From contig NZ_JAMXLB010000001.1 of assembly GCF_024054195.1 (NCBI RefSeq), positions 310,001 to 374,000 on the forward strand: a stretch of DNA of 64,000 bases, in the 5' to 3' direction. This stretch comes from Flavobacterium sp. NRK F7. GTDB taxonomy: Bacteria; Bacteroidota; Bacteroidia; Flavobacteriales; Flavobacteriaceae. Of this stretch, positions 1 through 64,000 are shown one piece after another. The notes below the pieces were generated by a model, which was not told the DNA's origin, did not search any database, and saw nothing but the letters and a program-made list of their open reading frames with translations. Positions within the stretch are counted from its first letter, which is position 1. Each line of letters opens with the position of its first letter. The translations under genes and the position numbers were made by a program.

Positions 1-446
1 CCAGAAATAGGAACTGCATTTTCAATATTTTTTTCCAAGCCTTCAATTAAAGAGCTTCCGTTTACAAAGCTACCTTCAGAAAGAACAAATAAATGTCTTA
101 AATTTTCTTTAGGTAACGCATTATATAAAGATTCACCTAATTTTTCAGCGTCTTTGTTATGATTCAATATATTTTCTGTACGAATTACAAACGTGCTTTT
201 TTCAAATTCAATAGCCGTTACTACAACCGAATTATCAAACACATTACTATCTATAATTTCTCCTGAAGTAGAACCAAACACTAAATGTTCGTAAGGAAAT
301 TCTTTTCTAACAGCCTCTATAACGGCTTCTTTTTGCAATTCCATTCGATTTCCAAACACAAAGACTAAAGGATTGTGCAAAGTACTCTTTTTTTGAAGAT
401 ACGTCCAATTCTTTCCGTCCAAAGTATAGGCTTGATTAATTCTCAT
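1..446 (-). CDS. FIST N-terminal domain protein (NosP-like), partial
   Basis: The gene starts at the ATG at 446-444 and runs off the left edge, so only about the first 148 residues are visible. They read as a FIST_N domain: a hydrophobic strand PLVFVFGNRM near residue 27, a helix, then LVFGSTSGEI near residue 55 and a VVVTAIEF strand. FIST proteins are ligand sensors; one branch, NosP, binds haem and senses nitric oxide. The start lies 3 nt after the stop of the upstream sensor kinase, so it is the fourth gene of the receiver/H-NOX/kinase operon. The C-terminal half (FIST_C) is outside the window. Assignment to FIST is seen in the sequence; a NosP-like haem role is inference from the operon and cannot be tested on this fragment. 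Confidence 0.8.
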   Translation of the reverse strand, partial: MRINQAYTLDGKNWTYLQKKSTLHNPLVFVFGNRMELQKEAVIEAVRKEFPYEHLVFGSTSGEIIDSNVFDNSVVVTAIEFEKSTFVIRTENILNHNKDAEKLGESLYNALPKENLRHLFVLSEGSFVNGSSLIEGLEKNIENAVPIS

Positions 447-449
447 AAG

Positions 450-3140
450 CTAATTTTTAGGTAATTTAATAAAAAATGTAGTTCCTATTTTCAACTCACT
501 TTCCAGCCAAATTTTTCCTCTATAATTATCTACAATACGTTTTACAATAGACAAACCTATACCTGTTGACTGTTGATTATTTGTAAAAGACTGAAAAATT
601 TTAAAAATTTTTTCTTGATTTTCCTTTGCGATTCCTGGTCCGTTATCTGCAATAGAAAAAACATAGCTATTGGTTTTTTCCTTACAGTCGATTGTTACTA
701 CACCTTCAGGTTTGTCAATATAATTTACAGCATTGCTAATGATATTTTGAAATAGTTGTTGCATTCTAAATTTGTCTGCTTGAATAACTGGTAATGTATT
801 TTGAATATGCACTTTAATATTTTCTGGAATATGTATAATATTAATACAATTTTCCACTACTTCTTGTATGCTAATTTTTTCCTCAGTAACTTCTTCTGTA
901 TCAACTTTCGAATAGGTAAGAATCCCTTGAATTAGATGGTCCATTTTTTCAACTTTACTCTCAATCATACTCAAATACTGTGAGGTTTGCTCAGTAAATT
1001 CCTTTGCATTATCTTCTTTTATCCATGTAATTAAGGAATGGATACTTCGTAAAGGCGATTTTAAATCATGCGAAACAACTTGAGCATATTGATTTAATTG
1101 TTCATTTTGCTTTTCTAACTTTTTAAGAAGTTGCTCTTTTTGAAGTTCTAAATTTTTTTGTTGCGTGATATCCAAATGAATACCTATTGAACCCGTAATT
1201 TCACCATTTAAATTGTAATTAGGTGCACCACTAATTAACCAATGTTTAATTTCTCCCGTTTTTGTTTTGGATGTAATTTCATAGGAATCAGAAACCCCTT
1301 TGGTTCGGATTGTATTTTTATTTTCAATAATGTTTTTTCCTTCTTCAGACATCACTAAATCAGAAGCTTTATTTCCAAGAAGATCTAATAAAGAATAACC
1401 ACTCATCTCACAAAAGGATTGATTGGCAAAAAGAACAACATCATTATTATCGACCTCTAGTAACCCCATGTTCATATTTGCAATAATACTACTGTATTTT
1501 TGCCTTTCTGCTTCTAGACTTTCCTTGTATCTTTTTTGAAGCGTAACATCGTCATAACTCCATAAATGACCTGCATACTTGCCTTCTTTGTAAATAGGCA
1601 AAAAACTTCTTTCAAAAATTCTCCCATCAATTAATTCAATTTCTTCCGAAATGATATTTTTTTTATCTTTTAAAATAACATCAATTCTTTCGAGAAATTG
1701 ATCTGGGTTTTTAAAAAAGTGTTTGGATTCTTCAGCGGCCAATGTGCAGTCAACACCCTTCATGAGCTCAGGTTCTACTTGAATACCAAACATGGTGCAA
1801 AATTTCTTATTTACAATTTGAATTTTTCTATTTTCATCTTCTAATAAAATCCCTGATTGTAAATTTTCAATCAATGAAGTAAGTCTATTTTCTGACTCAA
1901 TTAATTGTTGGTTGAATTCTTTTTCAAGTGTAATATCTTCTTCAATGGCAAAGAATTTTATGATTTCACCGTTTTTATTGTGTAACGCTTGTCCTTGAAT
2001 GCGAACCCAGTATTTCTTTTTATTTTTAGAATAATTGATAATTTCACAACTAAAGGGTAATCCTTTTTGGATTTGATTTGCTAAATATTGAATTGTTTCT
2101 AGATCCGATTCTGGGCCTTGTAATAAATGGCCTGGCTTTTTGCCGATGAGTTCCGTTTTATTAAAACCAGACATTTCGACAAAACTATCATTAACCCATT
2201 CAATAAGTCCGTCTTTATTACAAATAATAACCGAATTGATATTTTTTTCAGCAATTGAAGAAAGTACTGAAAGCTGTTCTTCCTTTTCTTTTTCATCATC
2301 GTGATTTTCAACAATTGCAAAATATTGAACCAATTTTTTTTCTTCATTGTAAACGGGTTGCCCTTTTATTTTTGCCCAAAAAGGGTTTCCGTATTTATGC
2401 GCATGATATCCTTCGACATTAAAAAACTCACCTTTAAAAAAAGCAGTAACCATTTTTTGAAGCTCTTCGGGTGTCGATAAGTCACATTTACCAATTTGAA
2501 TAGGCGTTTTACCAATAATTTCTTCCAATGCGTAACCTGTTAAGTCTAAATAGGATTGGTTACACCAAAAAATCTTACCCATGGGATCTGTAAAAACAAC
2601 ACCATTTTTATTCGCACTCGCAACTAAAGATATTTTATTTAATTCTTCTTTATCTTTTTTTAATTTCTTTCTTTGAGAATTTACGGTGTCTAATAATTCT
2701 TTAAGTTCATGATTATTAATTTCTTGATTTTTTAAAACATGTAGTAAATCTAACAAAGGGTCAAAAATAGCAAAATCATGCAAGGTTAATTTCTTTTCAA
2801 TAACATTCTCCATGGACTTGAACCAAGGTGTTCCTATGAATAGATAGTGCTCATTATGTCTATTGATTTGACCTCTTAAAGAAATAGTAGTATCTAAGGT
2901 TGACTTTAAAACAACCAAAGTTTCGATAGTGTCCTTAAAATTTTCAAGAGAAAAAGAAGTAATGTGTGGTCGTTCTACCGAAAAGACTTCTGTAAAAAGA
3001 CTATTTTCTGTTAAGCTGGGAATAATTTTTTGCAGACTCTTACCCAAACTAACAATTTGTAGATTTTTATCAATTAAAATGTAAAAAGGAAAAATTTCGT
3101 TAAAACTAGAAACATTAAAATTGAATTGAAAATCTTGCAT
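450..3140 (-). CDS. HNOBA-PAS4 sensor histidine kinase, H-NOX-associated
   Basis: An 896-residue soluble sensor kinase with no membrane segment or signal peptide. Residues about 7-168 resemble the HNOBA domain of soluble guanylate cyclase: FPFYILIDKNLQIV at 17-30, the FSVERPHI stretch at 53-60, LRGQI at 88-92, LTLHDFAIFDPLLDLL at 118-133, then a charged coiled coil. Four PAS domains follow (about 170-285, 295-405, 417-535, 548-660). The kinase core has the phospho-acceptor in SHDLKSPL (His691), an N box at Asn803, DNGPGI at 832-837 and TGIGLSIV at 859-866. No receiver is fused; the free receiver two genes upstream is the obvious partner. The start is 4 nt after the H-NOX stop, so the two are surely co-translated. 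HNOBA normally receives the signal from H-NOX, which fits NO-controlled autophosphorylation. The kinase call is secure; the HNOBA call is strong by eye but not profile-checked. Confidence 0.93.
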   Translation of the reverse strand: MQDFQFNFNVSSFNEIFPFYILIDKNLQIVSLGKSLQKIIPSLTENSLFTEVFSVERPHITSFSLENFKDTIETLVVLKSTLDTTISLRGQINRHNEHYLFIGTPWFKSMENVIEKKLTLHDFAIFDPLLDLLHVLKNQEINNHELKELLDTVNSQRKKLKKDKEELNKISLVASANKNGVVFTDPMGKIFWCNQSYLDLTGYALEEIIGKTPIQIGKCDLSTPEELQKMVTAFFKGEFFNVEGYHAHKYGNPFWAKIKGQPVYNEEKKLVQYFAIVENHDDEKEKEEQLSVLSSIAEKNINSVIICNKDGLIEWVNDSFVEMSGFNKTELIGKKPGHLLQGPESDLETIQYLANQIQKGLPFSCEIINYSKNKKKYWVRIQGQALHNKNGEIIKFFAIEEDITLEKEFNQQLIESENRLTSLIENLQSGILLEDENRKIQIVNKKFCTMFGIQVEPELMKGVDCTLAAEESKHFFKNPDQFLERIDVILKDKKNIISEEIELIDGRIFERSFLPIYKEGKYAGHLWSYDDVTLQKRYKESLEAERQKYSSIIANMNMGLLEVDNNDVVLFANQSFCEMSGYSLLDLLGNKASDLVMSEEGKNIIENKNTIRTKGVSDSYEITSKTKTGEIKHWLISGAPNYNLNGEITGSIGIHLDITQQKNLELQKEQLLKKLEKQNEQLNQYAQVVSHDLKSPLRSIHSLITWIKEDNAKEFTEQTSQYLSMIESKVEKMDHLIQGILTYSKVDTEEVTEEKISIQEVVENCINIIHIPENIKVHIQNTLPVIQADKFRMQQLFQNIISNAVNYIDKPEGVVTIDCKEKTNSYVFSIADNGPGIAKENQEKIFKIFQSFTNNQQSTGIGLSIVKRIVDNYRGKIWLESELKIGTTFFIKLPKN

Positions 3141-3144
3141 ATGT

Positions 3145-3687
3145 TTACCAACTTACATTAAAAATTTCGTGACTATCACCTAAATCTCTTGTTTGTAAAA
3201 GTGTAATAGACGCTGTAACACCAAACATAATGGCTAAACCCTGTATTAGACCTCTTACAAATTCTTGCAACCCTTCTCTTTTAGAAAAGTAATGTAAGTT
3301 AAGACTATTTTCTGATATATCCGAAATTTTAAACTCTGGTGGCGTTAATTTTGGATAAATTAACATCACTCTGTTATGAAATAAGGGCAAATTAAGTAGA
3401 AACTCTTTGAAAGTACTTCCCCCTGATTCCATTAATCCGCCATATTTTTCTTTAGTCGTTTTAACAACCCACCATTCTCCAAAAGCAATGAGCACTTCTT
3501 GAAGGGTCATATTCATTTCTTCTGAAACAGCTTGTGCCAATTTAAAAGTGATAGCGTCATCATAGGCTTCACCACTAATAAAAAAATCTTCTTCTATACC
3601 ACTTTTCTCTAAAATGATTTCCCATTTCTCCTTTCCAAAATTAGAAGTAACTAAATCTTGAATGGCTTTATTTACAATTCCATACAT
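3145..3687 (-). CDS. H-NOX haem nitric oxide-binding protein (sGC beta-like)
   Basis: A stand-alone 180-residue H-NOX domain, a cytoplasmic gas sensor. I chose the ATG at 3687, giving the family start MYGIVNKAIQDLV; it sits 2 nt after the receiver stop. An in-frame start at 3720 would add 11 residues inside the receiver gene. The proximal haem ligand is His104 (LPLFHNRVMLIYP) and the propionate-binding YxSxR motif is Tyr133-Ser135-Arg137 (HYFSKREGLQ). Both stretches look more like animal guanylate cyclase beta-1 than like the Shewanella or Thermoanaerobacter proteins. The distal-pocket position held by Tyr140 in the oxygen-binding Thermoanaerobacter protein aligns with Phe143, so the pocket should prefer NO over oxygen. 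Partner: the HNOBA kinase immediately downstream. Confidence 0.93.
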   Translation of the reverse strand: MYGIVNKAIQDLVTSNFGKEKWEIILEKSGIEEDFFISGEAYDDAITFKLAQAVSEEMNMTLQEVLIAFGEWWVVKTTKEKYGGLMESGGSTFKEFLLNLPLFHNRVMLIYPKLTPPEFKISDISENSLNLHYFSKREGLQEFVRGLIQGLAIMFGVTASITLLQTRDLGDSHEIFNVSW

Positions 3688-3689
3688 AC

Positions 3690-4103
3690 TTATTGAGATA
3701 TGAGTTCTGTGATGCTCCAATAGTCAAGCATTCTTTTTATTCGCTCCATGTAATCTTCATATTTTAAAGGCTTTAAAACATAACCTGCAATACCAATTTT
3801 GTAACATTCAAGCATGTCTTTATGATTGCTCGAAGTAGTTAAAATGATGGCAGGAATATATTTTAATATTTCATCCTTTTTGATGATGGAAAGAAATTCT
3901 ATCCCGTTTAGTTTTGGCATATTTAAATCCAATAATATAATATCTGGAATGATTTCCTTTTCTTTTAAAATTGTTAAAGCTTCTTCGCCATTATTCGCTT
4001 CAATAATTTTATGATTCAATCCTAATGTTTTAACCACACGGTTAAATTTCATGACTTCGATTGCATCATCTTCGATTAAAAGTATGTTTAGAGATTTTGT
4101 CAT
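3690..4103 (-). CDS. Single-domain response regulator (CheY/Rcp1-like)
   Basis: A 137-residue receiver with no output domain. Acidic pocket residues are Glu11-Asp12-Asp13, the phospho-acceptor is Asp59 (LLDLNMP), the switch residue is Thr90 and the conserved lysine is Lys111 (LKPL). The C-terminal YEDYMERIKRMLDYWS is typical of Rcp1-type receivers that work with PAS or phytochrome kinases. It is the first gene of the operon, followed 2 nt later by H-NOX and then the kinase, so it is the likely phosphate acceptor of that kinase. With no DNA-binding or enzyme domain, its output must be protein-protein interaction or onward phosphotransfer; the target is not evident here. Confidence 0.93.
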   Translation of the reverse strand: MTKSLNILLIEDDAIEVMKFNRVVKTLGLNHKIIEANNGEEALTILKEKEIIPDIILLDLNMPKLNGIEFLSIIKKDEILKYIPAIILTTSSNHKDMLECYKIGIAGYVLKPLKYEDYMERIKRMLDYWSITELISQ

Positions 4104-4198
4104 TTTTTTTATTTGTTTATAGCAGACACTTATTCAATCACAAAATTAAAAGCAAACTCAATTCCCTTCTTTTATTTTCGATTAGAAAGGAAGAAGTA

Positions 4199-4230
4199 TA
4201 GATGAATGGAAAAAAAGTGTAGATGAATGG
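4199..4230. repeat. Two 11-bp direct repeats, 21 bp apart
   Basis: TAGATGAATGG occurs at 4199-4209 and again at 4220-4230, exactly two helical turns apart. The pair lies 96-127 bp upstream of the receiver start of the NO-signalling operon and directly before the terminator of the next gene. The geometry suits a dimeric regulator, but no known consensus is recognised. Confidence 0.5.
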
Positions 4231-4234
4231 TATA

Positions 4235-4265
4235 AAAAAAGCTTATCTGAAATAAGCTTTTTATT
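4235..4265 (-). terminator. Rho-independent terminator after PH/SHOCT gene
   Basis: A perfect stem AAAAGCTTAT / ATAAGCTTTT with a short loop. On the minus strand it ends in a run of T. It closes the gene ending at 4275 and insulates the downstream NO-signalling operon. Confidence 0.8.
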
Positions 4266-4274
4266 TTGTATCAA

Positions 4275-5024
4275 TCACATGTGTTTTAGAATTTCTGCTT
4301 TTAGTTTGTCGTATTCCCCTTGTAGAATTAAACCATTATCTAATAGTCTTTTGTAATTTTGAAGTTTTTCAAAAAGTTCTTCTTGTGATAATTCACTGAT
4401 TTTCTTTTCGCTTTTTTCTAATTCATTTGTAATTGTAAAATTGCTTTCCTCATGAGGGACTGGTAATATCTCAGCAAAATCGATTACTTCTTCCACTATA
4501 GCTTCTTCAATTTGATCTGAAATATTCTTTTCTTTCAAACTATTTACATTAATGTCTTCCTCTCTATTCAAAAGTTCTGAATTATCTTCAAAAATTCGGA
4601 TGTTGTTGACAAAAGTATTCTTTTCTTTATTTTTATAAATATCCAATTGCTCTTTGGAATAGGTATACAGTTTTCTCGCTTGATTTTTGGGTAAATAATC
4701 AATGGTTTGTGTGAGTTGCGTTTTGGTACTAAAAGTAAAATCAGAACCCAAAATCCCTTCTTTTACAAATGCCGCTTCAATATCAGCCCAATCATAATCC
4801 ACAAATTCCATCGACAAGCCTAAATTTTTAAGTTTACAAAGAATGATTCTTTTATTGGTAACCACAATACTATCTGGAAAAATAGTAATTGCTGGTTTTT
4901 TTTGAACAGCAATATACCCTACTTCTTCATTAGTCATGATTAAATTTTCAAGTTTCGAAGTAATTTTCTCTATTGCTTTTGGATCTTGATCTTCGTTTAA
5001 AATTTTTTTTAAGTTGTCTAACAT
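4275..5024 (-). CDS. PH-like domain protein with C-terminal SHOCT motif
   Basis: A 249-residue cytoplasmic protein of unknown job. Residues about 25-125 form a bacterial PH-like domain (IMTNEEVGYIAVQKK, then IVVTNKRIILCKL, a strand pattern usual in YokE-like PH proteins). A charged, poorly conserved linker follows (about 140-205). The last 38 residues carry a SHOCT-type helix pair, LLDNGLILQGEYDKLKAEIL. SHOCT segments often sit at the end of PH-like or membrane proteins and are thought to mediate oligomerisation. It has its own terminator and lies alone between the NO operon and a YjbR gene. No enzyme motif is seen. Confidence 0.75.
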   Translation of the reverse strand: MLDNLKKILNEDQDPKAIEKITSKLENLIMTNEEVGYIAVQKKPAITIFPDSIVVTNKRIILCKLKNLGLSMEFVDYDWADIEAAFVKEGILGSDFTFSTKTQLTQTIDYLPKNQARKLYTYSKEQLDIYKNKEKNTFVNNIRIFEDNSELLNREEDINVNSLKEKNISDQIEEAIVEEVIDFAEILPVPHEESNFTITNELEKSEKKISELSQEELFEKLQNYKRLLDNGLILQGEYDKLKAEILKHM

Positions 5025-5060
5025 AATTGAAAAACTTTAGTAGATAAACAAAGATAAAGG

Positions 5061-5432
5061 CTAATTTTCTAATTTTTCTATTTCTTGTTTGATTTTTTTT
5101 GGAAGACTTTCGAAAACCAAATCATAGGAATGATTGATCAATTCGACCATCATTTTTGTAGCCACATCATTATGAAAAAACACGGTATTCCAATGTTTTT
5201 TACTCATATGATACCCAGGTTGAATGGCTTCATAAGCTGCTCTTAGCTCTATTGCTTTTTCAGGATCACATTTTAGATTTAAAGAAGGATTGCCTTTTTC
5301 CCAGTTTTGCAATGAAGTTAAACAAAACATTTTCCCACCTACTTTAAATACTAATGTATCTTCGTCAAAGGGAAAATGTTCTGTAACTCCTTTTTTAGAA
5401 AGGCAATATTCGTATAACTGTTGAATATTCAT
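5061..5432 (-). CDS. MmcQ/YjbR family protein
   Basis: A 123-residue protein of the MmcQ/YjbR family. Landmarks are the start NIQQLYEYCLSKKGVTEHFPF, the strand LVFKVGGKMFCL, LNLKCDP, the GYHMSKKHWNTV motif that marks the family, and a C-terminal helix. The fold resembles CyaY/MotA-like domains and has been proposed to bind DNA, but no cellular role is established. It is a single gene with 36-47 bp spacers on both sides and no obvious link to the glutamate synthase genes next to it. Confidence 0.9.
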   Translation of the reverse strand: MNIQQLYEYCLSKKGVTEHFPFDEDTLVFKVGGKMFCLTSLQNWEKGNPSLNLKCDPEKAIELRAAYEAIQPGYHMSKKHWNTVFFHNDVATKMMVELINHSYDLVFESLPKKIKQEIEKLEN

Positions 5433-5479
5433 ACTTTCAATTTAAAGGAATAAAAGTACTAAAAAAATAAGTTCAACAT

Positions 5480-6946
5480 TTAAATTCTGGGCAAATCATT
5501 TTCATCTTTTAAAGGCAAAAGAGAAGTTCCCATTAGATATTTATCTACATGATAAGCTGCTTGTCTTCCTTCAGAAATGGCCCATACAATTAACGACTGT
5601 CCTCTTCTCATATCTCCGGCAGAAAAAACACCTTTAACATTCGTAGCATAATCTTTAGTAGAAGCTTTAATATTGGTCCTAAAATCCATTTCAACACCAA
5701 ACTGTTCAGCTAATGTTTTTTCTGCTCCTACAAATCCTAACGCCAATAAGACTAAATCACAATCCCAATTTTTCTCTGTGTTAGGAATTTCTAGTAATTG
5801 AGGTCGTTCTCCTTCTTTAAAAACCCATTCTACCTCAACGGTTTTTAACCCAATGACATTTCCATTTTTATCACCAATAAATTCTTTGGTTGAAATACTA
5901 AAAAAACGTTCTACCCCTTCCTGATGAGACGAAGTGGTTTTTAATTTCATAGGCCAATAAGGCCAAGGTTGATGGGCAGGGCGCCCTTCAGAAGGCTTAC
6001 TTAAAATTTCAAAATTAGCAACCGATACTGCTCCATGACGATTACTCGTTCCAATGCAATCTGAACCCGTATCTCCTCCTCCAATTACAATTACTTTCTT
6101 ATCTTTTGCTGAGATAATTTCGCCAAAAGGAACCAAACCATCTACATATTGATTGTTTAATTTTAAAAAATCCATGGCTTGATGAATGCCTTTTAAATGA
6201 ATTCCTTTAACAGGCATACTTCTTCTTTCAGTTGCACCACCACATAGTAGAACCACATCATAATCGGCTTTAATTGTTTCTACACTTATATTTTGGCCAA
6301 CATGTGCTAACGTTTTGAATACAATCCCTTCTTCTTCGAGAATTTTCAAACGTCTATCTATGATGTATTTTTCTAATTTAAAATCAGGTATACCATAGCG
6401 TAACAAACCTCCTATTTTTGCATCTCTTTCAAAAACAGTTACCCAATGTCCTGCTCTATTTAATTGTTGGGCAGCTGCTAAACCTGATGGACCAGAACCT
6501 ATAATGGCTACTTTTTTGCCTGTTCTATTTTGAGGTGGTTTTGCAACAATCCAACCTTCTTTAAAAGCAGTTTCTACAATGTTTTTTTCAATATTTTCAA
6601 TTGTTACAGGATCTTCATTAATTCCTAAAACACAAGCCTCTTCACAAGGAGCTGGACATAAACGACCTGTAAATTCGGGAAAATTATTCGTCGAATGTAA
6701 AATTTGAGCCGCTTCTTCCCACCTTCCTTTATACACTTTGTCATTAAAATCGGGTATATGATTTCCCAAAGGGCAACCGCTATGACAGAATGGAATACCA
6801 CAATCCATGCATCTCGCACCTTGAGTTTGCAATTTATTTTCCTCTAATGGAATAGTAAATTCTTTGTAATTTTTAAGTCTTTCTTCAACTTTTAAGTAGT
6901 TTTCATTTACTCGTTCATATTCTAAAAATCCGGTTGCTTTTCCCAT
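5480..6946 (-). CDS. gltD: Glutamate synthase (NADPH) small subunit
   Basis: A 488-residue subunit that passes electrons from NAD(P)H through FAD and [4Fe-4S] clusters to the large subunit, which converts 2-oxoglutarate and glutamine to two glutamates. The N-terminal cluster cysteines are Cys46, 49, 54 and 58 (CMDCGIPFCHSGCP), with a second cysteine set near residues 96-105. The FAD-binding VAIIGSGPSGLAAA follows at about 146, and the pyridine-nucleotide site VIVIGGGDTGSDCIG at about 285. Length fits the family. It starts 4 nt downstream of gltB, so the two are one transcript with order gltB-gltD. The GOGAT pathway is completed by the divergent ammonium transport genes. Confidence 0.97.
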   Translation of the reverse strand: MGKATGFLEYERVNENYLKVEERLKNYKEFTIPLEENKLQTQGARCMDCGIPFCHSGCPLGNHIPDFNDKVYKGRWEEAAQILHSTNNFPEFTGRLCPAPCEEACVLGINEDPVTIENIEKNIVETAFKEGWIVAKPPQNRTGKKVAIIGSGPSGLAAAQQLNRAGHWVTVFERDAKIGGLLRYGIPDFKLEKYIIDRRLKILEEEGIVFKTLAHVGQNISVETIKADYDVVLLCGGATERRSMPVKGIHLKGIHQAMDFLKLNNQYVDGLVPFGEIISAKDKKVIVIGGGDTGSDCIGTSNRHGAVSVANFEILSKPSEGRPAHQPWPYWPMKLKTTSSHQEGVERFFSISTKEFIGDKNGNVIGLKTVEVEWVFKEGERPQLLEIPNTEKNWDCDLVLLALGFVGAEKTLAEQFGVEMDFRTNIKASTKDYATNVKGVFSAGDMRRGQSLIVWAISEGRQAAYHVDKYLMGTSLLPLKDENDLPRI

Positions 6947-6950
6947 ATCA

Positions 6951-9900
6951 TTATTGTTTTACGAGGTTTTCTTGTTGTATTCTGATTAATGCTTGTTTGT
7001 ACTCTTCTGGGAAAACTTTAATAAATTTACTCAATTCTGTTTCCCAATTTTCTAAAATGCGTTGTGCCAAAGGACTCATGGTCGCGTTATAATGATTTTC
7101 GATAAGTTGTTTTAGTTCGATGCAATCTTCTTCTAAAACTACTGGATCTAAATTTAACCCTTCTGTATTACACTGTTTTTCAAAGGTTTGCTTAGCATCA
7201 TAAATATAAGCGATACCACCACTCATTCCTGCACCAAAATTACGTCCCACTTCACCTAAAACTACCGCTCTTCCCCCTGTCATATATTCGCATCCATGAT
7301 CACCAATACCCTCAACAACAGCCGTAGCTCCTGAATTCCTCACACAAAAACGTTCTCCAGCTTTTCCATTAATATATACTTCTCCAGAAGTTGCTCCATA
7401 TAAAGCGACATTTCCAATGATAATATTTTCTTCTGGAATAATAGTAGCTTCTTCTGGTACTTTAACCACTAATTTTGCTCCTGAAAGACCTTTTCCAAAA
7501 TAATCATTTGAATTTCCATTAATCACTAAAGTTAATCCTCTGGTTGCAAATGCTCCAAAACTTTGACCTGCTGAACCCGTAAAATTAATTTTTAAAGTGT
7601 TTTCGGGCAGACCTTGGGAACCATAAATTTTTGAAATTTCATTACTTAAAACCGCACCAAAAGCTCTGTCTCTATTTGTTATTTTAGATTCTAATACAGT
7701 TTTCTCTTTTCTAAATAAAGCAGGATGCGCTTGGCGTATGATTTTAAAATCGAGGGATTTTTCCAAGTGATGATCCTGAGATTCTGTATGGTATAATTTA
7801 GTTCCTTCTGGCACCTCTACTTTATGCAAGATAGAAGACAAATCCAATCCCATGGCTTTGTAATGTTGAATGGTTTTATTGCGATTTAATTTTTGTACTT
7901 GCCCCACCATTTCATTCACTGTTCTAAAACCCAATTGGGCCATAATTTCTCTTAATTCCTGCGCCACGAAATACATAAAATTAACCACATGTTCGGGTTT
8001 TCCTTGAAATTTCTTTCTTAATTCAGGATTTTGAGTAGCAATACCAACAGGACAGGTATTTAAATGACACACTCTCATCATTACACACCCTGAAGCCACT
8101 AATGGAGCCGTTGCAAAACCAAATTCTTCTGCCCCTAACAAACAAGCGATTGCAACATCTCTTCCAGTTTTCAATTGGCCATCACATTCCAAAACCACCC
8201 TATTTCTAAGATTGTTCATAACCAATGTTTGTTGGGCCTCAGCCAAACCTAACTCCCAAGGTAATCCTGCATGTTTAAGAGAAGTTAGAGGGGAAGCACC
8301 TGTTCCTCCATCATGACCAGAAATTAGAATAACATCGCCTTTTGCTTTGGCAACACCTGCTGCAACTGTTCCAATTCCTACTTCAGAAACCAACTTAACA
8401 TTAATTCGTGCTTCTCTATTAGCCGATTTCAAATCGTAGATAAGTTGTGATAAATCTTCAATAGAATAAATGTCGTGGTGTGGCGGTGGAGAAATTAGAC
8501 CTACATAAGGTGTAGAATTTCTTGTTTTCGCAATATCAGGATTTACCTTTGGCCCAGGTAATTGTCCGCCTTCACCAGGCTTAGCACCTTGAGCCATTTT
8601 TATTTGGATTTCAGAAGCATTGGTAAGATAATTTGAAGTAACTCCAAAGCGACCTGAAGCCACTTGTTTTATTGCAGAATTTTTCCAGTCTCCATCAGCA
8701 TCTCTATAAAATCGTTCTTCATCTTCACCTCCTTCACCAGAATTACTTTTTCCACCAATACGATTCATAGCAATGGCTAAATTTTCGTGTGCTTCTTTAC
8801 TAATAGAGCCATACGACATCGCGCCTGTTTTAAAACGTTTTACAATTTCAGTCCAAGGTTCTACTTCTTCAATAGGAATAGGATCATAATTTGTAAATTC
8901 AAACAAACCTCGAATGGTCATCAATCGTTTCGATTGTTCATTTATGATTTCAGAATATTCTTTAAAGGTACTATGTTTATTACTTCGCACCGACTCTTGT
9001 AATTTGGCAACCGATAATGGATTAAAAGCGTGCTTTTCTCCATTTCTTCTCCATTTATAGTCGCCACCAAATTCTAAATCCAGCTCTCCTTCAATTCCAT
9101 TTTTTTGATAGGCTTTATGATGTCTTTTAGAAATTTCACTTTCAATTTCTTTTAAACCAATTCCTTGAATTCTGGTAATGGTATTTGGAAAGTATTCCTC
9201 AACAATTTTAGTATTTAAACCAATACATTCAAAAAGTTGTGCTCCTCTGTAGGAATTTAAAGTTGAGATACCAATTTTATTCATTACTTTTAAAATCCCC
9301 ATACCTATCGCCTTATTATAATTCTGAATGGCGTGCAAATAATCGATATTTTCAAGTTCTTTATTTTCCACTTGATTATAGACTATTTCATTTACGATAT
9401 ACGGATTTATAGCACTTGCGCCATAACCAAAAAGTAACGCAAAATGATGTACTTCTCTAGGTTCAGCCGATTCAATAATAATACTTACTTTAGCTCTTTT
9501 CCCAATTTTATACAACTCATGATTTACATAAGAGCAAGCTAATAAAGCAGGAATAGGTGCCATTTTATGATTCACGCCTCTGTCGGATAAAATGATAATA
9601 TTTCCTCCTTCATCAATGGCTTTGGAAGCGGTTTTTACTAAATTAACAAGAGCTCTTTCTAATTCATTTAAACCTTTTCCAACTTCATACAAAATAGAAA
9701 TCGTCGTTACTACAAAATCAGGGTTGTGTGTATAATTTTTAATTTTATCTAAATCATGTTTTGAAATTACAGGATTTTGAATTTTTAGTTTTCTACATTG
9801 ATCTTCATTAATTTTAAAGATATTCGTATCACTACCTAAAGTTAAGCTTATATCGGTTATTAATTTCTCGCGAATACCATCTAAGGGCGGATTGGTTACT

Positions 9901-11465
9901 TGAGCAAATAATTGCTTAAAATAATTGTAAATTAATTGTGGTTTTTGTGACAAGATTGCAATTGGAGCATCATTACCCATGGAACCTATAGGTTCTTTCC
10001 CTGTTTGTGCCATAGGTAAAATGATAGTCTTCAAATCTTCTTCTGTGTATCCAAAAAGAATTTGTCTCTTTTGAAGCGCGTCTTCTTTATGCTTTATAGG
10101 TCCTTTTTTAGCTGGAATATCTTTTAAATGGACTAAATTTTTATCCAACCATTTTTTATAGGGATGTTTAGAAACAATTTTCTCTTTGATTTCTTCATCA
10201 TTTACAATTCTCCCTTGATTCATATTAACTAAAAACATTTTTCCTGGTTCTAATCTACCATGACGTTCAATATTTTTAGGATCAATATCTATAACACCCG
10301 TTTCTGAAGACATAATTACATAACCATCTTTGGTAACCGTATAGCGAGAGGGACGCAATCCATTTCTATCTAAAACTGCACCGATATAGTTACCATCTGT
10401 AAATGGAATAGAAGCAGGTCCGTCCCACGGTTCCATGATACAAGAATTATATTCATAGAAGGCTTTTTTTGCTTCAGACATATTAGGATTTTTCTCCCAA
10501 GCTTCGGGTACTAGCATCATCATTACTTCTGGCAAAGAACGACCCGTCATTAACAATAGCTCTACCATCATATCCATTTGAGCTGAATCTGATTTTCCTG
10601 GTAAAATAATAGGAAACAATTTTTTAATATCTTCTCCAAACCATTCGCTTTCCATTAATTCTTGTCGGGATAACGTTCGAGATACATTTCCTCTTAATGT
10701 ATTGATTTCACCGTTATGACACATATATCGAAAAGGTTGTGCTAAATCCCAAGTTGGAAAAGTATTGGTTGAGAATCGCTGATGTACTAAAGCTAAACGG
10801 GTAACTAATGAAGGGTCTTGTAAGTCTTTGTAATATAATTTAATGTCTTCTGGAATCAAAAGCCCTTTAAAAATAATAGTCTTAGTAGATAAGCTAGGTA
10901 AATAAAAACGTTTGCTCTCAGATAATTTTGAAGTATTAATGTCATGTTCGGCTTGCTTTCTTGCCGTAAATAATTTTAAATTAAAAGTAAAATCATCTTG
11001 TTTTCTTTCTGATTTGCCAACGAAAATTTGCTTTATATAAGGTTCCGTTTCAGCAGCAATTCTTCCAATAACTGTTGTATCAACTGGTACTTCTCTCCAA
11101 CCTAAAACAAGCAAGCCTTGCTTTTCGATATAATATTCCAATTTTTCAATACAATAGTTACGTTGATTTTCTCTTTTAGGAAGAAAAACATTACTTACAG
11201 CATATTCGCCTTCTTTTGGTAAGGCAAAATCACATTTTTTTACAAAAAAATCATGAGGAATATCTATTAAAATTCCAGCTCCATCACCCGTCTTCCCATC
11301 AGCACTTACAGCTCCTCTATGCTCCAACTTTTCGAGTATTTCTAATGCTTTATGAATAATATCATTTGATTTATTTCCTTTTAAACTACAAATAAAACCA
11401 GCGCCACAATTATCGTGTTCAAACTCTGGCAAATAAAGTCCTTGTTTTTTTAGCATTGTTGTCAT
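6951..11465 (-). CDS. gltB: Glutamate synthase large subunit
   Basis: A 1504-residue large subunit. The N-terminal glutaminase (class II amidotransferase) has its nucleophile as Cys20 in DNCGAGFI; the residues before it are a propeptide removed on maturation in this family. Two starts are possible, ATG at 11465 or three codons later; the first is used. The central and FMN-binding synthase domains follow, with the cluster-binding Cys set CVMMRVCHLNTCPVG at about 1127-1138. The C-terminal beta-helix domain has glycine-rich turns (GNVALYGATSGEVYING). It converts glutamine plus 2-oxoglutarate to glutamate, channelling ammonia internally. It heads the gltB-gltD operon and is divergent from porin-glnK-amt, so both sides of ammonia assimilation share one control region. 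Confidence 0.97.
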   Translation of the reverse strand: MTTMLKKQGLYLPEFEHDNCGAGFICSLKGNKSNDIIHKALEILEKLEHRGAVSADGKTGDGAGILIDIPHDFFVKKCDFALPKEGEYAVSNVFLPKRENQRNYCIEKLEYYIEKQGLLVLGWREVPVDTTVIGRIAAETEPYIKQIFVGKSERKQDDFTFNLKLFTARKQAEHDINTSKLSESKRFYLPSLSTKTIIFKGLLIPEDIKLYYKDLQDPSLVTRLALVHQRFSTNTFPTWDLAQPFRYMCHNGEINTLRGNVSRTLSRQELMESEWFGEDIKKLFPIILPGKSDSAQMDMMVELLLMTGRSLPEVMMMLVPEAWEKNPNMSEAKKAFYEYNSCIMEPWDGPASIPFTDGNYIGAVLDRNGLRPSRYTVTKDGYVIMSSETGVIDIDPKNIERHGRLEPGKMFLVNMNQGRIVNDEEIKEKIVSKHPYKKWLDKNLVHLKDIPAKKGPIKHKEDALQKRQILFGYTEEDLKTIILPMAQTGKEPIGSMGNDAPIAILSQKPQLIYNYFKQLFAQVTNPPLDGIREKLITDISLTLGSDTNIFKINEDQCRKLKIQNPVISKHDLDKIKNYTHNPDFVVTTISILYEVGKGLNELERALVNLVKTASKAIDEGGNIIILSDRGVNHKMAPIPALLACSYVNHELYKIGKRAKVSIIIESAEPREVHHFALLFGYGASAINPYIVNEIVYNQVENKELENIDYLHAIQNYNKAIGMGILKVMNKIGISTLNSYRGAQLFECIGLNTKIVEEYFPNTITRIQGIGLKEIESEISKRHHKAYQKNGIEGELDLEFGGDYKWRRNGEKHAFNPLSVAKLQESVRSNKHSTFKEYSEIINEQSKRLMTIRGLFEFTNYDPIPIEEVEPWTEIVKRFKTGAMSYGSISKEAHENLAIAMNRIGGKSNSGEGGEDEERFYRDADGDWKNSAIKQVASGRFGVTSNYLTNASEIQIKMAQGAKPGEGGQLPGPKVNPDIAKTRNSTPYVGLISPPPHHDIYSIEDLSQLIYDLKSANREARINVKLVSEVGIGTVAAGVAKAKGDVILISGHDGGTGASPLTSLKHAGLPWELGLAEAQQTLVMNNLRNRVVLECDGQLKTGRDVAIACLLGAEEFGFATAPLVASGCVMMRVCHLNTCPVGIATQNPELRKKFQGKPEHVVNFMYFVAQELREIMAQLGFRTVNEMVGQVQKLNRNKTIQHYKAMGLDLSSILHKVEVPEGTKLYHTESQDHHLEKSLDFKIIRQAHPALFRKEKTVLESKITNRDRAFGAVLSNEISKIYGSQGLPENTLKINFTGSAGQSFGAFATRGLTLVINGNSNDYFGKGLSGAKLVVKVPEEATIIPEENIIIGNVALYGATSGEVYINGKAGERFCVRNSGATAVVEGIGDHGCEYMTGGRAVVLGEVGRNFGAGMSGGIAYIYDAKQTFEKQCNTEGLNLDPVVLEEDCIELKQLIENHYNATMSPLAQRILENWETELSKFIKVFPEEYKQALIRIQQENLVKQ

Positions 11466-11767
11466 TTTTTTTTTAGATTTTTTTACCCCTCTACCACTAA
11501 ATTATAATTTAGAATTTTAATACTAAAATCTTAGAATGATTATTACGATTTTAAAAATATTAACTCCTAAAAAAATTATATCCATAATTTAAAAGCATTT
11601 TTTTACGAAATCAATAATGAATAAAAATCAATAAAATTTATTTTTAATTGAATTTAAATTATTTATTAAACTAAAAACATGAATTATATACAATATTTTT
11701 CAACAAATAGTAAATAAAATTCATTTTTTTGATTATTATTTTTTTAAAAAAATTAAAAAATAAAATA

Positions 11768-11790
11768 ATACCCTAATTTTTTTAGGGTAT
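11768..11790. promoter_or_regulatory. Inverted repeat 1, candidate operator
   Basis: ATACCCTAA at 11768-11776 and TTAGGGTAT at 11782-11790 form a perfect 9-bp inverted repeat around a 5-bp T spacer. It is centred about 80 bp upstream of the TACATTTG promoter element. It could be a protein-binding site; a terminator is less likely, since no gene ends here. Confidence 0.55.
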
Positions 11791-11820
11791 AAAATGAAAA
11801 TATGATAAAAATCATACACT

Positions 11821-11844
11821 TAACCCTATTTTTTTATAGGTATA
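11821..11844. promoter_or_regulatory. Inverted repeat 2, candidate operator
   Basis: TAACCCTAT and ATAGGTATA form a second, imperfect copy of the repeat at 11768-11790 (core CCTAT-N6-ATAGG at 11825-11840). Its centre is about 53.5 bp, close to five helical turns, from the first. It lies where a -33 promoter element would be expected. Confidence 0.5.
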
Positions 11845-11857
11845 ATTTGTTTTTGAA

Positions 11858-11865
11858 TACATTTG
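11858..11865 (+). promoter_or_regulatory. Promoter -7 element for porin-glnK-amt
   Basis: TACATTTG matches the Bacteroidota -7 consensus TAnnTTTG and lies 26 bp before the porin ATG. No TTG is found at the usual distance upstream; inverted repeat 2 covers that position, which suggests an activator-dependent promoter. Confidence 0.55.
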
Positions 11866-11891
11866 TTTGAACAACTATAAAAACAATATTT

Positions 11892-12899
11892 ATGAAAAAA
11901 CACTTTACAATTACATTGTTACTACTCTCCCTTTGTTTTTTTGCACAAGAGCAAACCGCAACAGAAGAAACTATAACAAAAGAAAAAAAATTTACCTTTT
12001 CAGGAAGTATAGACACGTATTACAGAGCTAATTTAACCGCACCAAATGATGACAATCAAATCGCGCCAAACACCTCATTTGCCGACAAATCTGGATTCGC
12101 ATTAGGAATGGCAAATATCATTGCTAAATATGAAAAAAATAAAGTAGGCGCGGTGGCTGACTTAGCATTTGGACCAAGAGCCATTCAAGCCAGTTTCATT
12201 GACTCCACTTTTGTGAACCAACTCTATGTTTTCTACAACTTAACCGATAAAGTAAAAATAACTGCAGGAAAATTCAACACCTATTTAGGATACGAACTAA
12301 TTTCACCTGTTGGCAACTTCAATTATAGCACTTCCTATCTCTTTACTAATGGACCGTTTAACCATACAGGTTTAAAGGCAGACTTCACTTTGTCTGAAAA
12401 AACAAGTTTACTCTTAGGAGTTTTCAATCAAACTGATATTAATCTTTTCAACCCAGATGGGAGTTATGCTGTAGGCGCACAATTTGGCTACAATAGTCAG
12501 TTTTTAAATATTCTATATGATGACGCTGGCCTAGGATTAGAAATTGATTATACAGGAGGATTTAGTCCTTCAGAATCTTTCTTTTTGGGCATAAACGGCG
12601 CTTATGCAGACAATGATGGAGAAGGTTTTTATGGTGCCGCTTTATACCCTCAATATACATTTAACAAATCTTTTATTTTAGGTCTAAGAGGCGAATATTT
12701 CACAAGACAAAGCGACCTGATAGATGATGACCCAAATGTCATTGCCATAACCCTGACAGGAAGCTATACTGTTGATGACCTAACTATTAAACCTGAATTT
12801 CGATTAGACAATGGTTCGGAAGAAATTTTTATTACCAATGATTTAGAACCCACTAAATCCTTAGGTTCCTTTTTAATAGCTGCTATTTATAAATTTTAA
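11892..12899 (+). CDS. Outer membrane beta-barrel porin (bbp2/OmpL-like)
   Basis: A 335-residue outer-membrane protein with a cleavable signal peptide (MKKHFTITLLLLSLCFFAQ). The mature part begins with FTFSGSIDTYYRANL and continues as alternating amphipathic strands (KITAGKFNTYLGYELI, FILGLRGEYFTR), ending in the aromatic C-terminal strand AAIYKF. This pattern fits the putative beta-barrel porin-2 (OmpL-like) family. It is the first gene of an operon with glnK (18 bp gap) and amt (24 bp gap). That context suggests a channel for ammonium or a small nitrogen compound across the outer membrane, induced with Amt; substrate is inferred only from position. Confidence 0.85.
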   Translation: MKKHFTITLLLLSLCFFAQEQTATEETITKEKKFTFSGSIDTYYRANLTAPNDDNQIAPNTSFADKSGFALGMANIIAKYEKNKVGAVADLAFGPRAIQASFIDSTFVNQLYVFYNLTDKVKITAGKFNTYLGYELISPVGNFNYSTSYLFTNGPFNHTGLKADFTLSEKTSLLLGVFNQTDINLFNPDGSYAVGAQFGYNSQFLNILYDDAGLGLEIDYTGGFSPSESFFLGINGAYADNDGEGFYGAALYPQYTFNKSFILGLRGEYFTRQSDLIDDDPNVIAITLTGSYTVDDLTIKPEFRLDNGSEEIFITNDLEPTKSLGSFLIAAIYKF

Positions 12900-12917
12900 C
12901 TAAATACTACATTTCGA

Positions 12918-13256
12918 ATGAAAAAAATTGAAGCAATAATCAGAAAATCAAAGTTTTCTGCTGTAAAAAAAGCCCTTCATGAAATAGGTGTAAACTTTTT
13001 CTCTTATTGGGACGTAACCGGCATTGGCAATGAAAAACAAGGACATGTTTATAGAGGCATTTCTTATAGTACTAGTGATATTCAAAGAAGATATCTTTCC
13101 ATCGTTGTTAATGATGATTTTGAGGAAACAACCATTAAAGCCATTCTTCAAGCAGCCGCCACAGGTGACGTAGGTGATGGCAAAATATTCGTTTCTCATA
13201 TAGATGAAGTGTACAGAATTCGTACTGGAGAAAAAGGCGGTCAAACTTTAAAATAA
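12918..13256 (+). CDS. glnK: P-II nitrogen regulatory protein GlnK
   Basis: A 112-residue P-II signal protein. It has the family start MKKIEAIIRKSKF, a T-loop with YRGISY (Tyr50 takes the place of the uridylylation Tyr51 of enteric GlnB), the B-loop TGDVGDGKIFV and the C-terminal RIRTGEKG. P-II trimers bind ATP/ADP and 2-oxoglutarate and, when ammonium is plentiful, plug the Amt channel. The amt gene follows 24 bp later, the classic glnK-amt pair. Whether Tyr50 is modified here cannot be told: no GlnD or adenylyltransferase is in the window. Confidence 0.95.
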   Translation: MKKIEAIIRKSKFSAVKKALHEIGVNFFSYWDVTGIGNEKQGHVYRGISYSTSDIQRRYLSIVVNDDFEETTIKAILQAAATGDVGDGKIFVSHIDEVYRIRTGEKGGQTLK

Positions 13257-13280
13257 CTAATCAAAATTACAAAACTTATT

Positions 13281-14522
13281 ATGGAAGATGTTACGAAACA
13301 AATAACCGAAATAAATGGAGCATTCGATATTTTATGGATACTTATTGCTGGTGTGCTCGTCTTTTTAATGCAAGCTGGTTTCACTTTAGTTGAAGCTGGT
13401 TTCACAAGATCCAAAAATACTATTAATATAATCATGAAAAACGTAATGGATTTATGTATTGGTTCATTAGGTTTTTGGGCAATCGGCTACACGTTGATGT
13501 ACGGAGACACTATAGGTTCTTTTATTGGCAGCCCTTCATTATTTTATAATTCTGAAGGAGAAATGCACAATCTATTTTTTCAAACTGTATTTTGCGCAAC
13601 AGCTGCAACAATAATTTCTGGAGCCGTAGCAGAAAGAACCAAATTTTCAACCTATTTAATACTTTCATTAGTAATAACAGTTTTCATCTACCCTATTTCA
13701 GGTCATTGGGTTTGGCAAGGAAATGGCTGGTTAACCAATTTAGGGTTTGTCGATTTTGCAGGGTCAACTGTAGTTCATTCAGTAGGAGGTTGGGCTGCAT
13801 TAGTAGCCGCTTATTTAGTTGGTCCAAGAATTGGAAAATATACCGATGGTAAATCCAATGCCATCCCTGGACACAACATGATGTACGGCGCACTTGGAGT
13901 TCTAATTTTATGGTTTGGATGGTTTGGATTTAATGGAGGTTCTGAATTAGCAATTTCAGGTGATCATGCGAAAAATGTTTCTAATGTTTTCATAACAACC
14001 AATTTAGCCGCTGCTGCTGGAGCAATTGTCGCTATGTTTTATACCTGGTTTAAGTATAAAAAACCAGATGTCTCTATGACTTTGAATGGCGCATTAGCTG
14101 GTTTAGTAGGGATTACTGCTGGATGTGCAGCCGTTTCTAATGGTGGCGCTTTAGCCATAGGTGCTATTTGTGGCCTAGTAGTTGTATTAGCCATTAGTTT
14201 TATTGATGTAAAACTTAAAATTGACGATCCCGTTGGAGCTATTTCTGTACATGGAGTATGTGGCGCTTTAGGTACAATTTTAGTTGGTATATTTGCCGTT
14301 GACGGTGGCTTATTATATGGTGGTGGTCTAACTCAATTAGGTATTCAAGTAGTAGGAGTATTTGCTATTGGAACTTGGGCTATAGCAACTACTTTTATAG
14401 TGCTATTTGCTTTAAAGAAAACGGTTGGACTACGTGTTTCTGAGAAAGATGAAACAGAAGGTCTTGATATAACAGAACATGCTATGAATGCTTACCCTGA
14501 TTTTAGATTGAATGAAAAATAA
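13281..14522 (+). CDS. amt: Ammonium transporter
   Basis: A 413-residue inner-membrane channel of the Amt/Rh family with about 11 hydrophobic segments. The two pore histidines are present: one in VVHSVGGWAALVAAYLVG and one in ISVHGVCGALGTILVG. The signature region GHNMMYGALGVLILWFGWFG is intact. The cytoplasmic tail (DETEGLDITEHAMNAYPDF) matches the P-II-contacting tail of the family. There is no N-terminal signal peptide. It is the last gene of the porin-glnK-amt operon, which ends at the terminator starting 26 bp downstream. It should import ammonium for GltBD. Confidence 0.97.
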   Translation: MEDVTKQITEINGAFDILWILIAGVLVFLMQAGFTLVEAGFTRSKNTINIIMKNVMDLCIGSLGFWAIGYTLMYGDTIGSFIGSPSLFYNSEGEMHNLFFQTVFCATAATIISGAVAERTKFSTYLILSLVITVFIYPISGHWVWQGNGWLTNLGFVDFAGSTVVHSVGGWAALVAAYLVGPRIGKYTDGKSNAIPGHNMMYGALGVLILWFGWFGFNGGSELAISGDHAKNVSNVFITTNLAAAAGAIVAMFYTWFKYKKPDVSMTLNGALAGLVGITAGCAAVSNGGALAIGAICGLVVVLAISFIDVKLKIDDPVGAISVHGVCGALGTILVGIFAVDGGLLYGGGLTQLGIQVVGVFAIGTWAIATTFIVLFALKKTVGLRVSEKDETEGLDITEHAMNAYPDFRLNEK

Positions 14523-14548
14523 ATGTTTCCCTTAATTATTTTTAGTTC

Positions 14549-14581
14549 AAAAGAGCTGTTTAATAAAAACAGCTCTTTTTT
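14549..14581. terminator. Bidirectional terminator between amt and cyclase
   Basis: A long stem, AAAAGAGCTGTTT paired with AAACAGCTCTTTT around an A/T loop, with T runs on both strands. It serves amt (plus) and the cyclase (minus), and touches the cyclase stop codon at 14581. Confidence 0.85.
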
Positions 14582-15351
14582 TATTCTATCTTATACAATA
14601 TAGGCTTACTTGGTGAAGCATCGTTTTCAAATGAAGCTATTTGCAAATTCAAGAGATAATCTCCGTCAGAAATATGTTCCGAAATATAGATCATCTCGGT
14701 AATTGTTGCATGAAAACGAGCGTCATTATTCACATTTTTAACATCATTAACATTCCAAAATGCTTTATGAGCCAACAATTTACCTTCATCATGTTCTTTA
14801 TCTACACTTGGCAAATCGATTAATAGATGCTCTACTCCTTTCTCTCTTAAAAAAACAGCTGCTTCTTCAGAAAGATAAGGCGGATTAGTATGGGAATACT
14901 TTTTATGCTTTTTTGCTTCCTCATTTGGCAAGGTTCTAATAACTATAGCTTCTGGATTTTTTTCCAAAAGCATTTTTTCAATTTGCTCTTTAGTAATCAC
15001 CCTATCTTCCCCTTTTTGCATGGGCGCTATTGAAATTAATACCGCTGTAAAAAAAAAGGTTTGCAAACATTGATTGATACTGTAAAAATCATTGGTAATA
15101 TGACCTAAGCATTCGGTATGCGTGCCATGAGCATGTGGATTAAAAAAAATATTATTGAAATTAGTAGACGAACTCCCTTCGGAAACTTTTCCAATCCATT
15201 CTGAATCGGCTGTCCCCATTCTTACTGGTTCAATTTTTGGCAAGCCTTGGTACCACGCAATTGGATTTTGTTCATCATTACTTAATGGAATGGATATATC
15301 TAAAGGTTGCGATAAATCAATTTGAATGGTGTTATTTACTATTGCTTTCAC
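14581..15351 (-). CDS. Cyclase family (kynurenine formamidase-like) metal hydrolase
   Basis: A 256-residue cytoplasmic protein of the cyclase/kynurenine formamidase-like family. The metal site PHAHGTHTECLGH lies near residue 71-83. It deviates from the usual HxGTHxDxPxH: Asp is Glu and the Pro is missing, so substrate may differ from formylkynurenine. A C-terminal HATITEMIYISEHISDGDYLL matches the family fold. The start is GTG at 15351; no in-frame ATG precedes it and no early internal ATG exists. Its stop lies inside the bidirectional terminator. The gene follows ruvC-hemW on the same strand after 21 bp. Exact reaction unknown. Confidence 0.82.
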   Translation of the reverse strand: MKAIVNNTIQIDLSQPLDISIPLSNDEQNPIAWYQGLPKIEPVRMGTADSEWIGKVSEGSSSTNFNNIFFNPHAHGTHTECLGHITNDFYSINQCLQTFFFTAVLISIAPMQKGEDRVITKEQIEKMLLEKNPEAIVIRTLPNEEAKKHKKYSHTNPPYLSEEAAVFLREKGVEHLLIDLPSVDKEHDEGKLLAHKAFWNVNDVKNVNNDARFHATITEMIYISEHISDGDYLLNLQIASFENDASPSKPILYKIE

Positions 15352-15372
15352 GTATGGTATTTTGTTGTTGAA

Positions 15373-16521
15373 TCAATCCAAATTTAACAAAAATAAATCG
15401 GAAGCAATTCCATCTGCAAGGAACTTTCCTTTTGAAGTAGTTTTCATTACATTTTCATCATTATGTTGAGAAACAATTTCGAGCAATCCATCTTCTATGT
15501 ATTTTTTTGCCTGATTCTTTAAATAATTCAAATAGGTTTTTCCAAATTCTTTTTCAATCCGTTCTAATGAAACGCCCCAAACCGTTCGCAAACCTGTCAT
15601 TACACACTCATTATACCTATCTTTAAGCGTTAACACTTCTGTCTCCATAGGCAATTGATTCTCTTGAAGGGATTGGATATATAAAGTATTATTAGAAACA
15701 TTCCAACTGCGATTTTTTCCATCATAACTATGGGCTGAAGGACCTATACCTATATATTTTTTACCCAACCAATATGCAGAATTGTTTTTTGAAAAATAAT
15801 TTGGTTTCCCAAAATTGGACAATTCATAATGAACAAAACCCTTTTGTTCCAATGCCGCAATCAAAATGTGAAATTGTGCTTCTGCAACCGCGTCGTCAGG
15901 CGGATTTATAATTCCTTTTTGAATGAATTTTTGCAAAGCTGTTTTAGGTTCAACGGTTAATGCGTAACTAGAGATATGTGGCACATTATAAGACAAGGCT
16001 TTTTCAATATTTTGTTTCCATTTTTCATTAGTTGAACTGGGAATTCCATAAATTAAATCCAAAGAAATATTATCAAAATGCTTTGTCGCTATTTGCAAGC
16101 ATTTTTCTGCTTCTTTTGCATTATGTGCCCGATTCATCCATAACAAATCCTCTTCAAAAAAAGATTGTATTCCTATAGACAACCGATTCACTCCTATTTG
16201 CTTCAATCCTAAAATACGTTCCTCTGATAAATCATCAGGATTTGCTTCCACTGTAATTTCAGGATCTGAAATGACATTATAATTTTGGTAAACCGAATCA
16301 ATTACTAATTTTAAATCCAAATTACTTAAAATACTTGGGGTTCCTCCACCAAAATAAATCGTCTCTACCGTTTCATTTTTAAACTCGTCTTTTCTAAGTT
16401 CTATTTCTTTGATGATTGCAAAAACCATTTCCTGTTTCTTCTTCAAATTTGTAGAAAAATGAAAATCACAATAATGACATGCTTGTTTACAAAAAGGAAT
16501 ATGAATATAGATACCACTCAT
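15373..16521 (-). CDS. hemW: HemW-like radical SAM haem chaperone
   Basis: A 382-residue radical SAM protein. Cys11, Cys15 and Cys18 (FCKQACHYCDF) bind the [4Fe-4S] cluster, with GGGTPSIL and the SIGIQSF motif following, as in the HemN/HemW group. It is shorter than true coproporphyrinogen III dehydrogenase HemN and lacks its N-terminal arm, so HemW, a haem chaperone for respiratory enzymes, is the better name. The C-terminal wing (VMTGLRTVWGVSL) is family-typical. The start overlaps the ruvC stop by 4 nt (ATGA), so the two are translationally coupled. Confidence 0.93.
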   Translation of the reverse strand: MSGIYIHIPFCKQACHYCDFHFSTNLKKKQEMVFAIIKEIELRKDEFKNETVETIYFGGGTPSILSNLDLKLVIDSVYQNYNVISDPEITVEANPDDLSEERILGLKQIGVNRLSIGIQSFFEEDLLWMNRAHNAKEAEKCLQIATKHFDNISLDLIYGIPSSTNEKWKQNIEKALSYNVPHISSYALTVEPKTALQKFIQKGIINPPDDAVAEAQFHILIAALEQKGFVHYELSNFGKPNYFSKNNSAYWLGKKYIGIGPSAHSYDGKNRSWNVSNNTLYIQSLQENQLPMETEVLTLKDRYNECVMTGLRTVWGVSLERIEKEFGKTYLNYLKNQAKKYIEDGLLEIVSQHNDENVMKTTSKGKFLADGIASDLFLLNLD

Positions 16522-17072
16522 TTTTTAACTCTATTCTCATTTTGTTTTACAAATGCTTCCCAACCCGAATAGCTTTTTCCCACTTCAACCCGACTTGAAT
16601 TAAAAAAATGACAAACGGCAGCAGCCAAACCATCGGTAGAATCTAAATTTTTAGGTAAGGTTTTCAAACCTAATAATTGCTGAAGCATTTTAGCGACTTG
16701 TTCTTTACTTGCATTTCCATTTCCAGTAATGGCCATCTTTATTTTTTTAGGCTCATATTCTGTAATAGGTATTTGTCTAGACAAACCTGCAGCCATAGCT
16801 ACTCCTTGCGCTCTTCCTAACTTCAACATCGACTGCACATTTTTACCAAAAAAAGGTGCTTCAATGGCAATTTCATCTGGATTATGGGTATCGATAAGCT
16901 CAATGGTTCTTTCAAAAATGACCTTCAACTTGGTATAATGATCATCATATTTATTTAGGATTAATTCATTTAACTGCAGAAATTCCATCTTTTTTTGAAC
17001 TACTTTTATGAGTCCAAACCCCATGATTGTAGTTCCTGGGTCAATTCCTAATATGATACGTTCGTTTGTCAA
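16518..17072 (-). CDS. ruvC: Holliday junction resolvase RuvC
   Basis: A 184-residue endonuclease that cuts Holliday junctions with RuvAB. Acidic active-site residues are visible: the first Asp in ILGIDPGTT, Glu in IAIEAPFFGKN, and Asp pair in DSTDGLAAAVCHFF. The start is TTG at 17072. No ATG lies upstream in frame before a stop, and the next in-frame ATG would remove the catalytic Asp, so TTG is forced. It is divergent from the flippase-like gene (54 bp between them) and coupled to hemW. Confidence 0.95.
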   Translation of the reverse strand: MTNERIILGIDPGTTIMGFGLIKVVQKKMEFLQLNELILNKYDDHYTKLKVIFERTIELIDTHNPDEIAIEAPFFGKNVQSMLKLGRAQGVAMAAGLSRQIPITEYEPKKIKMAITGNGNASKEQVAKMLQQLLGLKTLPKNLDSTDGLAAAVCHFFNSSRVEVGKSYSGWEAFVKQNENRVKK

Positions 17073-17126
17073 AATTTAGCTTAAAATTTTAGGGTTTAAC
17101 AGCGTAAAGTTTGTTACTTTGCCATT

Positions 17127-18077
17127 ATGTTTTCAATTTCATACAAAGCTAAACAATTCCTATTAGTTATAATCAAACTTTTGATTGTAAGTATAGCTAT
17201 GATTTATCTTTATTACGAAATAAAAGACAAAAAAATAATTTGGAGTACCGTTTTTAATGCACTTAGCTTTCAGTCCATTTTATTATTAGTTGCATTTTCT
17301 ACTATTAATTGGCTACTAGAAATAGCAAAGTGGCGTAATTTAGTTTCTAACTTTAAATCGATTTCATTTTTGGAAGCAACCCAACAATGTTTAGGTTCGT
17401 TAACCGTTTCTATTTTCACCCCAAACCGAATAGGTGAATATGGAGCCAAAGCACTCTACTATTCAAAAGAAGAAACCAAAAAAATTATTTTTTTAAATTT
17501 TATAAGCAATAGTTCTCAAATGGCCATCACTTGTTTTTTTGGACTACTAGGGTTACTATTATTTAAAATTAGCTATACTGAAACCATGGTTTGGTTTGCC
17601 TTTAAAATTAAAATCTTACCTGTTTTAATTGCAACAATTGTTTTTGCATGCGCAATATTGATTGCATTTCGACTCAAGAAAAGCAAAATTTACGGTATTT
17701 CAATAGCAACTTTATTTTCAAAAGTCACTTCCTTTCCTCGAATTATTTTAAAAAAGACCTTTCTATTCTCTCTTTTACGATTTTTAGTTTTTTCTCATCA
17801 ATTTTATTATTTGCTCTATCTATTAAATTGCGATATCAGTTATCTAACAGCACTATCTTGTATCTTTACCATGTATTTTTTAGCGTCTATTATACCAAGC
17901 ATTCATCTATTAGATGTAGCTATTAAAAGTAGTGTAGCTGTATATTTGTTTGCTAAATTTGGGGTTCTAGAATGGAAAATCATTATGATAACATCACTCA
18001 TGTGGATTTTCAATTTGTTCTTTCCTGTTCTTTTAGGCAGTTATTTTGTTTTTCAATTCAAATTTCAAAAAAAATGA
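17127..18077 (+). CDS. Lysylphosphatidylglycerol synthase TM-like (UPF0104) protein
   Basis: A 316-residue polytopic inner-membrane protein with about eight hydrophobic segments. It resembles the flippase-like transmembrane region of lysylphosphatidylglycerol synthases (UPF0104): INWLLEIAKWRNLV, then the hallmark stretch TVSIFTPNRIGEYGAKALYY, and a late SIIPSIHLLDVAIKSSVAVY. The aminoacyl-transfer domain is absent, so it is not a lipid synthase; a lipid or polyprenol-linked sugar flippase role is inferred. The ATGA overlap with the glycosyltransferase at 18074 supports a joint function in envelope glycolipid assembly. Confidence 0.83.
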   Translation: MFSISYKAKQFLLVIIKLLIVSIAMIYLYYEIKDKKIIWSTVFNALSFQSILLLVAFSTINWLLEIAKWRNLVSNFKSISFLEATQQCLGSLTVSIFTPNRIGEYGAKALYYSKEETKKIIFLNFISNSSQMAITCFFGLLGLLLFKISYTETMVWFAFKIKILPVLIATIVFACAILIAFRLKKSKIYGISIATLFSKVTSFPRIILKKTFLFSLLRFLVFSHQFYYLLYLLNCDISYLTALSCIFTMYFLASIIPSIHLLDVAIKSSVAVYLFAKFGVLEWKIIMITSLMWIFNLFFPVLLGSYFVFQFKFQKK

Positions 18078-19174
18078 CTACTCTATTATTTATTATATTA
18101 AGTAGCTATGTAGTAACTATTAGTCTTTTAATTTTTGGGTTTACCAAAATGAAACCCCTTTCTATTTATGAGACTTTACCAAAGAACACGTTTTCAATAG
18201 TAGTCCCATTTAGAAATGAATCTCAAAATTTACCTCTTTTACTTGAAACTATTTCGCTTTTAAATTATCCAAAAGACCGATTTGAAGTGCTTTTAGTAGA
18301 TGATGATTCAGATGAAACGTTCCCACTTTTGAATTACAAATTCAACATTACACTTATTAAGAACCAAAGAAAATCAAATTCGCCAAAAAAAGATGCCATT
18401 GAAACCGCAATTCAGCAAGCTCAACACGATTGGATTATTACAACAGATGCTGATTGTCAAGTAAACACCAATTGGTTACAAGTGATAGACAATTACATTC
18501 AACAAAGTCACGTTAAGATGGTTGCGTCAGGAGTGCGTTATATACCTAAAAAAGGGTTTTTGTTTAGTTTTCAGAATTTAGATTTTCTCAGTTTACAAGG
18601 CGCAACAATTGGTAGTTTTGGCATTCACGAACCCTTTATGTGTAATGGAGCCAATTTTGCTTACCGAAAAGATTTTTTCTATGAGCTAAACGGTTTTGAA
18701 GGAAATGAAGCTATTGCTAGTGGAGATGATGTTTTTTTATTACAAAAGGCTATAAAAAAAGACAAAAAAGCACTTGGGTTTTGCTTACACAAACAAAGCA
18801 TAGTTCAAACAAAAAGCGTTAAAAATTGGAACGAATTATTCCAACAAAGAGTAAGATGGGCTTCAAAAAGCACAGAATACCATTCAATTTTTGGGAAAAC
18901 AGTAGCCATACTTGTTTTTTTAACAAATTTAGCATGGATAGCCAACCTATTCCTTTTTGGATTTGAAAAAATAAGTCTGAGCAGCTTATTCACTTTTATA
19001 GGTGTTAAAGCAATAGTAGATTATATTCTCTTAAAACAAACCGCCTTTTTTTACGAAAGTAAATTAAGCTGGTTATTACCAAGTCTTGGGTTGTATGCTT
19101 TTTTTAATAGTAGTGTTGCTTTTTATTCTCTTTTTGGCTCCTACCAATGGAAAGGACGATCTTTTAAAAAATAA
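18074..19174 (+). CDS. Membrane glycosyltransferase family 2
   Basis: A 366-residue GT2 enzyme. I chose the ATG at 18074, which overlaps the stop of the upstream gene as ATGA; a longer in-frame start at 17972 lies inside that gene and adds an unlikely leader. After one N-terminal membrane helix come FSIVVPFRNESQNLPLLLE, the UDP-site acidic residues VDDDSD, the metal-binding TDADCQ and the QQRVRWASKS motif of processive-type GT2 enzymes. Two or three C-terminal hydrophobic segments anchor it. It probably adds sugars to a lipid-linked acceptor on the cytoplasmic face, with the flippase-like neighbour. The stop at 19172-19174 abuts the stop of the opposing gene with no spacer. Confidence 0.9.
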   Translation: MTTLLFIILSSYVVTISLLIFGFTKMKPLSIYETLPKNTFSIVVPFRNESQNLPLLLETISLLNYPKDRFEVLLVDDDSDETFPLLNYKFNITLIKNQRKSNSPKKDAIETAIQQAQHDWIITTDADCQVNTNWLQVIDNYIQQSHVKMVASGVRYIPKKGFLFSFQNLDFLSLQGATIGSFGIHEPFMCNGANFAYRKDFFYELNGFEGNEAIASGDDVFLLQKAIKKDKKALGFCLHKQSIVQTKSVKNWNELFQQRVRWASKSTEYHSIFGKTVAILVFLTNLAWIANLFLFGFEKISLSSLFTFIGVKAIVDYILLKQTAFFYESKLSWLLPSLGLYAFFNSSVAFYSLFGSYQWKGRSFKK

Positions 19175-19660
19175 TTATTCCTCTACCTTTATAATTACAG
19201 GTAAAATGAATTGTGATTTCACTTTTATCCCTCTTTTAATAGCGGGTTCAATTGCAGGAAAATCAGCTAACTTATTTTGCAGAATACTATCAATTACCTT
19301 TATATCATATGTAATTGCCTCTTTAGGTTTTTCAGTATGAAACTCTAAAGTAGCATCTGGATTAATAGTAACTTTCACAGAAATGGTATCCATTTCAGGA
19401 TACATAATTTGCAAGGTATCTACTCCAATTCTGTCTTGAATATTTTGGATTAAATAATCAAAAAAACATTGTTTTTGCGCTTCTTTATCCAGTAAAGAAT
19501 CACAATTCGTAACTGTTGGGAATTCGTCCACTTCTTCCCAATTTATTTTCCCTAGTTCTTCCTTTAATAACTGTTCCTTATCTGGAGCCTTTTTATCAAA
19601 AAATTGACAAGAAAAAAAAGTAAAGAATAGGGCTACTAAAATAGCATTTGTTCTTTTCAA
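19175..19660 (-). CDS. Lipoprotein with TonB C-terminal-like domain
   Basis: A 161-residue predicted lipoprotein: lipobox TFFSC places the acylated cysteine at about residue 18. The body has DEFPTVTNCDSLLDKEAQKQ, a short conserved cysteine region also seen in the TonB-like gene next door, then strands like a degenerate TonB_C domain (SVKVTINPDATLEFH, FILPVIIKV). The start is TTG at 19660; upstream in-frame ATG codons are lacking. It is not a full TonB: there is no membrane-spanning anchor or Pro-rich spacer. Probably a periplasmic partner of outer-membrane transport; specific role unknown. Confidence 0.65.
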   Translation of the reverse strand: MKRTNAILVALFFTFFSCQFFDKKAPDKEQLLKEELGKINWEEVDEFPTVTNCDSLLDKEAQKQCFFDYLIQNIQDRIGVDTLQIMYPEMDTISVKVTINPDATLEFHTEKPKEAITYDIKVIDSILQNKLADFPAIEPAIKRGIKVKSQFILPVIIKVEE

Positions 19661-19741
19661 AATATATTTTTTGTAAAAATAGCATTTTTTATTTACAAAA
19701 AATTTTTACGAACAAAATGAAATTGGTTTGCAAATAGTGAA

Positions 19742-20221
19742 TTACATCATTTTAAAGGTGATTGGCAAACCATATTTCACATTTACTACTTTCCCTTGAT
19801 GTTTCCCCGGAGTAAATTTTGGTAACAAGCTAACAATACGAATCGCTTCTGCTTCCAATATCTTTTTTTCGTTTGCTTTTTCATTGGATGCATTGGCCTG
19901 AATATCTTTCACAATTCCTACTTCATTGATAATAAAACTCACTTCAACTCTCCCTTGAATATTATTTTCTAATGCTTCTTCAGGATAGGTAAAATTCCTT
20001 TTGATGTGATTCATCATTTTTTTATTAAAACATTCAACCGCTTCTTTTCTTGATGAAGAGCCATCACACCCTTTAAACAAAGGCACCTCTTCCGTAACTT
20101 CAAATGCAATAAAGTCTTCTGTTGAAGTGTTTTTTTTAACATTTGTAAAAGAAGTAATTATTGAGAAAAGAAACAACAACAACACAATTGTTCTTAATTT
20201 AGTTTGAGTAGTTTTTAGCAT
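19742..20221 (-). CDS. TonB C-terminal domain protein
   Basis: A 159-residue protein with an N-terminal membrane segment or signal (TIVLLLFLFSIITSF), then VPLFKGCDGSSSRKEAVECFN, common in flavobacterial TonB-like proteins, and a TonB_C domain: FTYPEEALENNIQGRVEVSF, then PKFTPGKHQGKVVNVKYGLPI. The Pro-rich spacer of a working TonB is missing, so it may not reach the outer membrane in the usual way. It sits 81 bp upstream of the related lipoprotein on the same strand. ExbB/ExbD genes are not nearby. Confidence 0.8.
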   Translation of the reverse strand: MLKTTQTKLRTIVLLLFLFSIITSFTNVKKNTSTEDFIAFEVTEEVPLFKGCDGSSSRKEAVECFNKKMMNHIKRNFTYPEEALENNIQGRVEVSFIINEVGIVKDIQANASNEKANEKKILEAEAIRIVSLLPKFTPGKHQGKVVNVKYGLPITFKMM

Positions 20222-20521
20222 AGTAATAGAAATTTAGTTAATAATCCTATATCCATTGATTTTGTAGCACATTCTATTAAGCAGTACAAGGGTATAACTA
20301 AAATACAAAAAAATGATTAATTCTTAAAAAAAACATAAAAAAATTATAACAAAAAAAATCTCAAATGATTTCGTAATACGAATTTAACAATTAATTATGC
20401 TAAAAAACTTATGTTTTCTTGGTATAAAGGAATTAAAAAAGCAATTAAACTGAATCCATTTATAATTTATTACTTTAGATTGCTGTTGATTTTCTAATTT
20501 TATAAAATTAAAACAACTAAA
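20222..20521. other. Gene-free AT-rich spacer
   Basis: 300 bp between the divergent TonB-like and DUF456 genes. I see no ORF or RNA. It contains a perfect A/T-only palindrome of 16 bp at 20495-20510, just before the DUF456 start, which may be chance in such AT-rich DNA. Promoters for both genes must lie here, but no clear TAnnTTTG stands out. Confidence 0.5.
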
Positions 20522-21022
20522 ATGGAATACGTATTATTATTTTTAGGCTTAAGTTGTATGATTATAGGAATTATAGGCAGTTTTTTACCTGTTTTACCTG
20601 GCCCTCCTATTAGCTGGATAGGCCTACTTTTGGTATATCTTACGCCAGATATTAAAACAAATTATTGGATATTAGGTAGTACATTAACTATTGCACTACT
20701 TATTACGATTTTAGATTATATCATACCCGCTCAAGGTACCAAACGATTTGGTGGCAGTAGTTATGGTATTTGGGGAACTAATATTGGTTTAATAATAGGC
20801 TTGTTAGCTCCTATCCCATTCGGTTTTATAATTGGCCCTTTTGTTGGCGCTTTACTAGGAGAATTACTTTATAATCAAAATGATCACAAAAGAGCTTTAA
20901 AAGCCGCAACAGGTTCTTTTATTGGTTTTTTAGCCAGTACTTTTATGAAGTTTCTAATTACAATTATTTATTTAGGTTTGTTTTTAGCCTTGGTTTGGAA
21001 AAACTGGCATGTTTATTTTTAA
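20522..21022 (+). CDS. DUF456 membrane protein
   Basis: A 166-residue inner-membrane protein of the DUF456 family with about five hydrophobic segments. Glycine/proline-rich turns mark the family: GSFLPVLPGPPISWIGLLL near residue 20, QGTKRFGGSSYGIWGTNIG in the middle and IGPFVGALLGELL later. No function is known for the family and no catalytic motif is seen. It is a single gene ending at a strong bidirectional terminator shared with a tRNA-Asp gene on the other strand. Confidence 0.88.
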   Translation: MEYVLLFLGLSCMIIGIIGSFLPVLPGPPISWIGLLLVYLTPDIKTNYWILGSTLTIALLITILDYIIPAQGTKRFGGSSYGIWGTNIGLIIGLLAPIPFGFIIGPFVGALLGELLYNQNDHKRALKAATGSFIGFLASTFMKFLITIIYLGLFLALVWKNWHVYF

Positions 21023-21033
21023 TTCATTATAAT

Positions 21034-21067
21034 AAAAAAAGCATCTTAGTTTTAAGATGCTTTTTTT
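21034..21067. terminator. Bidirectional terminator (DUF456 / tRNA-Asp 1)
   Basis: GCATCTTA at 21041-21048 pairs with TAAGATGC at 21053-21060, flanked by A and T runs on both sides. It can end DUF456 on the plus strand and the first tRNA-Asp on the minus strand. Confidence 0.85.
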
Positions 21068-21075
21068 AAAATTAG

Positions 21076-21149
21076 CGGTCTGGACGGGACTCGAACCCGC
21101 GACCCCATGCGTGACAGGCATGTATTCTAACCAACTGAACTACCAAACC
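21076..21149 (-). tRNA. tRNA-Asp (anticodon GTC), copy 1
   Basis: A 74-nt cloverleaf on the minus strand. The acceptor GGTTTGG pairs with CCAGACC, the discriminator base is G, the anticodon loop reads CTGTCAC (GTC) and the T arm contains GGTTCGAGTCC. CCA is not encoded, as usual in this group. It is identical in all 74 bases to the copy at 21394-21467. Confidence 0.97.
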
Positions 21150-21350
21150 TAATTTTACAATATGTTCTTGAAATTAACAATTCTTTTAAACGAATCTCAA
21201 TTTTTTAATATTTTCACAACAAAGAACGTTATTTAAACAAAAAAGCCATCCACCTTAAAGGTGAAAAGCTTTTCATCGGTCTAACTACTAAACCATTCCG
21301 ATTTTACTCGGAACTAAACAACACAACTATTTTCGATGCTTTTATGGGGC

Positions 21351-21380
21351 AAAAAAGCATTCCGATTTCTCAGAATGCTT
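21351..21380 (-). terminator. Terminator after tRNA-Asp copy 2
   Basis: AAGCATTC at 21355-21362 pairs with GAATGCTT at 21373-21380, followed on the minus strand by a T run. It lies 14 bp beyond the 3' end of the second tRNA-Asp, so that tRNA is probably its own transcription unit. Confidence 0.75.
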
Positions 21381-21393
21381 CTTCCCAAATTAG

Positions 21394-21467
21394 CGGTCTG
21401 GACGGGACTCGAACCCGCGACCCCATGCGTGACAGGCATGTATTCTAACCAACTGAACTACCAAACC
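21394..21467 (-). tRNA. tRNA-Asp (anticodon GTC), copy 2
   Basis: A 74-nt tRNA on the minus strand, base-for-base identical to the copy 318 bp away, including the GTC anticodon and G discriminator. Flanking DNA differs apart from about six bases at the 3' side, and the copy has its own terminator, so this is an old or well-trimmed tandem duplication. Confidence 0.97.
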
Positions 21468-21564
21468 AGTGCCTTATTGCGAGTGCAAATATACAACGCT
21501 TTTCGAATCTTGCAAATATTTTTTTAAAAAAAAGTAAAAAAAATTTAATAAAAAAAGATAATGA

Positions 21565-22491
21565 TTAGCCAAACTTTTGTTTTTCAACCAAATACGTAGT
21601 TAAAATTTTTTCAAAATTTTCTCCAATTTCAACAGGTACATACTGAATTTTATACTGTAAACAAGAATCTGAAATTGCCTTAAAATAGTTTTCTACTTGT
21701 TTTTCGTAAGCTTCTTTTATATTATCTGAAAAAAGCTGAATACTTTCTCCTGTTTCAACATCAATAAATTTTCGTGGAGAAGCATTGAAGTCAAAATGAA
21801 ATTCTGTCTTTTTATCGTATACATGAAAAACCACTACTTTATGCTTATTATGTTTTAAATGCTGTAAAGCTTTGAAAATTTTATCTTCATTCTCGTACTG
21901 AAACATATCTGTAAACAAAATAACCATGGATCTTCTGTGAATATTTTCAGCTATTTGATGTAAAAAAGTAACCGTATCTGTTTTTTTATTACTTACAGTA
22001 GTTTGAAGCAGTTCTTCTAATTTGTTTAAAATCATTCGATGATGCCTTTCACTTCCTTTTTCTCCTGTATAAAACTCATAGGCATCAGAATACACACTCA
22101 AACCGACAGCATCGCGTTGTTTTTTTAACAGATTCATTAAAACTGCAGAAGCCAATACTGAAAAACCAATTTTATTTTCGTAAAAAGAATCCTTTTTCGT
22201 CAATACAGGATAATGCATAGAAGAAGAATTATCAATAATTAAATGACAACGTAAGTTCGTTTCTTCTTCATATCTTTTAGTATACAAACGATCCGTCTTA
22301 GCAAATAATTTCCAATCAATATGCTTGGTACTTTCTCCTGGATTATAAATTTTATGTTCTGCAAATTCTGCAGAGAAACCATGAAAAGGACTTTTGTGCA
22401 TTCCAGAAATAAAACCTTCGACCACTTGATTTGCAAGTAATTCTAGGTTTTTAAAACGAGTTATTTTTTCTAATTGAGATTCTATCTTCAT
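21565..22491 (-). CDS. DUF58 (von Willebrand A-like) protein
   Basis: A 308-residue cytoplasmic protein. It carries the DUF58 signature near residue 38-70 (FHGFSAEFAEHKIYNPGEST, then HIDWKLFAKTDRLYTKRYEEE) and a vWA-like fold with the MIDAS-type DNSSSM near residue 91. DUF58 proteins are usually encoded beside MoxR AAA ATPases and batA/batB genes and are thought to be chaperone partners in metal-centre or envelope assembly. Here no MoxR gene is adjacent; trxA lies upstream on the same strand with a terminator between. So the gene is separated from its usual cluster within this window. Confidence 0.9.
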   Translation of the reverse strand: MKIESQLEKITRFKNLELLANQVVEGFISGMHKSPFHGFSAEFAEHKIYNPGESTKHIDWKLFAKTDRLYTKRYEEETNLRCHLIIDNSSSMHYPVLTKKDSFYENKIGFSVLASAVLMNLLKKQRDAVGLSVYSDAYEFYTGEKGSERHHRMILNKLEELLQTTVSNKKTDTVTFLHQIAENIHRRSMVILFTDMFQYENEDKIFKALQHLKHNKHKVVVFHVYDKKTEFHFDFNASPRKFIDVETGESIQLFSDNIKEAYEKQVENYFKAISDSCLQYKIQYVPVEIGENFEKILTTYLVEKQKFG

Positions 22492-22524
22492 AAGGTAAAG
22501 ATAATCAGATAAATTTGTTAATCA

Positions 22525-22554
22525 TAAAAAAAGCCTAACATTAAGTTAGGCTTT
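22525..22554 (-). terminator. Terminator of trxA
   Basis: AAAGCCTAAC at 22530-22539 pairs with GTTAGGCTTT at 22545-22554 around a TTAA-type loop, with a T run on the minus strand. It ends the thioredoxin transcript before the DUF58 gene. Confidence 0.85.
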
Positions 22555-22573
22555 CCATTTCATTGTAAATCAA

Positions 22574-22891
22574 TTATAATAATGCATCGATTGCATCAGT
22601 ATAAGTTTTTTTAGGAGCAACTCCAACTTGTCTTCCTACTACTTCTCCGTTTTGGAATACTAAAACAGTTGGAATGTTTCTAACACCATATTTTGCTGCA
22701 AATTCTTGGTTTGCGTCTACATCTACTTTTCCTACAACTGCTTTCCCGTCATATTCTGTAGCCACTTCATCAATAACTGGTCCTACCATTCTACATGGTC
22801 CACACCAAGCTGCCCAAAAATCTACTACTACTGGTTTATCTGATTTTAATACTACTTCTTCAAAAGTTGCATCTGTAATTGCTAATGCCAT
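22574..22891 (-). CDS. trxA: Thioredoxin
   Basis: A 105-residue cytoplasmic thioredoxin. The redox-active WCGPC is at residues 29-33, preceded by VVVDFWAAWC, with the cis-proline in RNIPTVLVF and the glycine-rich C-terminal strand. Full length for the family and no signal peptide. It is monocistronic, with its own TAAATTTG promoter 61 bp upstream and a strong terminator. The likely reductase (TrxB) is not in the window; the FAD protein at 50084 lacks the required cysteine pair. Confidence 0.97.
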   Translation of the reverse strand: MALAITDATFEEVVLKSDKPVVVDFWAAWCGPCRMVGPVIDEVATEYDGKAVVGKVDVDANQEFAAKYGVRNIPTVLVFQNGEVVGRQVGVAPKKTYTDAIDALL

Positions 22892-22951
22892 TTTCTTTAT
22901 TTTTATATTTAAAATTCCTAAAACTAATTTTGAGTTTTTATTACTCGTTTA

Positions 22952-22976
22952 CAAATTTAGAAAATAATTATTCCAA
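22952..22976 (-). promoter_or_regulatory. Promoter of trxA
   Basis: On the minus strand TTG (22974-22976) is followed after 14 bp by TAAATTTG (22952-22959), a full match to the Bacteroidota -7 element TAnnTTTG. It is about 60 bp upstream of the trxA ATG. The spacer is a little shorter than the usual one. Confidence 0.55.
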
Positions 22977-23027
22977 TTTTTCTAAATTAATATAAATTTT
23001 AATTATAGCCCAATTTAAAAATTGAAT

Positions 23028-23615
23028 TTATAAACTCTTTAACACATTTAGTAACACTCTACCACTTAATCGCTTGGAATAATCGGGATTAATATATAAG
23101 AATTCAATTTCTTGATTCTCATTTAAAACATAGACCGTTGGCACTGGTAACCAATTGGTGTTTTTATTATCGGAATATTTTCCTAACATTTTGCTGTACT
23201 TTTCTGGTGCTGCAAATGCAATCCCTAAAGCTTTTGAGAAAACGCCATTACTATCAGCATACAATTGATATCCTAAATGATCCTTTTCAATTGTTTCTTT
23301 TAAAAAAGAAGGCGCATCTGGACTTACTGCAATAATTTGGTATCCCAAACTCAAAATATCTTTTTCTATCTCTTGCATATCTGCCAATTGCGCATTACAA
23401 TAAGGACACCAACCGCCTCTATACACAATTAAAACCGTCTTTTGAACAAAGATTTCATTGGTGTTTTTGGTTTTTCCTTGCACATCTTGTAGAGTGCTAT
23501 TAGGTATTTTTTCTCCAATTAATAAGGGCGCGATATTTTCTGGTTTATCTGCTATTTGAGCAGGTAAATACGTTATGAAACTTAGCAACAAAAAGAGGAA
23601 TACGTTTTTTTTCAT
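23028..23615 (-). CDS. Exported AhpC/TSA-family peroxiredoxin-like protein
   Basis: A 195-residue thioredoxin-fold protein exported to the periplasm. I chose the ATG at 23615, which begins a normal signal peptide (MKKNVFLFLLLSFITYLPAQ); an in-frame start 14 codons earlier would bury it. The redox site is YRGGWCPYCNAQL, a WCPYC of the AhpC/TSA peroxiredoxin-like group, followed by IIAVSPDAP and a cis-Pro region LPVPTVYVLN. It probably reduces peroxides or disulfides in the periplasm. It is a single gene between dnaE and trxA on the same strand. Confidence 0.88.
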   Translation of the reverse strand: MKKNVFLFLLLSFITYLPAQIADKPENIAPLLIGEKIPNSTLQDVQGKTKNTNEIFVQKTVLIVYRGGWCPYCNAQLADMQEIEKDILSLGYQIIAVSPDAPSFLKETIEKDHLGYQLYADSNGVFSKALGIAFAAPEKYSKMLGKYSDNKNTNWLPVPTVYVLNENQEIEFLYINPDYSKRLSGRVLLNVLKSL

Positions 23616-23685
23616 TTGTATGACTTTAAAATTAAAGACACAAAGGTATTTTACCATTCTTTTTTACAGTGTTATCTAGCTAACA

Positions 23686-26600
23686 TTAATTGAGTTTAAA
23701 ATTAATTTGCATGCTTTCAAGTTCCTGCAATAACTCGTTAGAAATTTTAACTTTCATTTTCCTACTCGGCATACTCAACTTGGTCACCACTTTTATTTCT
23801 TCCACCTCTTTAATAGTTGGAGCAATTGCAACCGACTCTAATGCTTCTTCCGAATCTGTATCATCACTCACATCTATAGTTTCATCTTCAACTGTTTCGA
23901 TGATTTGTTTCTTTATTTTTTCCAACTCCATGACTTCAATAGTAACAGTATTCTCGCCTTTTTCTTTGGTAAACAAATCATACAAAGATTGAATTAAGCT
24001 TTCACTTAAATCGGCGATACTAAATTGTAAAATCAGTTTTTTAGCAAAAGTAGTCAACACATCTTGCAACATTTTCACTTCTATAAACTGCAATCTTGGA
24101 TCCCCTTTTTTCCCTTCAGCGTTCACCCAACCTTCTTTTACTACCAATTTAATAAAGGTAAAATTGTTTTGAATTAAAAAATGTCGGAACTTTAAGTATT
24201 CTTCTCCAAAAATTCTAAATTCATAGGTTTCGTCATACCCTTCCAAAGTAAACATTCCCCAACCTTTTCCATTTTTTGCCACACGGTGTTCTACTCTGGT
24301 AATGATTCCGCCAATACTAATATTTTTACCTACGAAATTATTTAAATCTTTCAGCTCTTCTAACTTCGCATTACAGAAATATTTCATCTCATATTTGTAA
24401 TCATCCAAAGGATGACCGGAAATATAGATCCCAACTACTTCTTTTTCTTTGGCTAATTTTTCCATGGTATTCCATTCTTCACAAGGTGGAACAACCGGTT
24501 CAGCTATTTGTACTTCGGAAGCATCTCCAAATAAACTCACCTGAGAGGAATTTTCATTTTCTTGAAACTTTGCCCCATATTTCATGGCTTTTTCTAAGAA
24601 GGTAATATGATCACCTTCATCATGAAAATATTGTGCTCTATGTGTATCTGAAAAACAGTCAAAACCACCTGCTAAAGCTAAATTCTCAAACGCTTTTTTA
24701 TTGGCGGCACGTAAATCGATTCGTTTGGCTAAATCAAAAATCGATTTGTATTTGCCCTCTTTTCTGTTTTCAACAATCGTATTTACAGCTCCTTCACCCA
24801 CACCTTTAATAGCTCCCATTCCAAAACGAATCGCATAATCTTCATTTACAGTAAATTTATAATAGGATTCATTCACATCTGGCCCTAAAACGGCTAATCC
24901 CATACGTTTACACTCTTCCATAAAGAAAGAAACTTGCTTAATATCGTTCATATTATTAGAAAGCACAGCAGCCATATACTCCGCTGGATAATGTGCTTTT
25001 AAGTAAGCAGTTTGATAAGCTACCCAAGCATAACAAGTGGAGTGTGATTTATTGAAGGCATAACTGGCAAAAGCTTCCCAGTCTTTCCAAATTTTTTCCA
25101 AAACAGTAGCATCATGCCCTTTTGCAGCCGCTTGTTCTACAAATTTAGGCTTCATTTTGTCCAATACATCCTTCTGCTTTTTTCCCATAGCCTTTCGCAA
25201 GACATCGGCTTCACCTTTAGTAAATCCTGCTAAAGATTGAGACAAAAGCATTACCTGTTCTTGATATACTGTAATCCCATAGGTTTCACCTAAATACTCT
25301 TCACAAGCATCTAAATCATATACTATAGGTTCTTCTCCATTTTTTCTTCTTACGAATGAGGGAATGTATTCCAAAGGACCTGGACGATACAACGCATTCA
25401 TGGCAATTAAGTCACCAAAAACAGTTGGTTTCAAATCCTTCATGTACTTTTGCATTCCGGGTGACTCGTATTGGAAGATTCCAACCGTTTCCCCTCTTTG
25501 AAACAACTCATAGGTTTTTGGATCATCTATAGGAAATTGGTCTGGATTGAGTTGGATTCCTGTTCGATATTTAACTAATTTAACCGTATCTTTTATTAAG
25601 GTTAGGGTCTTCAGACCCAAGAAGTCCATTTTTAATAATCCTGCACTTTCCGCAACAGAGTTATCAAATTGGGTTACGTATAAATCAGAATCTTTAGCCG
25701 TTGTTACTGGAACATAATTGGTAATATCGGAAGGTGTAATAATAACCCCACACGCATGAATTCCGGTATTACGCATGGAACCTTCTAATATTTTCGCCTG
25801 CTGAATCGTCTCGCCCGCTAAGTCACCTTCGTTTGCAATAGCAATTAATTCTTTTACCCGATCAAATTCATCGGAACGTAAGGCTTTTTTAACCTCTTCT
25901 TCTTTTTCAGAAATGAATCGGGCCAAATTCCATTTGGAAGGCATCATTCCAGGAATTAATTTAGCAATTCGGTCCGCTTCAAACAAAGGTAAATCTAATA
26001 CCCGAGCGGTATCTCGAATAGCTGATTTCGTTGCCATTTTACCATACGTAATAATTTGCGCTACCTGATTGGCTCCGTATTTTTTAATTACGTAATCCAT
26101 CACACGTCCACGTCCTTCATCATCAAAATCAATATCAATATCGGGCATGGATACACGATCAGGATTTAAGAAACGCTCAAAAAGCAAATCGTATTTAATA
26201 GGATCTATATTAGTAATTCCTAAACAGTATGCTACCGCTGAACCCGCAGCAGAACCACGACCTGGACCAACAGAAACATCCATTTTTCTAGCTTCTGCAA
26301 TGAAATCTTGTACAATTAAAAAATAACCTGGATAACCTGAATTGGAAATCGTTAACAATTCAAAATCCAACCGTTCTTGAATTTCTGGAGTAATTTCAGT
26401 ATACCTGCGTTTGGCACCTTCCATAGTAAGATGTCTTAAATAGGCATTTTCACCTCGAACACCACCATCTTCAGCATCGGCAGGATCTACAAATTCATCA
26501 GGAATATCATATTTTGGCAGTAATACATCTCGATAAAGAGAGTAAATTTCGACCTTGTCAATTATTTCTTGGATGTTTATAATGGCTTCTGGTAAATCGG

Positions 26601-28206
26601 TAAAAAGTTTTTTCATTTCTTCTTCCGACTTAAAATAATATTCTTGATTGGGTAACCCGTAACGATATCCTCTTCCTCTACCAATAGGGGTTGCTTGTTT
26701 TTCTCCATCCTTCACACACAATAAAATATCATGTGCATTCGCATCTTCTTTGTTCAGATAGAATGTATTATTGGTTGCAACCAATTTTACTTGGTGCTTT
26801 TGAGCCAATTCAATTAAGGTTTTATTTACCCGATTTTCATCTTCTTGATTGTGCCTCATGATTTCCAAATAGAAATCGGCTCCAAATTGATTTTTCCACC
26901 AAATCAAAGCTTCTTCGGCTTGGTTTTCACCAATATTTAAAATTTTACTAGGAATTTCACCGTATAAATTCCCAGACAAAACCATGATATCTTCTTTGTA
27001 TTTTTCAACAATTGTTTTGTCAATTCTAGGAACATAATAAAACCCATCTACATAAGCGATGGAAGCCATTTTTGCTAAATTATGATACCCTTTTTTATTT
27101 TTTGCTAATAAAACCACCTGATAGCCATTGTCTTTTTTGGTTTTATCCAAATGATTGTCACAAATATTAAATTCGCAACCTACAATAGGCTTTATTTCAG
27201 TATCAGTAGGCGCTTCACCGGCTTCAATGGCCGCTTCAATCTTTGCTTTTGCGGCTTTATTATGATTCATAACTGCACTCACAAAGTGAAAAGCTCCCAT
27301 CATATTCCCAGTATCGGTCATCGCAACAGCTGGCATATTGTTTTTTGCAGTTGCAGCAACTAAGGCAGGAATCGCAATAGTCGATTGCAAAACTGAAAAT
27401 TGGGTATGATTGTGTAAGTGCGCGAATTTCGCCTTAGAAAAATCTTTTTTATCTTCTTCAGAGATGGTTGTTTGAACATTTTCTTGCTCAATTTTTTGCA
27501 GTTTTTTACGAATGGCGTCTGAAGCTGCTTTTAAATTGATGTGCTGTAACCCAATTAATTGAATTTCAGTCTGATTATTTTCTTTGAAACGTGTAAAATA
27601 ATCGGGAGCAACATCTAATTCTTCTTTTGTAAAGACCTCTCTTTTGATTAATTCTAAAAAACAACGTGTGGTTGCTTCCACATCGGCCGTTGCATTATGC
27701 GCTTCTGCAAAAGGTTCTCCAAATAAATATTCATGTAATTCAGTCAAGGTAGGCAACTTAAATTTACCACCTCTACCTCCTGGTAGTTTTAGTAATTCGG
27801 CTGTAACTTCTGTACAAGTATCTAAAACAGGCATTTTTGCCATTTCGGAAGCAACACCCATTCGGTAAAATTCGCAGCCCATAATATTAACATCAAAACC
27901 TACATTTTGACCTACAACAAACTTGGCTTTGGAAAGTGCTATATTGAATTTCTCCAGTACTTCACTCAAAGACACCCCTTGTTCTTCTGCTAATTCGGTA
28001 GAAATACCATGAATACGTTCGGCATCATACGGAATATTAAATCCATCTGGTTTTACCAAATAATCTTGATGCTCGATAAGATTTCCCATAGCATCATGCA
28101 ATTGCCACGCAATTTGTATACAACGAGGCCAGTTATCGGTGTCGGTTATGGGTGCAGCCCAACTTCTAGGTAATCCTGTGGTTTCCGTATCGAAGATTAA
28201 ATACAT
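23686..28206 (-). CDS. dnaE: DNA polymerase III alpha subunit with fused exonuclease
   Basis: A 1506-residue replicative polymerase. The first ~190 residues are a DEDDh proofreading exonuclease: Asp6 and Glu8 (FDTETTG), Asp105 (NVGFD), His170 and Asp175 (HNATADVEATT). In Proteobacteria this activity is a separate epsilon subunit, DnaQ. A PHP domain begins at about 260 with HLHNH. The palm contains GPGRGSAAGSAVAYC and the catalytic PDIDIDFDD near residue 690; the HhH region and an OB-fold (ISIGGIITRVEHRV) follow, then an acidic tail. It is longer than the usual ~1160-residue DnaE because of the exonuclease and is complete. A single gene, with its promoter in the 266-bp spacer upstream. Confidence 0.96.
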   Translation of the reverse strand: MYLIFDTETTGLPRSWAAPITDTDNWPRCIQIAWQLHDAMGNLIEHQDYLVKPDGFNIPYDAERIHGISTELAEEQGVSLSEVLEKFNIALSKAKFVVGQNVGFDVNIMGCEFYRMGVASEMAKMPVLDTCTEVTAELLKLPGGRGGKFKLPTLTELHEYLFGEPFAEAHNATADVEATTRCFLELIKREVFTKEELDVAPDYFTRFKENNQTEIQLIGLQHINLKAASDAIRKKLQKIEQENVQTTISEEDKKDFSKAKFAHLHNHTQFSVLQSTIAIPALVAATAKNNMPAVAMTDTGNMMGAFHFVSAVMNHNKAAKAKIEAAIEAGEAPTDTEIKPIVGCEFNICDNHLDKTKKDNGYQVVLLAKNKKGYHNLAKMASIAYVDGFYYVPRIDKTIVEKYKEDIMVLSGNLYGEIPSKILNIGENQAEEALIWWKNQFGADFYLEIMRHNQEDENRVNKTLIELAQKHQVKLVATNNTFYLNKEDANAHDILLCVKDGEKQATPIGRGRGYRYGLPNQEYYFKSEEEMKKLFTDLPEAIINIQEIIDKVEIYSLYRDVLLPKYDIPDEFVDPADAEDGGVRGENAYLRHLTMEGAKRRYTEITPEIQERLDFELLTISNSGYPGYFLIVQDFIAEARKMDVSVGPGRGSAAGSAVAYCLGITNIDPIKYDLLFERFLNPDRVSMPDIDIDFDDEGRGRVMDYVIKKYGANQVAQIITYGKMATKSAIRDTARVLDLPLFEADRIAKLIPGMMPSKWNLARFISEKEEEVKKALRSDEFDRVKELIAIANEGDLAGETIQQAKILEGSMRNTGIHACGVIITPSDITNYVPVTTAKDSDLYVTQFDNSVAESAGLLKMDFLGLKTLTLIKDTVKLVKYRTGIQLNPDQFPIDDPKTYELFQRGETVGIFQYESPGMQKYMKDLKPTVFGDLIAMNALYRPGPLEYIPSFVRRKNGEEPIVYDLDACEEYLGETYGITVYQEQVMLLSQSLAGFTKGEADVLRKAMGKKQKDVLDKMKPKFVEQAAAKGHDATVLEKIWKDWEAFASYAFNKSHSTCYAWVAYQTAYLKAHYPAEYMAAVLSNNMNDIKQVSFFMEECKRMGLAVLGPDVNESYYKFTVNEDYAIRFGMGAIKGVGEGAVNTIVENRKEGKYKSIFDLAKRIDLRAANKKAFENLALAGGFDCFSDTHRAQYFHDEGDHITFLEKAMKYGAKFQENENSSQVSLFGDASEVQIAEPVVPPCEEWNTMEKLAKEKEVVGIYISGHPLDDYKYEMKYFCNAKLEELKDLNNFVGKNISIGGIITRVEHRVAKNGKGWGMFTLEGYDETYEFRIFGEEYLKFRHFLIQNNFTFIKLVVKEGWVNAEGKKGDPRLQFIEVKMLQDVLTTFAKKLILQFSIADLSESLIQSLYDLFTKEKGENTVTIEVMELEKIKKQIIETVEDETIDVSDDTDSEEALESVAIAPTIKEVEEIKVVTKLSMPSRKMKVKISNELLQELESMQINFKLN

Positions 28207-28472
28207 AATAGATTTATTTCCAAATAATTATAGGGTAAAATTCCAAAAAATAAAAATTCCAAATCACAAAATTTGGTAGTGTTCAAAAATACAATTATTA
28301 AAAATGATGCACAATTTTAGTTGTTAACAAGAAAACAAAAAATGAAAGTAAAATTAATAGGTTATTTTTGGCACAATTTTAGATAATAATTTTTAGTTAA
28401 TCTTTTTGAAATCGCAAATATTCTTCTTTTTTTTGCATTAAGTAATTAATATAAACTTATAAATTTTCAAGT

Positions 28473-28727
28473 ATGAAAAAATTATTTTTAATCGGAGCAT
28501 TGAGCGCATCTTTGTTCATCCAAGCTAACAATGAAGAGATTTCTAAACCAGAAGAATCAAAAAAATTGGATGGTACAAAAACTTTTACAGTTTATTGCAA
28601 ATACAACAACTATCAAGAATCAATCCATGATAGTGCTACATTTGAAGAAATGTTAGAAGTTGCTAATATGATTTGCGCTAAAGACAAACCAGGTTTAGCT
28701 ACTGAACTTACTCAAGCACCTCAGTAA
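28473..28727 (+). CDS. Small secreted protein of unknown function
   Basis: An 84-residue protein with a signal peptide (MKKLFLIGALSASLFIQA, cleavage near residue 18-19). The mature part is about 65 residues, charged, with two cysteines (Cys43-type in TVYCKYNN and one in ANMICAKDK) that could form one disulfide in the periplasm. I do not recognise the family. It is followed by an inverted repeat and then by a GLPGLI protein and an outer-membrane receptor in the same direction. Whether it belongs to that unit is unclear. Confidence 0.75.
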   Translation: MKKLFLIGALSASLFIQANNEEISKPEESKKLDGTKTFTVYCKYNNYQESIHDSATFEEMLEVANMICAKDKPGLATELTQAPQ

Positions 28728-28733
28728 TTAATT

Positions 28734-28769
28734 TTCTCCTCATTTATTATTATCACTAGATGAGGAGAA
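28734..28769 (+). other. Inverted repeat before GLPGLI gene
   Basis: TTCTCCTCAT at 28734-28743 pairs with ATGAGGAGAA at 28760-28769 over a 16-nt loop. It lies between the small secreted protein and the GLPGLI gene. No T run follows directly, so it could be a weak terminator, an attenuator or a processing site. Confidence 0.55.
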
Positions 28770-28783
28770 TCAAATAAATTTTT

Positions 28784-29602
28784 ATGAAGTTTCAATTTTT
28801 TTATCTTTTAGTTTTATTACCTTTAATGTTAAATGCCCAAGAAAAACAAGGCATTGTGAATTATGGGTACATAAGAAGTTTATTTTACGGACAAAAACAA
28901 GGAGAAGAATATAAAGCTCAATTAACTTTTGATAGTAAGCGTTCTTATTTTGTTACACAAAAAGATTCTTTAGAAAAAAGTGCTGAACCACAAATTGAAC
29001 CTATATTTACAGAAGGAAACGAGGATCAAGGAGTTTCATCATCTATTAATGTAAGAGGCGGTAGACAAATCGTTAATTATGTAGGTAACCAAGTGTATTT
29101 TGATCGCGAAAAAGATACTTTATGGTCGTATGTAATGGGCATGGGTAATATTTACATCAAAGAAAAAAAACCCACTATTAATTGGAAATTTGAAAAAGAA
29201 ACAAAAAAAATAGGCAAGTACACTTGCCATAAAGCCACAGCCACTTTTCGAGGGAGAGACTACACCGTTTGGTACACCAAGGAAATCCCCATTCCATATG
29301 GCCCTTGGAAACTAAATGGATTACCTGGTTTGGTTTTAGAAGCGTATGATAGTGAATATAAAATTTATTTTTATTTTAAAAATATCGAATATCCTCTAAA
29401 AGAACCAATAAAAATAGATTTTATCAAACAAGATGTAGAAGAACGATTCACACAATGGTTTCGTTATGACACTTATTTAAAACATGCGAATAATTTAATA
29501 GAACAAAAATACGAAAGATCATTACTAATCGCTAAAGAATTACCTAAATACATTCCTACCAAACAGAAAATGGAAAATTTATATCTTGAAACTACAGAAT
29601 AA
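28784..29602 (+). CDS. GLPGLI family protein
   Basis: A 272-residue exported protein with a signal peptide (FYLLVLLPLMLNAQ). It has the family-defining motif, here PWKLNGLPGLVLEAYD near residue 182-197, preceded by CHKATATFRGRDYTVWYT, the conserved region before it. GLPGLI proteins are confined mostly to Bacteroidota, are periplasmic or surface proteins and have no proven function. The next gene, 3 nt downstream, encodes a TonB-dependent-receptor-like protein, the usual pairing for this family, which suggests work in outer-membrane transport or assembly. Confidence 0.93.
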   Translation: MKFQFFYLLVLLPLMLNAQEKQGIVNYGYIRSLFYGQKQGEEYKAQLTFDSKRSYFVTQKDSLEKSAEPQIEPIFTEGNEDQGVSSSINVRGGRQIVNYVGNQVYFDREKDTLWSYVMGMGNIYIKEKKPTINWKFEKETKKIGKYTCHKATATFRGRDYTVWYTKEIPIPYGPWKLNGLPGLVLEAYDSEYKIYFYFKNIEYPLKEPIKIDFIKQDVEERFTQWFRYDTYLKHANNLIEQKYERSLLIAKELPKYIPTKQKMENLYLETTE

Positions 29603-29605
29603 TAA

Positions 29606-32218
29606 ATGAAATATTTTTTACTATTTTTTACTACCTTTTGTTTTTCCCAACAATATACAATTACTGGTAATATAGAAAACAATAACAGAAGTATTAACAA
29701 TGCTTCTGTTATTGTTTTAGATACAGCTGAAAACATGTTGGGCTACACTTACACCAATATACAAGGCACTTATTCTCTAACCTTAACCGCTAAAAAAGGA
29801 GAAACGATTGTAATACAAGTATCGAGTTTAGGTTATGAAAAAAAAGAAATAAGCTTAGTTTTAAAAGAAAATTCAGTTATTACGCAATCCTTTGAATTAC
29901 TAGAAAAAACGGAAGTATTAAATGAAGTGGTATTAGAAACGGAACAAAAAATAAAAGTGGATAGTGATACTATAACCATAAAAACCAAATACTTTACCAA
30001 TGACACAGAACAAACGGTAGAAGATGTTTTAAAACGCATTCCAGGTATTGAAGTGTTAGAAGATGGGAAAATAAAAGCTAATGGAAAACTCATTAGTAAA
30101 CTACTAATAGAAGGAGATGATTTATTTGATCAAGATTATAAGTTATTGTCCAAAAATTTAGATGGCAAAGTGTTGGATGCCGTTCAGATTTTAAAAAATT
30201 TTGAAGACAATCCTATATTAAAACAATTAGGTGATTCTAAGGCTGTTGCCGTGAATTTAAAATTGAAAAAAAATCTATTAAACATTTGGTTTGGAAACCT
30301 TACTTTAGGTGCAGGAGTTGTTTCAGAGAATCGTTGGAAAGAAAGTTTAAATATAGGATTGATTCGTAAAAAAATCAAATTATTAAACTTAGCCGATTAC
30401 AACAATTCTGGAACTAAAGCCAGCAGTCAAATTTCTAAAAGTTTTGCTTCTTTTGATATTTACAGACAAGACCGATATGAAAAAGAAGCACGAAGTGTGT
30501 TTCATTCATTTAGTGGAGAAAACACCACTTTTAGTAATACCCAAAGTATTTTTAACGATGCTTTTTTTAATACTTTAGCTTTTAATACAAAAATCAAACC
30601 CGATTTTTCGGTGCGCAGTGTGAGTTACTTTGCTTTAGACGAGCAAATACAAAATAGCTTGTCTTCTACGGAATATTTAGTGGAACCAAATCCTATTTTT
30701 ACCTCAGAGCAAAAAAACTATAGTTTACAAAATAAAAAAATAGGCAGTGAACTAGAACTTAAATATACGGCCAACTCAAAAAACTATTTTACAGCCAATT
30801 TGATTTTTAAAAACAACCCCCAACGCATTAAGGATAACATTTTGTTTAATGAAGATTTAGTAGCTGTAAACTCTAGAAATAACAATTACAGTTTTTACAA
30901 TCATTTGTATCATACTTATAAAATCAAAGGGAACAAGGTTTTAGTGAATTATCTCTATTTTGGAAACGATCAATTGACGGAAAGAAATAAAATTATTTCA
31001 CCCTATTTAAATGATTTTTTCGCAATCGATAGTCAAGCACTTATTAAAGAAGAAGTTAACAATAACCTTCTTTTTACTGGAATTAAGAGCAAACTCATTT
31101 CCAAATACAAAAAAACAGAACACGTAATAGGTGTTAAATTAGAAAGTAGTACCGAAAAAAACAAAACCAATTTTTTAGTTGAAAACACTCAAAATTCAGA
31201 ATACAGTACCAATTTAGATTTTAAACAAAACACCATTAGCGTTGATAATGGCATTAAATATGAATTTACAGAGGATTTAAAATTAGATTCTCAAATTACT
31301 TTTGATTTTAACGATTTTAAAAGCCAAAATTTTTCTAAACGATACGTGCTTTACAGAGCCCATAATGGTTTGAATTACGATAGTAAAAAAACAGGTACTT
31401 ACAGCTTATTTCATAGTTTCAATCAAACACTACCTCAAACTTCAGCTTTACTTCAAAAGTATCAATTGATAAGTTATCGAAATTTTTCTAAAGGAATTGT
31501 AAACCAAGAATTGCCCGTTTTAAAAAGTCAGAGTATCACATTATCGCATCATTATTCAGGAAGTTCCATTCGCTATTCTACCACTAGTAGTTTGTCTTAT
31601 ACCAAATCGGGAAAAATTAATGCATCAGAAACCACCATAACAAATAATTTTATTTTCAACAATACCTCTTTTGTAGAAGGCGGAGATAGTTATCGATTTA
31701 ACTTTAAGTTACTGTATTTCATTCGAAAAATACAAATGGCAACCAAATTAGAAACGGATCAAAATTGGACCTCAGCACCTGTAAAAGTAAATACAAGTGA
31801 TTTCAATACAATTAACACTTTATTTAGTACTTATATCGTATCTGGAACTACTTATTTAGAAAAACCCTATAATTTTGATTTTATGGTTACCCAAAATAGA
31901 AGTTATACTACTTTTAATGATTCTAAAAGTAGCAATGTGATTACCAAAGCGAATTTCGCTATAAATTACAAACTAAATGAAACCTTTATAGTAGCATTAA
32001 AAAATGATGTATATTGGCTAGATGAAACCTATTCGTTCTTAAATGCTGAATTGAACTATACTCCTAAAAAGAGTAAATTTTCTTACCGAATGGTATTGAA
32101 TAATTTATGGAACGAAAATGAATTTAAAATTACTTCCTTAAACGATTATACGATTACAACGAGAAGTATTCCTTTAATTGAAAGATACGCTTTACTTACA
32201 GTCCGCTATAGATTCTAA
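29606..32218 (+). CDS. TonB-dependent receptor-like outer membrane protein
   Basis: An 870-residue outer-membrane protein. After the signal peptide (MKYFLLFFTTFCFSQ) comes a carboxypeptidase-regulatory-like beta-sandwich (about 18-100: ITGNIENNNRSINNASVIVL), then a plug-like domain with VEDVLKRIPGIEVLEDGKI and KLLIEGDDLFDQDY (about 130-180), and a long beta-barrel ending in an aromatic strand, LLTVRYRF. No classical TonB box is obvious. It is coupled to the GLPGLI gene (3 nt gap) and ends at a strong terminator. Substrate unknown. Confidence 0.87.
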   Translation: MKYFLLFFTTFCFSQQYTITGNIENNNRSINNASVIVLDTAENMLGYTYTNIQGTYSLTLTAKKGETIVIQVSSLGYEKKEISLVLKENSVITQSFELLEKTEVLNEVVLETEQKIKVDSDTITIKTKYFTNDTEQTVEDVLKRIPGIEVLEDGKIKANGKLISKLLIEGDDLFDQDYKLLSKNLDGKVLDAVQILKNFEDNPILKQLGDSKAVAVNLKLKKNLLNIWFGNLTLGAGVVSENRWKESLNIGLIRKKIKLLNLADYNNSGTKASSQISKSFASFDIYRQDRYEKEARSVFHSFSGENTTFSNTQSIFNDAFFNTLAFNTKIKPDFSVRSVSYFALDEQIQNSLSSTEYLVEPNPIFTSEQKNYSLQNKKIGSELELKYTANSKNYFTANLIFKNNPQRIKDNILFNEDLVAVNSRNNNYSFYNHLYHTYKIKGNKVLVNYLYFGNDQLTERNKIISPYLNDFFAIDSQALIKEEVNNNLLFTGIKSKLISKYKKTEHVIGVKLESSTEKNKTNFLVENTQNSEYSTNLDFKQNTISVDNGIKYEFTEDLKLDSQITFDFNDFKSQNFSKRYVLYRAHNGLNYDSKKTGTYSLFHSFNQTLPQTSALLQKYQLISYRNFSKGIVNQELPVLKSQSITLSHHYSGSSIRYSTTSSLSYTKSGKINASETTITNNFIFNNTSFVEGGDSYRFNFKLLYFIRKIQMATKLETDQNWTSAPVKVNTSDFNTINTLFSTYIVSGTTYLEKPYNFDFMVTQNRSYTTFNDSKSSNVITKANFAINYKLNETFIVALKNDVYWLDETYSFLNAELNYTPKKSKFSYRMVLNNLWNENEFKITSLNDYTITTRSIPLIERYALLTVRYRF

Positions 32219-32220
32219 CA

Positions 32221-32250
32221 AAAAAACCATCTCTTTTGAGATGGTTTTTT
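32221..32250. terminator. Bidirectional terminator
   Basis: CCATCTC at 32227-32233 pairs with GAGATGG at 32238-32244 around TTTT, flanked by six A and six T. It serves the receptor gene on the plus strand and the lipoprotein gene ending at 32270 on the minus strand. Confidence 0.88.
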
Positions 32251-32269
32251 ATACTATAATTGATTCTTT

Positions 32270-32956
32270 TTAATTTAAAGGCAATCGGTAGAAAATCCCT
32301 TGAGAAAAAGTAACTACTTCTCCACTATCATTTACAGCATTCAACTTAAATGACCCTGTATATTTACCATCTTCAACTTTTTCAATAACAACTTCACCAT
32401 TACTTTGCTGTGTGTTCACCACTCTAAAAGTCGCATTATTATTTCCTCCTTCAACAGTTACTACATCTCCAGTTACATAATTAGCGCCTCTAGCTTTTAT
32501 AGTGTCTGTTAAAATTGCACCAATACTATTTACTGTTATACGAAAAACCAATCCACTACCAGAACCTCCTGTTGTTAAAGCAGAATCATCATTGGCATAT
32601 CCATTTCCAGAGGTTAATTTTCGAGTTACAAAAGCTGGGCCAGGAAAAGCACCTGTATCATACGTTGTAGTGTTAATCCCAGATTTTAAGCTATAAGAGG
32701 CAAAATTAGCTTCATTAGTAGTTCCTAAAAGATAGGTTCCAGGATTGGCTGAACTTGTGGTTAAAACCAACTCTTCATTCCCTCTTAAAGCGGTAATAAT
32801 CAAGCCCCCATTAGGCCCTATTGCTAATGAAGTTTCTTGTGATTTCCAGTTACTATCGTTTAATTTTGCTTGAAATGCTGGGTTATTAACTTGTGTTTCA
32901 TTCACACATGAGGTAACCATTATTACACATCCCATTAAAGCAATTATTTTTTTCAT
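32270..32956 (-). CDS. Putative lipoprotein (DUF6252-like)
   Basis: A 228-residue predicted lipoprotein; the lipobox MVTSC puts the acylated cysteine at residue 17. The body begins FQAKLNDSNWKSQETSLAIG, then LIITALRGNEELVLTTSSANPGTY in pieces typical of DUF6252 lipoproteins, with a C-terminal FKLNAVNDSGEVVTFSQGIF. A Gly/Asn-rich insert lies in the middle (about 95-180). These proteins are abundant in flavobacteria, have no known function and probably sit on the outer membrane. A single gene with its own terminator. Confidence 0.75.
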   Translation of the reverse strand: MKKIIALMGCVIMVTSCVNETQVNNPAFQAKLNDSNWKSQETSLAIGPNGGLIITALRGNEELVLTTSSANPGTYLLGTTNEANFASYSLKSGINTTTYDTGAFPGPAFVTRKLTSGNGYANDDSALTTGGSGSGLVFRITVNSIGAILTDTIKARGANYVTGDVVTVEGGNNNATFRVVNTQQSNGEVVIEKVEDGKYTGSFKLNAVNDSGEVVTFSQGIFYRLPLN

Positions 32957-33052
32957 TTAATATCTTGTTTAGTACATAATTAGACAAAAATAATTTTTTT
33001 AATTCAAACTTAACATAAAAATCATAAAAATATTTTTGCAAAACATATACTA

Positions 33053-33078
33053 TTGTAAAACAAAGTTTTGTACATTTG
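33053..33078 (+). promoter_or_regulatory. Promoter of rpsP
   Basis: TTG at 33053-33055 and TACATTTG at 33071-33078, a full TAnnTTTG match, with a 15-bp spacer. It gives a 5' leader of about 40 nt containing the hairpin at 33093-33109. Confidence 0.6.
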
Positions 33079-33092
33079 CACCCTTAAATAAC

Positions 33093-33109
33093 TGAGGTCG
33101 GGTACCTCA
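33093..33109 (+). promoter_or_regulatory. Leader hairpin upstream of rpsP
   Basis: TGAGGT and ACCTCA pair around the loop CGGGT, a 6-bp stem that ends 17 nt before the rpsP ATG. The position suits a translational control element bound by S16. Flavobacterial bS16 leaders have been predicted, as I recall, but I cannot confirm that this is one. Confidence 0.5.
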
Positions 33110-33126
33110 ACATTAATCAAAAGATT

Positions 33127-33675
33127 ATGCCTGTAAAAATTAGATTACAAAGACATGGTAAAAAAGGGAAACCTTTTTACTGGATCGTAGCAGCAGATGC
33201 TCGTTCAAAAAGAGATGGTAAATTCTTAGACAAAATCGGAACTTACAATCCAAACACTAACCCAGCAACTATCGATTTAAATTTAGATAGCGCTGTACAA
33301 TGGTTACACAATGGTGCTCAGCCAACTGACACTGCAAGAGCAATTTTATCTTACAAAGGTGCTTTATTAAAACACCACTTAGATGGAGGAGTTCGTAAAG
33401 GTGCTTTAACTCAAGAACAAGCTGATGCTAAATTAGCAGCTTGGTTAGAAGAAAAAGCTGGTAAAGTTGATGCTAAAAAAGACGGTTTAAGCAAAGCACA
33501 AGCAGATGCTAAAGCGAAAGCATTGAAAGCTGAAAAAGAAGCTAACGAGAAACGTTTAGCTGCTCAAGCGGAAGCTGCAAAAGCTGCTGAAGCGGAAGCT
33601 GAAGTTGCAACCGAAGAAGCTGCTGCTGAAGAAGCTCCAGCTGTTGAAGAAAACAATGAAGAAACAGAAGCTTAA
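33127..33675 (+). CDS. rpsP: 30S ribosomal protein S16 with extended tail
   Basis: A 182-residue S16. The first ~85 residues are the ribosomal domain (MPVKIRLQRHGKKGKPFYWI, then LDKIGTYNPN and AVQWLHNGAQPTDTARAIL). The rest is a Lys/Ala/Glu-rich tail (about 100-182) that is low in complexity, probably helical, with an acidic end. S16 is about 80-90 residues in most bacteria; the tail is a Bacteroidota trait. It assembles into the small subunit and starts an operon with rimM and a methyltransferase, a normal S16-RimM order. Preceded by a promoter and a leader hairpin. Confidence 0.97.
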   Translation: MPVKIRLQRHGKKGKPFYWIVAADARSKRDGKFLDKIGTYNPNTNPATIDLNLDSAVQWLHNGAQPTDTARAILSYKGALLKHHLDGGVRKGALTQEQADAKLAAWLEEKAGKVDAKKDGLSKAQADAKAKALKAEKEANEKRLAAQAEAAKAAEAEAEVATEEAAAEEAPAVEENNEETEA

Positions 33676-33691
33676 TTTTTAATTCGTAATA

Positions 33692-34222
33692 ATGCATAAA
33701 AAAGAGTGTTTCTATTTAGGCAAGATTGCGAGAAAATTTAGTTTTAAAGGGGAAGTTTTAATCTATTTAGATACAGACGAACCCGAATTGTATGAAAATT
33801 TGGAATCAGTATTTGTTGAATTAAACAAATCACTGGTTCCTTTTTTTATTGAAAAAAGTGCTCTTCACAAAGATAAATTTTTACGGGTACGTTTTGAAGA
33901 TATTGATTCAGAAGCTGCGGCTGATGAAATTATGAATTGTGAAATTTATCTTCCACTTTCCATGTTGCCTAAATTAGAAGGAAATAAGTTTTATTATCAT
34001 GAAATTGTAGGTTTTGAAGTTGAAGATGTACGTTTAGGAACTATTGGCACAATGAAAGGGGTGAACGATAGTAATGCACAACCTCTTTTTGAAATTCTAA
34101 ATGGTGAAATCGAAATCTTGGTTCCCATGATAGATGATTTTATTGTAAAAATTGATAGAGGCAACAAAAAAGTAATTCTTAACACTCCTGTGGGATTAGT
34201 TGACTTATATTTAGGTTCATAA
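33692..34222 (+). CDS. rimM: Ribosome maturation factor RimM
   Basis: A 176-residue assembly factor for the 30S head, working near S19 and the 3' domain of 16S rRNA. N-terminal RimM domain: CFYLGKIARKFSFKGEVLIY, then RVRFEDIDSEAAADEI. C-terminal PRC-barrel: FYYHEIVGFEVEDVRLGTIG, then LVPMIDDFIVKID and ILNTPVGLVDLYL. It follows rpsP after 16 bp, the usual genetic pairing of an assembly factor with a ribosomal protein. Confidence 0.95.
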   Translation: MHKKECFYLGKIARKFSFKGEVLIYLDTDEPELYENLESVFVELNKSLVPFFIEKSALHKDKFLRVRFEDIDSEAAADEIMNCEIYLPLSMLPKLEGNKFYYHEIVGFEVEDVRLGTIGTMKGVNDSNAQPLFEILNGEIEILVPMIDDFIVKIDRGNKKVILNTPVGLVDLYLGS

Positions 34223-34235
34223 AAAAGAGTAGATT

Positions 34236-34946
34236 TTGTCGGTTTTTAAATTCAAACAATTTACAGTAAATCAAGAACGATGTGCTATGAAAATTGGCAC
34301 TGATGGGGTTCTATTAGGTGCATGGACACCCTTGATAAACAATCCTTACAACATTCTTGATATTGGTGCAGGAACTGGCGTTTTGAGCTTAATGCTTGCC
34401 CAAAGAAGCAATGCAGAACAAATTGATGCTATCGAAATTGATGCTGCTGCTTTTGAACAAGCTACTGATAATTTTGAGGCTTCACCATGGAACGACCGCT
34501 TATTTTGCTTTCATGCAGGTCTTGATGAATTTATGGAAGAACCTGAAGATGAATATGATTTAATTGTATCCAATCCTCCTTTTTACACTGAGAATTACAA
34601 AACTGAAGATGAACAACGAGATTTAGCTCGTTTCGAAGACGCTTTACCTTTTGAAGATTTAGTAGAAGCGGCTGATTTATTGCTTTCAGAGCAAGGTATT
34701 TTTGCAGTTATCATTCCTTATAAAGAAGAAAATCGGTTTTTAGCTTTAGCAGCCTCTTTTGAATTGTATCCTTTACAAATCACTCGTGTAAAAGGCACCC
34801 CAACTACGGAAATTAAAAGAAGTTTGCTGGCTTTTTCAAGAATCCAACAAACTCCTTTAATAGACGAATTAACTATTGAAATTTCTCGTCATGAATACAC
34901 TCCAGAATATATCAAGCTCACCCAAGATTTTTATTTGAAGATGTAA
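34236..34946 (+). CDS. tRNA1(Val) adenine-37-N6-methyltransferase-like (TrmN6)
   Basis: A 236-residue SAM-dependent methyltransferase. Motif I is DIGAGTGVLSLMLAQ (about 44-58), the acidic post-I Glu follows in IDAIEIDA, and the catalytic N6-adenine motif is NPPFY (about 112-116). The N-terminal FKFKQFTVNQERCAMKIGTD closely follows the TrmN6 family start. The initiation codon is TTG at 34236: a stop lies two codons upstream and the next ATG would delete the conserved start. It probably methylates A37 of tRNA-Val. Third gene of the rpsP-rimM unit, 13 bp after rimM. Confidence 0.9.
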   Translation: MSVFKFKQFTVNQERCAMKIGTDGVLLGAWTPLINNPYNILDIGAGTGVLSLMLAQRSNAEQIDAIEIDAAAFEQATDNFEASPWNDRLFCFHAGLDEFMEEPEDEYDLIVSNPPFYTENYKTEDEQRDLARFEDALPFEDLVEAADLLLSEQGIFAVIIPYKEENRFLALAASFELYPLQITRVKGTPTTEIKRSLLAFSRIQQTPLIDELTIEISRHEYTPEYIKLTQDFYLKM

Positions 34947-34951
34947 TTATT

Positions 34952-35785
34952 TTAGTTATCATACATTACACAAGATGCACAATCTGGTCCTGAATCACAA
35001 TAGACTCCTCCAAAAGCTCTTTTTTTAACACAACCAGTACCCCAATCGCAATCACATGTTATTTTACTTATTATCTCAATTTCTTTTGAATTATGCGACT
35101 CAATTGAATTTCTTAAAACAGGCAAAACCATAGTATAACCAAAAACATTTGCCTTTACATAAACATATTCTTTTGAAGAAATCTCTTTATTTTGTTTTAT
35201 AAAATCAGGTATATTACCATTATATATTTTTAAATAAAAATTATTTATCCCTGTTTTTACCTCTGGAAGATTAAGTACTTCTGTTTTCATACATTTATAT
35301 TCCTTTTTATCAGACGTATTAATTAACGACACCTCTTCTTTAACATTAATTATTCCTTTTAGCACTACACTTCTCGAGTTAGAATACACCTTTCTTTCAC
35401 ACGTTTTACAGGTAGAGGCCATTATACAATAGTAAACCCCATCTTTTTTTAAAGGACTACAATCTGTACCTTGCGTACAATCGCAATGTACACTAATTTC
35501 TGCTACTTTACTTAATTGTCTTGATCGAGTATCATTTGCAATCAAATAATACATATTTTCTGGTAAAACAATAGTAAACACTCCATCATCATTTTTAAAC
35601 ACTTTACTCCCTTCTGGAAAAGGAATTCCTTTGTCGTTACTCAAAGTAATAGTTTCTCCTATTGCTTTGTCTTTAATAGGATCAAATTGTCTCACTTCTA
35701 ACTCGTTATCTTCCTTACTGCACGAGATAAACATCAGGGTTGCCATGAAGGCATACAATGCTTTTTTAATAGACTGCATTTTCAT
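34952..35785 (-). CDS. Lipoprotein with duplicated six-cysteine motif
   Basis: A predicted lipoprotein of 277 residues from the ATG at 35785 (35779 is also possible; an upstream start at 35839 would place 18 odd residues before the signal peptide). The lipobox FISC gives acylated Cys22. Two six-cysteine blocks have the same spacing, CxCx5Cx10Cx5Cx2C: Cys101-129 and Cys244-272. Both include CDC, a Gly-Thr and Gly-Val-Tyr-(Tyr)-Cys. The linker has no known domain. I do not recognise the family. The blocks may bind metal or form disulfides at the cell surface. A TATTTTTG promoter element is at 35806-35813 and the upstream gene's terminator lies just beyond. Confidence 0.72.
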   Translation of the reverse strand: MKMQSIKKALYAFMATLMFISCSKEDNELEVRQFDPIKDKAIGETITLSNDKGIPFPEGSKVFKNDDGVFTIVLPENMYYLIANDTRSRQLSKVAEISVHCDCTQGTDCSPLKKDGVYYCIMASTCKTCERKVYSNSRSVVLKGIINVKEEVSLINTSDKKEYKCMKTEVLNLPEVKTGINNFYLKIYNGNIPDFIKQNKEISSKEYVYVKANVFGYTMVLPVLRNSIESHNSKEIEIISKITCDCDWGTGCVKKRAFGGVYCDSGPDCASCVMYDN

Positions 35786-35830
35786 ATTTTTTAAATTTGT
35801 TGTCCCAAAAATAAGATGTAAAAAAGCAAA

Positions 35831-35857
35831 AAAAATCACCCTGAACGGGTGATTTTT
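35831..35857 (-). terminator. Terminator after LuxR-type regulator
   Basis: AAAAATCACCC at 35831-35841 pairs with GGGTGATTTTT at 35847-35857 around TGAAC. On the minus strand the T run closes the response-regulator gene. The same stem recurs at 38016 and 39435. Confidence 0.88.
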
Positions 35858-35874
35858 GTAAAACTTAACTGTTT

Positions 35875-36492
35875 TTACTTGTTCCTTGCTGAATTATACA
35901 CTTTGATAACCTCATCTTTGCATGTTACATGTAATTTTTCATAAATATTTCGAGCATGCGTCTTAATTGTATTAATACTTACATTTAATTCTTCACCAAT
36001 CGCTGCATAACTTTTCCCTTTTGCTAAAAGTGTTACTACTTCATTTTCTCGATTGGAAAGTTCGTTTAATTTTTTTTCTTGAAACGATTCTACCACCATT
36101 CGAGCAATTTTAATACTCATAGGTGCTCCTCCTTGATTCAACTGTTCTAACGCTTCTATAATTTTTTGCTTTCCACTTACTTTTGTAATATAGCCAACAG
36201 CACCCGCACATAAAGCCTCAAAAACATAATTTGATTCTTCATTAACTGTAATTACAATGATTGCTACTCTTGGAAATTGTTTCTTAATAATCCTAATACC
36301 TTCTATTCCATTCATTCCTGGCAAATTAATATCCATAAACAAAATATCAGGTTGCAATTCTTCTAATTTAGGAATGGCTATTTCACAGCTTTCAAAATCA
36401 CCTACCACTTCAAAATCTTCTGTAGAATTAATCATTTCTTTGTAAGTGTTTCTTACCAATTCATAGTCTTCAATTAAAACAATTCTTTTCAT
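35875..36492 (-). CDS. LuxR/NarL-type response regulator
   Basis: A 205-residue DNA-binding response regulator. Receiver: acidic Glu8-Asp9, phospho-acceptor Asp54 (FMDINLPG), Thr82 and Lys104. A LuxR-type HTH follows at about 140-200: LNELSNRENEVVTLLAKGKS, then IGEELNVSINTIKTHARNIY. It probably acts with a HisKA_3 kinase; the propeller-type kinase at 39607-42420 has that type of core and lies 3 kb upstream on the same strand, with two secreted-protein genes between them. A partnership is likely but not proven. It has its own terminator. Confidence 0.93.
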   Translation of the reverse strand: MKRIVLIEDYELVRNTYKEMINSTEDFEVVGDFESCEIAIPKLEELQPDILFMDINLPGMNGIEGIRIIKKQFPRVAIIVITVNEESNYVFEALCAGAVGYITKVSGKQKIIEALEQLNQGGAPMSIKIARMVVESFQEKKLNELSNRENEVVTLLAKGKSYAAIGEELNVSINTIKTHARNIYEKLHVTCKDEVIKVYNSARNK

Positions 36493-36554
36493 TATTAAAA
36501 TAGCGTGAAATTTATTTTACAAATGTATCACAATTTTACCTGTCATTTTCAAAA

Positions 36555-36580
36555 GCAAAAAACCATAGTAAAACTATGGC
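36555..36580 (-). terminator. Terminator after first T9SS cargo gene
   Basis: CCATAGT at 36563-36569 pairs with ACTATGG at 36573-36579, followed on the minus strand by TTTTTTGCTTTT. It closes the gene ending at 36610. Confidence 0.82.
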
Positions 36581-36609
36581 TTGTGCTAAAAACAGAAACA
36601 AAATAATTT

Positions 36610-37968
36610 TTACTTTTTAATTATTCTTTGCACACCTGTTTTTCCTTCTTTAGAGGTTATTTTTACCAAATAAATACCCGACAAAATATGTTCCAAATTG
36701 ACAAAAGCACCTGTTGCAACCTCTTGAACAGTTCTTCCATCTAAAGCAAGTATCTCAATCTTTGCTATTTCTTGGTTATTCGATACAGCTACATTTAAAA
36801 CATCATTTACAGGGTTTGGATAGACTGAAATTTGATTATTAAGATCAAATAAAGTCTTAGACAATGTTGTACTTAATTTTTTAATATTATAACCACTATT
36901 ATCTTTATAACAAACTACAATTTTATCCGATTTAATGTCCATACTTAATTCTGTTATAGTTGAAGTTGAAAAACCTAACGTTCCAACAGAGTTCCAAATA
37001 GAACCATTATATCTCATTACAGATACTTTTCCTGAATTTGCATTATCTTTAAAACCTACAACTGGATTATTAGCTGAATCCAGTTTTAAAACTAGCTTAT
37101 TAGCTGTAGAAGGCGTAAATCCAGCCGAACCAACTACAACCCAGTTAGCTCCATCAAATTTCTTTACTGTTAATTTATATCCTTGATTACTATCTCCATA
37201 AACAACATATGGTACATTATCAGTTCCAATAGCTAATGAAGCAACACTTGAACTACCATCAGAAACAACTCCTGATCCAACAGTAACCCAAGAACTTCCG
37301 TTAAATTTTTTTGCCACAATTCGATAAACATAACTTCCATTAACTAAAACACAATCTTCATAAACCACATATGGTGTATTATCTGGGGCAATTTCAAAAC
37401 TCATAGTAGATAAACCACTACAAGTACTAAAACTAGGATTTCCTACATATTCCCATGTATTATTACCTCCATTTAATTTCATAACTGATAGTCTATTTCC
37501 AGTATTTTCTGTAAATGCAAAATAAGGTATTCCTTGATTATTAGTTTTTAAAACAGATTGTATACTTCCGTTAACATCAGAAAATGTTGCATTTCCTAAA
37601 GTAGACCAATTACCTGCATTATTCTTTTTAACTGTTGTTCCATTTAAAGTTGAATAAGATATATAAGCTTCATTTACAGATGAAATCTTTAAATTCAAAT
37701 CAAAAAAAACAGAATAATTATAAGGAGTGTAGAAATCGGTTCCAAAATCAGCCCACGAATTATTTGCATATTTTTTTACTTTACCATGAAAGTAGACACC
37801 GTCATCATATTTCTGAATAAAATAGACATCATTCCCATCAGAATTTAAAGCAACCTTTCCTTCAAAATAATTTCCGGTAAAAGCACTACCTATGCTTTCC
37901 CATGTTTGCGAATATAAATTTACAGACGTAAGAAACAAAAAAATAAAAGACAAAGTAATTTTTTTCAT
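36610..37968 (-). CDS. T9SS-secreted propeller-like protein
   Basis: A 452-residue secreted protein: signal peptide MKKITLSFIFLFLTSVNLYS, five or six repeats of about 55 residues (e.g. VKKFDGANWVVVGSAGFTPS, VMRYNGSIWNSVGTLGFSTS) that look like beta-propeller blades, and a type A T9SS sorting domain over the last ~75 residues (ISVYPNPVNDVLNV to VQRIIKK). The sorting domain sends it through the type IX system to the surface or medium. No catalytic motif is seen; adhesion or ligand binding is plausible. Its upstream region is almost a copy of that of the next T9SS gene. Confidence 0.88.
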   Translation of the reverse strand: MKKITLSFIFLFLTSVNLYSQTWESIGSAFTGNYFEGKVALNSDGNDVYFIQKYDDGVYFHGKVKKYANNSWADFGTDFYTPYNYSVFFDLNLKISSVNEAYISYSTLNGTTVKKNNAGNWSTLGNATFSDVNGSIQSVLKTNNQGIPYFAFTENTGNRLSVMKLNGGNNTWEYVGNPSFSTCSGLSTMSFEIAPDNTPYVVYEDCVLVNGSYVYRIVAKKFNGSSWVTVGSGVVSDGSSSVASLAIGTDNVPYVVYGDSNQGYKLTVKKFDGANWVVVGSAGFTPSTANKLVLKLDSANNPVVGFKDNANSGKVSVMRYNGSIWNSVGTLGFSTSTITELSMDIKSDKIVVCYKDNSGYNIKKLSTTLSKTLFDLNNQISVYPNPVNDVLNVAVSNNQEIAKIEILALDGRTVQEVATGAFVNLEHILSGIYLVKITSKEGKTGVQRIIKK

Positions 37969-37979
37969 AATTGTTATTT

Positions 37980-37998
37980 TTAAAATTGGTGCAAATTT
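37980..37998 (-). repeat. Promoter-proximal repeat, copy A
   Basis: A 19-bp sequence (TTAAAATTGG... on the plus strand) located 12 bp upstream of the first T9SS gene, identical to 39399-39417 upstream of the second. On the minus strand it contains AAATTTGCACC, the likely -7 region, with a TTG in the preceding terminator tail. Confidence 0.65.
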
Positions 37999-38015
37999 GA
38001 AATTTTGTTTTCAAT

Positions 38016-38044
38016 AAAAAATCACCCTTTTTGGGTGATTTTTT
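38016..38044 (-). terminator. Terminator after LRR T9SS gene
   Basis: ATCACCC at 38021-38027 and GGGTGAT at 38033-38039 around five T, flanked by A and T runs. Its minus-strand T tail runs directly into the promoter of the T9SS gene at 36610-37968. Confidence 0.88.
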
Positions 38045-38057
38045 ATGTTTCTATACA

Positions 38058-39386
38058 CTATTTTTTTATAATTTTTTGAGTATATATTTTACCTTCTTCA
38101 GTTGCTACTCTTAACAGATAAACTCCTGCAACGACAGACTCTAAATTCATTTCAGTTGTATTCTTTATTGTACTAATTACTCTCCCTTCTAAAGTGGTTA
38201 ATACTAATTTATCAATTTTTTGATTTCTTTTTAAACCAACTGTTAGCTTTTCATAAGTTGGATTTGGATAACAAAAAACAGATTCATTCCAAATAAAATC
38301 TTTGGTAGTTAAAGTACAATTTTCACTAAACGAAGCTGAATTGTCTTTTAGCCAATTATTAACTGGTACAAAACCAGCATCAATTTGGATACAGGTTAGA
38401 CTTGGGTTATTTATAGCACTAAATTCTGCAATACTAGTATTATTCCCATTTGCAACATTTAAAACGGTTAGATTATTTCCAAAACAGTAAATCTCAGTTA
38501 AATTTTGATTTTGGGTTAATTCTAAAGACGTTAAGTTATTCTCTCCGCAATATAATTTAGAAAGATTTAAATTGGATGAAAGGTCTAAATTTATTAAATC
38601 ATTTCTATGACAATTTAAAAACTCCAAGTTCGGATTATTATTAAGATTTAATGCTAATAAATTGTTTTGATTACAAGACAAATCTGTTAGATCTTGATTT
38701 TGGGAAATATCCAAAGTATTTAAATCGTTTCTACCACAATGTATTTCAAGTAAACGCGTATTATTTGTTATATTGAGTGTTGTTAACAAATTACCATTAC
38801 AAGACAAATACGTTAAATTGGTATTTTGAGTTACATCTAGATTAGAAATAGCATTCTCATCGCAATGAAAATATTGCAAAAGGGTGTTTTGAGTTACATC
38901 TAAATTATCAATTTGGTTGTTCCAACAAGCAAAACTTTCTAATTGTATGTTTTGACTAATATCCAAATTAGAAAACCTATTATGTCCACAATAAAAATAC
39001 TTCAACAAATTATTTTGAGTTACATCTATAGTTGTTAATTGATTGTATTGACAATATAATGTAATTAATTTTGTATTATGACTTACATCTAAGCTTGTTA
39101 GTTCATTGGAATAACAGAATAAATACCTAATATTTTCAAAAGCTTCAATTCCTGTTAAATCGGTTATATTTTTGTTTTCTACATTTATCGACCCTTCATA
39201 TGCAATGGCTTCTGACATTTGAATCTCTCCGTCATTATTGGTATCTATTTTCCAAATGATTGGACTCGTAATAGAGTTGCCGTGTTCCAAAAGTGCATTT
39301 TTAAAATTTATATCTGGAATAACTAGGTTTTGTGACAAAAGAGATTTACTTAAGAATAATAGCAGCAAAAAAGTAATTTTTTTCAT
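38058..39386 (-). CDS. T9SS-secreted leucine-rich repeat protein
   Basis: A 442-residue secreted protein. After a signal peptide (MKKITFLLLLFLSKSLLSQ) and a short N-terminal region (INFKNALLEHGNSI) come about eleven 21-residue leucine-rich repeats (consensus LxxLxCxxNxLTxLDVTQNx), each with a cysteine in the LxCxxN position, as in many flavobacterial surface LRR proteins. Then a cap with two Cys, and a type A T9SS sorting domain (VFCYPNPTYEKLTV to TQKIIKK). The Cys ladder lies in the concave core and need not form disulfides. Likely surface exposed, in protein or polysaccharide binding. Confidence 0.92.
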   Translation of the reverse strand: MKKITFLLLLFLSKSLLSQNLVIPDINFKNALLEHGNSITSPIIWKIDTNNDGEIQMSEAIAYEGSINVENKNITDLTGIEAFENIRYLFCYSNELTSLDVSHNTKLITLYCQYNQLTTIDVTQNNLLKYFYCGHNRFSNLDISQNIQLESFACWNNQIDNLDVTQNTLLQYFHCDENAISNLDVTQNTNLTYLSCNGNLLTTLNITNNTRLLEIHCGRNDLNTLDISQNQDLTDLSCNQNNLLALNLNNNPNLEFLNCHRNDLINLDLSSNLNLSKLYCGENNLTSLELTQNQNLTEIYCFGNNLTVLNVANGNNTSIAEFSAINNPSLTCIQIDAGFVPVNNWLKDNSASFSENCTLTTKDFIWNESVFCYPNPTYEKLTVGLKRNQKIDKLVLTTLEGRVISTIKNTTEMNLESVVAGVYLLRVATEEGKIYTQKIIKK

Positions 39387-39398
39387 AAGTTGTAATTA

Positions 39399-39417
39399 TT
39401 AAAATTGGTGCAAATTT
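39399..39417 (-). repeat. Promoter-proximal repeat, copy B
   Basis: Identical 19 bp to 37980-37998, at the same distance (about 12 bp) from the ATG of its gene. The TTG to AAATTTG spacing (13 bp) is the same in both copies, so the two genes share one promoter type. Confidence 0.65.
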
Positions 39418-39434
39418 CTCTTTATTCCTACAAT

Positions 39435-39463
39435 AAAAAATCACCCATTGAGGGTGATTTTTT
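39435..39463. terminator. Hairpin terminator upstream of LRR gene
   Basis: ATCACCC at 39440-39446 and GGGTGAT at 39452-39458 around ATTGA, flanked by A and T runs. It lies 144 bp beyond the end of the kinase gene (minus strand), whose transcript it would stop. The stem is the same as at 35831 and 38016. Confidence 0.8.
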
Positions 39464-39508
39464 ATTGGTTCTTTTTTGTAAAATTTGCTTTCCCCAAATT
39501 CCAATAAA

Positions 39509-39610
39509 ATGAAAACAATACGTTCTTTTTTTAAAGAGAATAAGCTAGAGCTATTATTATTTCTTCTCTATTTAATTATAGGATTATTTTGCTTATTTCT
39601 CTTAATTTAA
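39509..39610 (+). CDS. Candidate 33-residue single-TM membrane peptide
   Basis: A short ORF on the plus strand, opposite to its neighbours. It encodes 33 residues: a basic head MKTIRSFFKENKLE, then about 19 hydrophobic residues (LLLFLLYLIIGLFCLFLLI) to the stop. The shape is that of a small inner-membrane protein with a cytoplasmic N terminus. Its TAA overlaps the end of the kinase gene by 4 nt on the other strand. Upstream there is a TAAAATTTG, one base longer than the TAnnTTTG element. The ORF may be chance; the strict charge/hydrophobicity split and lone position argue for a real gene. Confidence 0.42.
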   Translation: MKTIRSFFKENKLELLLFLLYLIIGLFCLFLLI

Positions 39611-42420
39611 AAAATAGGCTTACTTATAAAAGTTATTTCAGTTCCATTAATCGCTTCAATGGTGAGGTTGCCATCAATTTTATTGGCTCTTTTATGCATA
39701 TTTAATAATCCGTTTTTCCGTTTTAAAGTAGCACTATCAAACCCTTTTCCATTATCTGAAAAGATTATTTTTAGTTTGTTCTTTTTTGTTTTTATTTTCA
39801 AAACACAGTGAGTAGCTTCAGAATATTTTAAGGTATTTGTCATGGCTTCTTTAAACAACAATAAAAGTTGTCTCGACCAATAATAAGGCAATTTTATTGT
39901 TGTATTATCGATATTAATTTCAATATTGAATTCAATTTTAGTTGAAGCAAATAATTCTTCACCAAAATCTTTCAGATAAAAAATCAATTCGTTTAAATCG
40001 TCATTTTTACTATCGATACTCCAAATAAAATCTTTAATTCCAAAATACAGTTCTTGTGCATCTTTATTGATGCGTTCCAATTGTTTGAACCAATCTGTTT
40101 TTTTAAATTTTTCATCTTCTATTATCATCCCAGATAGCACGGTTATTCCTGCTAATTTATTTCCTAATTCATCATGAAAATCTTGTGCAACATTCTCTCT
40201 TACACTGCTTAACTCAGTTTGTAATATTTCATTTTTTAAAATAGTAGCTTGTAAAAATTGATTTCTTTTTTGAACATGTTTTAAGCGAATGTATATAACT
40301 CCAATAACTATAACTCCAGATAAAAATACAATTAACAACAAACTCCACGATTGCTTATACCAAGGAGCTTTAATATTTAAAGTGTATTTCTTTGAATATA
40401 CCCAATCCGAATTAAGCAACCTGCTTCTAAACTGAAGGGTATATTTCCCATATTGAAAATTCTTAAAATCCAATTCTGCTTCTGTCAGTTTTTGCCAATT
40501 TTCCTGATTTACTTTATACTCTTTTAAAACCTCAATCTTAGAAAAAGAAATAATATCAACATTAAAAATCAAACCTTTCTGTGTTACATTTATTTTTGGT
40601 TTTTCTCTAGATTGAAACTCATTTTGGTTATTTACCTTTAAAACCCCTTTATTCCCAATTATCCAAATGATATTATTTATGTCTTCGTACACTTTCTGTG
40701 TAAATGTCGAAACCTCTTTATCTTTATAAAAAAAGTTATAAAATGTATTATCCTTAAAAATCGAAAAACCTTTTTGAGTGGCTAACCAAATGACATTATG
40801 ATGATCAACACATAAAGAGTTTAGCCCTGCTTCTAATAACTCATTGCCTTTAGAATAATTTATAATTTTATTATTTTCTAATGTTAATAGCCCTTTTGAA
40901 GTAGCCATCCAAAGTGTATCATCAATAAAAGCAATATCTTTAATATCATTATTGGCGTAGTCTTTATTAGTTCCTAATAGCAATTTGAATGCATTAGTGT
41001 TCACATCGTAAATAAGCAATCCGTTTGTAGTTGCTATATATACTTTGTCGTCTTTTAAGAGAACCTTTCTTATTTTATTTTTAAGTAAATATTTTTTCTT
41101 TATTCCTTTAGATTCAATAGTAATATCATACTCAATAAAAGTGGTTCGAATTGCTTCGTTTGCAACGCTATCAGGTTTTTGATTCGTAATACATATGTTG
41201 TCAAAAATCTTAACTTCATGACTATCATTACTACTACTTCGTTTAAAAATTCTAATTTTTTTATTTTCATTGGAATTAGTTCCAAAACGCCATAACTCTT
41301 CATCAACAGTAATAGAATCTATATTTTGTGTTGTTTTGTCAATTTGAAAGAGTTTATGAGCTGCAATAAAATATACTTTTTTATGGCCTTCAAAAACATC
41401 GATGATATTTTCTGAAGTAATATTATGGTTTGCAATATAAACGTCTTCTTTAAAAATTTTAAATAAACCAGCTCCATACGTACTTACCCAAATATTCCCT
41501 TCAACATCTAAAAGAACATCACTTATTAATTGATTTTCAATAATTGTAGATGGAATTAATTGTTGTTTTTTAAGCTTCAAATCATAAATGAACAATTCTT
41601 CTTTTTTTGTTATTAAATTATAAAGTATCATGACTAAAACATCCTCTTTATAAATCGCTTTTTTGATGCGGCAATTTTGGTATGGGATTGACTCTATTCT
41701 TTTAATACCTTTATCCGTAAAGAAAACCATTTTATGTTGAAAAGTGGCAAAGTAGGAAGTGGCATCTATAGCTCCAAATCCAGTAATTTCATAATCATTT
41801 AAAAAGAGAAAATCTTTTTTTAAAGCTTCCTCCTCAAATTTATAAATTCCTTTGAAGGGTTTAACTTCGTTGAAATCACTGAAGAAATAAAGTTGGTCGT
41901 GAACAACTTCAAAATTAGGATAACAGTTTATAACATCAGGATTTTGTTTTTTGGGTTCAATAACAATACTCTGATTATTCAAAAAAATGAATTCCTTCCT
42001 TTTAGCATCATTATTCTGATAAAAAACATAATAAACACCTTTCGTAAAAAGGCCTTGATTAAACTTTTTAATTTTATTTAGCTTGAGTTTTTCACCTATA
42101 TTTATGAATCGATCTTCTGCTAAGAGTTGCATTCCTCCTCCCCAAGTAACCAAAGCCAAAGTATCTTTAGCATAAGTAGTAATATCAATAACATAATTCG
42201 AGAAAAGCCCGTCTTTAGATGTATAATTTTTAAAATAGGAACCATTAAATCTAGCTAATCCATCATCGGTACCAATCCAAATAAATCCGTTATGATCTTG
42301 CTCTAAACCATAGCACAAATCATGAGGCAAATTACTATTTAACGTATTGTATTGTTTGATTTTATATTGTGCTGAACTCCAAAAAAAGAAAAGCAGAAAA
42401 ACACCAAAGAATCGTTTCAC
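39607..42420 (-). CDS. Propeller-type sensor histidine kinase
   Basis: A 937-residue membrane kinase of the two-component-regulator-propeller type. A signal-anchor N terminus (GTG start at 42420; no better ATG) leads to about 600 residues of periplasmic beta-propeller repeats (e.g. GFIWIGTDDGLARFNG, NIWVSTYGAGLFKI, TLWMATSKGLLTL), a Y_Y_Y-like domain before WYKQSW, one TM helix at about 690-712, a HisKA_3 core with phospho-acceptor His749 (QDFHDELGNKLAGI) and an ATPase domain with DNGKGFD near the end. No receiver or HTH is fused, so it needs a partner; the LuxR-type regulator at 35875 is the best candidate. Ligand unknown. Confidence 0.93.
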   Translation of the reverse strand: MKRFFGVFLLFFFWSSAQYKIKQYNTLNSNLPHDLCYGLEQDHNGFIWIGTDDGLARFNGSYFKNYTSKDGLFSNYVIDITTYAKDTLALVTWGGGMQLLAEDRFINIGEKLKLNKIKKFNQGLFTKGVYYVFYQNNDAKRKEFIFLNNQSIVIEPKKQNPDVINCYPNFEVVHDQLYFFSDFNEVKPFKGIYKFEEEALKKDFLFLNDYEITGFGAIDATSYFATFQHKMVFFTDKGIKRIESIPYQNCRIKKAIYKEDVLVMILYNLITKKEELFIYDLKLKKQQLIPSTIIENQLISDVLLDVEGNIWVSTYGAGLFKIFKEDVYIANHNITSENIIDVFEGHKKVYFIAAHKLFQIDKTTQNIDSITVDEELWRFGTNSNENKKIRIFKRSSSNDSHEVKIFDNICITNQKPDSVANEAIRTTFIEYDITIESKGIKKKYLLKNKIRKVLLKDDKVYIATTNGLLIYDVNTNAFKLLLGTNKDYANNDIKDIAFIDDTLWMATSKGLLTLENNKIINYSKGNELLEAGLNSLCVDHHNVIWLATQKGFSIFKDNTFYNFFYKDKEVSTFTQKVYEDINNIIWIIGNKGVLKVNNQNEFQSREKPKINVTQKGLIFNVDIISFSKIEVLKEYKVNQENWQKLTEAELDFKNFQYGKYTLQFRSRLLNSDWVYSKKYTLNIKAPWYKQSWSLLLIVFLSGVIVIGVIYIRLKHVQKRNQFLQATILKNEILQTELSSVRENVAQDFHDELGNKLAGITVLSGMIIEDEKFKKTDWFKQLERINKDAQELYFGIKDFIWSIDSKNDDLNELIFYLKDFGEELFASTKIEFNIEINIDNTTIKLPYYWSRQLLLLFKEAMTNTLKYSEATHCVLKIKTKKNKLKIIFSDNGKGFDSATLKRKNGLLNMHKRANKIDGNLTIEAINGTEITFISKPIF

Positions 42421-42434
42421 TTTGAAAGCAGGCT

Positions 42435-43778
42435 TTAGTTAGGATTTCCCTCAATGATATTGTAGGTTTGAAGCGCTTTTCCATCGGTTAAAAGAGAAAC
42501 AAAATGACAAATATGCAGTAATTGATCATACACTCTTTCTTTAGGATGTAGAAAACGTTCGGGTAATAATTTTAAGACAATGGTATCGTAATTTGAGGCT
42601 TTGCCTTCAATGGTATTATGATAGGCCGTACAAAATTTATCCAATAAGGTGTTGATAATTTTATAACCAATGACTTCTTTTTGAACCACTTCACGACATT
42701 GGTACACATTTTTAATACTAATATTAATAATGTCTTTCATTTGAGCGATATACTGACTTTTGTCCATTAAAGAATACGGAAAATCGCCTTTTAAAATAGC
42801 TTCTTCATTGTCCATAAAAACGTTCACCGCATCGTTAATTAAACTTCCAATAGCCAAAGCTCTCAAATAACTGATACGATCTTCTTTTGTAGTCAATTGA
42901 TGGTATTTATTCGTATCAATGCCATTTTTAACCAATTTGATTAGGTATTCCAAAGCAAATTCTTCCTGAATTAAGCCTAAATTGATACCATCTTCAAAAT
43001 CGATAATCGTGTAACAAATATCATCGGCTGCTTCTACCAAATAAGCCAAAGGATGACGTTCAAAACCAATATCTTCTCCTGATTTATTAGGTATAAGCCC
43101 TAATTCTTGAGCAACATCGGTAAAGAAAACTTTATCTTGTTGAAAAAAACCGTATTTCTTATCACATATTTTTGAGGTGGGTTTTTTAGGCAAACTTTCC
43201 TTTGGGTATTTCATAAAAGCACCTAAAGTCGCATAGGAAATACGCAACGAACCTTCAATACCTTCTCTAGAAGTAGCTAAAACCGAAAAACCATTCGCAT
43301 TTCCTTCAAAATCGATTAAATCTTGCCATTCTTTATCGGATAGTTGCGCTTTAAAACGCAAACCGTTTCCTGTTTTAAAATACTCTCCAATGGCTTTTTC
43401 TCCCGAATGTCCAAAAGGTGGATTACCAATATCGTGTGCCAAAGCAGCCGCTGCTACTATAGCTCCAAAATCGTTCATTTGGTACCCCAATTCTTTCAAA
43501 TAGCCATGTTTTTCTAACACTTGTTTCCCAACCAAACGCCCTAAAGACCTTCCCACCACGGAAACCTCCAAACTATGAGTTAAACGATTGTGCACAAAAT
43601 CAGTTTTGGAAAGTGGAATGACTTGGGTTTTATCTTGCAAACTTCTAAAAGCAGCTGAAAAAATAATACGATCGTAATCGACTTCAAAACCCAAACGCGT
43701 ATCGTCTTGGTCTTTTCGCAGTCGTTTTGCTGTATCGCCTTGTCTTTTTAATGAAAGTAATTGTTCCCAGTGCATCAT
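42435..43778 (-). CDS. dgt: Deoxyguanosinetriphosphate triphosphohydrolase
   Basis: A 447-residue HD-domain dNTPase that cleaves dGTP to deoxyguanosine and triphosphate. Metal and substrate motifs are RLTHSLEVSVVGRSLG (about 65-80), the HD motif AHDIGNPPFGHSGE (about 114-127) and a later HPLAYLVEAADDICYTI. Length fits the long Dgt type. It lies 14 bp before the propeller kinase on the same strand and is close to nrdB-nrdA, another dNTP-pool gene set, with RDD and DUF genes between. Confidence 0.95.
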   Translation of the reverse strand: MMHWEQLLSLKRQGDTAKRLRKDQDDTRLGFEVDYDRIIFSAAFRSLQDKTQVIPLSKTDFVHNRLTHSLEVSVVGRSLGRLVGKQVLEKHGYLKELGYQMNDFGAIVAAAALAHDIGNPPFGHSGEKAIGEYFKTGNGLRFKAQLSDKEWQDLIDFEGNANGFSVLATSREGIEGSLRISYATLGAFMKYPKESLPKKPTSKICDKKYGFFQQDKVFFTDVAQELGLIPNKSGEDIGFERHPLAYLVEAADDICYTIIDFEDGINLGLIQEEFALEYLIKLVKNGIDTNKYHQLTTKEDRISYLRALAIGSLINDAVNVFMDNEEAILKGDFPYSLMDKSQYIAQMKDIINISIKNVYQCREVVQKEVIGYKIINTLLDKFCTAYHNTIEGKASNYDTIVLKLLPERFLHPKERVYDQLLHICHFVSLLTDGKALQTYNIIEGNPN

Positions 43779-43799
43779 TTGAGTGTAGAAGTTAATATT

Positions 43800-44312
43800 T
43801 TAATAGTTAGATTCTTTACCAATTTCAGAAAGTGATAATTGTGAATCTTTTATTTGGTTGTATTTCTTTATATCTACAACAACAGTATCTGTTAATGTAT
43901 CATGCCAACCCTTTGAATTGTCTCCAAAAAAAGAAAGGGGTTCTAAAGGAATAAAACGGCACAAAGTTCGTAATAAAATTTTATCCGCTTCAGGTTTAGT
44001 ACCGTCTCTCATAAGAACCTTTGTTCCCATAATGTATTTTCCTATTGTTCTTCCTGTAATGCTTTCCATAAAAATATAGTAAAGAGCAACGAGGAGTAAC
44101 TCATATAAAACTTCTTCCACTCTATTTAAATTATCTAACCACGATAAATAATCAGTATCATTTGTAAAATAGACTGCTAATCCTAAAATAACTCCAATAA
44201 CAAAAATGATTACAAATCTCATGATATAATCAATTAAAAATGTCAAAAACCGTTTTTGCTTAGTCGCTAACATGTCAGGAGTAATGTGAATTATCTGTTG
44301 TCTTGTATCCAT
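43800..44312 (-). CDS. RDD family membrane protein
   Basis: A 170-residue inner-membrane protein of the RDD family. The hallmark region TKQKRFLTFLIDYIMRFVII carries the Arg/Asp pair in the first membrane helix, with a second hydrophobic segment at about 70-90 and the conserved ESITGRTIGKYIMGTKVL followed by LLRTLCRFIPLEPLSFF. RDD proteins are linked to transport or ion exchange, but none of the motifs fixes a substrate. It lies 21 bp upstream of dgt on the same strand. Confidence 0.9.
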   Translation of the reverse strand: MDTRQQIIHITPDMLATKQKRFLTFLIDYIMRFVIIFVIGVILGLAVYFTNDTDYLSWLDNLNRVEEVLYELLLVALYYIFMESITGRTIGKYIMGTKVLMRDGTKPEADKILLRTLCRFIPLEPLSFFGDNSKGWHDTLTDTVVVDIKKYNQIKDSQLSLSEIGKESNY

Positions 44313-44326
44313 AATTATTTTACAAT

Positions 44327-44548
44327 TTAAGCTTTGTCTGCCAAAACGAAATCTTTCGTTTTTTTGGGATATTGATCATAACTAATATCACTTGGGTTTT
44401 CAATTACCGATTTAATGGTAATTTCATCTCCAATGGCAAACTTAGCTGTTGTATATTTATAATCTAATAAATATTCCCCACAGAAAAAATTCCCTTTTTC
44501 ATCTTGCTCAATTTTTCCAGTATAAATTCCTTTTTTCTCTTTTGACAT
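44327..44548 (-). CDS. Small hypothetical protein
   Basis: A 73-residue soluble protein with no signal peptide. It is predicted to be mostly beta: KGIYTGKIEQDEKGNFFCGEY, a strand pattern, then IGDEITIKSVIENPSDISYD and a basic tail. I do not recognise a family. It lies 14 bp upstream of the RDD gene on the same strand, so the two are probably co-transcribed, perhaps with dgt. Confidence 0.72.
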   Translation of the reverse strand: MSKEKKGIYTGKIEQDEKGNFFCGEYLLDYKYTTAKFAIGDEITIKSVIENPSDISYDQYPKKTKDFVLADKA

Positions 44549-44600
44549 GATTTTTTATTTGGTTCCAAAGGTACGAATTGAAATGCAATTCTACTTTACA

Positions 44601-44628
44601 AAAAACAGCCATCGTTTGATGACTGTTT
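44601..44628 (-). terminator. Terminator of nrdA
   Basis: An 11-bp stem with one wobble pair (on the minus strand AAACAGTCATC / GATGGCTGTTT), loop AAAC, then a T run. It lies 28 bp beyond the nrdA stop. Confidence 0.78.
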
Positions 44629-44655
44629 ATTTATTTTATAATTAGAAAATGTGTA

Positions 44656-47049
44656 TTAAGAACCACACATTTCGCAATCTTCTGGTCCTGCATTTTTAGA
44701 ACGCTCTAACATGGCTTTAAATTCAGCTGCTGTCATTTCTGGTTCTACTTCTACAGAAACAGGAACTGGTTGCTCTTTTTTATCATTATTTAAGGTAAAC
44801 TTAATCGCATCAACCGCCGCTTTGGTACGTAAATAATACATTCCTGTTTTTAAGCCGCTTTTCCAAGCATAGAAATGCATCGACGTTAATTTTGCCATGG
44901 TAGCACCTTCCATAAATAAGTTTAACGATTGTGACTGATCGATAAAATATCCTCTGTGACGTGACATATCGATAATATCTTTCATACTCATTTCCCAAAC
45001 GGTTTTATACAACTCTTTAATATCTTGAGGAATCACATCAATATTTTGAATCGAACCGTTGTTTCTCATGATTTCTTGTTTCAAACTTTCGTTCCATAAT
45101 CCAAGTGCTACTAAATCGTGTAATAAATGTTTGTTTACCACAATAAATTCACCTGATAATACTCTACGCGTGTAAATATTAGAAGTATACGGTTCGAAAG
45201 CCTCATTATTTCCTAAAATTTGAGACGTAGAAGCCGTAGGCATTGGTGCTAATAACAAAGAATTACGTACTCCATTTGCCATTACTTCTTTACGTAAAGA
45301 AGCCCAATCCCATCTTCCTGATAAATCCTCATCTTTTAAGCCCCACATGTTGTATTGGAACTCTCCTTTCGAAATTGGAGAACCTTCAAAAGTTGAATAC
45401 GGTCCTTCTTCTTTGGCTAATTCCATAGAAGCAGTTACGGCTGCAAAATAAATCGTTTCAAAAATTTCTTGATTTAATTTTTTAGCTTCGTCGCTTGTAA
45501 ATGGCATTCTTAACAAAATGAAAGCATCTGCTAAACCTTGCACCCCTAATCCTACTGGACGGTGACGCATGTTTGAGTTTTCTGCTTCTTTAACAGGATA
45601 GTAATTTCTATCAATAACTCGATTTAAATTTCGTGTAATTCTTTTGGTTACATCAAATAAGAATTGGTGATTGAATTTACCCTCTTCTACAAACATTGGT
45701 AATGAAATAGAAGCCAAATTACATACTGCAATTTCATCTTCAGAAGTATACTCTAAAATTTCAGTACATAAGTTAGACGAACGAATCGTTCCTAAATTCT
45801 TCTGATTTGATTTTCTATTTGCTGCATCTTTGTACAACATATAAGGCGTACCCGTTTCAATTTGAGATTCTAATATTTTCTCCCAAAGTTCACGTGCTTT
45901 AATGGTTTTTCTACCTTTACCTGCAGCTTCGTAAGACAAATATAAAGCATCAAATTCTTCACCATAGACATCATATAATCCTGGACATTCGTTAGGACAC
46001 ATTAATGTCCATTTTCCATCTTCTTCTACTCTTTTCATGAACAAATCACACATCCACATGGCATAGAATAAATCTCTAGCTCTCATTTCTTCTTTCCCGT
46101 GATTTTTCTTTAAATCTAAGAAATCAAAAATATCGGCATGCCATGGTTCTACATAGACTGCAAAACTTCCTTTTCTTTTTCCTCCACCTTGATCCACATA
46201 TCTTGCGGTGTCATTAAACACACGTAACATCGGTACAATTCCGTTTGAAGTTCCGTTTGTTCCACGAATGTACGAACCTGTAGCTCTCACGTTATGGATA
46301 GAAAGACCAATTCCTCCCGCCGATTGTGAAATTTTTGCCGTTTGTTTTAATGTATCATAAATACCATCAATACTGTCGTCTTTCATCGTTAATAAGAAAC
46401 AAGAAGACATTTGTGGTTTTGGTGTACCCGCGTTAAACAACGTTGGGGTTGCATGCGTAAAGAACTTTTTCGACATTAATTCGTAGGTTTCAATCGCTGC
46501 TTCAATATCATTTAAATGAATTCCAACAGACACACGCATTAACATATGTTGGGGTCTTTCAACAATCTTCCCGTTTATCTTTAATAAATACGAACGCTCT
46601 AAGGTTTTAAAACCAAAGTAATCGTAATTAAAATCGCGATTATAGATTATCGTAGAATCCAATCTTTCTGCATTTTCCATGATCACCTGATACACTTCAT
46701 CAGAAAGCAAAGGTGCTTCTTGATTGGTTCTAGGATTGATGTAATGGTACATCTCTGTCATGGTTTCAGAGAATGATTTTGTGGTATTTTTGTGTAAGTT
46801 AGAAACGGCAATACGCGCTGCCAATTGCGCATAATCTGGATGCGTAATAGTCATAGACGCTGCTGTTTCAGCGGCTAAATTATCTAATTCTGAAGTGGTA
46901 ACACCATCATATAGCCCTTCAATTACTCGCATAGCAACCTTTACAGGATCTACTAATTCATTCAGCTCATAGCATAAAAATCTAATTCTGTCCGTAATTT
47001 TATCAAACATTACAGGCTCTCTTCTTCCGTCTCTTTTTACTACATTCAT
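44656..47049 (-). CDS. nrdA: Ribonucleotide reductase class I alpha subunit
   Basis: A 797-residue class Ia large subunit that makes deoxyribonucleotides from NDPs. An N-terminal ATP cone is present ([20 protein letters not shown]), then catalytic barrel motifs: the reducible pair includes SSCFLL at about residue 217 and the NLCTEI cysteine at about 424, and [20 protein letters not shown] near 600. The C-terminal CEMCGS holds the mobile cysteine pair reduced by thioredoxin. It lies downstream of nrdB with an unusually long 310-bp spacer. Confidence 0.97.
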
Positions 47050-47359
47050 ATTGTAACTTGTTTTATATAATGGTTATTAGCCAAAGCTTTGTTTTACTTC
47101 CTAGCTTTGTTAGAAGAAAACCTGTTTAAAAGGTTTGAATAGTTTGTTTTGTTCATTTTCTTTTATTAAAAATGACTACTCGAAACCAAAAGCATCGAGA
47201 AAGGTAACTCATTGAAACGAAAAATAAGAAAAGAAGGGGCGTTCTTATTTCAATTCTTTCGTTCCGAAAATTACATATTATTGTTGTAGGTAAACAATAG
47301 AATTATCGGTTTGTATCTTTATAAAGCGCTTAATTATTTAGAAACGCGCTTTGATCGTT
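47050..47359. other. nrdB-nrdA spacer with two hairpins
   Basis: A 310-bp gene-free region. An extended hairpin covers 47216-47263: inner stem AAATAAGAA (47222-47230) with TTCTTATTT (47242-47250), outer stem AACGAAA (47216-47222) with TTTCGTT (47257-47263). A second, AAAGCGC (47323-47329) with GCGCTTT (47346-47352), sits right after the nrdB stop. Neither ends in a convincing T run on the minus strand. I see no ORF here. Confidence 0.6.
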
Positions 47360-48337
47360 CTAAAAATCAGCGTCAAAACTAATTTTACCAGCTTCAGAAT
47401 CGTTATTCATAACACCGGCTTTTTGATATTCTGCCACACGTTTTTCAAAGAAATTAGTTTTCCCTTGAAGTGAAATCATATCCATAAAATCGAATGGATT
47501 AGAAGCGTTGTATACTCTATCACATCCTAATTCTACTAATAAACGATCGGTAACAAACTCTAAATATTGAGTCATTAAAGCCGCATTCATTCCAATTAAA
47601 CTTACGGGAAGTGACTCGGTAACAAACTCTCTTTCAATATTTAAAGCGTCCACTATAATTTCTTTAATTCTGTCTTTAGGAACTTTGTTCACTAAATGAT
47701 GATTATGTAAGTGAACTGCAAAATCACAATGTACGCCTTCATCACGTGAGATTAATTCGTTTGAAAAAGTTAACCCTGGCATTAAACCACGTTTTTTCAA
47801 CCAAAAAATAGAACAAAAAGCACCTGAGAAGAAAATCCCTTCTACAGCAGCAAAAGCGATTAATCGTTCTGCAAAAGAATCCGATTCAATCCACTTTAAT
47901 GCCCATTCCGCTTTTTTCTTAATCGCTGGAAACACTTCAATAGCATGAAATAGTTTGTCTTTTTCTACTTCATCTTTAACATACGTATCAATTAACAAAG
48001 AATAGGTTTCACTATGAATGTTTTCCATCATAATTTGGAATCCATAGAAAAATTTTGCCTCAGCATATTGCACTTCATTGACAAAGTTTTCTGCTAAATT
48101 TTCATTTACGATTCCATCTGAAGCAGCGAAAAATGCTAAAATATGTTTAATGAAATATTTTTCATCTTCATTTAATTTCGTATTCCAATCTGTAATATCT
48201 TGGTGTAAATCTATTTCTTCAGCAGTCCAAAAGCTGGCTTCCATTTTTTTATACCATTCCCAAATATCATGGTGTTTGATAGGAAAAATTACGAAACGAT
48301 CTTTATTTTCTTGTAATATGGGTTCTACTGCCGACAT
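47360..48337 (-). CDS. nrdB: Ribonucleotide reductase class I beta subunit
   Basis: A 325-residue small subunit carrying the di-iron/tyrosyl radical cofactor. Iron-ligand motifs are visible: [11 protein letters not shown] near residue 37, [13 protein letters not shown] near 108-120 (EEH-type ligands), and [17 protein letters not shown] near 190. The C terminus (GKISFDADF) has the aromatic tail that binds the large subunit. It precedes nrdA; a TAAGTTTG promoter element is at 48426-48433. Confidence 0.96.
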
Positions 48338-48425
48338 AATTGTTTTGATTTAAACGTATTAGGTTATAGATTTTTGTCTGAATTAGAGTTTACAAAGTTT
48401 GCAATTTGAAACGAGAAATGAAAGC

Positions 48426-48433
48426 CAAACTTA
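48426..48433 (-). promoter_or_regulatory. Promoter -7 element of nrdB
   Basis: On the minus strand TAAGTTTG, a full TAnnTTTG match, about 90 bp upstream of the nrdB ATG. The nearest upstream TTG elements are at 13 or 24 bp, so the -33 box is uncertain. Confidence 0.45.
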
Positions 48434-48605
48434 TTCACAATTGAAGCAAGTTTTTAACAACGAGTAGAAATTTTCTTACTGAAAAAAATATTTTTAAAAC
48501 ATTGATTTATAGGTTTTTATCTTTTTAACAAACAACTGTTAAATAGTCGAAAACAGCAGTAAACACCTTTGCTAAGAAGTGTTTTTTAGAGATGAAAAAG
48601 GAAGC

Positions 48606-49172
48606 CTATTTTTTTAAATCTTGAGCTACTTTTTCTAATTCATCATACCATTGTTGTCCAAATTTACGAACCAACGCTTCTTTGACAAATTTATAAATAG
48701 GCACTTCTAATTCTTTTCCCAAAGAACAAGCATCCGAACAAATATGCCATTTATGGTAATTGACAGCCGCAAAATCAGAATAGTCTTTAACTCGAACTGG
48801 ATATAAATGACAAGAAACTGGTTTTTTCCAATCGATAACACCTTGATTGTAGGCTTGTTCAATACCGCACAATGCGATCTGTTTATCAAAAATAACATAG
48901 GCACAATCTCTACCTTCAATTAAAGTAGTCTCAAACTCGCCATCTTCACCTGTCACAAAAGTTCCTTGCGCTTCAATAGCTTGAATACCTTCTGGTCTTA
49001 AAAAAGGCTTCACTTTGGGATAAATTTCCTGAAGTATCTTCGTTTCAGCTTCATCCAATGGAGCTCCCGCATCGCCATCTACACAACAAGCGCCTTTACA
49101 TGCTGACAAATTGCAAACAAATTCTTTTTCTAAAATTTCTTCGGAAACTATGGTTTTATTTAACTGAAACAT
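48606..49172 (-). CDS. DUF3109 family cysteine-rich protein
   Basis: A 188-residue cytoplasmic protein of the DUF3109 family. Cysteines cluster as in YkgJ-like metal proteins: FVCNLSACKGACCVDGD near residue 18-34, DCAYVIF and ALCGIEQAYNQG in the middle, SCHLYPVRV, and HICSDACSLGK near 140. Such spacing suggests a metal or Fe-S site; the reaction is unknown. It is transcribed away from marC; the marC start is 90 bp from its own start. Confidence 0.9.
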   Translation of the reverse strand: MFQLNKTIVSEEILEKEFVCNLSACKGACCVDGDAGAPLDEAETKILQEIYPKVKPFLRPEGIQAIEAQGTFVTGEDGEFETTLIEGRDCAYVIFDKQIALCGIEQAYNQGVIDWKKPVSCHLYPVRVKDYSDFAAVNYHKWHICSDACSLGKELEVPIYKFVKEALVRKFGQQWYDELEKVAQDLKK

Positions 49173-49230
49173 ACTTGTATATATTATTCGGCAAAGATAA
49201 GTTTTTTGTATTCATAACACACATACTCTA

Positions 49231-49257
49231 TTTGTTTCTTACTTATTCCTATCTTTG
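49231..49257 (+). promoter_or_regulatory. Promoter of marC, possibly leaderless
   Basis: TTTG at 49231-49234 and TATCTTTG at 49250-49257, a full TAnnTTTG match. The ATG at 49262 begins only 5 bp after the element, about where transcription should start, so the mRNA may have almost no leader. Confidence 0.55.
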
Positions 49258-49261
49258 CAAA

Positions 49262-49849
49262 ATGAATTTAGCAGAACTTATTAATTGGAGAGATATCTTT
49301 ACAGTTAGCATGATTTTATTTGCTGTAATTGATATTATAGGCAGTATTCCGATTATTGTCGATTTACGAAGTAAAATTGGACATATTCAATCTGAAAAAG
49401 CCACTATTGTAGCAGCCATTATTATGATTGCTTTTCTTTTTTTAGGAGAAGAAATTTTAAAATTAATTGGAATAGATGCCAATTCATTTGCTGTTGCAGG
49501 TTCTTTTGTCCTTTTCTTTTTAGCTTTAGAAATGATATTAGGCATTCGTTTGTATAAAGAAGACAATCCTACTACAGCATCTATTGTTCCAATTGCTTTT
49601 CCCTTAATTGCTGGTGCAGGAACCATGACTACTTTACTATCTTTGCGTGCCGAATATGCCAAAATCAATATTATTATCGCCATTATCATCAATGTAGTTG
49701 TCGTCTATATCGTTTTAAAACTCTCAGGAAAAATTGAAAAAATACTTGGCCCAAACGGGTTAGGTATTATTCGTAAAATATTTGGCATCATTTTATTAGC
49801 GATATCTGTAAAATTATTTGGTGCCAATGTGAAACAATTATTTATATAA
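49262..49849 (+). CDS. MarC family integral membrane protein
   Basis: A 195-residue MarC/SNG1-family protein with six hydrophobic segments (VSMILFAVIDIIGSIPII, AAIIMIAFLFLGEEILKLIG and so on) and the conserved PIAFPLIAGAGTMTTLLSL. The ATG at 49262 starts MNLAELINWRDIFTV; a longer frame from 49058 overlaps the opposing DUF3109 gene and is not credible. MarC proteins were once linked to multiple antibiotic resistance but their activity is unproven. It is followed by a small two-TM protein gene after 12 bp. Confidence 0.92.
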   Translation: MNLAELINWRDIFTVSMILFAVIDIIGSIPIIVDLRSKIGHIQSEKATIVAAIIMIAFLFLGEEILKLIGIDANSFAVAGSFVLFFLALEMILGIRLYKEDNPTTASIVPIAFPLIAGAGTMTTLLSLRAEYAKINIIIAIIINVVVVYIVLKLSGKIEKILGPNGLGIIRKIFGIILLAISVKLFGANVKQLFI

Positions 49850-49861
49850 AAAAATAAGTTC

Positions 49862-50056
49862 ATGAAAATATTTAGTATTGTAGTCATTATTTTAGCGGTT
49901 GCATTGATTGTTTTTAATGCCACTCAAATTAATTATGATGCCCCTTTAGAAGGCAAAAGCACTGTAGCCTTAATTGGAATTGTTTCAGGTTTTTGCGCGA
50001 TTGTTTTGATGTTAATCTTTTTGGTTTCCAAAAAAATAGAAGAAAAAACAAAGTAA
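49862..50056 (+). CDS. Small two-TM membrane protein
   Basis: A 64-residue protein with two hydrophobic helices: IFSIVVIILAVALIVFNAT (about 3-21) and STVALIGIVSGFCAIVLMLI (about 33-53), joined by a short polar loop with NYDAPLEGK, and a basic C-terminal tail KKIEEKTK. Both ends probably face the cytoplasm. It follows marC after 12 bp and precedes the FAD protein by 27 bp, so the three are likely one transcript. Family and role unknown. Confidence 0.82.
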   Translation: MKIFSIVVIILAVALIVFNATQINYDAPLEGKSTVALIGIVSGFCAIVLMLIFLVSKKIEEKTK

Positions 50057-50083
50057 TTTTTAAAATCAAAAAAGATTTTTATC

Positions 50084-50692
50084 ATGTATGATGTTTTAAT
50101 CATTGGAGGAGGTGTTTCTGGAGTTTCTTGTGCTTTAGTACTAGGTTCAGCCTACACCAAACCTTTTGCTTCAAACAAAAAAATAGGTTTGATTGCGCAT
50201 CAAAAGGCATCTTCTTTACAAAATGGAGTTTACAATAATGCTTATGGTATTCCTCCAGGAAAATTAGGCTCTGAATTGTTAGACGAAAGCTTAGAGCACC
50301 TTCAACAATTATATCCTCATGTAACACCAATTGAAAAAGAAAAAGTAGTAAAAATTGAAGGTTCAGTTGGGAATTTTACGATTGTAACCAACAAAAATAA
50401 GTACCACTCTAAATTGATTGTTATTGCTATTGGTTCCGGCAGTCCCTTTTTAATTGAAGGGTTAGAAACCTATGTAATTCCACATAAAAAAGCGCTAGCA
50501 ATAAAAAATAGAATTCAATTGCAAAATGACGATCACTTAGTCAAACCAGGCATTTATGTTTGTGGAACATTAGCCGGACATCGAAGTCAACTGTCTATTG
50601 CTGCTGGTAGTGGTGCTAGCGTAGCGGGAGATGTTTTAACTTTATGGAATGACGGCAATCATGTTCAAGTTCATGACGCGATAAACAAATAA
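50084..50692 (+). CDS. FAD-binding oxidoreductase-like protein lacking the NAD(P) domain
   Basis: A 202-residue protein with a dinucleotide-binding start, VLIIGGGVSGVSCALVLG, as in thioredoxin-reductase-like enzymes. The middle ends in LIVIAIGSG (about 107-128), and then the sequence goes almost straight to GIYVCGTLAGHRSQLSIAAGSGASVAGDV (about 160-190, the C-terminal FAD segment). The NAD(P)-binding domain that normally lies between (about 120 residues) is missing, as is any CxxC pair. It is not a truncation at either end; the gene is intact. It may be an FAD protein reduced by a partner or may have lost catalysis. Third gene after marC, with a clear terminator. Confidence 0.8.
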   Translation: MYDVLIIGGGVSGVSCALVLGSAYTKPFASNKKIGLIAHQKASSLQNGVYNNAYGIPPGKLGSELLDESLEHLQQLYPHVTPIEKEKVVKIEGSVGNFTIVTNKNKYHSKLIVIAIGSGSPFLIEGLETYVIPHKKALAIKNRIQLQNDDHLVKPGIYVCGTLAGHRSQLSIAAGSGASVAGDVLTLWNDGNHVQVHDAINK

Positions 50693-50718
50693 AAAAGGAG
50701 CTATAATAGCTCCTTTTT
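50692..50718 (+). terminator. Terminator of the marC unit
   Basis: GGAGCTA at 50697-50703 pairs with TAGCTCC at 50707-50713 around a TAA loop, with flanking A and T runs. It ends the marC-small protein-FAD protein transcript. Confidence 0.88.
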
Positions 50719-50819
50719 CATACTAATTCATTGTAATCCATTATATGAAATTCCATCTAACCCACTGGATTTATAATTGAATTCAAAACAAATTCGTAAC
50801 AATCTTATGTCACTAAGTA

Positions 50820-51320
50820 TTATAGCTCTTGATAAGTAATGGTAAAACTTCCTTCTGTGACATTCCAAACGGTACTACCATTGATAGAAGGATCTGTTAC
50901 GAAGTTAAACGTTCCTTTTATTCTTTTTGTATTGGTATCGTGTTCTGTAATTACCAATTGCCCTGAATTAGCAAAACCATCATCATCTGCGTCTTGAGAA
51001 GTAGGCGGTGAGTAATACATTTGAATAAATTCATCTGCATTATAATCATAAAATTGTGTATAGGTTCCTACGGCAATATCATTAGGCAGGAAAATTTGAA
51101 TCTTTTGAGCATTACTTCCCGTTGAACCCGTAATTACTAAAGTATTCGTTATCGTAGAAATTAAACCGGTAGCGTTGGGCGGATTGTAATCTACGCCATC
51201 TACTTTACAAAAGAAAGTATTTGCAGTTGAAGGGCTACTGTCATCACTTTTTGAACAGGAAAATAAAGACAAAGTGAAGAAAGAAAAAAGGACAAAAGTG
51301 TTTAAAAAAATTGTTTTCAT
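50820..51320 (-). CDS. Putative lipoprotein next to ECF sigma cluster
   Basis: A 166-residue predicted lipoprotein: lipobox SLFSC (acylated Cys22), followed by an Asp/Ser-rich spacer. The body NTFFCKVDGVDYNPP is typical of DUF6252-type outer-membrane lipoproteins, with a C-terminal KGTFNFVTDPSINGST region. No function is known. It follows the collagen-like lipoprotein after 6 bp (51321-51326 plus overlap of leader), so both belong to one minus-strand unit divergent from the sigma factor gene. Confidence 0.75.
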   Translation of the reverse strand: MKTIFLNTFVLFSFFTLSLFSCSKSDDSSPSTANTFFCKVDGVDYNPPNATGLISTITNTLVITGSTGSNAQKIQIFLPNDIAVGTYTQFYDYNADEFIQMYYSPPTSQDADDDGFANSGQLVITEHDTNTKRIKGTFNFVTDPSINGSTVWNVTEGSFTITYQEL

Positions 51321-51330
51321 AGTTTTATTT

Positions 51331-51927
51331 TTAATCTACTAAATTATAATATGCTTTTACTTGTTCGTAATCTGAAAGATCTGGCAATCTATTGGTTTGA
51401 CTAGAAGGAATGATTACGTAACGAAAGTAATTTCCCCTTGCAACATCGTATTGATAATCGGTTAAAACCACTCCATCAGTTGACTTAATCTCAATTAAAA
51501 TGCCATCAGCATTAGCCGCATTAGAACCAAAATAGAGATTATACGCTACATTTGACCATCTTCCTGGACCTGGAATACTATAAACCGCCGAGGTGCCATA
51601 TTGTCTTGCATACACCATAACTAAACACTCATTTCTTAATTCCGCTTGCGTGAATTGATTTACAACCACACGCATGATTTTTTTGGTAGGTGTATCGTAA
51701 AAACTCCAATCTGCTGGCAACCAACCTGAAGCAACAACATTTGCGTTCCCGTCTTGACCATCTGCTCCATCCTGACCGTCAACTCCATCCTGACCATCTG
51801 TACCAGCAGGTCCTTGAATTCCTTGTGGCCCTTCTTGACCATCTACTCCGTCTTCAGCTGAACATGACATTAAAGTTAAAATGAGCACAGCTGCTGCTAA
51901 ATAGCTAATAAATTTGATTTTTTTCAT
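51331..51927 (-). CDS. Collagen-like repeat lipoprotein
   Basis: A 198-residue protein starting at the ATG at 51927 (a start 12 codons earlier would put extra residues before the signal peptide). The lipobox LMSC marks an acylated Cys near residue 22; then about eleven Gly-X-Y triplets (GVDGQEGPQGIQGPAG and on, with many GQD and GAD) form a collagen-like stalk, and a ~130-residue globular domain follows (VVASGWLPADWSFYDTPTKK). Acidic X-Y residues suggest a calcium-tolerant stalk. Transcribed divergently from the sigma factor gene with 117 bp between. Confidence 0.85.
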   Translation of the reverse strand: MKKIKFISYLAAAVLILTLMSCSAEDGVDGQEGPQGIQGPAGTDGQDGVDGQDGADGQDGNANVVASGWLPADWSFYDTPTKKIMRVVVNQFTQAELRNECLVMVYARQYGTSAVYSIPGPGRWSNVAYNLYFGSNAANADGILIEIKSTDGVVLTDYQYDVARGNYFRYVIIPSSQTNRLPDLSDYEQVKAYYNLVD

Positions 51928-51975
51928 TATAAATTTTGTTTGATATTTATTACTTAATGTCATTTTTGGAAATAG

Positions 51976-52023
51976 GTTAACATTTTTAATTTAATTAATT
52001 ATTTTTGTTCAAATCATGTTAAC
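51976..52023. promoter_or_regulatory. Paired GTTAAC sites between lipoproteins and sigma gene
   Basis: GTTAACAT at 51976-51983 and ATGTTAAC at 52016-52023 form an inverted repeat with a 32-bp spacer. The GTTAAC cores are 42 bp apart, four helical turns. The AAC content resembles ECF sigma -35 boxes, so this may be a sigma-controlled divergent promoter. Confidence 0.5.
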
Positions 52024-52044
52024 TTTTTCAACATAAAAGCATTA

Positions 52045-52596
52045 ATGAATACCAACTTCTCGATTGAAGATTTAAGAACCGGTAACAATAAAATATACAG
52101 TCTCCTCTATAAAGAAAATAAGGATACCTTTTATAGTTATGCCAGAAAATTTACGATATCTGAAGATGAAATCGAAGAGGTATACCAAGAAGCGTTAATA
52201 GCTTTTTACGAAAATATTGCAGAAGGCAAACTGACTTCTTTTGAAAGCAGTATTAAAACCTACCTTTTTAGCATTGGTAAACATAAAATATATGAATTAT
52301 TCCGAAGAAAAAAGAAAGTAGCACATACCATTGCCTTGGAACAAATTGAAAATATTGAGAACTTAGCCCATTGGAACTTAGAAGAAAGTTTCCTCAGTGA
52401 GCAACAAGAAAAAGTAAAGACGGCTTTTAAAAGCTTAGGAAAAAGATGCCAACGCATTTTAGAGCTCTTTTATACTGAAAACAAAAGCATTAAAGAAATT
52501 ATGCATTTAGAAAATTACGAAAATGAAAATACGGTAAAAGCACAAAAATCGAGATGCATGAAAAGTTTACGTGAAATGATAACCAATAAATCATGA
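52045..52596 (+). CDS. ECF-type RNA polymerase sigma factor
   Basis: A 183-residue sigma-70-family factor of the extracytoplasmic type. Region 2: LYKENKDTFYSYARKFTISED and EVYQEALIAFYENI, with YLFSIGKHKIYELFRRKKK at the end of region 2. Region 4 HTH: RCQRILELFYTENKSIKEIM then ENENTVKAQKSRCMKSLREM. There are no region 1.1 or 3 domains. It overlaps the following TPR/anti-sigma-like gene by 4 nt (ATGA), the usual coupling of sigma and its membrane regulator. The targets may include the divergent lipoproteins and the CHAT protein. Confidence 0.92.
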   Translation: MNTNFSIEDLRTGNNKIYSLLYKENKDTFYSYARKFTISEDEIEEVYQEALIAFYENIAEGKLTSFESSIKTYLFSIGKHKIYELFRRKKKVAHTIALEQIENIENLAHWNLEESFLSEQQEKVKTAFKSLGKRCQRILELFYTENKSIKEIMHLENYENENTVKAQKSRCMKSLREMITNKS

Positions 52597-53324
52597 ACAA
52601 AGACCAACTCCTTCAAAAATACCTAGATCATTCTTTAACAGAGGAAGAAAAAACCTTGCTTGAAAAAGAAATAAAAGAAAACCCTGATTTTCAAAGAGAA
52701 TTAGAAGAAGCTTATAATCTAAGAAAAGCAATAATCGCTCACAAAAAAGAGGAATTAAAAAGTACTTTTAAAACATTGGAGCAACCTAAAAAAAGACCTT
52801 TTATTACGAAACTCATATCTTATGGTGTAGCCGCTTCTGTTTTTATAAGTATTCTAATAGTAGTTTATTTTTTAATAAATAGTCCCGTTTCAAATGAAGC
52901 TCTTTTTGCAGAAAATTTTGAACCCTATCGAAATATCATTACTCCTATTGAAAGAAGCGAAGAATCAGCTCATAATAAGAGTCAAGAATATCTTGCTTTT
53001 TATGAGTATGAAACTGGAAATTATGAAACGGCTTTACTAGAATTTACACGTTTATACGAATCCGAAAAAACATCGTATTATCTCTTTTACAAAGCGATTT
53101 GCGAATTACAACTTGATAAAGTTGACGCTGCTATAGGTACTTTTTTAATACATCAAAAATTAAACGATACTTTCAAAGAAAAAGGAAAATGGTATTTGGC
53201 TTTAGCTTATTTAAAAAATAATGATATTGTAAAATGCAAGTTGCTTTTGGAAGAAGTAATCAAACATAAAAGCTATAATTACACTAAAGCCAAAAAGGTT
53301 TTAGAAAGTATAACAACAAATTAA
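52593..53324 (+). CDS. Membrane anti-sigma/TPR-like partner protein
   Basis: A 243-residue single-pass membrane protein. The N-terminal 60 residues (LLQKYLDHSLTEEEKTLLEK, then NPDFQRELEEAYNLRKAII) resemble the cytoplasmic domain found in flavobacterial anti-sigma-like proteins; no HxxxCxxC zinc motif is present. One TM helix lies at about 72-95 (LISYGVAASVFISILIVV). The periplasmic part has two or three TPR-like helix pairs (LAFYEYETGNYETALLEFTR, LALAYLKNNDIVKCKLLLEE). Coupled to the sigma gene. Its stop overlaps the CHAT gene's end by 4 nt on the other strand. The anti-sigma role is inferred from position. Confidence 0.75.
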   Translation: MNKDQLLQKYLDHSLTEEEKTLLEKEIKENPDFQRELEEAYNLRKAIIAHKKEELKSTFKTLEQPKKRPFITKLISYGVAASVFISILIVVYFLINSPVSNEALFAENFEPYRNIITPIERSEESAHNKSQEYLAFYEYETGNYETALLEFTRLYESEKTSYYLFYKAICELQLDKVDAAIGTFLIHQKLNDTFKEKGKWYLALAYLKNNDIVKCKLLLEEVIKHKSYNYTKAKKVLESITTN

Positions 53325-56300
53325 GGTTTTTTCCATTTCAAAAGAAAAAACAATCCTAAACCTAATAGAAGGGCTCCAAAAATAAAATAAATTATGGTAT
53401 TTTGGTTTGTTGGCAATGGTTCAACATTTCCAGAAACTATAAATCCAGCCCAATAATACGGATGTTTTAGCGCTTCATCGTCTTGCTTTTTTAAATATTC
53501 CAGTTTTGCGAATTGCAAGGCTTCATCTTTGGGTTTCCCCAATGAAAGATACTTATAAAAAGAAACCATGATTTCTGAAGTTTCTTTATCTGGCACCTTC
53601 CACATACTCATTAAAGTACTTGACACTCCTGCATAAGTAAACGATCGAGACATACTCATTAAGCCTTCTGATTTTTCCAATTTACCAAAGCCCGTATTGC
53701 ATGAACTTAAAACAGCTAAATGTGCAGGAATATTCAAATTATAAACTTCTGCAGCAGTTAGTGATTGCTTTTTATTGGCACTACTAAACCACATCTGATT
53801 GAACATGGGGTTTACTTGGTTTAATTCAGTATGAGTTGCCAAATGAAGAATACCACTTTGACTACTTTCTGCAATAAAATTCTCTTTGGTTGCCTGATTT
53901 TCAAGATAGGATTTTCCTCCCACCATTTCTTGAATTCTTGCTACTTCTTTGGTATTATTTGGTAATTCTGAAGTAGTATATTGCGGAGCAAAGCCCACCC
54001 AATTCGTATTATTTTGAGAAGATTGTAATTCCATTTGTTTACTCAATAATTGCACCGAACCAGCATATCGAATTGCCTTACTTTCAAACAAAAAATAATT
54101 ATTAACTTGAAGAATTTCAAAAGGAATAACATTTAAAAAATCATCCGCTATTATGGTAATTCTTTTAATAGAAGTATCAAATCTTGGAAGAATACTTTCA
54201 CTTAAACTGTTAGACAAAGTCGTTATGGATTGCCTTTTATAGATTTGGTTTTGCAAACGCTCTATTTGATTTAAAATCACAGCTGCATTTTTAAACTGTT
54301 CCAATTGCACTCCTTTTTTAGTCAATTCCATTCTGTACCAAAAACTAGTATCCATAAAATAAAGCAAAACCACCTCATCCTCTTGAATTTTATTTTTAAT
54401 AAAATCAGAATAATCCTTGATAACGGTTAGTTTTTTAGCATTGGCATAATTGGGATATTTTTTTTCTACATCAAGTAAGAAGGCTGAATATTCCTTTTCA
54501 TAAGCCAATTGCTTTTGGAACAATTTCCGAATGGAATCTTCATTGGCTGATGAATTATTTTTGTAATAATGAATATATTGATAATTACTATTAATTTTTT
54601 CCTGTAAAGCTTCTTCTTTTTCAAAAATTTCTTTGGGAATACCCGTAATATTTTTAAATGACACATACTGTAGCCCTTGTAATAAAACCGTATTTTTATT
54701 TACTTCCATCAACTGAAAAGCCAATTTTAAGTAGTCTTTATCTTTTGTCTTTTTATAATTCTGATATACCACTTGCAATACTTTAGCAATAGGTTCTTTT
54801 AATTGATTCGAAAAAAAGACTTTGTTATTAGGGTTTTGATAGTTGTTTTTACTAGTAATTAGCTTTTGGATAAAAGCCTGAATAGCTTTTTTAGCATTAA
54901 AGTTATATTTCTCATTAAAAATAGCAATCTCAGCAGCTTTTAATTGAATCGCAATTTCTGCATACAAATCTTCTTTGTGAATCAATTTGGATAAATGCTC
55001 AAATGTTTTGAAACGCAGTTCATCCTCTTTATTTTTTTCATAAAAATTCAATTTTTGCAATTCATTCTCCATTTGATACTTGTAAGCATTCTCAAATTTT
55101 TCAGTAAAAATAGCATCTTGTCTTACGAATATTTTTTGCATTTCAAGTGGATTCTTACTTAAATTGAGTAAGGCTTTGTTGGCTTGAACTTCAAAAACAG
55201 CCCGATCGATATCTTTGGCAATTTGAGCCGTTTTTTTAAAACAAGAAATGGCTTTTAAAGTATCCTTATTTTTTAAAAATGCATTTCCTAAGTGCAGGTT
55301 TGCATTGCATACATAACGATGTTTTTCAGGTGTATTTTCTGTGATTATAACATATCCTTTTTGAGCCAATACTAATGCAGTTTCGTTTTCATTATTTTCA
55401 GACAGCACATTAGACAAGGTAAAATAAGCAATTGCTCTTCTGTAAAACTCGGTTTCAGGCAACTTTTCATTGGCTATTGACAACGCTAATTCAGCATAAA
55501 TTTTAGCGTTGTATAAGTCAAATTTAGCCAAATAAGCAGCTGCTAAACTGGTATAATCATCTACTAAATAACCTTGTTGCGCTGTACTTTTTTGATCATA
55601 TGCGACAGCTTTTTCCAAGTATTTAATGGCTTTAACTGCATTACCTAATCGATCTTGATACATCAACCCAATATTATAACTGTTACTGGCTAACACAGCA
55701 TAATTAGGCTCTTTTAATTTTTCTCCGATGGCAATGGAATGTTGATAGGCTTGTAAAGAACGATCGATATCTTCTTTACCATCATAAGCAACACCTAAAA
55801 CCGAATAGGCAATAGAAGCCGATAAATTATAAGACTCTCTTTCAAAATATGCGATAGCACTTTGCAATTTTGGAATAGCTTTATCATATTTTGCAGAATC
55901 AATGTAAACCCGTGCTAAATATTCTTCTGATAAAGCAAATACATAAGTATCTCGGGGTTCATTCTTATATTTTTCATAAACGGCTACTGTTTCATTAAAA
56001 TGTAGTTTTTTGGTAAACTGAACTTTAGCATAAACAGAATAATAATCAATACTATGTTTGAGTGGCGTGTCTTTAATTTTGTGCGCTTGATATAAACTAT
56101 CGGCTAGAAGGAACGTTGGAAAAGCTTCGGCGGGTTTTGAAAGTGCTAAATAGCTTCTGCCTAGATAATTTAAAGCTTTTATTTTTTGGTGAAAATTAGA
56201 AGTAGAATCATAAAAATGGACTGCGCTTTTAAATGCTTTATTCAAGCTGTCCATAGAACTCATAGCACCTTCTTTATAAACCTTTAAAAAAAGAGTTTGC

Positions 56301-56446
56301 AAGGTATCTATGTTTGTGTTGGGTGACACTTTCGTGATAACAACAGTAGCTTCATTTTTAAGGTTTTCTTTCTTGTTATTTTGATGTGAGTTACATGCTA
56401 TAACAAGAGGAATCAAAAAGAATAAAACAAGAGTTTTTAATGGCAT
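53321..56446 (-). CDS. TPR-CHAT caspase-like protease lipoprotein
   Basis: A 1041-residue protein. N-terminal lipobox VIAC (Cys18) suggests a lipid anchor. About 10 TPR-like helix pairs (60-430) are followed by a helical region and a CHAT domain (about 730-1010) with a His872-Cys916 dyad: LHLATHTE and LSSCNTGFG, as in clan CD (caspase/separase-like) peptidases. The last 26 residues hold a TM helix (about 1017-1036) ending in basic KWKKP, so the N-terminal, TPR and CHAT parts should face the periplasm. It converges with the sigma/TPR gene pair, overlapping by 4 nt. Substrate and trigger are unknown. The domain call is firm; topology is inference. Confidence 0.9.
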   Translation of the reverse strand: MPLKTLVLFFLIPLVIACNSHQNNKKENLKNEATVVITKVSPNTNIDTLQTLFLKVYKEGAMSSMDSLNKAFKSAVHFYDSTSNFHQKIKALNYLGRSYLALSKPAEAFPTFLLADSLYQAHKIKDTPLKHSIDYYSVYAKVQFTKKLHFNETVAVYEKYKNEPRDTYVFALSEEYLARVYIDSAKYDKAIPKLQSAIAYFERESYNLSASIAYSVLGVAYDGKEDIDRSLQAYQHSIAIGEKLKEPNYAVLASNSYNIGLMYQDRLGNAVKAIKYLEKAVAYDQKSTAQQGYLVDDYTSLAAAYLAKFDLYNAKIYAELALSIANEKLPETEFYRRAIAYFTLSNVLSENNENETALVLAQKGYVIITENTPEKHRYVCNANLHLGNAFLKNKDTLKAISCFKKTAQIAKDIDRAVFEVQANKALLNLSKNPLEMQKIFVRQDAIFTEKFENAYKYQMENELQKLNFYEKNKEDELRFKTFEHLSKLIHKEDLYAEIAIQLKAAEIAIFNEKYNFNAKKAIQAFIQKLITSKNNYQNPNNKVFFSNQLKEPIAKVLQVVYQNYKKTKDKDYLKLAFQLMEVNKNTVLLQGLQYVSFKNITGIPKEIFEKEEALQEKINSNYQYIHYYKNNSSANEDSIRKLFQKQLAYEKEYSAFLLDVEKKYPNYANAKKLTVIKDYSDFIKNKIQEDEVVLLYFMDTSFWYRMELTKKGVQLEQFKNAAVILNQIERLQNQIYKRQSITTLSNSLSESILPRFDTSIKRITIIADDFLNVIPFEILQVNNYFLFESKAIRYAGSVQLLSKQMELQSSQNNTNWVGFAPQYTTSELPNNTKEVARIQEMVGGKSYLENQATKENFIAESSQSGILHLATHTELNQVNPMFNQMWFSSANKKQSLTAAEVYNLNIPAHLAVLSSCNTGFGKLEKSEGLMSMSRSFTYAGVSSTLMSMWKVPDKETSEIMVSFYKYLSLGKPKDEALQFAKLEYLKKQDDEALKHPYYWAGFIVSGNVEPLPTNQNTIIYFIFGALLLGLGLFFLLKWKKP

Positions 56447-56485
56447 AGTTTAGAAATCAACCAACTGAATTCAAATATAAAAAAA

Positions 56486-58057
56486 CTAATTCAGTTCCAA
56501 AACTTTTTTAATCATAGCATCTTCTGAAAGGAGTATCTCATAATAGCTATTATCATCGAAGAGTTGCTTTACAAATTCAGCATATAAATATTTTTTAATT
56601 TTTTCCTTATCTGAAAAATTTAAAATAATACCACTATCCGAAACATATTGTTTGAAAGCTTCTAAATAATCGTCTTTTTCAATGACCTCAGCTTTTAATT
56701 TTTTAAAATCTAATGTGTTGAAAAAAGTTCTTTTTTTATCTAGTTGCTCAAATACAAAATAACTCACTACACCCGATTGCATAATCATTAGCGTTGCTTC
56801 TTCTCCATGTTTAGCTTCAAAAGGCACAAATACATCTGGAGTAATACCTCCACCTCCATACACAATCCGACCTCTTTTGGTTTTAAATTTTAAACTATCG
56901 GCCACCTTAATACTATCCGCTTCATATAATTCTCCGCTTTGAAAACGTTTTTCAAACTCATTGAAATAACCATCAGCTTTGTCGTCATAAGGTTTTTGAA
57001 TAGAACGTCCTGAAGGCGTAAAATAGCGTGCAATGGTTAATCTAACAGCTGAACCATCACCAAGAGGCATTTCGCGCTGCACCAATCCTTTTCCAAAAGA
57101 ACGTCTTCCTACAATTGTCCCTCTATCATTATCCTGTATAGCTCCTGCTAAAATTTCACTTGCTGAAGCACTATTTTCATTTATAAGTACATAGACTTTC
57201 CCTTTTTCAAAATCCCCTTTAGAAGTAGCAAAAGTTTCATCTTCTGATCCTTTTTTATTTTTGGTTTTTACAATTAATTCTTTGTCTTTCAACAATTCAT
57301 CGGCAATTGCAACGGCCATTTCTAAATACCCACCACCATTATCTCTCAAATCGATTACTAAATCTTGTATCCCTTGTCTTTTTAGAGATAACAAGGCCTT
57401 ATGAAATTCATCATAGGTAGTTTCAGCAAATCGGTTTATTTTAATATAACCTATTTCAGCATTCACTTTTAAAGCAATATCAACACTTTTAATAGGTATA
57501 ACATCTCTTTTTACTTTAATTTTTAGCTTTTCATTTGTGGTTTTCCTAAAGACTGTAATTAAAACCGTAGAACCTTTCTCTCCTTTTAGTTTGGAAAATA
57601 AGCTATCATTTTGGATTTTCTTATCAAACAATTGATAGTTATCTGCGAATAAAATTCGGTCACCCGCTTTAATACCTGCTCTTTCTGAAGGACCATTGTG
57701 AATGGGTTTTATAACCGCAACAGTATCCTTATATACATAAAAATTAACCCCAATTCCTACAAAATCCCCTTTCATGTTTTCGGTAACCGATTTTAAATCT
57801 TTTTTACTGATATAAACCGAATGTGGGTCTAAATTTTCGAGTATGCCGTTTACCGTTAAATCAACAATAGAGTCGGTATTGATATCATCAACATATTCTC
57901 TGTCGATAAAATCAATCAACTTATTCAGTTTGTTTTTTCGTGTATTCTTACTTAAAAAATCTGAATCTTGAAAAGAATTTAAATAATTCCCCAATAGCAA
58001 ACCGATAGCGACTGCCATTGCAATAATAATTGGGAAATATATTTTATTAGTTTTCAT
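56486..58057 (-). CDS. S41 C-terminal processing peptidase
   Basis: A 523-residue periplasmic serine protease. After an N-terminal membrane anchor or signal (FPIIIAMAVAIGLLLGNYL) comes a TSP-helical region, a PDZ domain (about 95-180: GDFVGIGVNFYVYKD, then PSERAGIKAGDRILF) and the S41 domain with the catalytic Ser in ENSASASEILAG and Lys in VGRRSFGKGLVQ. It probably trims C termini of envelope proteins or cleaves damaged ones. The start is 3 nt after the dCMP deaminase stop; the three genes from hupE are one unit. Confidence 0.94.
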   Translation of the reverse strand: MKTNKIYFPIIIAMAVAIGLLLGNYLNSFQDSDFLSKNTRKNKLNKLIDFIDREYVDDINTDSIVDLTVNGILENLDPHSVYISKKDLKSVTENMKGDFVGIGVNFYVYKDTVAVIKPIHNGPSERAGIKAGDRILFADNYQLFDKKIQNDSLFSKLKGEKGSTVLITVFRKTTNEKLKIKVKRDVIPIKSVDIALKVNAEIGYIKINRFAETTYDEFHKALLSLKRQGIQDLVIDLRDNGGGYLEMAVAIADELLKDKELIVKTKNKKGSEDETFATSKGDFEKGKVYVLINENSASASEILAGAIQDNDRGTIVGRRSFGKGLVQREMPLGDGSAVRLTIARYFTPSGRSIQKPYDDKADGYFNEFEKRFQSGELYEADSIKVADSLKFKTKRGRIVYGGGGITPDVFVPFEAKHGEEATLMIMQSGVVSYFVFEQLDKKRTFFNTLDFKKLKAEVIEKDDYLEAFKQYVSDSGIILNFSDKEKIKKYLYAEFVKQLFDDNSYYEILLSEDAMIKKVLELN

Positions 58058-58060
58058 TCT

Positions 58061-58486
58061 TTAGCTTAAATCTTCTAACAATTCTACTTCAACTCCTGCT
58101 TTCCTTAAAAAATCAACTCCTGAAGTATCTTTATATTCTTCATGATACACTACTCTCTTAATTCCTGATTGATGTATTAATTTACTACAATCTTTACAAG
58201 GCGACAATGTAATATATAAAGTGGCATTCTCACAAGATTGTGTGGAACGTGCTACTTTTAAAATGGCATTTGCTTCTGCATGGAGCACATACCATTTCGT
58301 TAATCCACTTTCGTCTTCGCAACAATTTTCAAAACCAGACGGAGTACCATTGTATCCATCGGATATAATCATTCTATCTTTAACAATAATCGCGCCAACT
58401 TGTTTCCGTTTGCAATAAGACAATTGACCCCATTCTTTAGCGATACGCAAATAGGCTCTATCGTATTTTAATTTTTTTTGTTTCAT
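58061..58486 (-). CDS. dCMP deaminase
   Basis: A 141-residue zinc-dependent cytidine/deoxycytidylate deaminase. Zinc ligands and the catalytic Glu are in LHAEANAI and the PCKDC pair, with the first CKRKQVGAIIVKD region and the extra Cys-rich CCEDES loop that binds a second zinc in dCMP deaminases. I chose the ATG at 58486, 2 nt after the hupE stop; an ATG 5 codons earlier overlaps that stop. It makes dUMP from dCMP for dTMP synthesis. An allosteric or nucleotide specificity cannot be told by eye; ComEB-like is the alternative name. Confidence 0.93.
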   Translation of the reverse strand: MKQKKLKYDRAYLRIAKEWGQLSYCKRKQVGAIIVKDRMIISDGYNGTPSGFENCCEDESGLTKWYVLHAEANAILKVARSTQSCENATLYITLSPCKDCSKLIHQSGIKRVVYHEEYKDTSGVDFLRKAGVEVELLEDLS

Positions 58487-58488
58487 TG

Positions 58489-59082
58489 TTATCTGTTCCA
58501 AATTTCACTATGAATGATCATAGGAGTAACTACACCAATAATAAATGCAGACATAACCAATGCCCAATCTCTTTTTGAAAATCTAAAGAAAGTTTGAACG
58601 ATGTAGGCTAAAATCAAAACTAAAAATACCACTATAACTTGAGCCGCTTCTATTCCTAAAGCAAACTCTAAGAGCGGTAACAGTTTATCTGAAGCATTTC
58701 CTGGTAGAATGGTTTTAAAATAATTAGAAAATCCTAATCCATGAATAATTCCAAAGAATAACGTTACAATAGCTACAAATGTAATGCTTTCATTTTTAGA
58801 GGATTTACCGGCTGTAAAAAGATGAAACACAGCAGTTACTAGAATTGTAATTGGGATCAAAAATTCAACTAATGAAGATTTTACTGAAACAATTCCAAAA
58901 ACTGACAACAGAAGCGCTAAAGTATGTCCTAATGTAAATAAGGAAACTAAAATTAACACTCGTTTCCAATCTTTAAAGGCATAAGGTACCATTAAAGCGA
59001 TTAAAAAAAGCACATGGTCATACGCATGAATATCCAAAACATGGTTAAGACCAATTTTAAAATACAACCAAAATTCTGACAT
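58489..59082 (-). CDS. HupE/UreJ-like membrane protein
   Basis: A 197-residue inner-membrane protein with about six hydrophobic segments. I chose the ATG at 59082 (MSEFWLYFKIGLNHVLDIHA); a start at 59190 gives a 36-residue leader without support. The HupE family motif HVLDIHAYDHVLFLIALM near residue 13-30 has the His/Asp pair thought to bind nickel, and the FGIIHGLGFS segment carries a further His. HupE/UreJ proteins can carry nickel or cobalt. No nickel enzyme genes are in the window, so the substrate is open. First gene of the unit with dCMP deaminase and S41 peptidase. Confidence 0.87.
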   Translation of the reverse strand: MSEFWLYFKIGLNHVLDIHAYDHVLFLIALMVPYAFKDWKRVLILVSLFTLGHTLALLLSVFGIVSVKSSLVEFLIPITILVTAVFHLFTAGKSSKNESITFVAIVTLFFGIIHGLGFSNYFKTILPGNASDKLLPLLEFALGIEAAQVIVVFLVLILAYIVQTFFRFSKRDWALVMSAFIIGVVTPMIIHSEIWNR

Positions 59083-59205
59083 AATTATAATTTTTTTGGG
59101 GAATTCAAACTTACAATTTATTTTAGTAAAAATAACTGGCTTTAGAAAAAGCTTACTAAATTTTACGACAAATAAAGAGATACGCTTCAAAAAATATTTT
59201 TTTGC

Positions 59206-59237
59206 TTGTTTTTAAAGCTAAATTATATGTAATTTTG
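59206..59237 (+). promoter_or_regulatory. Promoter of TerB-like gene
   Basis: TTG at 59206-59208 and TAATTTTG at 59230-59237 with a 21-bp spacer, a good match to the flavobacterial TTG/TAnnTTTG promoter. The ATG is 22 bp further on. Confidence 0.6.
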
Positions 59238-59259
59238 TCCAACTTTTAAAAAAAACGAT

Positions 59260-59691
59260 ATGTCATTTTCAGATTTATTTGATAACGAATTTAAAAATAG
59301 AAATAAAGGTCATTTTTCTGCTATTGTAAGAGTTGCTCTTTCTGATGGAGCTTTAACGGCTGAAGAAAAAGAATTCTTAGATAAATTAGCTACGCGTCTA
59401 GAAATTTCTAGTTCAGAATATGAAGAGATTTTAGAAAACCCAACGAAATATCCTATTAATCCTCCAGTATTACACATTAATAGACTAGAGCGTTTATATG
59501 ACTTAGCACGTATGGTGTATGCAGATCATGTTTTAGGACCAAAACAAAAACAAATTTTAACTCGTTTTGCCTTAGCTTTAGGGTTTACACCAAGTAATGT
59601 AAATTATATTGTTGACAAAGCATTATCTTTATTGGTGTTAAATGTAGATTTAGACACCTTCATTTACGAAATGCAACACATGAATAAATAA
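59260..59691 (+). CDS. TerB-like helical protein
   Basis: A 143-residue all-helical cytoplasmic protein of the TerB superfamily: VRVALSDGALTAEEKEFLDK (about 24-43) with the DGxxxxEE metal-binding turn, and RMVYADHVLGPKQKQILTRF (about 85-104), the second acidic/histidine turn. TerB-like proteins bind metal and appear in stress or membrane-linked complexes; tellurite resistance itself is not implied. It is a single gene with its own promoter and a strong shared terminator. Confidence 0.82.
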   Translation: MSFSDLFDNEFKNRNKGHFSAIVRVALSDGALTAEEKEFLDKLATRLEISSSEYEEILENPTKYPINPPVLHINRLERLYDLARMVYADHVLGPKQKQILTRFALALGFTPSNVNYIVDKALSLLVLNVDLDTFIYEMQHMNK

Positions 59692-59693
59692 AT

Positions 59694-59723
59694 AAAAAAG
59701 CTCTGAAATTTCAGAGCTTTTTT
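59694..59723. terminator. Bidirectional terminator (TerB-like / fbp)
   Basis: GCTCTGAAA at 59700-59708 pairs perfectly with TTTCAGAGC at 59709-59717, with six A and six T at the flanks. It serves the TerB-like gene and fbp, which converge. Confidence 0.9.
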
Positions 59724-59727
59724 ATTA

Positions 59728-60732
59728 TTAAGATTCTTTCATAAATGCTTCCGCTTTTTCTACCATATTTTTACTTCCACAAAAGAAAGGAACACGTTGA
59801 TGTAATTCTTTAGGTTGGAGTTCCATAATTCGATTATATCCATCTGAAGCTTTTCCTCCTGCTTGTTCTGCTAAAAAAGCCATAGGATTACACTCATATA
59901 GCAAACGTAATTTTCCATTAGGCGCTTTTGAACTGGTTGGGTAAATATAAATCCCACCTTTAATCATATTACGGTGAAAATCAGATACTAAACTTCCAAT
60001 ATAACGAGAAGTATAAGGTCGATCTCCTTCTTCCATCTGACAGTATTTTAAATAATTTTTTACGCCTTGAGGAAAATGAATATAATTCCCTTCATTTATA
60101 GAATATATTTTACCATCAGGAGTAAACTGCATATTGGGATGGGATAAATAAAATGTACCAATTGCAGGATTTAACGTAAAACCATTTACTCCATGCCCAG
60201 TCGTATACACTAACATGGTGGATGTTCCATATATTACGTATCCAGCAGCTACTTGATTTATTCCAGGTTGAAGAAAATCTTCTAATTGAACGGGTGTTCC
60301 CATGGGTGTAATTCTTCGATACACTGAAAATATTGTTCCAACAGAAACATTTACATCGATGTTTGAAGAACCATCTAAAGGGTCCATTAAAACCACATAT
60401 TTGTTATTGTGTCCTTTATCTGAACCGGCAACAGTAATAAAATCATCATTTTCTTCTGATGCAATCCCACAAACAATTTCTCTATTAATTAAGGTTTGGA
60501 TAAAAGTTTCGTTTGCAAAAACATCTAGTTTTTGTTGATCTTCACCTTGTACATTTTGCTCACCAGCAGCTCCTACTATATCTACTAAACCTGCTTTATT
60601 TACTTTATAATTTACGACTTTTGCTGCTAAACGTATTGAGTTAATGATACGTGATAACTCACCTGTAGAATATTGAAAAGAATTCTGATTTTCAATAATA
60701 AATTCACCAAGGGTTCTGTTTTTTTCTTCCAT
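59728..60732 (-). CDS. fbp: Class 1 fructose-1,6-bisphosphatase
   Basis: A 334-residue gluconeogenic enzyme that removes the 1-phosphate of fructose-1,6-bisphosphate. I chose the ATG at 60732 ([12 protein letters not shown]), the usual family start; a GTG at 60798 would add 22 residues. The metal site is GIASEENDD (about 90) and [20 protein letters not shown] (about 115-134), followed by [16 protein letters not shown] and [20 protein letters not shown] near the C terminus. The convergent gene is TerB-like; the upstream region is shared with the divergent GNAT gene. Confidence 0.95.
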
Positions 60733-60998
60733 TTTACGAAATCGATGTAGTTGTGTTTCGGTGGCAAATATCGGCTTTTTTATAAAATATTTAGACACAA
60801 TTCCTCACTAAAATTGTTAGTTACTTTTTAAAATTTCACTTAATACATGATAAAAATACATAAATATAAAATTTTGTTATAAAACTACAAAATAACAAAA
60901 AAATATAAAATAATGTTTAATTTTGTGGCCTTAAAAATAACCTAATTTATCTTTTGTGATATAAGCAAAGTATGGTAATTTAGCTTAAAAATACAAAA

Positions 60999-61478
60999 AT
61001 GATTATTCGAAAAGGTACGATTCAAGATATGCCAGCAGTATTGGCACTAATAAAAGAACTAGCTGAATTTGAAAAAGAACCAAATGCAGTTGAAGTTACC
61101 CTTTCTGATTTAGAACGAGATGGATTTTCAAATACTCCTTTATTCCAAACTTTTGTAGCTGAGCAGGACAATGCGGTAATTGGGGTTGCTTTATACTATT
61201 ACCGTTATTCTACTTGGAAAGGAAAAACCATACACTTAGAAGATTTAGTAGTCAAAGAAGACAAAAGAGGAACTGGAGCAGGATTTGCTTTGTATTCTCA
61301 AATTATCCAACAAGGGCATAAAGAAGGTGTTAAGAGAATCGAATGGAATGTATTAGATTGGAATACCCATGCTATTACCTTTTATGAAAAAAGTGGCGCT
61401 AAAATACTTCAAGATTGGAAAGTAGTTCAAATGAATAAAGAAGGTATTGTCCATTTTATTTCCAAATTAAACAAGTAA
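60999..61478 (+). CDS. GNAT family N-acetyltransferase
   Basis: A 159-residue acetyltransferase. The acetyl-CoA signature VKEDKRGTGAGFALYSQI lies at about 83-100, after HLEDLVV, and WNVLDWNTHAITFYEKSGA ends the fold. The start IIRKGTIQDMPAVLALIKEL is family-typical and full length. Such diamine- or small-molecule-type GNATs act on free amines, but the substrate is not decided. It lies divergent from fbp and 38 bp upstream of the aspartate kinase, probably co-transcribed. Confidence 0.9.
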   Translation: MIIRKGTIQDMPAVLALIKELAEFEKEPNAVEVTLSDLERDGFSNTPLFQTFVAEQDNAVIGVALYYYRYSTWKGKTIHLEDLVVKEDKRGTGAGFALYSQIIQQGHKEGVKRIEWNVLDWNTHAITFYEKSGAKILQDWKVVQMNKEGIVHFISKLNK

Positions 61479-61516
61479 TCAACAACATATAAAAATAAAA
61501 TAATTTAGGTCTTCAT

Positions 61517-62770
61517 ATGAAAATTTTCAAATTTGGTGGTGCTTCTGTAAAAGATGCAGAAGGGGTAAAAAATGTAACTTCTGTTTTAGAAAAAGTTGGT
61601 TTTAGAGACACATTAATTGTAGTTTCTGCTATGGGCAAAACCACCAATGCCTTAGAAGTAATTATTAAAAATTATTTTGAAAAATCAAGTCAATTACACC
61701 CTTCAGTACAAGAAGTTCGAAAATACCATAACCAAATATTACAAGACTTATTTGCAGATGAAGACCATGAAGCCTATTTTACTGTCAATGCGCATTTTGA
61801 TGATTTAGAATACTTTTTAAGAAGTAATAAATCTCCTAACTATAATTTTGTGTATGACCAAATTGTAAGCTATGGTGAAATAATTTCAACCACAATTGTA
61901 AGCTATTACTTAAACGAAAGAGGTATTAAAAATACCTGGTTAGATGTACGTAATTTTATTAAGACAGACACTACCTATCGTGATGCTAATGTGAATTGGG
62001 AACAAACACAAAACTTGATTAACAAAAAAATTGAAAAAGATGAATTATACATCACACAAGGTTTTTTAGGATCGGATTCTAATAATTTCACTACTACTTT
62101 AGGGCGTGAGGGTTCCGATTATACGGCTGCTATCTTTGCATATTGCCTGAATGCAGAGAGTGTAACGATTTGGAAAGACGTTCCGGGAGTTTTAAATGCC
62201 GATCCACGCTATTTTGAAGAAACCTCACTTTTAAACCAAATTTCTTACAGGGAAGCTATAGAATTAGCTTTTTATGGAGCAAGTGTAATACATCCAAAAA
62301 CATTACAACCGCTACAAAATAAAGAAATTCCTTTATTTGTAAAATCGTTTATTAATCCTCTTTTACCAGGCACAAGTGTTTCCAAAGGAGCAGATTTAGA
62401 GCCACAATTGCCTTGTTATATTATTAAGAAAAATCAATTATTGTTGTCCCTTTCTTCTTTAGATTTTTCGTTTATCATGGAAGAGCATATTAGCGAAATT
62501 TTTGCTTTGTTTCACGAGCATAAATTAAAAGTAAATTTAATTCAAAATTCGGCTATTAGTTTCTCCGTATGTATAGAAGATAAGTTTCACAATTTTCCAG
62601 ACGTGAAAGAAATTCTAGAACAAAGATTTAAGATTGCTTTCCATGAAAATGTATCCTTGTATACTATTCGACATTTTGATACAAATGCCACCCAAATAGT
62701 TGAAACGAATAAAACGGTTTTATTAAAACAAATATCAAGAGAAACCTTACAGATTATTACAAAAGAGTAA
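61517..62770 (+). CDS. Aspartate kinase
   Basis: A 417-residue aspartokinase, the first step of lysine/threonine/methionine synthesis. The nucleotide loop is KIFKFGGASVKDAEGVKNV (Ala where most have Thr: KFGGTSV), the substrate region is TTLGREGSDYTAAIFAY at about 194-210 and the kinase domain ends VIHPKTLQPL. The C-terminal ~130 residues have ACT-like strands (LSLSSLDFSFIMEEHISEIF). One enzyme of the several that some bacteria have; not fused to homoserine dehydrogenase. It follows the GNAT gene after 38 bp and is followed by an outer-membrane gene. Confidence 0.92.
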   Translation: MKIFKFGGASVKDAEGVKNVTSVLEKVGFRDTLIVVSAMGKTTNALEVIIKNYFEKSSQLHPSVQEVRKYHNQILQDLFADEDHEAYFTVNAHFDDLEYFLRSNKSPNYNFVYDQIVSYGEIISTTIVSYYLNERGIKNTWLDVRNFIKTDTTYRDANVNWEQTQNLINKKIEKDELYITQGFLGSDSNNFTTTLGREGSDYTAAIFAYCLNAESVTIWKDVPGVLNADPRYFEETSLLNQISYREAIELAFYGASVIHPKTLQPLQNKEIPLFVKSFINPLLPGTSVSKGADLEPQLPCYIIKKNQLLLSLSSLDFSFIMEEHISEIFALFHEHKLKVNLIQNSAISFSVCIEDKFHNFPDVKEILEQRFKIAFHENVSLYTIRHFDTNATQIVETNKTVLLKQISRETLQIITKE

Positions 62771-62811
62771 TAAGCGATACGTTTTTTTACAATAAATTAA
62801 TCCATAAATAC

Positions 62812-62819
62812 TACTTTTG
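62812..62819 (+). promoter_or_regulatory. Possible promoter for the last gene
   Basis: TACTTTTG matches TAnnTTTG and lies 21 bp before the ATG at 62841, but no TTG is found at the normal distance upstream, so it is only a candidate. Confidence 0.35.
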
Positions 62820-62840
62820 AAAAATAGGAGTTATCTATTT

Positions 62841-64000
62841 ATGATCAAAAACTGGTTTTTATGGATTTTTTGCATGTTATTTTCTGTTACTTTCAGTCAG
62901 GAAATAAAAAACCATTATCAAACCAAAAAAATCCTTGTTACAAAAGACACTATTTTCTTAGAATCAGTTAGTATTAATCCTGCTTTTTTTTCAATTAAAG
63001 ACAAAAATCAAAAGAAAATTGATACAATCTATTACAGCATAAATTTTCAAAAAGCAAGTCTCATTTTTAATGAAAATTTTAATTCACAAGATACCTTAGT
63101 GGTTGAATATTTAAAATTCCCTGAATTCTTAACTAAAAAATATAGTATTTACGACGATCAAAAAGTAGTTCCCAATGAAGCTGGTGCCGTTTACACCATT
63201 AATGAGCCCAATCAAAATCGTTTTACTCCTTTTGAAGGACTAAATACATCCGGAAGCATCTCAAGAGGAATCACGGTTGGCAACAACCAAAATACGGTCG
63301 TTAACTCTAATTTAGATTTACAAATTACAGGAAAAATTTCAGAAAAAGTCAGTCTACGTGCCTCTATTCAAGACAGTAATATTCCTTTACAAGAAGGAGG
63401 TTATTCTCAAAAACTCGACGAATTTGACCAAATTTTTATCGAATTAGCATCGGATCAATGGAGTGTTAAAGCGGGTGACTTATTTTTAGAAAACAGGCAA
63501 TCTCAATTCTTAAATTTCAATAAAAAAGTACAGGGTCTTTCAACTCAATTTACATTGGGAACACCTGAAAAAAAAACCACCATTTTAGGAGCAGCTGCAT
63601 TAGTTAGAGGACAATATGCTCGAAGCACTTTCATTGGTCAGGAAGGAAATCAAGGTCCGTATAAACTAAAAGGAAATAACGGAGAGTTGTTTGTATTGGT
63701 GATTTCAGGTTCAGAAAGAGTCTATGTAAATGGAATTCTTTTAAAAAGAGGAGAAAACAACGATTATATTATCGATTATAATGCCGGTGAAGTTATTTTT
63801 ACTTCTCTTTTTCAAATTACCTCTGAAATGAGAATCATTATTGAATATCAATTTTCAGACAGAAACTACACTCGTTTCGTAGCTTATTCTGGAGTACAAC
63901 ATGAACAAGATAAATTTACTATTGGCGGGTTTGTTTATTCAGAAAACGACATTAAAAATCAACCACTTCAACAAAATTTATCGGAAGAGCAAGTAATGGT
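62841..64000 (+). CDS. SprA-like outer membrane protein, partial
   Basis: The first 386 codons of a large exported protein, open to the right edge. It starts at the ATG at 62841 with a signal peptide (MIKNWFLWIFCMLFSVTFSQ). Then come periplasmic-type strands and the stretch SGSISRGITVGNNQNTVVNS near residue 134, which resembles the repeated GSLTRGIS-type barrel-entry motif of SprA, the T9SS outer-membrane translocon, followed by LRASIQDSN and alternating amphipathic strands (FIELASDQWSVKAGDLFLEN). The family has no proven role apart from this likeness. The C-terminal end is outside the window. Confidence 0.72.
   Translation, partial: MIKNWFLWIFCMLFSVTFSQEIKNHYQTKKILVTKDTIFLESVSINPAFFSIKDKNQKKIDTIYYSINFQKASLIFNENFNSQDTLVVEYLKFPEFLTKKYSIYDDQKVVPNEAGAVYTINEPNQNRFTPFEGLNTSGSISRGITVGNNQNTVVNSNLDLQITGKISEKVSLRASIQDSNIPLQEGGYSQKLDEFDQIFIELASDQWSVKAGDLFLENRQSQFLNFNKKVQGLSTQFTLGTPEKKTTILGAAALVRGQYARSTFIGQEGNQGPYKLKGNNGELFVLVISGSERVYVNGILLKRGENNDYIIDYNAGEVIFTSLFQITSEMRIIIEYQFSDRNYTRFVAYSGVQHEQDKFTIGGFVYSENDIKNQPLQQNLSEEQVM

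Follow-up and report, generated by a model that had tools for sequence, protein, structure and literature searches.

A phosphorelay operon at the window edge

The window, a 64-kb stretch of Flavobacterium sp. NRK F7 DNA, begins with four closely spaced minus-strand genes. Read in the direction of transcription, these encode a receiver, an H-NOX protein, a histidine kinase (kinase 1) and a FIST protein (Table 1), separated by 2, 4 and 3 nt, exactly as an initial annotation of this DNA had described them. The operon is cut by the window edge, and the genome shows three further genes after FIST. The complete order of the seven genes is receiver, H-NOX, HNOBA-4xPAS kinase, FIST, kinase 2, Hpt and LytTR regulator, with an overlap of 1 nt between FIST and kinase 2 and gaps of 1 nt between kinase 2 and Hpt and 10 nt between Hpt and the LytTR gene. 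Whole-genome searches returned a single H-NOX match and a single FIST match.

Table 1. Genes and predicted regulatory elements of the operon
Feature	Position	Strand	Details
Predicted LytTR-type operator, two CATTCATCTA half-sites, period 21 bp	4199..4229	-	Upstream of receiver gene
TAATTTTG, match to the presumed Bacteroidota -7 element TANNTTTG	4141..4148	-	50 nt past operator
Single-domain receiver (137 aa)	3690..4103	-	Response_reg 80.4 bits; phospho-acceptor Asp59
H-NOX (180 aa)	3145..3687	-	Pfam HNOB 167.8 bits (cut-off 25.5)
Kinase 1, HNOBA - 4x PAS - HisKA - HATPase_c (896 aa)	450..3140	-	Pfam; His691
FIST, N-terminal part in window	1..446	-	Full gene L002:5313-6446, 377 aa
Kinase 2 (histidine kinase 3' of FIST)	L002:4282-5313, outside window		His139
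Hpt	L002:3963-4280, outside window		His55
REC-LytTR response regulator	L002:3242-3952, outside window		Asp53

The domain assignments of the initial annotation also hold. The N terminus of kinase 1 matches HNOBA at 62.8 bits (cut-off 23.4; best stretch, residues 8-81), in a protein with four PAS_9 stretches, HisKA (37.9 bits) and HATPase_c (87.5 bits), and the complete FIST protein matches FIST (153.8 bits) and FIST_C (130.1 bits), both above cut-off. The LytTR regulator combines REC (71.3 bits) with LytTR (70.5 bits), and the domain search detected no GGDEF, EAL or HD-GYP output among the seven operon proteins. Across loci, the receiver keeps a D-x-x-M-P type motif (56/56 sequences) and kinase 1 an SHDLK-type box (54/55), and the phospho-residues of kinase 2, Hpt and LytTR are present in 51/51, 50/50 and 48/48 sequences, respectively. 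Judged by these domains and residues, the operon holds all the parts of a His-Asp-His-Asp phosphorelay with a DNA-binding output. The annotation had suggested a phosphorelay, and the Hpt and LytTR genes downstream of FIST complete it. A receiver domain is present in neither kinase, so Hpt would need a receiver as its donor; the lone receiver is the probable phosphate shuttle of the relay.

In a survey of 349 Flavobacteriaceae genomes, 71 of the 133 H-NOX matches have a FIST gene no more than 3 kb away, whereas the remaining 62 have none within 6 kb. All 71 pairs are on the same strand, and this co-location is far beyond chance, so we rejected a chance neighbourhood of the two genes. All seven genes occur in order at 33 of the 40 co-located Flavobacteriaceae loci examined, which are the best-scoring 40 of 70 and share descent. 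The whole operon is also found in a genome from another family of the class (L250), and a five-gene short form (L256-L259) still has receiver and Hpt together. Among the same-genus genomes of the phylum draw, only 5 of 18 have an H-NOX.

Two predicted sensors and two kinases

The H-NOX protein has the proximal His104 and the motif Tyr133-x-Ser135-x-Arg137. These features are highly conserved in the operon H-NOX proteins across loci, with the proximal His in 54/54 sequences and Tyr-x-Ser-x-Arg in 53/54. The best PDB match is Alr2278 (161.5 bits), followed by sGC beta1, and by sequence the protein is of the cyanobacterial/sGC-like type. HNOBA is absent from all 38 short-type H-NOX kinases tested. 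On the evidence of these assignments, the cyanobacterial/sGC-like type pairs with HNOBA, and H-NOX type and HNOBA domain switch together, a natural experiment on sensor-kinase matching. At loci that have no H-NOX, a search for relics of the gene recovered a 29-residue remnant in L014 and none in the gaps of L018 and L026.

The FIST protein was rejected as a NosP equivalog, as it scores 68.1 bits on NCBIfam NF041558, for which the cut-off is 450. It is 23% identical to annotated NosP, compared with 41% to another Azospirillum FIST, which adjoins a PAS-domain protein. Kinase 2 was similarly rejected as a NahK/ErcS-type hybrid kinase (NF041832; 80.9 vs 400 bits); the match covers the kinase core only and the receiver domain is absent. 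His366 and Cys363 are conserved in 49 of 53 operon FISTs, and the operon FISTs of three loci are divergent and lack His366. This histidine aligns one column after a NosP histidine; the NosP haem ligand is unnamed in the available text of the literature searched. A sequence search against solved structures gave two matches, both dynein light chains (best E 0.39), which are not meaningful, and an AlphaFold model of FIST (12 sequences) had a mean pLDDT of 54 and was set aside.

FIST and kinase 2 are gained and lost together. All five examined relay loci without FIST (L022 and L256-L259) are also without kinase 2, and of 18 FIST genes located away from the operon, 17 are followed by a kinase-like ORF and the eighteenth stops at a contig edge. 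This makes it the better reading that two sensor-kinase pairs, H-NOX with kinase 1 and FIST with kinase 2, would feed one relay. The annotation's view of H-NOX, HNOBA kinase, receiver and FIST as one operon is thus retained, but not its proposal that both sensors serve one kinase, as FIST has a kinase of its own. Such a layout does exist elsewhere: in L197, FIST and H-NOX occur with just one kinase, a hybrid fused to REC and Hpt. That FIST senses haem or NO is a guess by analogy with its family, and a second NO input via FIST stays a guess because the protein pairs with kinase 2 and misses the NosP cut-off.

Direct repeats and neighbouring polysaccharide genes

The direct repeat upstream of the receiver gene is probably a LytTR operator. 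Allowing up to one mismatch, the repeat has five matches in the 3.75-Mb genome, all inside a 20.6-kb stretch and located either at the operon or at the adjoining exopolysaccharide genes. Across 17 genomes the pattern has 42 matches and the reversed pattern has none. The repeat is found upstream of the receiver at 45 of 51 loci with an adjacent LytTR gene, at two of five without one and in 28 of 3,000 random 200-nt stretches; at 6 of the 51 LytTR-bearing loci a recognisable repeat is missing from this position. No LytTR is in view at two loci that carry the repeat, L221 (cut by a contig end) and L205, or at L253, where the repeat is weak (13.5 bits).

A position weight matrix (PWM) trained on 38 receiver-upstream sites gives the operon's repeat, itself a member of the training set, 50.7 bits, and this is the sole match above 13 bits in the window. 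The PWM has 76 further matches in 40 loci, every one on the operon's strand, compared with one match for the reversed-PWM control. A same-strand ORF starts 60-150 nt downstream of 58 of these 76 non-receiver matches and of none of the other 18. In held-out loci, a match precedes the receiver in 6/6 with the operon's receiver and in 0/10 of the others, and 58 unrelated loci (869 kb) gave no matches. Within the 70 nt past 88 sites, TANNTTTG, which we take to be the consensus of the Bacteroidota -7 element, occurs only at +29/30 (11 sites) or +50/51 (18 sites), with 4.9 expected over all offsets; the +29 and +50 classes are partly one class, owing to overlapping matches at triple repeats. These patterns place predicted promoters at fixed distances from the repeats and associate the repeat with LytTR.

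The probable repeat-bearing targets here are a Wzz-like gene, a phosphoribosyltransferase-glycosyltransferase operon and ugd. The last protein of the operon appears to control these neighbouring surface polysaccharide genes. A polysaccharide-gene homologue of at least 150 bits lies within 14 kb downstream at 26 of 40 loci as a raw count, and 14 of the 40 have no such homologue of at least 100 bits in 14 kb. Three loci (L220, L224 and L234) lack both LytTR and the operator and retain the polysaccharide cluster, so the relay can exist without this output. A search of the genome for the copper nitrite reductase NirK yielded two sub-threshold fragments and nothing above cut-off.

A proposed NO relay and its relation to known systems

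We consider it fairly likely that an NO-responsive, multi-input phosphorelay controls the transcription of surface polysaccharide genes, and NO is probably the switch of the seven-gene chain. In the order of phosphotransfer that we infer, the haem sensor H-NOX would control kinase 1 via that kinase's HNOBA domain, and FIST would act on kinase 2. The lone receiver would take phosphate from both kinases (His to Asp) and hand it on to Hpt (Asp to His), from which it would reach REC-LytTR (His to Asp). Phosphorylated LytTR would then bind the 21-bp-period repeats, which lie at fixed distances before the predicted promoters of both the operon itself and the adjoining polysaccharide genes; an activating role is the most likely. 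If kinase 1 behaves as other H-NOX kinases do, NO would inhibit it, and less polysaccharide would be made.

It is quite possible, if on balance doubtful, that NO is sensed by H-NOX alone and that the FIST-kinase 2 pair responds to something else, for example haem itself, a small metabolite or a partner protein, and joins the relay as an independent input. In the available portions of the literature, the stand-alone FIST sensors named, NosP of Burkholderia and of Legionella, are presented as sensing NO, although one of these reviews calls the evidence for FIST limited. The low NosP score, the greater identity to another FIST and the loss of His366 in three genomes point to a different signal, as does the travel of FIST and kinase 2 as a unit, with FIST-kinase pairs also outside the operon. 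Counter to this, FIST lies beside more than half of the surveyed H-NOX genes, and most operon FISTs keep His366 and Cys363. Far less probable is that H-NOX reports oxygen or redox state, as in the oxidative control reported for V. cholerae H-NOX. The protein here contains no Cys, which excludes a zinc-cysteine switch, its closest structures are Alr2278 and then sGC beta1, and residue 143, six past the motif Arg and presumably the oxygen-stabilising position, is Phe and not Tyr.

Two other alternatives concern the later steps. Single-domain receivers elsewhere act as CheY-like outputs, and sequence does not fix the direction of transfer, so the lone receiver could be an output or a phosphate sink, with Hpt fed by another receiver. 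We regard this as unlikely, given the need of Hpt for a receiver donor that neither kinase contains, the co-occurrence of receiver and Hpt in the five-gene form and the fusion of REC and Hpt to the kinase in L197. The occurrence of the repeat at L221, L205 and weakly at L253, with LytTR not in view, could mean that a different regulator, with its gene elsewhere, uses these repeats as its operators. This is more improbable still, as the repeats are commoner beside LytTR and cluster around the lytTR gene in each genome, and LytTR sites usually consist of direct repeats spaced by about two turns of the helix.

Returning to the NO-responsive relay, sequence identifies the full chain of a family-wide H-NOX circuit together with its likely operator and its probable targets, which makes the role of H-NOX in Flavobacteriaceae directly testable. 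Looking across the loci, we see about an even chance of a c-di-GMP-free NO circuit in this family with a fixed backbone (receiver, Hpt, LytTR and operator) and swappable sensor-kinase cartridges, all setting surface polysaccharide transcription; the polysaccharide cluster would be exchanged and the operator kept. The cartridges would be short H-NOX/coiled-coil kinase, cyanobacterial/sGC-type H-NOX/HNOBA kinase, FIST/kinase 2 and sometimes a third kinase.

Alr2278, the Nostoc H-NOX, and sGC beta1 are of the same H-NOX type by sequence, and sGC also carries an HNOBA-type domain. In contrast to these, Flavobacterium encodes H-NOX and HNOBA in separate proteins, with a kinase as the effector. AgrA and similar LytTR regulators have the same REC-LytTR architecture and direct repeats spaced by about two turns of the helix; the Flavobacterium LytTR probably receives its phosphate through an Hpt relay and not straight from a single kinase. 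LuxU of Vibrio is an Hpt protein. AgrA and LytTR are mentioned in the available text of PMC6769237. In Vibrio quorum sensing, NO sensors likewise feed LuxU and then a DNA-binding regulator, and H-NOX and NosP can share a network (PMC8738867, PMC6769237, in the parts available). The H-NOX (VCA0720) and NosP of V. cholerae are in separate places, each with its own kinase gene, whereas the H-NOX and FIST of Flavobacterium share one operon that has its own Hpt and regulator.

The presence of FIST near H-NOX was already reported in the group 1 genome-neighbourhood network of a review (PMC8738867), section 10 of which, in the text available, does not describe an operon, relay, operator or target. 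The main text of PMC7108781, credited for the neighbourhood figure, is without FIST, Bacteroidetes or neighborhood. The literature searched, in which few subscription papers were covered, contained no H-NOX-FIST-LytTR relay, a weak negative. As far as the accessible text of these sources extends, outputs of bacterial H-NOX and NosP are mostly c-di-GMP enzymes or quorum sensing, with iron-uptake genes in V. fischeri. The Shewanella HnoX-HnoK-HnoB/HnoD system also pairs H-NOX with an adjacent histidine kinase, has more than one regulator and is linked to biofilm; its output is described as a c-di-GMP phosphodiesterase, and a LytTR output is unmentioned in the accessible text (PMC8846402, PMC8738867). 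NosP-NosK-NosR of Burkholderia pseudomallei (PMC12570481) and NosP-NahK-NarR of Legionella (PMC8846402) likewise consist of a FIST gene and a kinase feeding a response regulator, and NosK, like kinase 2, has about 130 residues before the DHp in which a sensor domain is not recognised (PMC12570481). These NosP systems have a c-di-GMP-type output, whereas Flavobacterium has a LytTR output, a non-NosP FIST and an H-NOX pair in the same operon.

Operon organisation and assignment of sensors to kinases

The operon lies in a 3.75-Mb genome (window G000:C1:310001-374000; coordinates in L002, the operon's own locus extended past the window, become window positions on subtracting 6000). The initial annotation had read the order receiver, H-NOX, HNOBA kinase and FIST, with gaps of 2, 4 and 3 nt, and the sequence bears this out exactly. 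The HNOBA and FIST domains that it named were recovered by Pfam from the kinase (see table) and from the whole FIST protein (FIST 153.8 bits, FIST_C 130.1 bits). The operon extends beyond the window: 3' of FIST, after a 1-nt overlap and then gaps of 1 and 10 nt, come kinase 2 (343 aa, of which ~130 residues ahead of HisKA are without a recognised domain), an Hpt protein (105 aa) and a REC-LytTR protein. On the window, 5480-14522 adjoins the operon and carries genes that resemble, by eye from translations, glutamate synthase small and large subunits, PII and an ammonium transporter.

Operon features located in the window
Feature	Position	Strand	Evidence
Receiver	3690-4103	minus	Pfam Response_reg 80.4 bits
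H-NOX	3145-3687	minus	Pfam HNOB 167.8 bits
Kinase 1	450-3140	minus	Pfam HNOBA 62.8 bits, four PAS_9 stretches, HisKA, HATPase_c
FIST	from 446 down, running off the window	minus	whole gene in genome 377 aa
Operator (putative)	4199-4229		two half-sites CATTCATCTA, period 21 bp

Each phospho-residue required for a His-Asp-His-Asp relay is in place: His691 and His139 in the kinases, Asp59 in the receiver, His55 in Hpt and Asp53 in the LytTR protein. Relatives retain His139 (51/51), His55 (50/50), Asp53 (48/48), the receiver motif (56/56) and the SHDLK-type box of kinase 1 (54/55, the exception being L197). The closest kinase relative found is that of F. profundi (94%). A Pfam scan of the operon proteins found no c-di-GMP domain.

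Comparison of loci indicates that kinase 2 is the partner of FIST and kinase 1 that of H-NOX, because loci without FIST also lack kinase 2 and FIST genes outside the operon precede kinase-like ORFs. Specifically, kinase 2 is absent from five of five FIST-less loci (L022 and L256-L259, the latter reading receiver, H-NOX, kinase, Hpt, LytTR), and among 18 FIST loci outside the operon a kinase-like ORF is next in 17 (weak matches, 21-45 bits), the other being at a contig edge. Thus, the earlier proposal that both sensors serve one kinase is right about the shared operon, whereas FIST appears to have a kinase of its own. Counter to this pairing, two sensors stand with one kinase in L197 (genome G253): FIST and then H-NOX are followed by a single hybrid kinase that contains HNOBA, PAS and REC and matches Hpt weakly. 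At L253, receiver, H-NOX and kinase alone are in view. In four loci (L014, L020, L023, L027) an extra gene encoding 426-430 aa separates kinase 2 from Hpt; Pfam, applied to L014 and L020, identifies it there as a third kinase. Across 71 pairs, H-NOX-FIST distances cluster at ~1350, ~1730, ~2115 and ~2505 nt; as the step is about one PAS domain, differences in the intervening kinase may come in whole PAS units.

Distribution of the operon and of two H-NOX types

Among 349 Flavobacteriaceae genomes, FIST occurs in 104, H-NOX in 129 and both in 84. FIST lies no more than 3 kb from 71 of 133 H-NOX matches (one of the 133 scoring under the curated cut-off), always on the same strand (70 downstream, 1 upstream); the other 62 have none in that range. 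Besides our own genome there are 70 such co-located loci; in the top 40 by H-NOX score, which share descent, all seven genes stand in order in 33. Genes were called from ATG starts only and labelled by best phmmer match. No LytTR gene was called in L205 (also without Hpt), L220, L224 and L234; the other exceptions are L197 (different layout), L221 (contig end) and L227 (Hpt not called). The order recurs, with some losses, in 16 Flavobacterium loci (L012-L027): an H-NOX match is absent in L014, L018 and L026, FIST and kinase 2 are missing from L022, and LytTR is inverted in L018. In L014 (F. jejuense) a remnant of 29 residues resembling H-NOX (52% identity, E 0.001) lies between receiver and kinase, and the HNOBA kinase is retained. 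Flavobacterium psychrophilum DSM 3660, a pathogen of fish, has the same operon (L019) with a repeat upstream. A phylum-wide draw of 296 genomes had H-NOX in 22, of which 11 were outside Flavobacteriaceae; among these 11, FIST and H-NOX share a contig only in G512, which carries the whole operon. Same-genus genomes of this draw had H-NOX in 5 of 18 and FIST in 9 of 18.

An alignment of 54 H-NOX proteins (our own, 13 relatives and the 40 loci, with L221 and L222 as N-terminally truncated calls) reveals two types in the same operon slot. The proximal His is kept in all 54 and Tyr-x-Ser-x-Arg in 53 (Lys in L024). Our own type, which matches Alr2278 in the PDB at 161.5 bits, is found in our genome, its relatives (L024 divergent) and L197; the other 39 loci have a short type. 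Of 55 kinases surveyed, 17 have HNOBA, namely those of the 16 Flavobacterium loci and L197, and all 38 from short-type loci lack it (the set left out L221, and the L017 reading ends after 60 aa). A Pfam scan of the typical kinases of L202 and L212 likewise found no HNOBA; the inspected kinases of the HNOBA survey start with a coiled-coil-like stretch. Outside Flavobacteriaceae, an HNOBA kinase stands beside an H-NOX nearer our own type in three of three cases (L244-L246), and none of the 13 remaining loci in the set gave an HNOBA match. We infer that the H-NOX sensor and the HNOBA docking domain were probably swapped as a unit.

The putative operator repeat and its polysaccharide neighbours

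A pattern derived from three sites spotted by eye had four exact matches and one with a single mismatch in our genome, all inside C1:293606-314229; three more elsewhere had 3 mismatches each (reversed-pattern control, 2). Refined (≤3 mismatches) and applied to 17 genomes, it matched 42 places in 16 of them, with 0 control matches in all 17. Of the 42, 36 share a contig with the operon and lie ~23 kb or less from it; 3 adjoin similar genes on separate contigs of draft genomes, and 3 lie elsewhere. The repeat (≤4 mismatches, 200 nt) precedes the receiver in 45 of 51 loci where a LytTR gene adjoins and in 2 of the 5 where none does; among 3000 random stretches drawn from these loci, 28 carry it. 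A PWM trained on 38 receiver-upstream sites (threshold 13 bits) gave 118 matches in the 40 loci. The 76 not upstream of the receiver all have the operon's orientation (the reversed PWM gave 1 match), and 58 are followed at 60-150 nt by an ORF start in that orientation. In held-out loci it matched ahead of the operon's receiver in 6 of 6 (L253 at just 13.5 bits), and the other 10 loci were negative, as were 869 kb from 58 unrelated loci of mixed phyla.

In the 70 nt that follow each of 88 sites, TANNTTTG, the Bacteroidota -7 consensus, occurs in 11 cases at +29/30, in 18 at +50/51 and at no other offset, against a chance expectation of 4.9 across all offsets. These classes are one repeat period apart, and triple repeats give both registers. 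For our own sites the offset is +30 (Wzz-like gene, phosphoribosyltransferase, ugd) or +50 (receiver), with +38 and +50 for the site after lytTR. Such spacing would fit an activator adjoining RNA polymerase.

An exopolysaccharide cluster adjoins the operon. It comprises two STAS genes, a Wzz-like protein, a flippase, a Wzy_C protein, a phosphoribosyltransferase, glycosyltransferases, a hexapeptide transferase, UDP-glucose dehydrogenase, a receiver, a receiver-fused sugar transferase and an outer-membrane efflux-type protein. The Wzz-like protein scores 20.5 bits for Wzz on the part first scanned, under the 25.5 cut-off; its F. profundi orthologue matches AAA_31 (31.3 bits). Repeats lie upstream of the Wzz-like gene, the phosphoribosyltransferase-led operon and ugd, with one after lytTR, ~380 nt ahead of STAS. 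Both the cluster and these sites recur in F. profundi. In L182 and L183, from two other Flavobacterium, a different cluster adjoins (STAS, flippase, GT4, glycoside-hydrolase-like protein, receiver-GT2 fusion), and repeats precede STAS and the fusion.

Among the 40 loci, 26 have a homologue of a polysaccharide gene, scoring 150 bits or above, in the 14 kb downstream (29 at any score), counted without a random-window control. PWM matches stand 60-150 nt before polysaccharide genes or STAS in 16 loci, and in 21 they precede, at that distance, an 800-960-aa ORF. Scanned in two loci, this ORF has DUF6923 and a T9SS sorting tail; genes of ~860 aa so composed follow lytTR at L202:8842-11430 and L206:8718-11318. 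Such a secreted surface protein is a possible co-target. STAS-domain genes (L002:2207-2833 and relatives) stand ahead of the polysaccharide cluster, paired in several loci and with the operator upstream in many. L220, L224 and L234 have no LytTR after Hpt and no operator, yet adjoin a TPR/flippase/GT polysaccharide cluster. Receivers are fused to a bacterial sugar transferase (PF02397; own genome, L092:6507-7694) and to a GT2 glycosyltransferase (Flavobacterium sp. J27, L183:6068-7243); polysaccharide synthesis itself may be phospho-controlled.

Proposed control and known systems

The scheme most likely from the sequence is that NO-bound H-NOX would alter kinase 1 via HNOBA, kinase 2 would contribute a FIST-dependent input, and phosphate would pass from the receiver through Hpt to LytTR, which when phosphorylated would activate its own operon and the polysaccharide genes. 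NO-bound H-NOX inhibits its kinase in the systems covered in portions of PMC8846402 and PMC8738867; by analogy, therefore, NO would lower polysaccharide output. Literature searches did not find the full relay, LytTR output, operator, polysaccharide target or linked H-NOX/HNOBA exchange.

Membership in the NosP equivalog is ruled out for FIST, which scores 68.1 bits where 450 are required. Its identity is 41% to a FIST of Azospirillum lipoferum 4B that adjoins a PAS-domain protein and a response regulator, and 23% to the NosP of that strain, which adjoins a NahK/ErcS kinase. Of 53 operon FISTs, 49 retain His366 and Cys363; those of G118, G313 and G338 are without His366.

As here, FIST stands near H-NOX in the neighbourhood network in the part of the review PMC8738867 that we consulted. 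The FIST-kinase 2 context also resembles that of NosP and NosK: NosK, as described in a portion of PMC12570481, has ~130 residues ahead of its DHp without a recognised sensor domain, as does kinase 2.
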